Shown: one piece after another, positions 1-32,772 of the stretch
Numbering within the stretch: the first letter of the stretch is position 1
How the letters are laid out: every line of letters begins with the position of its first letter
Source: a virus
Length of the DNA stretch: 32,772 bases
Direction: 5' to 3' (one strand)
IMG/VR virus record: IMGVR_UViG_3300030331_003145
Coordinates: 1 to 32,772 of that record
Translations under genes and position numbers: made by a program
Notes under the pieces: generated by a model
The model's database searches: none
What the model was told of the DNA's origin: nothing
What the model saw: only the letters and a program-made list of their open reading frames with translations

Positions 1-272
1 TATATCCTTTTCGATTCATCAAAAGCATTTGCAACAAGCCAATCAACATGATCTTTTACCGCCTGCGGAATGATATCGTTTTCTATTTCATCCCATGTTG
101 TGGGCTCAATTACATGGTTCGCCATCTCCGATAGTGCATGTGCATGGTCCCAATCTGGAGGACAGTTAGCCGTATGTTTGTTGACATGCCTTCTTGGTGG
201 CTCTAACCCTTGGTCGCAGATAGATTGTTCAGCTATCTCATGAAGGTCTCCTATCTCATAGACTCCATCTGT
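1..272. repeat. Terminal redundancy of the contig, left copy
   Basis: Bases 1-272 match 32501-32772 except at 99 (T here, G there) and 102 (G here, C there). The repeat lies inside a gene and has no special structure, so it is best read as assembly overlap of a circular map (circularly permuted or concatemeric DNA), not a phage-specific terminal repeat. The unit length of the circle would be 32500 bp. Confidence 0.9.
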
Positions 273-407
273 GTATCCCATACCGTCGAGCTGTTCCCTT
301 AACTTCTGAGCTCTGTGCTTTACTCCTGGCGATAAACCTGGTGAACGTCGAATACCGTCTATCAAGTCAATCATTAGCTTATGTGTTTCTGTTGTGGTGT
401 GTCTCAT
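1..407 (-). CDS. Hypothetical protein, 135 aa (stop codon spans the circle junction)
   Basis: The ORF starts at ATG 407-405 behind a strong site (AAAGGAC about 8 nt upstream) and reads open to base 3. The stop TAA uses bases 2, 1 and, on the circularised molecule, 32500. The product is 135 residues, soluble-looking, with no signal or membrane segment, and His/Trp/acidic-rich in its C-terminal half. I recognise no family. It lies in the leftward early unit, two bases before the DnaA-domain gene (ATG at 32497). The two base differences between the left and right copies of this gene (99 and 102) are both silent third positions, which supports real coding. Confidence 0.75.
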   Translation of the reverse strand, partial: MRHTTTETHKLMIDLIDGIRRSPGLSPGVKHRAQKLREQLDGMGYTDGVYEIGDLHEIAEQSICDQGLEPPRRHVNKHTANCPPDWDHAHALSEMANHVIEPTTWDEIENDIIPQAVKDHVDWLVANAFDESKRI

Positions 408-423
408 TTGATTGTGTCCTTTG

Positions 424-561
424 TTAAATTAAGATTGTTAATGATGCTTTAAAGATATGAATCGAAAGTCTAAACCTTAGACTTGGGTCATCCTCAAAAA
501 ACTCATATGAAAAATGAAATAGTGTACGTCCTTGTAATGGTCTATTGAATAGTAGTGTCAT
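424..561 (-). CDS. Small hypothetical protein, 45 aa
   Basis: A 45-codon ORF whose ATG (561-559) overlaps the TGA of the gene before it (560-558) as ATGA, a typical translational-coupling overlap. It ends with TAA at 426-424, 16 nt before the next start at 407. The product starts MTLLFNRPLQG, is rich in Phe and Leu, has an acidic EDD patch near residues 23-26, and has no clear membrane helix. No own Shine-Dalgarno site is close; the nearest AAAGGAC is about 15 nt upstream. Family unknown. It is supported only by position, coupling and filling an otherwise empty gap in a packed operon. Confidence 0.5.
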   Translation of the reverse strand: MTLLFNRPLQGRTLFHFSYEFFEDDPSLRFRLSIHIFKASLTILI

Positions 562-773
562 GATTTTTTCATGTCCTTTGTTATGATGTTTTGTGTTAGT
601 TGTTTGAATCGATTCATTGCTATGTACAATTCATTTTTAAAAAAGCGTTTCTCTTTTCGGTATTGCTTTTTTGTTGTCCTTTGCTTGTCTCTCTCAATGC
701 TTAAGAGAAAGCCTTCGATGGTTTCTATCTCAATGGTTAGATTCTCAAGCGTTATTTGTTCTCTGTCTGTCAT
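558..773 (-). CDS. Hypothetical helical protein, 71 aa
   Basis: The reading frame is open from 836, but the start is placed at ATG 773 (MTDREQITLENL) because AAGGAC lies about 8 nt upstream and this leaves only a 29-nt overlap with the preceding gene. The product is highly charged and probably all alpha-helical or coiled coil (a Glu/Ile-rich helix, then a Lys/Arg-rich stretch around residues 30-46, then a C-terminal KDMKKS). No family recognised. It sits in the leftward early unit and is coupled to the 45-aa ORF by an ATGA overlap. Confidence 0.65.
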   Translation of the reverse strand: MTDREQITLENLTIEIETIEGFLLSIERDKQRTTKKQYRKEKRFFKNELYIAMNRFKQLTQNIITKDMKKS

Positions 774-1014
774 TGTGTTGTCCTTGTGTTTTGTGTGTGT
801 TCTCTTGAATAAGCCATATCCCAGACAGCATTCCATGAATGAAGTCGAATAATTTCTGCTTAGTCATTTTTTTTGATTCATCTATTCCGTTTCTCTGTAG
901 TGTTACGCCTCCTTTTCGATAGGCTACAGAAAAACCAAACTTGTTATCTGTTTCTTTGTTCAGATAGTCAACCAATGATTGAAGCTCAGACATATTAATC
1001 CTTTGGTCTTTCAT
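745..1014 (-). CDS. Hypothetical protein, 89 aa
   Basis: The start ATG 1014 overlaps the TGA of the preceding gene (ATGA at 1011-1014), with GGAG a few bases upstream. The sequence (LVDYLNKET near residues 15-23, GGVTLQRN near 35-42, then a helix containing LFDFIHGM) looks like a type of short hypothetical protein I have seen repeatedly in aquatic phages, but no function is known to me. The last residues, which are Gln/Asn/Arg-rich, overlap the next gene in another frame. Confidence 0.7.
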   Translation of the reverse strand: MKDQRINMSELQSLVDYLNKETDNKFGFSVAYRKGGVTLQRNGIDESKKMTKQKLFDFIHGMLSGIWLIQENTHKTQGQHNDRQRTNNA

Positions 1015-1406
1015 GCTGTCTCCTCTTCGCTTTCTTCTTTGTGCTGTTGAATTAAAGTCGTTATCATTAGGTTCAATTGCTTCTGTTGTTCGCTTGTCAG
1101 CATGTTATAAACCTGGTTCGCTTGTCTTAGTGGACATTGATATTCAAGAGCTGCAATAGACTGAAATAAACGAGCGTTTACGTTAAATCTTTTGGACCTT
1201 GTCAACCAGTCTTTGCAGATGAGATAGTGGCCGAAACCATAGTTGCCATCTAAGAGCCAGGATATTCTCTCAACAATTAAAGAAGGCGATGATGTCAGGT
1301 CGCTAAAAAATTTTTGCTTCGCTTCTTTCTTTTGTTGTAGTGGTATCGAATTAAGTTTATCTAATTCTCTTCTTGCTCTGATTATTTCTCTTGTTTCATA
1401 TGTCAT
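1011..1406 (-). CDS. Hypothetical protein, 131 aa
   Basis: The start ATG 1406 has AAAGGAAA about 8 nt upstream. The product is charged, with a basic N-terminal helix (REIIRARRELDKL), a central aromatic segment (WLLDGNYGFGHYLICKDWL, about residues 50-68), and an acidic Glu-rich end. No transmembrane segment, metal site or known motif is seen. It is part of the leftward early unit and coupled to the next gene by ATGA. Confidence 0.7.
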   Translation of the reverse strand: MTYETREIIRARRELDKLNSIPLQQKKEAKQKFFSDLTSSPSLIVERISWLLDGNYGFGHYLICKDWLTRSKRFNVNARLFQSIAALEYQCPLRQANQVYNMLTSEQQKQLNLMITTLIQQHKEESEEETA

Positions 1407-1437
1407 TTTATTTCCTTTGTTGTTATGGTTTGTGTGT

Positions 1438-2025
1438 TTATTGGTTCATATCAAGAGATTTTATAAATGCTTGATAGCTTGGACTTTTTTTCTGCCTATA
1501 GTCTAGAGTCTCTTTTCCATGTGGACCCCAAAAGCCATCTGTTTCCAATAGATATATTAAATCATCTATGTTTATGGACATAAATTTTTTATATAAACTT
1601 TGAACTGTTTTTGTTGATAAATTCGACCACACGTTATCCCAAGTTATCAAGCATTTTTCTAAATCTATCGACTCGTGAAAAGGATTTACAAAAACCATTC
1701 CCCTGCCAATTATCGATGGTCCTTTGTATGATACCGCTACTTCCCATTCCTGATAGCGTGGATCTCCATTCAAAAAAAGAGCGTGTGTAAAAGTCTCTCT
1801 TGGATAGCAGTGATGATTTTCGCTTGCTTGAATCGAAAGTATTAGCGTGTGTTCTGGGTTGGTTTTTGAGATTCTACTATAGAATCCCTCAAACTGTCGA
1901 CCAGACCCATGACCAGACTTAACTCTCTTGAGATGATTGTAAAAAACATCAGCCTTTCTTCTTTTCTTCCATTTTTTAGCGTGCTTAGGTCTGTTCTTTT
2001 GCCTTAAATTATTTCTGAAACTCAT
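1438..2025 (-). CDS. Hypothetical protein with a very basic N-terminus, 195 aa
   Basis: The start ATG 2025 has AAGGAGC about 7 nt upstream. Residues 1-35 are strongly Lys/Arg-rich (RQKNRPKHAKKWKKRRKAD), suggesting nucleic-acid contact. The rest looks globular and mixed alpha/beta, with HHCYPRE near residue 71 and a Trp-rich region near 130. No family recognised. It lies 11 nt after the 91-aa gene in the leftward early unit, so it is probably expressed early; a host take-over or DNA-binding role is only a guess. Confidence 0.7.
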   Translation of the reverse strand: MSFRNNLRQKNRPKHAKKWKKRRKADVFYNHLKRVKSGHGSGRQFEGFYSRISKTNPEHTLILSIQASENHHCYPRETFTHALFLNGDPRYQEWEVAVSYKGPSIIGRGMVFVNPFHESIDLEKCLITWDNVWSNLSTKTVQSLYKKFMSINIDDLIYLLETDGFWGPHGKETLDYRQKKSPSYQAFIKSLDMNQ

Positions 2026-2036
2026 TTTATTGCTCC

Positions 2037-2312
2037 TTATTTTGTGTGTTTATTGATATATGATGATATTTCTTTTTCATATTCTAAAGTAAAGAAAGCA
2101 TTAAAATCATCGTGATTGTCTTGCCATCCCAAGAGCTCAGCATGAGCTATTATGTCTCCGAATGTTCTGGATAAGTTGTCCGCTTGTTGTTGTGATAGGT
2201 ATAGGTCAGTATCTGGATCATAATATTGACCTTCTTTTTTATCCCAGTATAGGGTTCTGTCTTTAAATCTTAATGGTCCTTCGAACCCTATTATCTTTTT
2301 GTATTCTCTCAT
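2037..2312 (-). CDS. Hypothetical protein, 91 aa
   Basis: The start ATG 2312 has AAGGAGC about 7 nt upstream. The product is acidic and aromatic-rich. Residues 22-39 (YWDKKEGQYYDPDTDLYL) form a short Tyr/Asp pattern that looks like the repeat of OCRE-type aromatic motifs, but one copy in a phage protein is weak evidence and may be chance. No enzyme motif is seen. It is the second gene after the leftward early promoter. Confidence 0.65.
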   Translation of the reverse strand: MREYKKIIGFEGPLRFKDRTLYWDKKEGQYYDPDTDLYLSQQQADNLSRTFGDIIAHAELLGWQDNHDDFNAFFTLEYEKEISSYINKHTK

Positions 2313-2362
2313 TTTACTGCTCCTTATGTTGTTTGTTGTTGTTGTTGTCGTTTGGATGATTT

Positions 2363-2464
2363 TTAAATAAAAAATCTAAGAAGTGAAAGAACCAAGACAA
2401 GACACATGAAAATATAGGCCAATGCTGAAGCGGTTAAAATGTAATCTAAATCTAATCTTTTCAT
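2363..2464 (-). CDS. Single-pass membrane microprotein, 33 aa
   Basis: This short ORF starts at ATG 2464 with an excellent site (AAAGGA, 7-8 nt upstream) and ends with TAA at 2365-2363. The product starts MKRLDLDYIL, then is almost wholly hydrophobic (Ala, Leu, Ile, Phe, Val) to the Arg-Phe-Phe-Ile end, consistent with one transmembrane helix. It is the first gene after the leftward promoter (-10 at 2501-2496), so it would be among the earliest and most expressed products. Function unknown; small early membrane proteins in phages can affect superinfection or host membrane processes, which is inference only. Confidence 0.6.
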   Translation of the reverse strand: MKRLDLDYILTASALAYIFMCLVLVLSLLRFFI

Positions 2465-2495
2465 TTTGTTGTCCTTTTGTTTTATCATTGTCTAC

Positions 2496-2524
2496 AATCT
2501 ATGGCAGATTAATATCATTGTCAA
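2496..2524 (-). promoter_or_regulatory. Leftward early promoter (sigma70-type)
   Basis: On the minus strand TTGACA (2524-2519) is followed by exactly 17 nt and TAGATT (2501-2496), a near-consensus sigma70 promoter, 32 nt from the first ATG at 2464. A perfect inverted repeat AATCT-ATGGC-AGATT (2496-2510) overlaps the -10 element and spacer, and a direct repeat ATCATTGTC(T/A)AC (2484, 2514) brackets it, so repression or activation here is plausible. The region upstream is AT-rich (AATAATTTATTTAATTTT), like an UP element. Confidence 0.7.
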
Positions 2525-2677
2525 CAAAATAATTTATTTAATTTTCAAATCGCTGTCTATCGCTGTGAATCAATAAACATATTTTGTGACAAGGGAACAA
2601 AATATACTCGACACATCACTCCATAAACCAGGTCAAGCAATGAAGCTGAACTATCCGGTCGACAATGGTCTATCATT

Positions 2678-2706
2678 TTGAAAAAGTGGAGCCTCTTAAA
2701 TATATC
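2678..2706 (+). promoter_or_regulatory. Possible rightward late promoter
   Basis: TTGAAA (2678-2683), 17 nt, then TATATC (2701-2706). The -35 is good and the -10 matches 4 of 6 consensus bases. Transcription would start near 2713, immediately before the first of three GACA-N3-TGTC-type sites, giving a leader of about 175 nt before the terminase. A moderate call; other late promoters may exist. Confidence 0.4.
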
Positions 2707-2719
2707 TATCGGTAGGTTT

Positions 2720-2769
2720 GACATTTTGTCATTATCTGCCGCCATTTTGTCATTCCTTGACATTCTGTC
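2720..2769. promoter_or_regulatory. Three operator-like sites with GACA-N3-TGTC symmetry
   Basis: GACATTTTGTC (2720-2730), GCCATTTTGTC (2741-2751) and GACATTCTGTC (2759-2769) share arms GACA/TGTC around three bases; the second has one arm mismatch. Their starts are 21 and 18 bp apart, near multiples of a helical turn. They lie just downstream of the putative rightward promoter. Such short symmetric repeated sites fit a small dimeric repressor; the ribbon-helix-helix protein at 30778-30963 is the only obvious candidate in the genome. Confidence 0.45.
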
Positions 2770-2785
2770 GCAGCTTGTTCATATG

Positions 2786-2836
2786 GTGTGGGGAGGCCCC
2801 CAAATCCGTATCCATCCCTCCACAGGGGTACCCCTC
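2786..2836. other. GC-rich palindromic block before terminase; candidate packaging (cos/pac) site
   Basis: In an otherwise AT-rich genome this short block contains GGGGAGGCCCCC, an imperfect inverted pair TGTGGGGAGG/CCCTCCACA, and a perfect 12-bp palindrome AGGGGTACCCCT (2824-2835). Packaging sites often lie next to terminase genes, so this is a reasonable place for cos or pac, or it could be an RNA hairpin in the late leader. Nothing in the sequence decides between these. Confidence 0.3.
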
Positions 2837-2876
2837 TAAAAATACGCTCTAATTTTTCTTACCCCTCACAACGCGC

Positions 2877-2889
2877 TATACTGGTTTTA
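2877..2889 (+). promoter_or_regulatory. Consensus-like -10 element directly before the terminase ATG
   Basis: TATACT (2877-2882) ends seven bases before the ATG at 2889, and no Shine-Dalgarno sequence lies upstream of that ATG. If this -10 is used, the transcript would start at or next to the ATG and be leaderless. No good -35 is present (TTTCTT at 2855-2860 with 16-nt spacing is weak). Confidence 0.25.
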
Positions 2890-4418
2890 TGCGTATAGAA
2901 GATTTACCTAAAGACTTGAAAGATGAACTTAATGCTATACTGGAAAATCCAGAAAAGTTTATAAAACTGTTGCATATACCAGATAAAGCGAGCAGTAAGC
3001 GTGTACGGTTTAATCCTAATTTAGAGCAAATACGGTTGTTACAAAAGCTAATAGGTCGTAGACGTGTGATTGTATTAAAGCCACGTCAGATTGGTGTTTC
3101 TACATTGATTAGAGCTTATGCTTTGTGGCAGGTATATAAGACTGCTGATCCATTGAAGTTTGGTGTTATCAGCTTTCATGATCGTTCTGCTAAGCATCTA
3201 AGACGCATGGATAATACTTTATTAAACTCGATGCCTAAGTTGTTGCATCGTGAGTTGTCGCTAAACAATACGACTACATTAGAGTTTCAAGATACACAGG
3301 CTTCTTTGTGTTCTTATACTGCCGGGTCTAAGGGTGGTACTCGATCTTTTACTTTGACAGCAGCGCATTTATCTGAGTTTGCTTTCTATGACGATCCAGA
3401 GGAGTTGTTAGCGCAGGTTACAGCTACTGTTGGTAACGGTCAGATTATTATAGAGTCTACGTCTAATAAGGCTGGTGATGCCTTTCATCGCTTAGTGCAA
3501 GGATGTCCTGAGAATGGATGGGAGCTTGTAACCTTTTGGTGGTGGGAGCATGAAAAGTATAGATTGCCAGCACCTAAAAAGTTTAGACAAACAGACCAAG
3601 AGAAAGCTTTAGTAGAGCGTTATGGTTTGGATAATGAGCAGTTGTATTGGAGAAGACAGCAGATAGCGACACTGGGTATAGAAAAGTTTAGAAGGGAATA
3701 CCCGGCATGTATGGACGATGCTTTCTTCTTTGCTTCATCGACGTATTTTAATCCTGATGATTTGCTGAAGATAGAAGCTATTCCTTTTACGGATACTGAG
3801 CGCATCTATGAGGAGCCATTAGAGCATGATCGTTATTCTATTGGTGTTGATGTTGCTGCTGGTGTAGGCTCTGACTACTCAGCTATTACTGTAGTGTCAA
3901 TGTCTACAAATCAACCAGTGTATCATTATCGCAGCAATACAATTAGTCCTACTGACTTTAGTGATGTGGTATTAAGAGTGGCACAAAATTACAATGATGC
4001 AAAAGTATTGTGTGAGTCAAATAACCATGGACACGTTGTATTGTATCGTTTGCGCCATCTTGGATATAGAAATTTGTGGCTATCTCACAAAGGTATGGAT
4101 TGGGTTACATCTGTTAAATCTAAACTTGATGCATTTGAAACATTACGAGAATATGTTAACGCAGGTATGATTACTTGTTTAGATATGCAGGTATTAGCTG
4201 AACTAAGAGCGTTAGTTGTATTGCGCGTAACACCAGAGGCACCAAAAGGTATGCACGACGATATGGCAATGTCAATGGCTTTAGCTTATAGATGCCTTCG
4301 GGATATACCCAGAAGATTGTTAACTAATGCAAGACGGAATCACATGGATATGCTAATCTCTGAACAACGGGCTAATAAACTGAGAGATATGCCTATTCCT
4401 TGGAAGGTTAACCGATGA
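2889..4418 (+). CDS. terL: Terminase large subunit
   Basis: 509 residues, a normal length for the DNA-packaging motor. The N-terminal ATPase has a Walker A-like KPRQIGVST (64-72), a Walker B region ending HLSEFAFYDD (160-169, catalytic Glu163) and a coupling motif IIIESTSN (187-193). The C-terminal RNase H-fold nuclease shows GVDVAAGVGSDYSA (first Asp 321), CESNNHG (Glu376) and MHDDMAM (Asp457/458). It would cut concatemeric DNA and pump it through the portal. It overlaps the portal start by ATGA at 4415-4418. No ribosome site precedes its ATG. The small subunit is not adjacent; the best candidate is at 27297-27791. Confidence 0.95.
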   Translation: MRIEDLPKDLKDELNAILENPEKFIKLLHIPDKASSKRVRFNPNLEQIRLLQKLIGRRRVIVLKPRQIGVSTLIRAYALWQVYKTADPLKFGVISFHDRSAKHLRRMDNTLLNSMPKLLHRELSLNNTTTLEFQDTQASLCSYTAGSKGGTRSFTLTAAHLSEFAFYDDPEELLAQVTATVGNGQIIIESTSNKAGDAFHRLVQGCPENGWELVTFWWWEHEKYRLPAPKKFRQTDQEKALVERYGLDNEQLYWRRQQIATLGIEKFRREYPACMDDAFFFASSTYFNPDDLLKIEAIPFTDTERIYEEPLEHDRYSIGVDVAAGVGSDYSAITVVSMSTNQPVYHYRSNTISPTDFSDVVLRVAQNYNDAKVLCESNNHGHVVLYRLRHLGYRNLWLSHKGMDWVTSVKSKLDAFETLREYVNAGMITCLDMQVLAELRALVVLRVTPEAPKGMHDDMAMSMALAYRCLRDIPRRLLTNARRNHMDMLISEQRANKLRDMPIPWKVNR

Positions 4419-6103
4419 TAACGCCAAAAGTTGTAGAACTTTATTATGAAGATCACAAAAAGTATTGGGATGATTTAAGATCTGAACTAAGACAAATGCG
4501 AGCTGCCTACATGTGTAGATATTGGAATAAGTCGCATACACCTGATCAAATACTTATAGAGACTTCCAGGGCTTATGAGTTTATTGAAGGATATGTTGCT
4601 TCTTTGTTTGCACGCTCACCTGCTGTTGTTGTAAAGGGCGACATTAGAGGCGATGGCGATCCAGAGAAGGTGCAGGCCATTGTCAACGAATTTTTAGGAC
4701 ATATAAGAAATCAATTAGAGGATGCCACCAGATTAGGATTAATAAATCCTTGTTCATTTTTAAAGCTGGTGCCAAATGATCACCCTGATCCATACAAGCG
4801 TGTGTCGGTATCTGCGGTTGCTCCTTGGGATGTATTGGTTGATACTGATGCGCAGTCTTGGAGCAGCCAAAGATTTGTAGGCCATCGTTATTATTTAACT
4901 GAAAAAGAAGCTAAAAGTCGTTACGGCAATAAAAAATTTAGCCCACATCCATTGGTTAGATATTTAGATCAAGACGCTGAAACAGTAAACCTTGGTTACA
5001 ACGAAGAAAAACCACCAGAAGATCCTAACTTTCAATACGTTGAAATTGTAGAGTTTTATGATATAGAGCATGATCGCTTTTTAGTTTGGAGTCCAGACTA
5101 TAAGAATGGCGAAAAGTTTGTGGCTGATGGCATTATGCTTCCAGAGGGGCCTGACGGTGAGATCAAAGAAAAGAAATATGACCAAATACCCTTTAAGGAT
5201 AGTGCGGGTTATCCCCTTGTTCCTATTGTACCTCTCTATTACAGCCGCCAACCGGATGTCCCAATGCGAGGATATTCGAGTTTAAGAAGAGTATATGATC
5301 AGGTTCAAGAACATAATATTATTAGGTCATATCAAGCATCTATGGTAAGACGCGCCGCGCGACAATGGATTGTTGAATCTGGCGTTTTTGATGCTGAGTG
5401 CATGGCAAAGCTTTCACAAGGTGTAGATGGAGAGTTTATAGAAGTTGAACTATCCCCTGGTCAACAATTGGCAGGTTCAATTATTTCTGTTCCACATACA
5501 CCAGTACCAAATGAGTTGCAAGCTTACGTCCAACAAGTACAGACAGATTTTGAACGCGGATCTGTACTCGCACCATTTACAAGAGGCGAATCAACCAGAG
5601 CTACAGCTACAGAGATAACTGCATTGGCTGCATATTCTTCTTCTGAAGTTGGAAGATTAGCAAGAGAACGTGACGCTGCTATAGAAATGACTGCTAATAT
5701 ATATTGTTCGATGTTAAAATTGTATCTTAAAGATGAAGGCGATATGATGGTATTAAACGGAATGCCAGCTATTGTAGATTTTAAAGACTTTGATGGTGAC
5801 TTTACTTTTTATGCACAAGATTCTGGTGCTACTCCTGTTTCAGAAGCTATTAAAAAACAAGAGTTTATGGCTGCATTGCCTACATTAATTAATATGGGTG
5901 TGCCTCAAGACAAAGTATTAGAAGAATTAGTGCGCTACCTTGACTTGCCACACTCCTTTTTAGATCATCTTGCATCAGCACCACAGTCTCCAGATCCCGC
6001 AGCAACTACAACAGCAGAGGCGGGTGTTCAACAATCCTCTGGCCTTGCCCCTGGACAACAACCCAGCCCAGAAGATATAGCAATGTTTTTACCTAATGCT
6101 TAA
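4415..6103 (+). CDS. Portal protein
   Basis: 562 residues, following and overlapping the large terminase, with the usual portal pattern: an N-terminal helical/wing region (DLRSELRQMRAAYMCRYW), a middle section with WDVLVDTDAQSW and VEIVEFYDIEHDRFLVW, a conserved-type YYSRQPDVPMRGYSSLRRVYDQVQEHN (about 278-304) and RGESTRATATEI near 402-413 before the crown. The C-terminus is Pro/Gln/Ala-rich. It would form the dodecameric connector at the capsid vertex through which DNA passes. The family call rests on position and overall pattern. Confidence 0.9.
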   Translation: MITPKVVELYYEDHKKYWDDLRSELRQMRAAYMCRYWNKSHTPDQILIETSRAYEFIEGYVASLFARSPAVVVKGDIRGDGDPEKVQAIVNEFLGHIRNQLEDATRLGLINPCSFLKLVPNDHPDPYKRVSVSAVAPWDVLVDTDAQSWSSQRFVGHRYYLTEKEAKSRYGNKKFSPHPLVRYLDQDAETVNLGYNEEKPPEDPNFQYVEIVEFYDIEHDRFLVWSPDYKNGEKFVADGIMLPEGPDGEIKEKKYDQIPFKDSAGYPLVPIVPLYYSRQPDVPMRGYSSLRRVYDQVQEHNIIRSYQASMVRRAARQWIVESGVFDAECMAKLSQGVDGEFIEVELSPGQQLAGSIISVPHTPVPNELQAYVQQVQTDFERGSVLAPFTRGESTRATATEITALAAYSSSEVGRLARERDAAIEMTANIYCSMLKLYLKDEGDMMVLNGMPAIVDFKDFDGDFTFYAQDSGATPVSEAIKKQEFMAALPTLINMGVPQDKVLEELVRYLDLPHSFLDHLASAPQSPDPAATTTAEAGVQQSSGLAPGQQPSPEDIAMFLPNA

Positions 6104-6677
6104 TCCACGCCCAAAACTATTAGATAAATTAGAAGAAATGGGGTTTGCTGTCTTTGAAAACGGAGACTACAACCTAAACATTATAGGTGTACGCAAACAC
6201 CTTGGTACTGCTAACAAATTTGACGATACATTAGTGGTTATTTACAAAAAATGGGGGTTATGGCAAGAAAAACGCTACGCTATTACCACTGATCCAGGGA
6301 TTTATTGGCTGCATTTTCCTATGCGAGTAGAAGGTACAGCTATATTAGTGCATAACAAGCAATATAGAGGCGCATGGAAGTTAGCAAAGCATAGAGGAGT
6401 TTACACAGCACTATGTCAACGCAAGCCAGTGCAGGTATTTAGAGACAATGATAAGGATTCTATCCATGACATGGAACCTGATAACATACATGAAGGGTTA
6501 TATGGGATTAATATCCACAAAGCTGGTAGAAATTCTAATGAAGTAAATAAATGGAGCGCAGGTTGTCAAGTATTTGCTATTACAGAAGATTTTAATGAGT
6601 TTATAGACTTGTGTAAAATGCAAGAGAAAATGTTAAAAGCCGAAACCTTTACATACACACTGTTATTAGAAGAATAG
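6096..6677 (+). CDS. Putative peptidoglycan-active enzyme with YkuD-like active site (candidate endolysin)
   Basis: 193 residues. The C-terminal part contains YGINIHKAG (His141) followed by KWSAGCQVF (Ser154, Gly156, Cys157), matching the L,D-transpeptidase/YkuD layout His-x(n)-Ser-x-Gly-Cys, with Gln where the bacterial enzymes usually have Ile/Val-Arg. Related phage proteins with this signature are thought to act on peptidoglycan. The N-terminus starts with a helix that resembles lysin start regions rather than a signal peptide. It overlaps the portal by 8 nt, an unusual place for a lysis gene, so a virion-associated wall-modifying role is also possible. No other endolysin candidate was seen. 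Confidence 0.6.
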   Translation: MLNPRPKLLDKLEEMGFAVFENGDYNLNIIGVRKHLGTANKFDDTLVVIYKKWGLWQEKRYAITTDPGIYWLHFPMRVEGTAILVHNKQYRGAWKLAKHRGVYTALCQRKPVQVFRDNDKDSIHDMEPDNIHEGLYGINIHKAGRNSNEVNKWSAGCQVFAITEDFNEFIDLCKMQEKMLKAETFTYTLLLEE

Positions 6678-6678
6678 T

Positions 6679-7077
6679 ATGCCTATATACGACTATAAAT
6701 GCCACGAATGCAACATAACAGAAGAACATTTTATGTCTTTTGATGCAGAAGATATAGTTAATTGCGAGCAATGTAGCAGTGTTATGAAGAGATGCGTAAC
6801 ATTATGGGCTAATACTCCCAGCAGGTGGGGCGATTCTCATGGTTATTTTGATCGTGGTCTTGGTACATATGTAAAGTCTAACTTGCATCGTGATAAGATT
6901 ATGAAAGAGCGAAACATTAGACCCGTATCTCAACAAGAGATTGACGAGGCACAGCACGAATCATACACTACTCACAAACAACACGAAAAAGATGTGGTTA
7001 AGTTTCAATCGGAACTTGCTAAACACAACGATACAACCAAAGCAATCGACAATACGTTTGCGACTCAGGAGATATAA
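6679..7077 (+). CDS. FmdB-like zinc ribbon protein
   Basis: 132 residues beginning MPIYDYKCHEC, the hallmark start of FmdB/CxxC-CxxC zinc ribbons, with pairs Cys8/Cys11 and Cys29/Cys32. The remainder is charged and mostly helical with a Lys/Gln/His-rich end. Phages often carry such a protein next to the portal or scaffold; its role is unknown (regulator or minor assembly factor). It ends in TAATG shared with the next gene. Confidence 0.75.
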   Translation: MPIYDYKCHECNITEEHFMSFDAEDIVNCEQCSSVMKRCVTLWANTPSRWGDSHGYFDRGLGTYVKSNLHRDKIMKERNIRPVSQQEIDEAQHESYTTHKQHEKDVVKFQSELAKHNDTTKAIDNTFATQEI

Positions 7078-7553
7078 TGTCTATACCCCAAGATATTCAA
7101 GCTGACATTGATGATGTTGCAGCAGAAAAAGAAATGATGGTTACTGATGCAATGATGGAATCAGCACCTAAGGGACAATTTAGTGCAGAAGCATTAAATC
7201 GTTTAGTTGCAGAAGTAAATAAACTTTTGCCAAAAATGCAAATGCCTTTATATCCTACATTTGATGCTGATATAACTGCATTTCCACCTGAGTTTGTAGA
7301 TGTATTAATGGGTATTGCAGATGTTGCAAGTCAAGCAGGCATTGAATCACCATTTGATTTAACAGCAGTAGAAGATGACCGTGATTTAGCTATGCTTGCT
7401 GGTCAAGTTGGACAGCTTGTAAATGATGAAAAATTATTAGATTTTATTTCTAATCAAGGTAATGAAGAACCTGTTGCTGAAGAAGTAACAATGGAAGAAA
7501 CACCAGAAGGTTCAGTTGAAACTGATGACGAGTTATTTTTAAGGAGAATGTAA
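7077..7553 (+). CDS. Acidic hypothetical protein upstream of scaffold, 158 aa
   Basis: The start ATG 7077 overlaps the stop of the zinc ribbon gene (TAATG) and follows AGGAG. The protein is Met/Glu/Asp-rich, with a helical N-terminal part, a repeated pattern of short helices (PPEFVDVLMGIADVASQAG, about 80-98) and a very acidic Glu/Thr tail (about 127-150). No family recognised. Placement between portal and scaffold suggests a capsid assembly or internal structural role. AAGGAG at its 3' end serves the scaffold gene. Confidence 0.7.
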   Translation: MSIPQDIQADIDDVAAEKEMMVTDAMMESAPKGQFSAEALNRLVAEVNKLLPKMQMPLYPTFDADITAFPPEFVDVLMGIADVASQAGIESPFDLTAVEDDRDLAMLAGQVGQLVNDEKLLDFISNQGNEEPVAEEVTMEETPEGSVETDDELFLRRM

Positions 7554-8401
7554 TGGCAGAAGAAACAGCCCCTGTGACGGCGGGTGATACAAACGAGGCC
7601 CCAACATCTACAGAAGACGCGGTGGTAACGGCTCCAGAAGATGTTGGTGTGCCTCAACCCACACCTGATACACCAGAAGATCGCATAGAAGCAATATTAA
7701 AAAAGCATGAGGCCGAACAAAATGGTGAAGTGGTTGAAGAAGAAAGCTTACGAGATGGTGAGTCATGGGATTCTATTTATAAAAATCAACCTGACGAAGT
7801 TAAAAGGGCTATGCAGTCGTTGCGTAAGAACTATACACAAAAGACTCAAGAGCTTAGTAAACAGCGTAAAGAAGCTAAAGAACAACATGAAAAAGCGTTG
7901 GCTCTTCAAAAAAATCTATACGAGTCTGATGCTTATAAAAACTTACAGTCTCTTGCTGATGAAGCAGGTGAAGAGTTTGATCCGTTTGATGAAGCATCTT
8001 TTAAAAAGTACGTCGAAAAAGCAGTAGCTAAAAGATTACAGTCTGTTCTTGAACCGATGTATAAAGAACAACAAAAGGTACAAGCCAGACAAAAGTTAAA
8101 TAACTTTATGGATGAACACCAAGAGTTAAAGACTGACGATAAGTTTAAAGCTGAAGTTAAGACAGTATTGGTTGCAAATGAGAACCTTACATTAGAACAA
8201 GCATATTGGATTGTTAAAGGCAAAGCTGCAAAAGAACAGAACAATGCGCTTACAATAAAAGAAGAAAATAGAAGACGTGCTGCAAGAGCTGCTGGATTAA
8301 AAATTGCCAATGGTAAGCGTGCTGGTATTACTGCGCCACCTAACGCAAAAGAAATGAAAGCAGTAGAATTGTATGAATACTTGCTATCTCAAAGAAAATA
8401 A
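7553..8401 (+). CDS. Capsid scaffolding protein (putative)
   Basis: 282 residues directly before the major capsid gene. The N-terminal third is disordered, rich in Thr/Pro/Glu/Asp; the middle (about 85-200) is a charged coiled coil with many Lys/Glu/Gln (SLRKNYTQKTQELSKQRKEA); the C-terminal part is basic. That order, acidic and disordered then coiled coil then basic end, is typical of podovirus scaffolds that bind the capsid shell through the C-terminus. A frame-shifted ORF at 7707-8027 lies in its coiled-coil region and is a shadow. No protease motif is seen. Confidence 0.75.
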   Translation: MAEETAPVTAGDTNEAPTSTEDAVVTAPEDVGVPQPTPDTPEDRIEAILKKHEAEQNGEVVEEESLRDGESWDSIYKNQPDEVKRAMQSLRKNYTQKTQELSKQRKEAKEQHEKALALQKNLYESDAYKNLQSLADEAGEEFDPFDEASFKKYVEKAVAKRLQSVLEPMYKEQQKVQARQKLNNFMDEHQELKTDDKFKAEVKTVLVANENLTLEQAYWIVKGKAAKEQNNALTIKEENRRRAARAAGLKIANGKRAGITAPPNAKEMKAVELYEYLLSQRK

Positions 8402-8506
8402 GGTACTACTTATTTGACAGAGGCCCCAGTTTGGATACGCCTAAGTCAGGCCCCGCTTAGCGGATACGCCCCAAGAGACTAAACATTAAACAAACTGGAG
8501 ACTAAA
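8402..8506 (+). promoter_or_regulatory. Structured leader of the major capsid gene
   Basis: This 105-nt gap contains a perfect long-range inverted repeat CCAGTTTG (8426-8433)/CAAACTGG (8491-8498), the second arm overlapping the GGAG ribosome site (8497-8500). Inside it, CTAAG (8441-8445)/CTTAG (8456-8460) forms a second stem. Direct repeats AGGCCCC (8421, 8448) and GGATACGCC (8433, 8462) are also present. TTGACA lies at 8414-8419, without a good -10 at 17 nt. It may tune capsid translation or stabilise its mRNA. Confidence 0.5.
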
Positions 8507-9526
8507 ATGGCGTTGTCATTTGACGTACTCGCGAGTACCTTACGCATTCTGCGCGATAGGGAAGTGGATAATACATTTAAGGCTATCCCTCTCTTGGATG
8601 CAGTTAAAGCTAAGGGAAACATCGAGAAAACAAACGGTGGTTCTAAAGTCAATCACCCGGTCATTCTGGCCGAACATTCATCTATTACACAATTATCAAC
8701 TGGTTATGAAAGCGTTAACCTTGCTGTTAAAGATCCGTTGCGAACTGCCGAGTTTGACTGGTGTGACTTTGTTGCGCCTGTTGTTGTTACAGAAAAAGAA
8801 CAACTTACAAACAAAGGCGACCGAGCAGTAATCCGTATTGCCGAAGCACGATTGAAGTCCGTTATGGGTATGCTTCAACGTGAGTTTTGCAAGCAGGTTG
8901 TTGCTGGTTCTTCTACCGTTTTGACTGAGCTTAATACGCTTAATGGTGAAACTGCTATCACAAGTCCAACTAAAGGCTTTTTCGAAAAAGCAGATTTTAA
9001 TGCACAAACCAATGAAGTTGGTGGTATTAGCAAAAGTGCATTTCCACAATCATGGCAAAATCAAGTTGCTAATGCTAATAGTGCTTTTCCTACAGATGGC
9101 TTGCAAGCTATGAGTCGATTAATGATTCAAACCCAACAATATGCGCCAGAAGGCGAAGTTGATATTATTCTTGCATCTCCATTGTCATATGAACTGTATC
9201 GTGCATCATTGACTGCACAAGAACGATATTCAAGCATGGAACAAATTAGAGGCACTTCAGGAAAGCTTGGATTGCTTTACAATGGTGCTATGATGTACAT
9301 TGAGCCTAACCTTGGCTTTGCTATTGGTGGTGGCGATAAAATGTCTATGTATTTCTTGAACTCTAAACTGTTCAATCTATACTTTGATCAAGATGCATTC
9401 TTTGAAATGGGCGAAATGAAAGCTATTTCTGGGTATGCTGCTATGTCATCTAACATCATGACTCGTACACAGTTAGCTATTAGCCACCTTGCTGGTCATG
9501 GTGTGCTTATTAATGGGGAGGCTTAG
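8507..9526 (+). CDS. Major capsid protein
   Basis: 339 residues, within the range of HK97-fold shell proteins. It starts MALSFDVLASTLRILRD behind GGAG with 6-nt spacing. The central stretch has the expected DGLQAMSRLMIQTQQYAPEG (about 198-217) and DIILASPLSYELYRASL (219-235), followed by the YIEPNLGFAI strand near 265-274 and a C-terminal region rich in small residues. It follows the scaffold and precedes the decoration protein. No N-terminal delta domain or protease was seen, fitting a separate scaffold. The HK97 fold is inferred from family knowledge. Confidence 0.9.
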   Translation: MALSFDVLASTLRILRDREVDNTFKAIPLLDAVKAKGNIEKTNGGSKVNHPVILAEHSSITQLSTGYESVNLAVKDPLRTAEFDWCDFVAPVVVTEKEQLTNKGDRAVIRIAEARLKSVMGMLQREFCKQVVAGSSTVLTELNTLNGETAITSPTKGFFEKADFNAQTNEVGGISKSAFPQSWQNQVANANSAFPTDGLQAMSRLMIQTQQYAPEGEVDIILASPLSYELYRASLTAQERYSSMEQIRGTSGKLGLLYNGAMMYIEPNLGFAIGGGDKMSMYFLNSKLFNLYFDQDAFFEMGEMKAISGYAAMSSNIMTRTQLAISHLAGHGVLINGEA

Positions 9527-9528
9527 TC

Positions 9529-9993
9529 ATGGCTAGTGCAACTTATTTACAATCCTTAGACTCTACATACGAAGATGGAACTTCACGCGGAGTAACACCT
9601 TCTAATCGTAGACAAACTGAAATTTTTATTGCCAGTGCGCCTATTGTTGCTGGTGATGCAGTTTCTTTAGATACTTCTCAATCCGCTGATGGCGATAAAG
9701 CACTTTTTGTTTTACCCGCAGATACAAGCGCACAAACTTCTAAATGCTTTGTTGGTATTGCGTTAGAGGCTGCTGCTGCTGCTGGTGATCAAATTAAAGT
9801 GTGTGTTGCTGGAGTTTGTGATGCTAACATTAAAGCAGGTCAATGTGCTTCTGCCGGTATTAATCTTATGATTGAAACTGGTGGAGAAATGCAAGACTAT
9901 GCTGCTGGTAGTGTATTACAAAACGCATGTATTTCATGTGAAGCTCGCCAAGCCGATGGAAAAGCTACTGTAATTGTATTCAAACAGTTCTAA
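9529..9993 (+). CDS. Capsid decoration (cement) protein, putative
   Basis: 154 residues, two bases after the major capsid stop. Small and beta-rich, with repeated Ala/Gly/Val strands (SAPIVAGDAVSLDTSQ; KCFVGIALEAAAAAGDQIKVCVAGVC), like short DUF2190-type head decoration proteins that coat and stabilise capsids. Five cysteines are unusual for this type. The gene has a clear position-based role and is followed by a strongly structured terminator-like region. Confidence 0.7.
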   Translation: MASATYLQSLDSTYEDGTSRGVTPSNRRQTEIFIASAPIVAGDAVSLDTSQSADGDKALFVLPADTSAQTSKCFVGIALEAAAAAGDQIKVCVAGVCDANIKAGQCASAGINLMIETGGEMQDYAAGSVLQNACISCEARQADGKATVIVFKQF

Positions 9994-10080
9994 GAACCGT
10001 CACAGGGGGGTTCTACCCGCCTTGGGCATCCTCGCCCACTCCCCCCTCCTCCGTTACTGGTGGGGGGGGGTTTTATTTAA
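9994..10080 (+). terminator. Multi-hairpin G/C-tract region after the capsid genes, terminator-like
   Basis: Contains G6 (10005-10010), C6 (10041-10046) and G9 (10062-10070) followed by TTTTATTT. The C6 tract can pair with the first G tract or with the second; pairing with G9 gives a stem followed by a U-run, a classical intrinsic terminator. GAACC (9994-9998)/GGTTC (10009-10013) can form another stem. A partial stop here would allow high capsid expression and less of the tail genes. No other gene lies in this gap. Confidence 0.6.
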
Positions 10081-10090
10081 TAGGTGATAT

Positions 10091-11374
10091 ATGCGATTAG
10101 TCGATTTAAGAAACATGATAGCCAACATAGTAGACTATGACCCTGCGGTTGATACCTATCGACAACAGATCACCGATCTTATTAATGATGCGTATTATAG
10201 GCTATACACAGAAAAGCAATTTACATTTGCTCAGAAAGAAACAATTGTAAAAGCTTATAAAGATATTGAAGTTAATGTTACTACTGCTAATCCTACAACG
10301 GCACAGTTAACATTAACAGTAGCTGTATCACCAATACCCACACATTGGGCAGGACAAGTTATAGAAATAAATGGTACTGAGTACGAAATTGCTTGGGTTG
10401 AAACTTCTACTGTAATGTGGTTAACAACTGATACACCAAACTTAACAGCGGCTACAACATATGCTGCAAAAATTAAATTTAGATATTTAGATCTTCCGTC
10501 TGATTGCGTAGCTATTATGAATGTTGCTAAACGATCAATGACATTAACACCACAAGAACCTGGTATGTTTACTGCATTAGCCAGATATGAAGATGAGTAT
10601 TACAACTTACCGTTAGATGAAGTTAACCTGCCTAATTATTGGGTTCCTTTTGACGAATATCATGTATCTACTCCAAGAGCAGTAAAAAGTCTTTCTGCTT
10701 CTGCTGCTAGTACAGGTGTGTCTGTAACTTTAAATGTATCTATGTCATATGTATATGCTGGTAGAGAATCTGCATTATCTGCATTTACTACAATAACAAC
10801 AGATAAAATAGATTTAGATGTAACTTTTTCAGTTTTACCAAATAGAACTGGATACTATCGAAAAATATATGTAAGCAATCCATCTTTTGGTTGGAAAGGC
10901 GAAAGGTGTTTAAACATAAAAGGAACTACAAATAATTTAATACCAGTATCAAGCGGATCAGAAACATTCGATATTAGACATACAGTTTTTGAAGATGGCT
11001 TTGAGTTTAATACTAAACCATATACAGCTATAGATGGTAATACTCAGCGGATACGATTGTATCCAAGACAAGATCAAGATTACGATATTACAATTCGATA
11101 TATGTTTAGGCCACAGCCATTAGTTAACGATAATGATACGCCAGAAATGCCATCATCATCGCATCATATTTTAGCTTACATGGCACTAAGAGAACTGTTT
11201 GTAAAATTAGACAACTTGCCACAAGCAAATATGTACGAGCGAAAAGTCGCTCAAGAGATGGTTAAACTTGAACAAAGATACCTTACGCAGATTCCTCGAA
11301 GATTTGTTAAACGCGGTATGCTTGATGGTGTTGTTAATCCTCTCCCCTTGTACACACCTTTAACAAGAACATGA
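10091..11374 (+). CDS. Head-to-tail adaptor / tail tubular protein A-like
   Basis: 427 residues. The N-terminal helical part (residues 1-50) looks like the adaptor helix bundle (LRNMIANIVD; QITDLINDAYYRLYTEKQFTFAQKE). A beta-rich middle (about 55-280) includes a fibronectin- or Ig-like insertion near 195-270. The C-terminal region (RIRLYPRQDQDYDITIRYMFRPQPL and a final long helix with LAYMALRELFVKLDN) matches the usual end of podovirus adaptor proteins. It would ring the portal and hold the nozzle. Overlaps the nozzle gene by ATGA at 11371. Confidence 0.7.
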   Translation: MRLVDLRNMIANIVDYDPAVDTYRQQITDLINDAYYRLYTEKQFTFAQKETIVKAYKDIEVNVTTANPTTAQLTLTVAVSPIPTHWAGQVIEINGTEYEIAWVETSTVMWLTTDTPNLTAATTYAAKIKFRYLDLPSDCVAIMNVAKRSMTLTPQEPGMFTALARYEDEYYNLPLDEVNLPNYWVPFDEYHVSTPRAVKSLSASAASTGVSVTLNVSMSYVYAGRESALSAFTTITTDKIDLDVTFSVLPNRTGYYRKIYVSNPSFGWKGERCLNIKGTTNNLIPVSSGSETFDIRHTVFEDGFEFNTKPYTAIDGNTQRIRLYPRQDQDYDITIRYMFRPQPLVNDNDTPEMPSSSHHILAYMALRELFVKLDNLPQANMYERKVAQEMVKLEQRYLTQIPRRFVKRGMLDGVVNPLPLYTPLTRT

Positions 11375-13515
11375 AAAATACTTCTGTACAAATAAAATTA
11401 TTATCGGGTTTGTTTGAAAAATTACCGCAAACTGAAAATGGTGCAACTGAATTAAACAACTGGACGGTAGATAAATATACTGGTGGTTGGGATAATCGCA
11501 TAGGATATGAGCGATACAACCCATTAGTTGTTGGTGATTTTTTGCCTTTTAGTCTTGGTAGTGTAACTACATCTACAAATAAAATAGATTCTTTGTTTGT
11601 GTTTTCAAGACATCAAGGATCTATGCAATCAATGTTTATTGAGTCTGGTGGAACATTATATCAGTTAGATGAAAATATAAATACATCTATGAGATTAAAT
11701 ATAATATCTACAAATAGAACTATACCTGCTGCTAATGAAGCACCTTCACAATATACAACATATGGAAAATTTTTAATAATTAGTAATGGTTATAATAAAT
11801 CTATTAAATATACTGGATGGCCAGTACACAGATCACCTATAACTTTTACTCCATATACATTTGATTTAGGTTGGAATACAGTACCATCAGCCCCTAATCC
11901 ATGGGATGTATCTTTATTGTTAGCATCAACAAATATAACTGGGCAAGCAACATCTATTGCTTTTCCATTTCAGGGTACATCTTCTTATACATATAATGGT
12001 GAAGGATTAGGAACTAATACAACTGCAACAAGCGATACTAATAAATACAGATATCGTGTTTCATTTATTAATAATGCTGGTGCAGAATCACCTTTGTCAG
12101 AAGAAAGCAGAATGATAACATGGGTTACTGAGCCAACAACAGCACCATTAGGTCAATTAAAATATGCTTTGTATATAGAAATACCTACAGGTCCAGCAGG
12201 TACAGTTGCAAGACGTTTATATAGAACTAAAAACTACGGTACTGCCGCTGTAGGTACTGAATCAGATTTTTACTTTGTTAAAGACATTAATAACAATACT
12301 GAAGATGCTGTATATGATGCAGTTCCTGATGGCGCATTGGGATCACTTGCACCAGATGAAACCGCAAGTATTTTATTTCCAGCTACCAGAACACGTTTTA
12401 GCGCAGTATATAAAGATTGTTTATTTGTAGAAGGTGGTGCTGATAATGATACTATGCTTTTTTATAGCAAACCAACATTACCAGACCAGTATGAAGCAAC
12501 AAGTTTTATTGAATTGGGTAATCGAAATAGCGGTGGTATAACTGGGTTGCACCCGTATTTTAACTTTTTATTAGTATTTAGAGAACGTGGAATAGACGCT
12601 GTTATAGGCGATTATCCTAACTTTACTGCTGTACCTATATCAACAGAGGTAGGAACACGCGCAATCAACACAGTAACTAATGTGCCTGGTGTAGGTCTAA
12701 TGTTTTTAGCATCAGATGGTATATATGCTTTAAGTTCAAACCTTGAATATTCAGATAGTCCAGGTATAAAACAAATATCAAAACATATATTAAAAACAAT
12801 GAATCGTATAAATGAAGATTGCCTTGCAAAAGCTTGTGCTATTTACTCACCTAAATGGAAAGAGTGGCATTGTTATTATTATGCTGATGGAAACAGTAGT
12901 AGTACATCACCATTAGGTATTATTTACCATGTTGAAAAAAATGCTTTTAGTACACGATCTGAGTTTCCAGTTACTTCATTAGCAAGAGATTATATAGGCA
13001 ATATATTTTTTGGCAGTACAAACGAAGGAAATGCTCAACCTGGAGTTTTTGTAATATCTAAAAAACGAGCCAATGGTGAACAAAAATCTGGCGATACATT
13101 AATTGATAGAGCTCCACCAGTATCTACATTTAGAAGCCCATGGATGGATATGGGCAATGAAACAATAAAAAAACATGTTCATTTTGTTTATTTATATGTA
13201 TTAACACAAGGCGATAATCCAATATCTATAGAATACTTTAAAGACTTTTATTATACTGGTATATCTGCTGAAGGCCGAAAGCTTCAAAGGGCTGATCATA
13301 ATGATCAATCCGTTTACAATACTGCACAAGTTATTACAGGATCTGATAAACCATGGGAAGAACCATTAGCAACAGCTATACGTTATCCAGTAGCACAAGG
13401 ATCATGCAGCCATTTTCAATTTAAAATAAACACTGAAAATGATATGGTGTTGATAGGGTACGCAGTAGAGTTTACATCTGCTGGTACAAAAATGATAGCA
13501 GGTAAAAAGACATGA
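11371..13515 (+). CDS. Tail nozzle protein (tail tubular protein B-like)
   Basis: 714 residues, a standard size for podovirus nozzle proteins. It begins with a segment typical of the family (LLSGLFEKLPQTENGATELNNWTVD), then a repeated beta-sheet architecture: RYRVSFINNAGAESPLSEES (about 226-245) is an Ig/FN3-like strand set, SDGIYALSSNLEYSDSPGIKQISKHI (about 449-474) is a nozzle-type propeller segment, and WKEWHCYYYAD follows. It likely forms the tubular tail tip through which DNA leaves. ATGA overlaps join it to the adaptor and the next gene. Confidence 0.75.
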   Translation: MKNTSVQIKLLSGLFEKLPQTENGATELNNWTVDKYTGGWDNRIGYERYNPLVVGDFLPFSLGSVTTSTNKIDSLFVFSRHQGSMQSMFIESGGTLYQLDENINTSMRLNIISTNRTIPAANEAPSQYTTYGKFLIISNGYNKSIKYTGWPVHRSPITFTPYTFDLGWNTVPSAPNPWDVSLLLASTNITGQATSIAFPFQGTSSYTYNGEGLGTNTTATSDTNKYRYRVSFINNAGAESPLSEESRMITWVTEPTTAPLGQLKYALYIEIPTGPAGTVARRLYRTKNYGTAAVGTESDFYFVKDINNNTEDAVYDAVPDGALGSLAPDETASILFPATRTRFSAVYKDCLFVEGGADNDTMLFYSKPTLPDQYEATSFIELGNRNSGGITGLHPYFNFLLVFRERGIDAVIGDYPNFTAVPISTEVGTRAINTVTNVPGVGLMFLASDGIYALSSNLEYSDSPGIKQISKHILKTMNRINEDCLAKACAIYSPKWKEWHCYYYADGNSSSTSPLGIIYHVEKNAFSTRSEFPVTSLARDYIGNIFFGSTNEGNAQPGVFVISKKRANGEQKSGDTLIDRAPPVSTFRSPWMDMGNETIKKHVHFVYLYVLTQGDNPISIEYFKDFYYTGISAEGRKLQRADHNDQSVYNTAQVITGSDKPWEEPLATAIRYPVAQGSCSHFQFKINTENDMVLIGYAVEFTSAGTKMIAGKKT

Positions 13516-14150
13516 AACGATGGACTGAAGCAGATATTAGAAATGCAAACATCGTTGATTATGAACAGTTTAACAATGAATACAATGCAAGTAAATCTTC
13601 TATTAATGGTGGTTTAGATAGAACACAAATACCTGCTAATATTGTAAGTAAAAGTTACATAAAAGATAATGCTACACATACAGTTTATTTAAATGATGAA
13701 CCTGAGTTTGCATCAGATACATTTTTTGTAGATATTTTGTCAGGAACTGGATCAAACCCTGGATTTAGAGGTTTAACATATTCTACTTATAGTGGTGGAT
13801 GGATAACTGTAGTTGATAGAGAATACACTGGTTTAAAAGACGGTATGATGCAAATAGAGTTTATGGCTCATTTGTATATAAACTTACAGTTTTCAAGAGG
13901 TGATGGAGAAATAAATCAAAAAGGTGTACAGTTTGTTATGGAATGGAATGGTGTGCCAATGTTGAACACTTTTGATTTTGCTAAACCAATACAAACCATA
14001 AGATTATTTGCCAATACATTTAGTCCTGGTGGTACAGGAAAACTAACTATTAAAGCAAAAATGACACCAAAGGGTAAAACAGATTGGTTACATAGAACAC
14101 AGTTTCATATATTTGGCATACGTACAATGTTAATAGGGCGGTGGAGATGA
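13512..14150 (+). CDS. Virion appendage protein 1, 212 aa
   Basis: Overlaps the nozzle gene by ATGA. Beta-rich; the N-terminal 45 residues (MKRWTEADIRNANIVDYEQFNNEY... then LDRTQIP) follow the pattern seen at the starts of the next two proteins: a short anchor with an Asn in a helix, then LD/ID and an Ile. The C-terminus ends with Ile/Leu-rich strands (FHIFGIRTMLIG). A structural tail or head fibre-type protein is inferred from position between nozzle and internal proteins; no catalytic motif is seen. Confidence 0.6.
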   Translation: MKRWTEADIRNANIVDYEQFNNEYNASKSSINGGLDRTQIPANIVSKSYIKDNATHTVYLNDEPEFASDTFFVDILSGTGSNPGFRGLTYSTYSGGWITVVDREYTGLKDGMMQIEFMAHLYINLQFSRGDGEINQKGVQFVMEWNGVPMLNTFDFAKPIQTIRLFANTFSPGGTGKLTIKAKMTPKGKTDWLHRTQFHIFGIRTMLIGRWR

Positions 14151-15049
14151 GTAAACTGGTTAGTCCAAGCTTTAATAGAGAAAGCAAACTTGATCCATCT
14201 TCATTAAATAGCAAGTTTCAAGATGTTGCTACTGCTGTAAACACACAAATAGATGAAACAAACATTAGAGATTCATCTATAGATACAACTCAATTTAAAA
14301 CAGTAACGGCAAATGGTAAAGCTGGAATACAATTGGTTCATTTTGAAAAGGGTTCTGTTGGTTTAACAGGTGGCACTAATGTAGATGAAGGTTCATTAGC
14401 AACACCAGTTATACAAAGCGGTACATTTAATGTTGGAACATTACAACTAGCTGAAAACGATATTATAAGAGTTTATTGGCACACAAGGTGTTATAAAAAT
14501 TTTGATCTTCTTGGTGGTGGTAAACCGCATTTAGCAGAAATGAGAGATCACTTTTTTGCTCAGTATTTGCAATGGAGTTTTAACGGTGCTGCATATGCGC
14601 CTGTACCTGGTCAAACACATTTCAACAATACAACTCCAGATACATCTAAAACAGGTGCATTAGTTACAAATACTAAAGCAACAAGTTTTATACATTATGC
14701 AGTTATTGCTGATGATGGTACTACTGCTGCTAATGAGGCTCCTACTGATGCTAATCCTGCTGCTGCTGCTGATAGCATTTTAAAGTCTGATTTTCGTGTA
14801 TTAACAAGTAATTCAGAACACACTTTAAGCGGGTCATGGATACATAAAGTTACCGCAGGCGAAGCTGGTACAGTACCAATAATATTTAAAGTAGCAATGC
14901 AAGGACCAGTAACACCATATTATGATGCCACTGGTGGTTCAGAAAATAATTATCTTGTACATAGTACTGCTGCAAACTTAGCAACAATAAGTCCAACAGT
15001 TAACTATAAAAAAACATTTTTAGTCTTTATGGTAATGAGGTCTAAATGA
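14147..15049 (+). CDS. Virion appendage protein 2, about 300 aa
   Basis: The start is placed at ATG 14147 (MSKLVSPSFNRESKLDPSSLN), overlapping the stop of the previous gene as ATGA; a GTG two codons upstream is possible. The N-terminal part repeats the pattern of its neighbours (LN-x(n)-ID-x(2)-NI). The rest is Thr/Ala/Asn-rich with likely beta strands and ends FLVFMVMRSK. Likely a tail or head appendage; partner and receptor unknown. Confidence 0.6.
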   Translation: MSKLVSPSFNRESKLDPSSLNSKFQDVATAVNTQIDETNIRDSSIDTTQFKTVTANGKAGIQLVHFEKGSVGLTGGTNVDEGSLATPVIQSGTFNVGTLQLAENDIIRVYWHTRCYKNFDLLGGGKPHLAEMRDHFFAQYLQWSFNGAAYAPVPGQTHFNNTTPDTSKTGALVTNTKATSFIHYAVIADDGTTAANEAPTDANPAAAADSILKSDFRVLTSNSEHTLSGSWIHKVTAGEAGTVPIIFKVAMQGPVTPYYDATGGSENNYLVHSTAANLATISPTVNYKKTFLVFMVMRSK

Positions 15050-15717
15050 CATATACGCCTATAAAAACATGGTCTACTGGTGACGTATTAACAGGTGATG
15101 ATCTTAACAATGAATTGATTGGATTAAAAAAATATACGCATCGTGTAGGTACAACAGATTTAAAAAATGCACAATTTATTGATACTCAACACATAATGCC
15201 AGGTACTATTGATGCACAAACTAATGTTACCCATAACTGTACCGGTATGTTTGGTGGGCAAAGTCATTCTTATCAATCATTAAATTATACATTTGTTACT
15301 AAATTTAATTCAAATAGATCAGCAAATACTCTTAATAATATTTTTATACCAGAAACAGCATTTACAATAAATATAGGTAGGCCAGCTACAACATTGTTTT
15401 CATGGTGGATACAAGAAAAAACAGATACTTTTAGTGGAACTAACCTAAATAATTTTTTTGTAGGTGCTAATACTAAAACGCCAGGAATAATACCAAATGG
15501 TACACATGTATCTACAAGTCGAAGCAATGGTGAAAATATATCTACATCATCAACTGTAGTTTATGGTGATTTATTAGATGGTACTAATTATTTATCTGGG
15601 TTTACTACTTTAGAAGGTAGCAGTATTAATTTCTTTTTAGGGTTAACTGGAAGAGCAACATCTCATAAATCTCAAGTAATGTCTTGGGGCGTATGTTTAG
15701 AATTATTTTATATGTAG
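15046..15717 (+). CDS. Virion appendage protein 3, 223 aa
   Basis: Starts MTYTPIKTWSTGDVLTGDDLNNEL, a type of N-terminus common on phage fibre/collar-like proteins (TW-x(2)-GxVLT-x(2)-DLN). The body is Ser/Thr/Asn-rich and beta-structured, ending ELFYM. Overlaps the previous gene by ATGA at 15046-15049. Third of three tandem proteins with similar N-terminal arrangement, so possibly three versions of one appendage or a hetero-oligomer. Confidence 0.6.
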   Translation: MTYTPIKTWSTGDVLTGDDLNNELIGLKKYTHRVGTTDLKNAQFIDTQHIMPGTIDAQTNVTHNCTGMFGGQSHSYQSLNYTFVTKFNSNRSANTLNNIFIPETAFTINIGRPATTLFSWWIQEKTDTFSGTNLNNFFVGANTKTPGIIPNGTHVSTSRSNGENISTSSTVVYGDLLDGTNYLSGFTTLEGSSINFFLGLTGRATSHKSQVMSWGVCLELFYM

Positions 15718-15724
15718 GTGTAAT

Positions 15725-16339
15725 ATGGATATTTTATCTATTTTAGGATTAGGATCTACTATTGCAGGCGCAACTGCATCTGGTGTATCTGGATTTATGG
15801 AAGCAAAAAATGCTTTATCTGATGATGAAAAAAAGAGACTACGAGAGTTAGAGCGCATGGAAGCTATTGGTATGCTTGGTGGAGATTACAATATAGCTAT
15901 GGGAAAACAAATGACACCCGTACAAGGTGCTATGCGTGAAGCTAAAGAGCGTATGGCACAAGATATATCATCACAAGATATGTCTTCTGGTGCATATTTT
16001 AGAGGACAGCAAGCAATGGAAACTGCTGCCGGAAAAGAACGTAGTGCTGCTGCTGAAAGAGCTCAAGCTGATATGGCTCAACAAGAAGCAATGCGTAAAC
16101 AAGAATTAGATAATTTAAAAAGGTTAGAAAAAATACAAGACAATGCATATATATATGGTTTAAAATCTGCGGCTGCACCATTAACAGGCATTGGTTCAGG
16201 TCTTACAGAACTTGGTGTAGCTAGAGAACAACAAGAAGTATTAAAAAAAATAGCTGAAGAAAGAAACTTAGCATTAGGTAAATCTCAAAAAGAAATAGAT
16301 TTATTAAATAAAATAAGAGAATTAAATTTAGAAATATAG
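15725..16339 (+). CDS. Internal virion protein, small (ejectosome candidate), 204 aa
   Basis: Follows the appendage genes with a short gap. The N-terminus has a hydrophobic Gly/Ala segment (ILSILGLGSTIAGATASGVSGF, residues 3-24) that could insert in a membrane. The rest is a Glu/Lys/Gln/Ala-rich helical region (SAAAERAQADMAQQEA) and a second Gly-rich stretch near residue 150. Length and layout fit small internal virion proteins like T7 gp14 or P22 gp7, which form pores during DNA injection; this is inference from architecture and place. Confidence 0.55.
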   Translation: MDILSILGLGSTIAGATASGVSGFMEAKNALSDDEKKRLRELERMEAIGMLGGDYNIAMGKQMTPVQGAMREAKERMAQDISSQDMSSGAYFRGQQAMETAAGKERSAAAERAQADMAQQEAMRKQELDNLKRLEKIQDNAYIYGLKSAAAPLTGIGSGLTELGVAREQQEVLKKIAEERNLALGKSQKEIDLLNKIRELNLEI

Positions 16340-16343
16340 GTGT

Positions 16344-18005
16344 ATGATGGCACAACAAAATACATTTGCTTCAAGCTTTAGTATATATGCCGGTAGTTTG
16401 CGACAACAAACACAAATGGCATATCAACAAGCAATGCAAGATATACAATCACAACAGGCATCTGAATTAGCACAAAGACAATTTTTAATGGATAGATTAA
16501 AATTAGAATACGATTTAATTAAAAGTTTAAGAAGTCGTTCTAACTCTATTAGAAAAAATATTAAAACATCAGGTTTATCTGAAAGTGAACAAACACGATT
16601 AATAAATGCTGAATCAACATCAATTAGAGCATACTCTCAAATTATTGCTGATTTTAAAAAAATTGATTTTAAAAAAGCAGAAGAGCTCAATAAAAAATAT
16701 TTATTGCAACCATCAACAAGTCAAGCAATTGATTCTTATATTCAATCAACACCAGGCAATTTTGATAAAACAATATCAATACAAGACTTAAAAACTAACT
16801 TAGGTGTTGGTAATCAAGCTTCAGACTCAAACAAAGAATTTAATAAATTAAATAAAATGTTTAGCTCTTTAGAAACAGATGAAGAAAGACAAGTTGCTTT
16901 TGATCATTTGTTAAAAGAAAAATATAAATCGTACGGTGATATGGTAAGTATTGGTAATTTAACTGGTGAACCAGCAATAGATGTCATGGCTAAACAATTA
17001 AGCAATAAACTTACAAATGTAAAAGCAGACGATAGATTATCTAAAAAAGAAGCTGAAAAAATTTTAAGTCAAAAATTATCTGGTACAACTGGATTAACGT
17101 TAGAACAAACAAAACAATTAAACCAATTAAACAATCGTATTTTATCAGTAGGTAAAAAATTAGATGGTATTGCAAAAGCTAATCCATTAGCAGCAACAAT
17201 TACTGAAGAAATAAAATTAGTTGGAGACAGTTTAAAAGACGCTATTAGCCGAGCAGAAAAAATAAGAACTCAGATTGATTCGCCAACGACATCTGATAAT
17301 AGATCATTATCGGTAAGGGCTGGACAAATATTATTAGAACAAGAAGCTACAGCAAAAATGGGCAAGGCTCTTAGTAAGATGTCTAATTCTGAAATAGAAG
17401 CTTTACAATTAATAAAAAAAGCAAAAGCTTTAAAAGAAATTGATAAAGAAAGTGATGAATTTATTAATATATATGCAAAAAGTTCTGATCCAAAAGACAA
17501 TAATATTATAAGTTTTTTTAAATATGTAGATGCTCAATCTGGAAATGCTGCTAAAAAAGAAAAGTTAAAAACAGCTGCATTGTCAAGATTAATAAAAGCC
17601 GTTGATAAAAAAGTAGCACCTAAAGTAACACAAAAGTTTTTTGATATAGCAGCACAAAGGGAAATAGAAAAAAATCCATTGTTTAATAATAATGGTGATT
17701 TTAGAGCAATAAGACCCACAATGTCTTTGGAAAAAACACCTTCTAAAAATAAACCTAATACAAAATATCAAACCTTATTACAACAAGATCCATCATATTC
17801 ATATGGATATATAAGATCAGGATCAGATCAGAATGGTAATCCAACATTTTTATATGTTTCACCAACAAATATTCAAGCATATAAAAGTGGTGTGCAACAA
17901 GGAATACCTGCAACAGAGTTACGACAATATTTAAGCCCAATGCCAAATTCAGCAACATATAAAGAAGCATTAGAACTTTTTGAAAAAAGTAAAAAGAGTA
18001 AATAA
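16344..18005 (+). CDS. Internal virion protein, middle (ejectosome candidate), 553 aa
   Basis: Starts with two consecutive ATG codons (16344 and 16347) after AGGTG. Predicted almost fully alpha-helical: Gln/Lys/Ser/Leu-rich, with coiled-coil stretches (MQDIQSQQASELAQRQFLMDRLKLEYDL; KKAEELNKKY). No enzymatic motif. It is in the position where podoviruses encode the second internal protein (T7 gp15-like). Ends in TAATG shared with the giant gene, so the two are probably made together in proportion. Confidence 0.6.
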   Translation: MMAQQNTFASSFSIYAGSLRQQTQMAYQQAMQDIQSQQASELAQRQFLMDRLKLEYDLIKSLRSRSNSIRKNIKTSGLSESEQTRLINAESTSIRAYSQIIADFKKIDFKKAEELNKKYLLQPSTSQAIDSYIQSTPGNFDKTISIQDLKTNLGVGNQASDSNKEFNKLNKMFSSLETDEERQVAFDHLLKEKYKSYGDMVSIGNLTGEPAIDVMAKQLSNKLTNVKADDRLSKKEAEKILSQKLSGTTGLTLEQTKQLNQLNNRILSVGKKLDGIAKANPLAATITEEIKLVGDSLKDAISRAEKIRTQIDSPTTSDNRSLSVRAGQILLEQEATAKMGKALSKMSNSEIEALQLIKKAKALKEIDKESDEFINIYAKSSDPKDNNIISFFKYVDAQSGNAAKKEKLKTAALSRLIKAVDKKVAPKVTQKFFDIAAQREIEKNPLFNNNGDFRAIRPTMSLEKTPSKNKPNTKYQTLLQQDPSYSYGYIRSGSDQNGNPTFLYVSPTNIQAYKSGVQQGIPATELRQYLSPMPNSATYKEALELFEKSKKSK

Positions 18006-21000
18006 TGGCTATACCTGATCAAGAACTAAAAGCTATTGCTCCTAATACAGCAGAATACTTTAAATTAAGTAAAGAAGATTTGCGGCGTTGGCAACGTTTA
18101 TCTTTACAAGATTCTATTTTATTTAAAGATGAAGATAAACAAAAAAAAATAATAGAAGAGTTTGGACCAACACTTGAAGAACTTACAGAAGATAAAAGAC
18201 AAAAAGAAGTAACTAAAAAAGCATATAAAGATTTTCAAGTTACCAAACAATTAGAAGAACAAGGAATGCGCGGGCCTTTGTCAAAAACAAAAGCTACCGC
18301 AAGGTTTTTTTTACCTAAGTATATTACAAATTTTTTAGGTGCAGATTTATCAGTTATTGATTTAGTTGATGAATCTTCAAAAAGGCAAGCTAAAAAAGAA
18401 CAAGAACGTATTGCTAAAAAGTTTACTGAAAATAAACCTATTAGTTTTAGTGAAGCAAATATATTAGGTAAAGCATTAACTAAAGGATATTTAAGAGATC
18501 AAGTATCAGAAGATGATTTTTTATTGCAGTTTCCAACTTTAAGTAATAGACCAGTAACTAAAGAAGATGTTGCCCGCATACAAAAAGCTAATCGTAAATT
18601 AGTAAATAAAGAACAGCTTAACGATCAACGTCGTAAATTGTTTAATGCGCTAACTATATACAACATACATAATATTAGATCTAAAATAGATCCAGATGAG
18701 TTAGAAAGGCGTGCATCGTTATCCATAAATGAACAACGTAAATTAGATTTTAAAGAAGAACAAGAAGCTCGAAAACAAGCATTTAAAGTAGCAAATGCAA
18801 TATCATTTAACCAAATAGCTGGTGAACGATTAGCAAAAACACAAGACCTTGGTTCTAATATTATTGATTGGAAACGTGGTGTTTTGCTTGATCCTAAAAC
18901 AAACAAAGTAAGACAAGCAACATCATTAGAAAGATTAACTGGTGCATTAAAACCTCAACAAATACAATCAGCAGCCCAGGCTGATGCTGAAACATCTATT
19001 CAAGCTATAACTGATTTCTTAAACGACAAAGATAGTGTTATTACTGATGATAAAATTCAAGAAGTTAATAAACTTAGACTTGGGTTTTGGCAACAAAAAA
19101 ACATAATTTCAGATTTAAAAGACGTTGATTACAATATAGAAGAACTAAAAAAACGTTATCCTGAGTCGCATAAAATATACAATGAGGGCATTGATAAGTT
19201 TTCTTTAGATGAAAAAGGAAACATAGTTGATAACGATAATAAAAATAAAGAAATAGAAAGAACAACAATACAAAAGTTATTAACTTCTGATAAAGAAGGT
19301 GGTTTATATGAGTCTACTTTTGCTGCAATGTTGCGTAGTGGTCTTGGATTGCCTGGTGCATTTATTAATGCGGCTGCATTAGAAACACCATTTGCGTATA
19401 AAGATAAGCAAATAGTTGCACCTGATGGTGACTTTTGGAATCAATTTACAATCAACCTTTCACAAGGCTATGGTACTCCTGAAGCTGCTGTGGCAATGAC
19501 GCCTCCAACAATGGATAGAGATAAAGCTTATAGTATAGGAATAGCCGCTTCATTTGCAGAGCCATTAACAGGAATAGGGTTAGGGCTTAGGGCTTTAGGT
19601 AAAAGTGGAAAAATAGGGAGTATAGCCGCAAGTAAAGCTAATGCTCCAGCATTGGCTAAAATAATACGTAATGCTACAAATCCAGTACAAGCATTTAAAA
19701 CTAAAAAATTAATGAATCTTGCTGATGAATTGTCAAAAGGTGCAGGTACATCTGCTGTTAATGATTTATATCGAATATGGAATAAAGAAAACAATTGGAA
19801 TGAGCTCTTAAAAAAAGATGCTGATCAAAATCGTTTAATGAATAAAATGTCAGAAAACATAACTGACAATGTAAGAACACCATTTTTATTAAACGCTCAT
19901 ATACAAAACAAAAGTTCTATAAATGAAATAATAGAGCTATCTGCTGATTCTAAATATATACAAAATGTTTTAAATAAAACAAAATTGTTTGCTAAAAATC
20001 CATCCAAACGCATGGAGATGATACAATTAGAAACTAAAAGAGATATTAGTCGTTATAAAAAACAAGCTAAAAAAAATCAATCTTTAAATCAACTTGTAAA
20101 TGAATCTGAAAATGGCGCAGCTATATTAAAACAAAGCCCTGTTCTTAGCAAAGAAACTAATCTTACAAATAAAAAGTTAGTACAAGACATTACATCATTA
20201 AATGAAGGATTAATTAGAGAAACATTTAATCTTAATCTTGCTGATAAAATCCAATCAGGAAACATTAATAAAAAGAATTTAACTAAAGTAGCTAAAGAGT
20301 TAGCACGTGTTCCTGCTGCAAATAGAACACCAGAACAATTAGCAAGCATTGTACAAGCTAATGAATATGATTTTATACCATTAACATTAAGAGATAATTT
20401 ATTAGCAGGTAATCGAGCATCATCTAAGACATTAGAACAGAATTTATCTAATATATATCCAATTGATTTTGTAATAAGAGGAAACAATACAGGGGTATTG
20501 CGTAGCAAAATTAACGATAAGAAGCGCGTAAAAGCATTTAGAGATGACTTTGTAAGGTTAGGTGACTTTACCCCATTGCTAAAATTAGATGACAAAACAA
20601 ACATATCAGAAGCTATTAAATGGAAAGCAAACAATAAAGATTTATTAATTTCTACGTTGATAAAAGAGGTTGGTGGTCCTAACTTTGTACGTCAATCACC
20701 AGGCTGGCAACAAACAATACGCAATATAGATGCAGACAATATTAAGTTAGAAGATTTAGAAACAATAAATAGTACTCTTCAAGACGCTTTATATAAAAAA
20801 CATTTTGATGGTCGTCGCATTGGTACTATAGGTGATCAGTTTGAACGTGCAGCAACACCTCCTGAAATAAGAGAAAGGCTGTTGCCAAGTACAATATTTG
20901 CTGATGATTCTAAAAAAGCTGTTCCTGGTTACACACCTGGTATTGTAAAAGCAATTGGTAAATTTTTTAGTAAAGAAAAAAAGGTTACTGCAACTAATCC

Positions 21001-23977
21001 AAATGATACTAGTCGATTAAAAAATACATTTGATGATATTGCAAATGAACAAGAAGGTATATTTGATAAGTTTCAAGAAGAGGTAAAAGCCAATCGTAAA
21101 CTTGTTGATGATCCTATCATAGCTGTAAACAAAGCATACGATGATACATGGAAGCAGGTGTCTGAAGATATTGTTGAACAGACTGATCGATTTGTAAATC
21201 AAAATTTTAAAGGTTTATATAAAAAATATTTAGATACTATAAAGAAATCAATAGACAACAACCGCCATACAAATATTGTAAACAATGTTCAAAAAGAAAT
21301 AAAAAGTTTGTATCCTAATGGTGATGCACCTGATTCTATATATAGAGAATTGGTATTAGACTACGATCAATTTTTAAGTAAAGTAGATATTTGGGAAACA
21401 TTAATAAAACGATATTACGGAAACAATACTGCTGTAAATGAAATTTTAAATCAATCTCAACATATACCTACAATTATTAGAAAGAATAATAACTTAAAAG
21501 CTAAAGCAAGTAATGTGTGGAATCCCAACATTAATAATTTTTACAGTGTTATTAATAAATTAGAAAATGTAGAACCTACCTTAAAAGGTAAAGCAGCCGT
21601 AAAGCCACGTTTAACTATTAAGGGGCAACAAAAAGCTATACCTAATGAAGCTCCAATAGCAACCAGTTTATTGGGATGGGCATTACAAACCAGGCAAGCT
21701 AACGCAGCACAAAAAGCTATACGAAAGTTTATAGATGAAAATCCTCAACAAGTATTATCCATGATACAAAATCCAAATGTAGGTGATATTGCTTATAAAT
21801 TTGCTGGTGAGCTCTCTAATCGGTATGAAAAGCTATTTAAAAATACAATACAAGATCCAGATAAATTAGATCAACTTGTGAATGATATGACCAATGCGCA
21901 TATAAATAGTGTTGCGCGTGTATCAACAACTGAAAGATTAGAGATGATGCGATGGGCTTTAGGTAGCATGATTAGGCATGGCAGCACGGATACTAATGTT
22001 GATTCTCTATTGCATAGAGCCAATATGATTTCAGGTGATTCAGTACGAGCTATGAACATTGCTTTTAATAAAGCAGCAAAAAAAGCAGACATACCAGCAG
22101 AAGATATACCAGAGTTGTTTAATGAAATACAAGATCAATTTTTAGGCTTAAACAACTTAAACAAATCATTAGCATTAGATGCGCATGGTGCTGTTATTGA
22201 CATGTTAAAAGGTGAATTAAAAGCATCCAATGCAATGCAAGGTAATTTTATAGATAAGGCTTTAAAGATAGCACGATTAAAACGTGACATTCCAATGTTT
22301 AAACGAGTTACTGGCACAGATAATGTGATTGTATATGGGCCAGAGTTTAATAAACAATTTGCACAGTTAGAAGATCTATTGTCATATGGCAAAATGGATA
22401 CGTATTTTGATAACCTTACCCCAGCTGATCAACGGTCATTAAAAAAATGGTTAAGCAATACAATGGATTCAGTGCGGCGTATTAGTCAAGGTGGATTGCT
22501 TGGTGGTCATGCGCCAATACCAAACATTGATCATATGCTTACTAATATATTGTCAATGTCTTTTATTGTTGCACAAACAATTGGCTCTAAAGGTGCGATT
22601 AGATCTTTAAAAACACCGTTTAATACATATAAAAAGTTAAAGGTTGCACCAGATGATGAAGTTGTATTAATTAGCAAAATGGGTCGCAAGTATACGAGTG
22701 CAGAATTAAAATATCTTTTAGGAAAATACAATCTTGGGGCCAGTAGAGAGTCTGTTATTTTAAGCGATACAGCAGCAGAGCAAATATTTAGAGATATTGG
22801 AATGACTGTATCTGGTATGCCTAAAGGTAAAGTAAAAAACTTTTGGTCTAAGTATGCAGATCCCAGGTATAAAAATATTTGGTATAGACTTAATAATTTT
22901 GTTGATAAACAAGTACGTGAAACAATTTTCTTAGGTGGTTTAGCTGATGGTAGAACAGCCAGAGAAGCTGCAACATTAGCAAATCGTTCTATTTTTAATT
23001 ATGGCTCATTAAATCGAGATGTAAAGACAGCGTTAAGTCGTTTATTTTTGTTTGTTACTTTTAGATTAGAAAATTTGAAAACAGCAATAAATTTTGCATA
23101 TCGAAGCATTAAAGAAGATAAACCAAACTTGTTATTAGGTTGGATACGTGGGAATAATGCACGGCTTAGAGAAGCAAATGCTTGGTATACCACAAGTGAT
23201 GAACACAAGATGCGTATTCTTCCAATATGGAAAAAGATAAGTAAAGAAAAAATTGGAGACAAATACTTTGGTTTTGCCAGCTCATATATGCCAGCATTAG
23301 AAAGCGCATTGATTGTATCAGATGCTTTTGAATCTTTAGTTAATATCGATAATGACAAACTAATTGAAACAACAAGTAAATTATTAAGTGATAGTGACTA
23401 TTCTCCATCATTAGAATTTATATTAAAGATGATTAAATCAGCTAACAAATTGGATAATCAAGGCTCTCGTGTTCCTGATAAACTTTTATATTGGGCAAGA
23501 AATACCAACAACTTAGATACAATACAAGAAATGTTTCCTATGGAAATTGTTGATTTAGAAGATCGAAAGTTAGATAGACCTACATATAAAGTAAACAGAT
23601 ATACAGGTAATGTTAAAGATTTTCCTGAGTTTGCACAGTTTAGATATAGAAATAAAAAATCTCAATTAGCCGCTGAATCTATGATGATGGTTGTATATTT
23701 ATTGGGATTAAAAAGAATGCTATATAGCAGTGCAGGTGGATTAATGGCTGGTGATATAGAGATCGGTGAAAAGTTTGGATTAGATTTAGAAACACCATTG
23801 TCTCCTGGAACAGATTTTGGTGAATTTTCTGCTGGTGATCCTATGTTACAATTTATGGGTATACAAAGAAGAATACCTCTTAGTAAAGATCAACAACAAA
23901 TAGATCAAAATCTAAATAGGTTATTACGTAAAGCACAAACTGAAATGAATAAATATAGTTTAGGTGAAAATAAATAG
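18005..23977 (+). CDS. Giant internal virion (DNA ejection) protein, 1990 aa
   Basis: At 1990 residues it takes about 18% of the genome. Sequence is largely helical, Lys/Asn/Asp/Leu-rich. A small-residue hydrophobic section around residues 440-560 (GLGLPGAFINAAALETPF; SIGIAASFAEPLTGIGLG; KIGSIAASKANAPALAKI) may interact with membranes, and a second hydrophobic patch is near the C-terminus (SMMMVVYLLGLKRMLYSSAG). I found no transglycosylase/lysozyme, protease or polymerase motif. Order (small, middle, giant) matches the T7 gp14-gp15-gp16 set that builds the ejection tunnel. Several antisense frames inside it are shadows. The gene is unbroken. Confidence 0.7.
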   Translation: MAIPDQELKAIAPNTAEYFKLSKEDLRRWQRLSLQDSILFKDEDKQKKIIEEFGPTLEELTEDKRQKEVTKKAYKDFQVTKQLEEQGMRGPLSKTKATARFFLPKYITNFLGADLSVIDLVDESSKRQAKKEQERIAKKFTENKPISFSEANILGKALTKGYLRDQVSEDDFLLQFPTLSNRPVTKEDVARIQKANRKLVNKEQLNDQRRKLFNALTIYNIHNIRSKIDPDELERRASLSINEQRKLDFKEEQEARKQAFKVANAISFNQIAGERLAKTQDLGSNIIDWKRGVLLDPKTNKVRQATSLERLTGALKPQQIQSAAQADAETSIQAITDFLNDKDSVITDDKIQEVNKLRLGFWQQKNIISDLKDVDYNIEELKKRYPESHKIYNEGIDKFSLDEKGNIVDNDNKNKEIERTTIQKLLTSDKEGGLYESTFAAMLRSGLGLPGAFINAAALETPFAYKDKQIVAPDGDFWNQFTINLSQGYGTPEAAVAMTPPTMDRDKAYSIGIAASFAEPLTGIGLGLRALGKSGKIGSIAASKANAPALAKIIRNATNPVQAFKTKKLMNLADELSKGAGTSAVNDLYRIWNKENNWNELLKKDADQNRLMNKMSENITDNVRTPFLLNAHIQNKSSINEIIELSADSKYIQNVLNKTKLFAKNPSKRMEMIQLETKRDISRYKKQAKKNQSLNQLVNESENGAAILKQSPVLSKETNLTNKKLVQDITSLNEGLIRETFNLNLADKIQSGNINKKNLTKVAKELARVPAANRTPEQLASIVQANEYDFIPLTLRDNLLAGNRASSKTLEQNLSNIYPIDFVIRGNNTGVLRSKINDKKRVKAFRDDFVRLGDFTPLLKLDDKTNISEAIKWKANNKDLLISTLIKEVGGPNFVRQSPGWQQTIRNIDADNIKLEDLETINSTLQDALYKKHFDGRRIGTIGDQFERAATPPEIRERLLPSTIFADDSKKAVPGYTPGIVKAIGKFFSKEKKVTATNPNDTSRLKNTFDDIANEQEGIFDKFQEEVKANRKLVDDPIIAVNKAYDDTWKQVSEDIVEQTDRFVNQNFKGLYKKYLDTIKKSIDNNRHTNIVNNVQKEIKSLYPNGDAPDSIYRELVLDYDQFLSKVDIWETLIKRYYGNNTAVNEILNQSQHIPTIIRKNNNLKAKASNVWNPNINNFYSVINKLENVEPTLKGKAAVKPRLTIKGQQKAIPNEAPIATSLLGWALQTRQANAAQKAIRKFIDENPQQVLSMIQNPNVGDIAYKFAGELSNRYEKLFKNTIQDPDKLDQLVNDMTNAHINSVARVSTTERLEMMRWALGSMIRHGSTDTNVDSLLHRANMISGDSVRAMNIAFNKAAKKADIPAEDIPELFNEIQDQFLGLNNLNKSLALDAHGAVIDMLKGELKASNAMQGNFIDKALKIARLKRDIPMFKRVTGTDNVIVYGPEFNKQFAQLEDLLSYGKMDTYFDNLTPADQRSLKKWLSNTMDSVRRISQGGLLGGHAPIPNIDHMLTNILSMSFIVAQTIGSKGAIRSLKTPFNTYKKLKVAPDDEVVLISKMGRKYTSAELKYLLGKYNLGASRESVILSDTAAEQIFRDIGMTVSGMPKGKVKNFWSKYADPRYKNIWYRLNNFVDKQVRETIFLGGLADGRTAREAATLANRSIFNYGSLNRDVKTALSRLFLFVTFRLENLKTAINFAYRSIKEDKPNLLLGWIRGNNARLREANAWYTTSDEHKMRILPIWKKISKEKIGDKYFGFASSYMPALESALIVSDAFESLVNIDNDKLIETTSKLLSDSDYSPSLEFILKMIKSANKLDNQGSRVPDKLLYWARNTNNLDTIQEMFPMEIVDLEDRKLDRPTYKVNRYTGNVKDFPEFAQFRYRNKKSQLAAESMMMVVYLLGLKRMLYSSAGGLMAGDIEIGEKFGLDLETPLSPGTDFGEFSAGDPMLQFMGIQRRIPLSKDQQQIDQNLNRLLRKAQTEMNKYSLGENK

Positions 23978-23987
23978 GAAGGTCACA

Positions 23988-24398
23988 ATGCTAATACATA
24001 GATCATATAGAAATGCATCAGATACAACAGACGTTAATATCTTAGATGGGTATGATGCAGATAAGTTTTCAACACTTGATTTAAACCCAGGTGGAAACAT
24101 ACTTGCACGCATATCAGGAATTACAGTGCAATTAAAATCTTTAACTGCTGCTGCTGGTGGCGGTGGATTGCCTACATCTTTAACAATGCGTATTACTCGC
24201 GATATTACTGGTGATAGTTGTGTTATCACTGATACGATTAGCAGCATTGCACCTGGTGTTACAACCGCTACAAGTGGAACAGCAGATTATAAAGCAGATG
24301 TTGATGTTGCATTAGTACCTGCTGTCGTATATGTATTTTGCAAAACAAATACCGGTACTGCTATTGTTGATAGTGTAACTATTACCTACGAGCAGTAG
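23988..24398 (+). CDS. Small virion protein, 136 aa
   Basis: Start chosen at ATG 23988 because AGGAAGG precedes it at 23976-23982; the open frame extends to 23964 but would then overlap the giant gene. Product MLIHRSYRNASDTTD... is beta-rich, with Gly/Ala/Thr strands and a Gly-rich loop (AAAGGGGLP, about 50-58). It lies between the ejection proteins and fibre genes. A structural/tail role is probable but no family is recognised. Confidence 0.6.
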   Translation: MLIHRSYRNASDTTDVNILDGYDADKFSTLDLNPGGNILARISGITVQLKSLTAAAGGGGLPTSLTMRITRDITGDSCVITDTISSIAPGVTTATSGTADYKADVDVALVPAVVYVFCKTNTGTAIVDSVTITYEQ

Positions 24399-24405
24399 AT
24401 GATTT

Positions 24406-24666
24406 ATGGCGATCAACAATGTCTATGGTCCTTCAGGCGGGACTCTATCTAATGAGACTTTTACAGTCGATTTAACTCCACAGTGTGACGGCACTACTCA
24501 AACCTTTACGATGCCCGAGGTGTACAGGTCAGGTTCTCTTAGAATATTCTGGAATGGATTGCGAATGAGAGCCGTATCTATATCGGAGTCTACGGTTAAA
24601 ACATTCACCTTAAGTGTGACACCAGCAAACAATGACAGTTTGGTGGTGGATTATAAACGCGGCTAA
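24406..24666 (+). CDS. Small tail-associated protein, 86 aa
   Basis: Starts MAINNVYGPSGGTLSNETFTVDLTPQCDGTTQTF, followed by RSGSLRIFWNGLRMRAVS. This pattern (TFT, then SLR-x-F/Y-x-NG-x-R) is a common short beta domain of phage tail/neck appendages. It precedes the fibre gene by 14 nt and may provide a capping or attachment domain. Role inferred. Confidence 0.6.
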   Translation: MAINNVYGPSGGTLSNETFTVDLTPQCDGTTQTFTMPEVYRSGSLRIFWNGLRMRAVSISESTVKTFTLSVTPANNDSLVVDYKRG

Positions 24667-24680
24667 CACTGGAGTAAATA

Positions 24681-26195
24681 ATGGCTGTACAAATATCGGG
24701 ATCACAAATAAAAACGGGTGCTATAAGCCCATCAAATCTAAATTTAACGGCAGGTAACTATCATTTTGGTAGTTCTATATCATTACAATGGGCAGGTAGT
24801 GCTGTTAATAATAATGATATTGTAACTAAAAAAGATTTAGATAGCGTTGCTGCTGGTTTACATTGGAAAGATAGTGTTGCAACAAGATCAGTATCTAATG
24901 TAAATTTATCAAGCCCTGGTGCATCTATTAATGGTGTATCATTAGCAAATGGTAATAGAGTTTTGTTAGCTGACCAAACTGATGCTAAGCAAAATGGTAT
25001 TTATATTTTTAATGGTGCTGCATCTGCAATGACACGAAGCACTGATATGGATGCTGGTTCTGAGTTTCCTGGTGCTGCTGTATTTGTTAGAGCAGGTACA
25101 CAATACGCTGATACTGGTTGGGTATGTACAAATGACTCTGTAAGTCTTGGTACAACTGATATTGCATTTGCTCAGTTTACAAGTCAAGGTGTTATTACTG
25201 CTGGTAATGGTTTAAGTAAAAGTGGCAATACTTTATCTGCTATTCCTAATGGTAGTACTATTAACATTACTGCATCTGGTATTAAAGTTGCAGATGCAAG
25301 TTTAGGTGATGCACAGATTTCAAATAGTGCAGCTATTGCCTATAGCAAACTTTCCCTTACTGGATCTATTCTTAATGCTGATTTAGCTGGTGGCATAGCT
25401 GATAGTAAGCTTTTACAAATTACAGGTGCTGATAAAGTATCAGGTTCTGCTGTACAGTTAAGTGGATCAAGTCTTACAAATGATTCTGGTTTAAAAATTA
25501 ATGCTGGTGGAGTAACTGACGTTATGTTGGCTGGCAGCATTAGCAATGGTAAGCTTAGCAATAGTAGCATTACTGTTGCTGCTGGTGGTGATTCTACTGG
25601 TATTGCGCTTGGTGGTACTATTACCTATGCTGGAAGCGGTGCTATCTTAGTAGCTGAGTCTTCTGGAACCATTACTTATAGTGCGCAAGATGCATCTACT
25701 TCACAGAAAGGTGTTGCTCAGTTTGACAGTACACATTTTAATGCATCAGGTGGAACCATTACAGCTAAAAACTTAACTGTTACTGCTGGTTCTGGTTTAG
25801 CTGGCGGTGGTGCAGTTACCCTTGGTGGTACTGTAACCCTAAATGCTAATGTTGATGACACAACTATTGAAGTTATTGGTGATGCATTGCAACTTAAAAA
25901 CAGTGGTGTGTCTATTGGTAAAGTAAGCTTCCGACCATACGTTGAAGGTGTGCAAGCTACTGCTACGCAAACACAAATTGATTTAGCGCGAGCAATTGAA
26001 ACCAATTGGGATTCTGGCGTGCATATTACTAAGAATGGTTTGGCATTGCGTAATATGACTGCGCTTGGTGGTTCTGCTGCTGATTCTGATGAGTTTACTG
26101 TAGCTCGTACTGGTGGTACAGGTGGTGTTGCCCGAATCACTTTTGGTGGTGGTTTGTTAGCTAATGATGCTATTATAATTTCATATATTGCATAA
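24681..26195 (+). CDS. Tail fibre / receptor-binding protein candidate, 504 aa
   Basis: Gly/Ser/Thr/Ala/Asn-rich beta-structured protein. Residues 75-165 carry a strand set with NGVSLANGNRVLLADQTD and KQNGIYIFNGAA, widely seen in phage fibres. The middle has three degenerate repeats, ISNSAAIAYSKL (213-224), LAGGIADSKL (235-244) and LAGSISNGKL (283-292), typical of a repetitive fibre stalk. The C-terminal part has further Gly-rich strands (GLAGGGAVTLGGTVTL). Likely the distal host-binding appendage. No lyase or hydrolase motif is seen, so a fibre is favoured over an enzymatic spike. Confidence 0.7.
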   Translation: MAVQISGSQIKTGAISPSNLNLTAGNYHFGSSISLQWAGSAVNNNDIVTKKDLDSVAAGLHWKDSVATRSVSNVNLSSPGASINGVSLANGNRVLLADQTDAKQNGIYIFNGAASAMTRSTDMDAGSEFPGAAVFVRAGTQYADTGWVCTNDSVSLGTTDIAFAQFTSQGVITAGNGLSKSGNTLSAIPNGSTINITASGIKVADASLGDAQISNSAAIAYSKLSLTGSILNADLAGGIADSKLLQITGADKVSGSAVQLSGSSLTNDSGLKINAGGVTDVMLAGSISNGKLSNSSITVAAGGDSTGIALGGTITYAGSGAILVAESSGTITYSAQDASTSQKGVAQFDSTHFNASGGTITAKNLTVTAGSGLAGGGAVTLGGTVTLNANVDDTTIEVIGDALQLKNSGVSIGKVSFRPYVEGVQATATQTQIDLARAIETNWDSGVHITKNGLALRNMTALGGSAADSDEFTVARTGGTGGVARITFGGGLLANDAIIISYIA

Positions 26196-26210
26196 TGTAT
26201 AATGTTGGTG

Positions 26211-26228
26211 GGGAAGGGTTGCCTTCCC
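26211..26228 (+). terminator. Small hairpin after fibre gene
   Basis: GGGAAGG (26211-26217), loop GTTG, CCTTCCC (26222-26228): a perfect 7-bp stem between the fibre gene and the holin-like gene. There is no immediate U-run, so it may be a weak terminator, mRNA processing or stability element, not a full stop. Confidence 0.4.
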
Positions 26229-26249
26229 TGCCATTTATTGAGGTGTGTA

Positions 26250-26636
26250 ATGGATGCAACAGTATATGATTTGTTAATGAATGCAGGGCCATTGGGTTTA
26301 TTTTCTGTATATTTAATTGCAAAGAATAATAAACTTGATGCTAAGTTAGATAAGATTTTATCTGATGCTCGTCAGACGCAAGATATGCAAGAAGAAAAAT
26401 CATTAAAGCGTGAAGATCAATTGCGTACTCGATACGATAAAGTCATAGATGAGCTAAGGCTAAAGTCAGAAACTATGCGTAACTCTATAGTTGATAAAAT
26501 AGATTTTTTAATAAACAATCAAAATAGTTTAAAGAAAGAAGTTGAATTGATGGGTCAAAGTGTAGACACATTGAAAGATCAAATGAAAGAGTTCCAGTTA
26601 AAAGAGCTTGTTAAATTAGAAGCAAGTAAAACATGA
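26250..26636 (+). CDS. Holin-like protein (BhlA/UviB-type architecture)
   Basis: Start set at ATG 26250 because GAGGTG lies just upstream (26240-26245) and the frame upstream of it covers the hairpin. 128 residues: one N-terminal membrane segment with MNAGPLGLFSVYLIAKNNK, then a long charged coiled coil (DKILSDARQTQDMQEEK to the end). The motif of a short N-terminal helix containing GP followed by a charged tail is characteristic of BhlA/UviB class-III holins. The next gene is membrane-anchored and Cys-rich, so this may be the lysis cassette, far from the lysin candidate at 6096. Confidence 0.6.
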   Translation: MDATVYDLLMNAGPLGLFSVYLIAKNNKLDAKLDKILSDARQTQDMQEEKSLKREDQLRTRYDKVIDELRLKSETMRNSIVDKIDFLINNQNSLKKEVELMGQSVDTLKDQMKEFQLKELVKLEASKT

Positions 26637-26644
26637 GGTTTAAA

Positions 26645-27028
26645 ATGGAATGGTGGGGATGGTTATTAATTGGAACAGGTTCTGGTGTAGGTGGCAGTGC
26701 TATATTCCATTGGCTTAAACCACCACCTCCTCCTGTAATTGTTAGAGAAGAAGTAGCCAAAGAACAAATAGAAGTACAAAAAAATCTTACGGCTACAGAT
26801 ATATTAGAAGTTCCATGCTCAACAGAGTTTATTAAAGAACACAGCTACGGCTTATGTAGAGAGCTTTATTGCCGCATGACTACGCGAGGCATAGACAGTA
26901 AGACAAGTGGTGATGAATGCGAAGATATAAGCAATGTAAACAATAAGACCGCAATCATGTTAGTCTGTAAGCACAAGGATGTTGATCAACAAAAAGCATG
27001 TCTTGAATATTTTGATAGGAGATTGTAA
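26645..27028 (+). CDS. Membrane-anchored, Cys-rich protein (spanin-like candidate)
   Basis: Start set at ATG 26645 (MEWWGWLLIG) with GAGGT upstream; the frame is open from 26633. The N-terminal helix (WWGWLLIGTGSGVGGSAIFHW) is followed by a run of five prolines, a charged helix, then a domain with six cysteines (PCS; LCRELYC; DEC; VCK; KACL). A membrane anchor plus disulfide-rich periplasmic domain next to a holin fits the place of a Rz/spanin-type lysis protein, but no spanin motif is recognised. Overlaps the following gene's ATG by TAATG. Confidence 0.5.
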   Translation: MEWWGWLLIGTGSGVGGSAIFHWLKPPPPPVIVREEVAKEQIEVQKNLTATDILEVPCSTEFIKEHSYGLCRELYCRMTTRGIDSKTSGDECEDISNVNNKTAIMLVCKHKDVDQQKACLEYFDRRL

Positions 27029-27300
27029 TGCGTACAGCATTTAAAGCCAGCAAGGTTACTATAGATTCTAAAGAACACACAGTTAAGTTTAATAAAACCG
27101 TACAGCACAGCGAAGACATATCTAAGACTGATGCAATACGAGACAGTGTAGATAAGAAGTTAAGCAAGCTTGATGTTAAAGTGATTGGCATAACATCTAT
27201 GGGATATTTCGATGAGACACATCGGTTTATGTTTCACATTGGCAATAAAGATGATGGTGTATGGCAGAAGCGAGGCCAGATGACGGTTAGCTTTACATGA
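27028..27300 (+). CDS. Hypothetical protein, 90 aa
   Basis: Begins MRTAFKASKVTIDSKEHTVKF right at the previous stop (TAATG) and ends in an ATGA overlap with the next gene. Looks like a small alpha/beta fold, Lys/Asp/Thr-rich with hydrophobic strands (VKVIGITSMGYF; RFMFHIGN). No family recognised. The tight coupling on both sides indicates a real gene in the late unit. Confidence 0.65.
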   Translation: MRTAFKASKVTIDSKEHTVKFNKTVQHSEDISKTDAIRDSVDKKLSKLDVKVIGITSMGYFDETHRFMFHIGNKDDGVWQKRGQMTVSFT

Positions 27301-27791
27301 GCAAATACAAAGAAAAAGCTAAAAAGCGTAGTGAAGATCTTAAGAAGACTAAGAAAGATATTATAGACTTTAACACTGGGTTGTCTGTTGCACAGCTACA
27401 AGCAGCACAGCTATTAAAGGAAGGCTATAGCAAAGCGCGTACAGCTAAAGCAGTTGGTGTACATTTTAATACGATTACTAACTGGTTAAAGAAGCCACAG
27501 TTTGTAAAGTACTATGATGAATATGAAGTACAGATTATGCCATCGGTTGATACTGTTACAGAGCTAACGCCAGAAGATGTAGACATGCACTTGGCACGTT
27601 TGTTAACGCCATCTATTAATGCTTTGGGTCATGTCTTAATGGATAAAAAGGGTTCGGATCAAGCGCGTGTAAATGCAGGTAAGTTTGTATTAAATACAAT
27701 CTATGGTAGGTTATTAGATAAAGGTAACTACAATCCTGGTGAGTTAGATGAGCTCAGGAAAACATTACAAATTGTAAATAAAAAAACATAA
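27297..27791 (+). CDS. Terminase small subunit-like HTH protein (putative)
   Basis: 164 residues. The N-terminal 30 are Lys-rich; residues 32-66 form a helix-turn-helix of the type seen in small terminases (AAQLLKEGYSKARTAKAVGVHFNTITNWLKKPQF), followed by a helical segment with PSINALGHVLMDKKGSDQARVNAGKFVLNTIYGRLL and a charged end. It would bind the packaging site and regulate the large subunit. It lies 22.9 kb from the large terminase at the far end of the late unit; an alternative is a DNA-binding regulator of late functions. Confidence 0.55.
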   Translation: MSKYKEKAKKRSEDLKKTKKDIIDFNTGLSVAQLQAAQLLKEGYSKARTAKAVGVHFNTITNWLKKPQFVKYYDEYEVQIMPSVDTVTELTPEDVDMHLARLLTPSINALGHVLMDKKGSDQARVNAGKFVLNTIYGRLLDKGNYNPGELDELRKTLQIVNKKT

Positions 27792-27797
27792 CAAAAA

Positions 27798-27832
27798 CCG
27801 CTCGGTGCGGAGAATCCCTTGATATTTTTTTT
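27798..27832 (+). terminator. Weak hairpin plus T-run before the short basic genes
   Basis: CCGC-TCGGT-GCGG (27798-27810) is followed 14 nt later by T8 (27825-27832), then AGGA and the ATG at 27842. AATCC upstream and GGATT over the ribosome site can also pair. The T-run is too far from the stem for a textbook terminator, so it may be an attenuator or a translation control. Confidence 0.35.
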
Positions 27833-27841
27833 AGGATTACT

Positions 27842-28075
27842 ATGAAAAAAGCTAAGAAAAAAGTGATACGTAATGCAAAAACAGGTAGGACTAAGACCGT
27901 ACGCTATGGCCAGAAAGGAGCCAAGGTTAAACCAGGTACTAAGAAGGGTGATAGCTATTGCGCTCGTTCTGCTGGTCAGATGAAGAAGCACCCTAAAGCT
28001 GCTAAGAACCCCAACTCACCATTAAGATTAAGTCGTAAGCGTTGGTCTTGTTCAGGTTCTAAATCAAGGAGATAA
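27842..28075 (+). CDS. Small basic phage protein, 77 aa
   Basis: MKKAKKKVIRNAKTGRTKTV..., ending SGSKSRR: strongly Lys/Arg-rich, with DSYCARSAGQMKKHP near residues 38-52 and a Trp-Ser-Cys near 68. The same layout recurs in short basic proteins of marine phages. Function is not established; nucleic-acid binding or condensation is inferred from charge. First of three adjacent basic proteins. Confidence 0.7.
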   Translation: MKKAKKKVIRNAKTGRTKTVRYGQKGAKVKPGTKKGDSYCARSAGQMKKHPKAAKNPNSPLRLSRKRWSCSGSKSRR

Positions 28076-28077
28076 CC

Positions 28078-28257
28078 ATGCCTATAAAAAAAAGAACATC
28101 GAAAAAAAAGACTTTAACTGAACGACAAAAAAATACATTGAAAAAACATAGCGTTCATCATACAAAAAAACATATGTCACAAATGAAAAAACTTATGTTA
28201 TCAGGAAAAACATTTGGTGCAGCTCATAAAATAGCAATGAAAAAGGTAGGTAAATAA
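28078..28257 (+). CDS. Small Lys-rich protein, 59 aa
   Basis: The ATG at 28078 follows AAGGAGAT (28067-28074) with good spacing; TAA at 28255-28257 shares its last base with the ATG of the next gene (TAATG). The product starts MPIKKRTSKKKT and ends AMKKVGK; roughly 30% is Lys, with four His and several Met residues. The C-terminal segment (MKKLMLSGKTFGAAHKIAMKKVGK) resembles a short helical module I associate with small phage proteins. Likely nucleic-acid binding; function unproven. Confidence 0.65.
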   Translation: MPIKKRTSKKKTLTERQKNTLKKHSVHHTKKHMSQMKKLMLSGKTFGAAHKIAMKKVGK

Positions 28258-28412
28258 TGCCAGGTAAAAAAGGATTATACGCAAATATACATGCTAAGAG
28301 AAAGCGTATTAAGAAAGGCTCTGGAGAGAAAATGAGAAAGCCTGGCAGTAAGGGTGCGCCTACTGCCAAGGCATTTAAGAAGTCTAAGAAGACAGCTAAG
28401 AAAAAATACTAA
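28257..28412 (+). CDS. Small basic protein, 51 aa
   Basis: MPGKKGLYANIHAKRKRIKKGSGEKMRKPG... to ...KKTAKKKY. Very basic and probably unfolded or DNA-bound. LYANIHAKRKRI and SGEKMRKPGSKGAPTA are patterns I associate with short proteins of marine phages. Its stop TAA (28410-28412) overlaps the stop of the convergent gene on the other strand (28411-28409). Confidence 0.65.
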   Translation: MPGKKGLYANIHAKRKRIKKGSGEKMRKPGSKGAPTAKAFKKSKKTAKKKY

Positions 28413-29026
28413 CCTGGTAGTTCTTCGCGACAGGTCATGCCCATACCCAAATAGAAACGCAATGCTCTGGCTACTGCTCTGGTTTCAGCCATTCGAATAT
28501 AAGATGGGACCATCATCTTAGAAACATTTTGTGGGCTTGCATCTCCATGTCCGTTGTAAGTACCTCTTGGTCCCTTGACGGTAGCTATAAATACTGCTGT
28601 TTGCTTCTCTGTATTTAGGACTATGCTATCAGTCTCTATTGATTCAAGCCCATTCAAATGAGCTAAGTGAAGTAGACCAGAAAACAATACATAGTTTTTA
28701 CCCTTTAGGTTGACGATGAAGCCTTGGCTTTTCATCATTTGGATCAGGTTTTCTTCTTCATCTTTTTGTTTGGTCATTGGTTCTTTCTTTCTATGGTCTT
28801 CGATGGTAGCACTTGGAAAGTATGTATCTATTAATGCATCCAGTTCAGCTGCTCTGTCTGCTTTGACATACCATATCTTCTTTTCTTTGTGGAATTGTGC
28901 ATCTAAGTTTGCTTTGATATCGTCTTGAAAATGAGGATGGAAACCACCATCGACATAGATATGTCCGTTTACTTCTGCGATCTTAACGATGCGATCTGTC
29001 TTATTCATAGTAGGCTGCATGGTCAT
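28409..29026 (-). CDS. Putative recombination protein (HARP-like N-terminus, annealing-protein-like C-terminus), 205 aa
   Basis: ATG 29026 follows GAAGGAAC; it overlaps the preceding 103-aa gene by 26 nt. Residues 10-67 show a pattern like HARP-type annealing modules: an I-x-V start, FHPHFQDDIKAN, then KKIWYVKADRAAELDALID. The C-terminal part (about 95-205) contains GLLHLAHLNGLESIET, GHGDASPQNVSKMM, then MAETRAVARALRFYLGMGM, resembling the end of Rad52/Erf-like single-strand annealing proteins. It ends the leftward replication unit next to loader- and initiator-like genes. Function is inference; both parts need profile checks. Confidence 0.5.
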   Translation of the reverse strand: MTMQPTMNKTDRIVKIAEVNGHIYVDGGFHPHFQDDIKANLDAQFHKEKKIWYVKADRAAELDALIDTYFPSATIEDHRKKEPMTKQKDEEENLIQMMKSQGFIVNLKGKNYVLFSGLLHLAHLNGLESIETDSIVLNTEKQTAVFIATVKGPRGTYNGHGDASPQNVSKMMVPSYIRMAETRAVARALRFYLGMGMTCREELPG

Positions 29027-29312
29027 AGTATTGTTCCTTCAAGTATGTGTATATGTTTATCTCATGGCCCATTAGTAGGTTTGGAGAATGAATGATTAGG
29101 CCAGGATCATCCATACCCAGTTGATTAGTTATATCCTCCCATATTGGATGTGTTTCTTGAAAGAACACCATATGTGGGGAGTTAGTACCAAACGGTACAA
29201 GCATTAGATATATGATACCGTCTACATTATGGGCTCCTGCAATAGTCGAGAGATTATTTTTCTGTAGGGGTTGACCCCGTGGAATTGAATCAGCTCCTGG
29301 TTCTGTTGCCAT
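29001..29312 (-). CDS. Hypothetical protein, 103 aa (overlaps loader-like gene by 91 nt)
   Basis: ATG 29312 has a strong GGAGGAGAC immediately upstream, inside the end of the loader-like gene (29222-29839), so the long overlap looks real. A later in-frame ATG at 29204 lacks a ribosome site. The product begins MATEPGADSIPRGQ, has a hydrophobic stretch (IIYLMLVPFG, about 33-42), and ends with several Tyr. No family recognised. Lies in the replication unit between loader-like and annealing-protein-like genes. Confidence 0.6.
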   Translation of the reverse strand: MATEPGADSIPRGQPLQKNNLSTIAGAHNVDGIIYLMLVPFGTNSPHMVFFQETHPIWEDITNQLGMDDPGLIIHSPNLLMGHEINIYTYLKEQYYDHAAYYE

Positions 29313-29839
29313 GTCTCCTCCAATGTAGACTCTTGTGATGTTAATGGCTTTCCATCTCCATTGATATAATAATATCTAATGCGGTTATGTCTCGCCATTG
29401 CATTATCCAAATTGTTTACAATGGTTTCTATCGTCGTTTCTTTCTTAGCCTTTCCCAAATCACAAGAGCATGCACATGTAAAGTGATAACAGAATGGTTG
29501 ACCATAATGACGACCAAATGATTTAGGCGCTTCATTGTAGTGAATGGCAATCCATCTCATTCCATGCTGGTTACAGTCATTGCATTTGTTGTATGACTTG
29601 ATACCTACGCTTCCGTTGTTCTCTGCCAATACATAATCCCTAACGACTCCCAATGGTGGGATGAATGAAGCAGTAGATTCTCTCATTAGTCTGCGAATGG
29701 CTCCAGATAAAACCTTGTCTGGTGTTTGTGCAAACTCATAAAGCCATAAAGGTAACAGCTTGTTTACATGCTCCTGGCCACGTCCCCAATTGGTTACAAA
29801 CTCACGAAGACTTTCTTCTATTGTCATTGGATGAGCCAT
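29222..29839 (-). CDS. Helicase-loader-like protein with Cys cluster (putative), 205 aa
   Basis: The ATG overlaps the O-like stop (TAATG) after AGGAG. N-terminal region (residues 1-75) resembles phage helicase-loader/G39P-type helical domains: WLYEFAQTPDKVLSGAIRRLMRESTASFIPPLGVVRDYV. It is followed by CNDC (86/89) and a Cys-rich end (FCYHFTCACSC, 116-126), a probable zinc site. In lambda the loader gene P follows O in the same way. The family match is by pattern and context only; it lacks an AAA+ Walker motif. Confidence 0.5.
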   Translation of the reverse strand: MAHPMTIEESLREFVTNWGRGQEHVNKLLPLWLYEFAQTPDKVLSGAIRRLMRESTASFIPPLGVVRDYVLAENNGSVGIKSYNKCNDCNQHGMRWIAIHYNEAPKSFGRHYGQPFCYHFTCACSCDLGKAKKETTIETIVNNLDNAMARHNRIRYYYINGDGKPLTSQESTLEETWQQNQELIQFHGVNPYRKIISRLLQEPIM

Positions 29840-30705
29840 TAGTAATCTCCTGCTGGTCTATACTCTCCACCATACTTGGGCAAGAGATACCCATTTGGGC
29901 CATATCGCCAATCACTTAGGGCATCATATGCCTTGTCAATGAAAGACCTGTTATCGTCCTGATTTGGGGCGTTTACGGATTCGCTCCAATCTTGTGCTTT
30001 CTCATGGTTACCATCTATCTTCTCCAGGTTCATGAAGTTTTTGCAATACTGGTAGCCGTTCTCTCTTTGCCATTTGTAATCTTCGCTTTCCATTGCCCAG
30101 GATACAATCAGCTTTAGCTCATCTACTGTGTAGTTATTCTTTAATGCTGTTCTGATAACCCTTGCACATTCTCCATTAACCGTTCTTGTCTTTTCATTGA
30201 ATGAATACCAATGATTCCATACTTCACCAACCCGCTTGGTAACCAGTTCTGGCTTGCATCTTTTTCCTAATGGTTTTTTTGTATAATTAATTATATCTTT
30301 ACTCTTACTCTTACTCTTTAGTATTATGTTGTCTGACTCCTGGCCGTTCACTGGCTGATTACTGGCCGATTGCTGGTCGGTTTCAACTATTGAAAGACGT
30401 ACTGGTCCCTTGCTCCTGGCCGATTGCTGGACGTTCACTGGCCGTTCACTGGCTGACTCCTGGCCGATTAATTTTTGGCTTTCTTCGAGTATCTTTCTGG
30501 CCTTATGTCTGCTTATTTTACATGCTCTTGAAATGACCCTAATGCTTAGTGTCTTGCCTTGTCTTAGCTGCGTTATGGTCCAGTAAAAGCACTCAATATC
30601 AGATGCTTGTCTTTCCATATCTATAAATGTATATCGTAGACCCTGGGGTATTGGTGTAAATAATCCGTTCAACTTGATAGTCCTTTGTTTGTGTGATACG
30701 TACAT
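29839..30705 (-). CDS. Replication initiator candidate, lambda O-like arrangement, 288 aa
   Basis: Residues 30-75 form a winged-helix-like unit (YWTITQLRQGKTLSIRVISRACKISRHKARKIL). Residues 80-125 are a linker encoded by the iteron arrays (Gln/Ser/Ala/Val-rich, with QSA and PVN repeats). Residues 158-232 resemble the C-terminal domain of phage replication proteins (VWNHWYSFNEKTRTVNG; IRTALKNNYTVDELKLIVSWAM). ATG 30705 has AAGGAA 12 nt upstream; a TTG in frame at codon 12 has AAAGGAC 8 nt upstream and may be the real start. It lies after the hairpin at 30736 and before the loader-like gene, so it probably opens the origin within its own gene. Confidence 0.6.
   Translation of the reverse strand: MYVSHKQRTIKLNGLFTPIPQGLRYTFIDMERQASDIECFYWTITQLRQGKTLSIRVISRACKISRHKARKILEESQKLIGQESASERPVNVQQSARSKGPVRLSIVETDQQSASNQPVNGQESDNIILKSKSKSKDIINYTKKPLGKRCKPELVTKRVGEVWNHWYSFNEKTRTVNGECARVIRTALKNNYTVDELKLIVSWAMESEDYKWQRENGYQYCKNFMNLEKIDGNHEKAQDWSESVNAPNQDDNRSFIDKAYDALSDWRYGPNGYLLPKYGGEYRPAGDY
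30271..30330. other. AT-rich stretch next to iterons; candidate DNA-unwinding element
   Basis: About 60 bp within the O-like gene, almost all A/T apart from single C and G bases, with a T7 run, TATAATTAATTATAT (30282-30296) and three tandem ACTCTT 6-mers (30301-30318). It adjoins the first iteron array. This is where lambda ori has its AT-rich unwinding region relative to its iterons. The reading frame passes through (encoding the SKSKSK segment). Confidence 0.55.
30329..30470. repeat. Two arrays of 11-bp iterons; probable replication origin core
   Basis: Consensus CTGGCCGNTTN. Array A: CTGGCCGTTCA (30340), CTGGCTGATTA (30351), CTGGCCGATTG (30362), CTGGTCGGTTT (30373), preceded by a degenerate copy at 30329. 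Array B: starts at 30416, 30427, 30438, 30449 and 30460. Within arrays the starts are exactly 11 bp apart; the arrays are separated by a 32-bp gap containing an out-of-phase CTGGTCC at 30402. Eleven is not a multiple of three and the repeats sit in a coding region, so the DNA itself appears selected. They lie inside the initiator candidate, as lambda's iterons lie in O. Confidence 0.75.
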
Positions 30706-30735
30706 GATGCAACACGTTCCTTTTGTTGTGTGTGT

Positions 30736-30779
30736 AAAGGGTAGGACATTAGCCGAGCAGCCATGTCCTACCCTTTTTT
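30736..30779 (+). terminator. Strong 14-bp hairpin with T-run; bidirectional terminator candidate
   Basis: AAAGGGTAGGACAT (30736-30749) pairs perfectly with ATGTCCTACCCTTT (30763-30776) around a 13-nt loop. On the plus strand it is followed by more T residues (30774-30779 are all T), a textbook intrinsic terminator. Yet the genes here run leftward. On the minus strand it follows the ribbon-helix-helix stop codon and has only TTT after the stem, so it may attenuate leftward transcription into the O-like gene while fully stopping rightward read-through. Confidence 0.75.
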
Positions 30780-30963
30780 ATTTGGTTCGCCAGTCTTCTA
30801 TAATTGAATATAGAAGCGTTGACTTTGTACATTGGTTGTCTTGACAAGCTTGCTCGATTGCTTGTGCTTGGTCTGTTGTTATTCTGGTGGAGATGCTCGA
30901 AGTCTTCTGCGCTCTTGGCTTGCCTTCATACGTTCCGCCCTTCTCTTTCTTAATGATGTCCAT
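30778..30963 (-). CDS. Ribbon-helix-helix protein, 61 aa (candidate regulator)
   Basis: ATG 30963 has AAGGAGC nearby. Residues 1-20 are basic; 22-28 (SSISTRI) would be the DNA-contacting strand, 31-42 the first helix, 46-57 (TKSTLLYSIIEDW) the second, a standard RHH fold of the Arc/CopG type. It would bind as dimers or tetramers to symmetric sites. The GACA-N3-TGTC-type triplet at 2720-2769 is a possible target. The gene is followed directly by the hairpin terminator. Confidence 0.65.
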   Translation of the reverse strand: MDIIKKEKGGTYEGKPRAQKTSSISTRITTDQAQAIEQACQDNQCTKSTLLYSIIEDWRTK

Positions 30964-30974
30964 TGTTATGCTCC

Positions 30975-31313
30975 TTAAAATGGTAGTGGAAAGTCATCGT
31001 CGAACATGTCCTTAGGCATGTCTTCTACTGGATAGCCTAACGCTATGTACGCTTTATCCTTTGTTATTAGCGATTCATTCATAATAGATTCAACGCTCAG
31101 CTCAATAGCTGCATTATGTATTTCTCTGAATGTATGCGTATCGTCAAGGCCATCCTGTTCGGTCATGACCATGTGGAGAGCATGAAAGGCTACGCCCATT
31201 GTATGATGCCAGTTAGGATGATCCGTTGCTATGTCATAGGGCGACGCGTAGCCTTCACTTAGTCCATCATCATATCCAAACTCATCCAGATATCTTTGTC
31301 CTGATTTACTCAT
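30975..31313 (-). CDS. Hypothetical protein, 112 aa
   Basis: ATG 31313 has AAGGACAACC upstream and overlaps the RusA-like gene's stop by 8 nt. The product is acidic, His/Met-rich (NWHHTMGVAFHALHMVMTEQDG, about 34-55), helical in the middle, and ends with a hydrophobic tail DDDFPLPF. A C-terminal DDDFPLPF-like end occurs on single-stranded DNA-binding proteins that recruit partners, but no OB-fold was seen, so this is not called SSB. Family unknown. Confidence 0.65.
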   Translation of the reverse strand: MSKSGQRYLDEFGYDDGLSEGYASPYDIATDHPNWHHTMGVAFHALHMVMTEQDGLDDTHTFREIHNAAIELSVESIMNESLITKDKAYIALGYPVEDMPKDMFDDDFPLPF

Positions 31314-31719
31314 TGGTTGTCCTTATTGTGATTAATGTGTGTGGCTCTTCACCCTTGGCACAGTACATATCGATGCAAGTAAGATGCCATACGAGACCAT
31401 CATCCTTAATGACGTTAGCCGATTGCATACAATCTAATATATGTTTCGCCAAGTTATCTATGTCCGGTCTCGTCTGCTTATTTATAGGGTGTTCACTGTA
31501 TTTCTTTGCCATCAGTCGCTTGGGTCTTTTATGAAAAAACTCTATGACCATTTTGATAGGCTGTCCTATCGCATCACCAAGATGTGACGATCGCAAGATA
31601 AAAACGTCTGCTTCTTTCTGCTTCATATATGCAGCAGGCTTATAGCTTCTTCCTGTCCTGGTGAATCGCTGTCTTGGCAATGCAATAGGTTGACCTTGAA
31701 GACGATAATGTCTAATCAT
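31306..31719 (-). CDS. rusA: RusA-family Holliday junction resolvase (putative)
   Basis: Start placed at ATG 31719 (MIRHYRLQGQPI); a TTG three codons upstream is possible. About 137 residues. The segment TRPDIDNLAKHILDCMQSANVIKDDGLVW (about 83-111) contains the metal-binding Asp pattern of RusA: Asp86, Asp88 and Asp106/107, followed by V. The basic region PKRLMAKKYSEH precedes it. It would cut branched or four-way DNA before packaging. Sits in the leftward replication unit, 8 nt overlap with the 69-aa gene. Confidence 0.85.
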   Translation of the reverse strand: MIRHYRLQGQPIALPRQRFTRTGRSYKPAAYMKQKEADVFILRSSHLGDAIGQPIKMVIEFFHKRPKRLMAKKYSEHPINKQTRPDIDNLAKHILDCMQSANVIKDDGLVWHLTCIDMYCAKGEEPHTLITIRTTNE

Positions 31720-31921
31720 CGAAGACAATACTGATATTGTTATAGATTGTGCTTGCTGTTATCTGAATGTTGCTACAGTCAAGATCAACAAGAGCGTTAC
31801 AGATTGCGCCAACAATGACATAATCTACCGTATCAGATTCAAACTTTATAACTGTTCGCTTCTTTGGTTCTTCTTCGATTGTTGGTGTGCTTGGCGGTAC
31901 TAATTTATTTTCTTGTTCCAT
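31712..31921 (-). CDS. Hypothetical protein, 69 aa
   Basis: ATG 31921 has AGGAC about 8 nt upstream and starts directly after the stop of the 39-aa ORF. The N-terminus is a Pro/Thr/Glu-rich arm (LVPPSTPTIEEEPKKRT), followed by an alpha/beta domain (VDYVIVGAICNALVDLDCSNIQITASTIYNNISIVFDD). The repeated hydrophobic strands indicate a folded protein. Family not recognised. It overlaps the RusA gene. Confidence 0.6.
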   Translation of the reverse strand: MEQENKLVPPSTPTIEEEPKKRTVIKFESDTVDYVIVGAICNALVDLDCSNIQITASTIYNNISIVFDD

Positions 31922-31922
31922 T

Positions 31923-32042
31923 TTATTGTCCTATTGTGTGTGTGATTGCTTCCAAAAAAAACCATGCAGCAAAAATATACATGCATAGTAGGATGGCGGT
32001 AGCGAAACCATCCCAGTGTAATTTAAATGATTGCTCTGTCAT
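31923..32042 (-). CDS. Single-pass membrane microprotein, 39 aa
   Basis: The ATG (32042-32040) lies two nt after the DnaA-domain gene's stop; TAA at 31925-31923 is just before the next gene's ATG. The product starts MTEQSFKLHWDGFATA and then has a hydrophobic segment ILLCMYIFAAWFFL (about 17-30) before a polar end. It has no strong ribosome site of its own and may be coupled. Function unknown. Its tight fit to its neighbours and clear hydrophobic helix support it. Confidence 0.5.
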   Translation of the reverse strand: MTEQSFKLHWDGFATAILLCMYIFAAWFFLEAITHTIGQ

Positions 32043-32044
32043 TG

Positions 32045-32497
32045 TCAACGCCCAAATGAATGAATAGTTTCTATCTGTCTTAGCTCATCATTGGTTAAGG
32101 CTATGCCTTGTCTGTGCTTGGTCACTACAGATTCAACCCGTCTTATTCCAGATGCTACCGTTGACCAGTTGCGACCAAAAAAACGACCCATCTCTGTTAA
32201 CTGTATCCTATCTTCGTGCAGCTTCATTAGATACCATGCCGTTTGCCTTGCTCTGCTAACCCTATGGTCTTTGCCTTGACGTTCAAACATGTATGTAGGA
32301 ACCTTGAACCTATCAGCGCAATGATTGACAATGCAATGAATGAATCGTCTGAATGGATGCTGATCTATTGGTATGATTTTATTCTCGGCTATGCGTTTCT
32401 GTCTTGGACTAAGTAACTTTCTAAGCTTTTCTATCTCTGCTTGCTGCCTAATGACTTTTAAATCTAACTCGTTTATTTTTTTGATATAAGGGTTCAT
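32045..32497 (-). CDS. DnaA domain IV protein without ATPase, 150 aa
   Basis: Residues 10-30 are a probable coiled coil. Residues 47-150 match DnaA domain IV: RVSRARQTAWYLM (79-91) corresponds to the DnaA helix with the minor-groove Arg, and TEMGRFFGRNWSTVASGIRRVE (101-122) to the signature helix. In E. coli DnaA the DNA-reading motif is DHTTV; here it is NWSTV (110-114), changed at the base-contacting positions. There is no AAA+ domain. It may bind a phage sequence and act in replication or transcription. Start ATG 32497 lies 2 nt after the junction gene's stop. Confidence 0.75.
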   Translation of the reverse strand: MNPYIKKINELDLKVIRQQAEIEKLRKLLSPRQKRIAENKIIPIDQHPFRRFIHCIVNHCADRFKVPTYMFERQGKDHRVSRARQTAWYLMKLHEDRIQLTEMGRFFGRNWSTVASGIRRVESVVTKHRQGIALTNDELRQIETIHSFGR

Positions 32498-32499
32498 TG

Positions 32500-32772
32500 T
32501 TATATCCTTTTCGATTCATCAAAAGCATTTGCAACAAGCCAATCAACATGATCTTTTACCGCCTGCGGAATGATATCGTTTTCTATTTCATCCCATGTGG
32601 TCGGCTCAATTACATGGTTCGCCATCTCCGATAGTGCATGTGCATGGTCCCAATCTGGAGGACAGTTAGCCGTATGTTTGTTGACATGCCTTCTTGGTGG
32701 CTCTAACCCTTGGTCGCAGATAGATTGTTCAGCTATCTCATGAAGGTCTCCTATCTCATAGACTCCATCTGT
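32500..32772 (-). CDS. Partial copy of the 135-aa junction gene (5' end missing)
   Basis: This is the second copy of the same gene as at 1-407, entering the window from its right edge. The stop TAA is at 32502-32500, two nt before the DnaA-domain start. Compared with the left copy it has two silent differences, Thr ACA to ACC and Pro CCC to CCG (bases 32599 and 32602). Confidence 0.75.
   Translation of the reverse strand, partial: TDGVYEIGDLHEIAEQSICDQGLEPPRRHVNKHTANCPPDWDHAHALSEMANHVIEPTTWDEIENDIIPQAVKDHVDWLVANAFDESKRI
32501..32772. repeat. Terminal redundancy of the contig, right copy
   Basis: Matches 1-272 except two bases. See the left copy; together they close a 32500-bp circle. Confidence 0.9.

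Follow-up and report, generated by a model that had tools for sequence, protein, structure and literature searches.

A candidate replication origin of 11-bp iterons inside the initiator-like gene of an uncultivated tailed phage

Introduction

The locus described here raises the question of whether an array of short tandem repeats, lying midway along an initiator-like gene, is the replication origin of an uncultivated phage. In lambda and the Stx phages, the gene that contains the iterons encodes the protein that binds them, O, and an AT-rich tract lies alongside (PMC7466680). The O-like gene 18 of the P22-like Salmonella phage L contains imprecise 11-bp repeats, which its authors propose as the origin (PMC8022706). 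A sequence-only reading of the present DNA had suggested a lambda-style origin of this kind, followed by a loader-like gene. We followed up this suggestion computationally in the whole stretch of 32,772 nucleotides (hereafter the window), which is the entire IMG/VR virus record.

Results

The two ends of the record (1-272 and 32501-32772) share an overlap of 272 bp that is inexact at two mismatched positions, and the genes from the two ends of the window are contiguous in relative G001. On these grounds the window is probably a near-complete or complete genome of ~32.5 kb. It belongs to a small tailed phage and carries terminase, portal and major head genes, and its early gene block, on the minus strand, contains the initiator-like gene. 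No integrase or cI-like repressor was found among the proteins scanned, which is consistent with the earlier impression that no lysogeny genes are visible, but this is weak evidence because most of the genes have no family match. GC skew, suggested earlier as a check, was uninformative on the origin since it follows gene orientation.

The initiator-like gene (29839-30705, minus strand) encodes a protein of 288 aa, and the repeats fall in the middle of it, as had been described. Nine 11-bp units are present, their CTGG starts on the plus strand being at 30340, 30351, 30362, 30373, 30416, 30427, 30438, 30449 and 30460. In gene orientation, array 1 (30415-30469, minus strand) comes first, with five units like AATCGGCCAGG; a 43-bp step from its last unit, across an inter-array spacer (30383-30414, minus strand), leads to the first of the four units of array 2 (30339-30382, minus strand). 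The nine iterons and the exact period of 11 within each array bear out the sequence-only reading, but the exact phasing that it also assumed between the arrays does not hold, since a step of 43 bp falls one base short of four 11-bp periods. In gene orientation, array 2 is followed on its 3' side by an AT-rich block (30271-30329; 80% AT), a candidate unwinding element. The block contains the triple repeat noticed earlier, AAGAGT in gene orientation (ACTCTT on the plus strand; 30301-30318), and a perfect 14-bp palindrome, TATAATTAATTATA (30282-30295), which can be read directly in the sequence.

The period is not a codon multiple, as already noticed, and successive 11-nt units fall in all three reading frames. 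When codons were reshuffled synonymously, with the protein kept, the 11-bp periodicity was reached in only 2 of 20,000 reshuffles (p about 1e-4). Under the same null the repeat region was expected to hold 3.7 core matches on average, with a maximum of 9, and 10 were observed. Isolated consensus sites, allowing one mismatch, were not enriched across the whole window (12 found against 9.5 expected). The repeat signal is a clustered, phased array and not a matter of isolated sites.

Conservation was compared in three sequences from one lineage, namely the window and two relatives whose proteins share 90% and 87% amino acid identity with that of the window. Both relatives retain the arrays, and the C-N-N-CCA core (C at -3 plus CCA) is invariant in all 27 units of the three sequences. 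Variable columns numbered 0 of 36 in the core and 20 of 63 elsewhere; the resulting p=4e-5, with codon position kept, is optimistic since the core positions were named after the alignment had been seen. Relative to the window, pN was 0.11-0.20 in the arrays, 0.04-0.05 in the N-terminal part and 0.03-0.05 in the C-terminal part of the gene. A 45-nt stretch (30386-30430), covering most of the inter-array spacer, and 37 nt of the AT-rich block (30281-30317) are invariant in the three sequences, and few synonymous differences from the window were seen in the block and the spacer. As the core stays constant while the peptide encoded there diverges more quickly than the remainder of the protein, the constraint acts on the DNA. 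Such a pattern would be expected if protein bound an array within a linker that tolerates change, and the homologue alignment proposed by the sequence-only reading shows the repeats persisting in both relatives, with the encoded peptide giving way to them.

The 288-aa protein can be divided into HTH-like helices (residues 36-85), an iteron-encoded linker (about 79-125) and a C-terminal part resembling replication initiation proteins. The helices come from an AlphaFold model of low confidence (mean pLDDT 39), and the presumed DNA-binding part gave no match among known DNA-binding families. The C-terminal part matches the replication initiation protein family phrog_16167 (E=2.5e-4), which is also matched by both relatives and is the only family with support. 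By hhalign it also aligns (E=4e-6, probability 87) with the initiator of Vibrio phage 24E30.2, itself a clear phrog_16167 member. Neither the window protein nor its two relatives matched the lambda O families (Phage_rep_O PF04492, phrog_277 and relatives) in Pfam or PHROGs. Searches against solved structures gave nothing useful, no relatives of the protein were found in bacterial genomes, and searches with neighbouring genes reached only two other contigs extending into the initiator. Just upstream of the gene we also observed a perfect 14-bp inverted repeat (30736-30776; RNA fold -29.5 kcal/mol, z=-5.75), which we read as a terminator or leader hairpin because a T-run follows it on the plus strand; in relative L004 both arms are altered and most of the pairing is retained.

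The next gene (29222-29839, minus strand; 205 aa) has a start codon that shares 1 nt with the stop codon of the initiator gene (TAATG). Its product has several conserved Cys residues and a low-confidence AlphaFold model (mean pLDDT 43). It matched neither P (PF06992, phrog_109) nor any other loader family, and only a short FIP..G stretch aligns with true P. The loader-like identity given to it earlier is accordingly unconfirmed, and a putative helicase loader is possible from gene position. The same early block encodes a protein (32045-32497) with DnaA domain IV (Bac_DnaA_C, PF08299, E=6e-11). Also near the initiator is another 205-aa gene (28409-29026) with a conserved RMAETRAVARALR stretch, which gave only a weak match to a family of unknown function; from this motif we presume that its product may be a single-strand annealing protein.

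The window shares with lambda O and ori-lambda the mid-gene iterons, the AT-rich region on their 3' side and a next gene that overlaps the end of the initiator. The two differ in that the iterons of lambda number four, each about 19 bp long and spaced at steps of 20-24 bp, whereas the window has nine of 11 bp in two arrays and of unrelated sequence; unlike in lambda, the 288-aa protein has no O-family match and the next gene no P match. Vibrio phage 24E30.2 resembles the window in the related C-terminal part and in its mid-gene iterons, although these are of 21 bp and unrelated in sequence; the gene after its initiator is a true Phage_lambda_P gene (E=5.5e-27). The exact 21-bp tandem iterons of this phage (L072:2909-2979) lie in an initiator gene that is unannotated, and its P gene is annotated as hypothetical. 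In phage L gene 18 the unit is TGTCCAACGGA, in six copies as against nine in the window, and a DnaB-type helicase gene (12) stands where the loader would be.

A DNA pattern based on the core matched 60 viral loci, many of them simple repeats. Several lay in the middle of ORFs that match DnaD-like or replication-initiation families, and these ORFs served as protein queries to collect further initiator genes by similarity, in order to lessen the bias of motif selection. Among the resulting 34 groups of DnaD-like/O-like initiator genes (<60% N-terminal identity), 11 bp was the strongest repeat period in 28, in the same linker, and 23 exceeded their own synonymous null at p<0.01 (median start nt 338); some selection bias remains in these counts, since the starting proteins had themselves been found through the motif. 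In a set of 478 control ORFs, a comparable lag-11 signal came from the window gene and its two relatives, and from ORFs at motif-selected loci. The consensus of the class is about [TC]GAACA[AG]C[AC]A[AG], to which the window unit fits only modestly (score 5.4 on the gene strand, 3.4 in reverse; permutation p=0.044), and the window gene has the class trait of an 11-bp tandem period in its linker-coding part. The iterons are shorter than those of lambda and unrelated to them, as first stated, with the correction that they fall in a widespread 11-bp class of phage initiators.

DnaD-like/replisome-organiser genes of this class (phrog_2514, phrog_186; for example L103, L126 and Lactobacillus phage BH1) carry 11-bp direct repeats in the linker that comes behind the N-terminal domain; A-rich repeats come next, and the arrays usually form one block as against two in the window. 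By hhalign, only the iteron-encoded peptide of the window protein aligns with the DnaD-like proteins, and as the window profile consists of three close sequences a distant homology is possible. An apparent extra copy was seen 66-67 bp upstream in DnaD-like genes, which may reflect an encoded NNK motif. Our literature search found no paper naming the 11-bp class, and an earlier description is possible.

The exact layout of five units, a 43-bp step and four units recurs in the GC-rich phage initiators L081/L082/L092 (near-identical to one another), L125 and L132. Like the window, L081, L125 and L132 have this layout mid-gene, with C-N-[GA]-CCAG cores. These loci were found by motif, in a first scan that fixed neither spacer nor copy number. 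The proteins of these loci are related among themselves (41% between L081 and L132), the L081, L125 and L132 initiators have no family match, and no relation of these proteins to the window protein was detected outside the iteron-encoded peptide. This raises the idea that initiators without detectable homology have in common an 11-bp origin module, down to the precise 5 + 43 bp + 4 arrangement. The array of sites would then be better conserved than its cognate protein, or would have been passed between unrelated initiators. We hold this only tentatively and think it rather doubtful, and with two lineages only, coincidence or very distant homology is possible. In a Paenibacillus genome (L269:4516-4673), a frame of about 170 codons contains two 11-bp arrays of the GGCCAG type, one with seven units and one with four, at a distance of 44 bp; in the gap analysis this was the only genome locus resembling the two-array layout among the matches listed. 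Another locus (L106:6821-7234) is a 138-codon frame made largely of GGCCAG-type 11-bp units at 11/22/33-bp steps.

Discussion

Taken on its sequence features, the segment 30271-30470 is very probably the replication origin of this phage, embedded in its own initiator gene. The candidate draws on a periodicity that beats the synonymous-codon null, together with a core that is invariant although the array peptide changes faster than the remaining protein; on the similarity of the C-terminal part to phrog_16167, whose Vibrio member has both mid-gene iterons and a real P gene; and on the recurrence of 11-bp arrays at the same linker position in most of the divergent DnaD-like/O-like genes. The published cases point the same way: phage L gene 18 (PMC8022706), and lambda and the Stx phages with their O-binding iterons and AT-rich tract (PMC7466680). 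Of the lambda-style origin first proposed, the array, the AT-rich element and the persistence of the repeats have stood, and the P-like loader has not. The origin is of a known kind, represented by lambda and, for 11-bp units, by phage L, here with a divergent initiator.

We envisage that the N-terminal HTH-like part of the 288-aa protein would bind the 11-bp iterons, at about one molecule per helical turn, so that five plus four molecules would line up head-to-tail along roughly the same face of the DNA. The initiator-iteron complex might then destabilise the adjoining AT-rich block, and the C-terminal part could recruit a DnaB-type host helicase, perhaps via the translationally coupled next gene.

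The array could in principle be an origin that is recognised by another protein, either the DnaA-domain-IV protein encoded at 32045-32497 or a host factor, with the 288-aa protein acting later, for example in helicase recruitment. The presence of a Bac_DnaA_C domain in the same early block speaks for this, but DnaA boxes are not enriched in the window (3 found against 6.2 expected) and the iterons are unlike them. Many other phages, moreover, have 11-bp arrays in their initiator genes, and the iterons of lambda and Stx phages are bound by the product of the gene containing them (PMC7466680), so that we consider recognition by such a protein very unlikely.

Still less likely is that the repeats are only a low-complexity protein linker, rich in Q/S/A/P/N, with no role as DNA. 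The linker that they encode is indeed repetitive, and repeated peptides are a common feature of linkers of this type; we nevertheless rejected this explanation, given that the unit is read in all three frames, that the synonymous null is exceeded and that the DNA core is conserved within a fast-changing peptide. A regulatory site for the initiator, acting in autorepression or copy-control with the true origin elsewhere, is the least probable of the alternatives. Plasmid iteron arrays can also serve control, which lends this some force. An origin accounts better for the mid-gene position, for the adjoining AT-rich block and for the repeated occurrence of such arrays in initiator genes, and promoter-like sites in the region were not above chance.

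An origin in 30271-30470 would provide a compact candidate for an uncultivated phage group, and raises the question of how an initiator assembles at one molecule per helical turn. Its signature, an 11-bp period in the initiator linker beside A/T-rich repeats, could serve to locate origins in many phages for which no origin is annotated. Beyond this single case, what matters is the apparent commonness of 11-bp arrays in phage initiator genes, and a two-array layout that is perhaps shared beyond protein homology.
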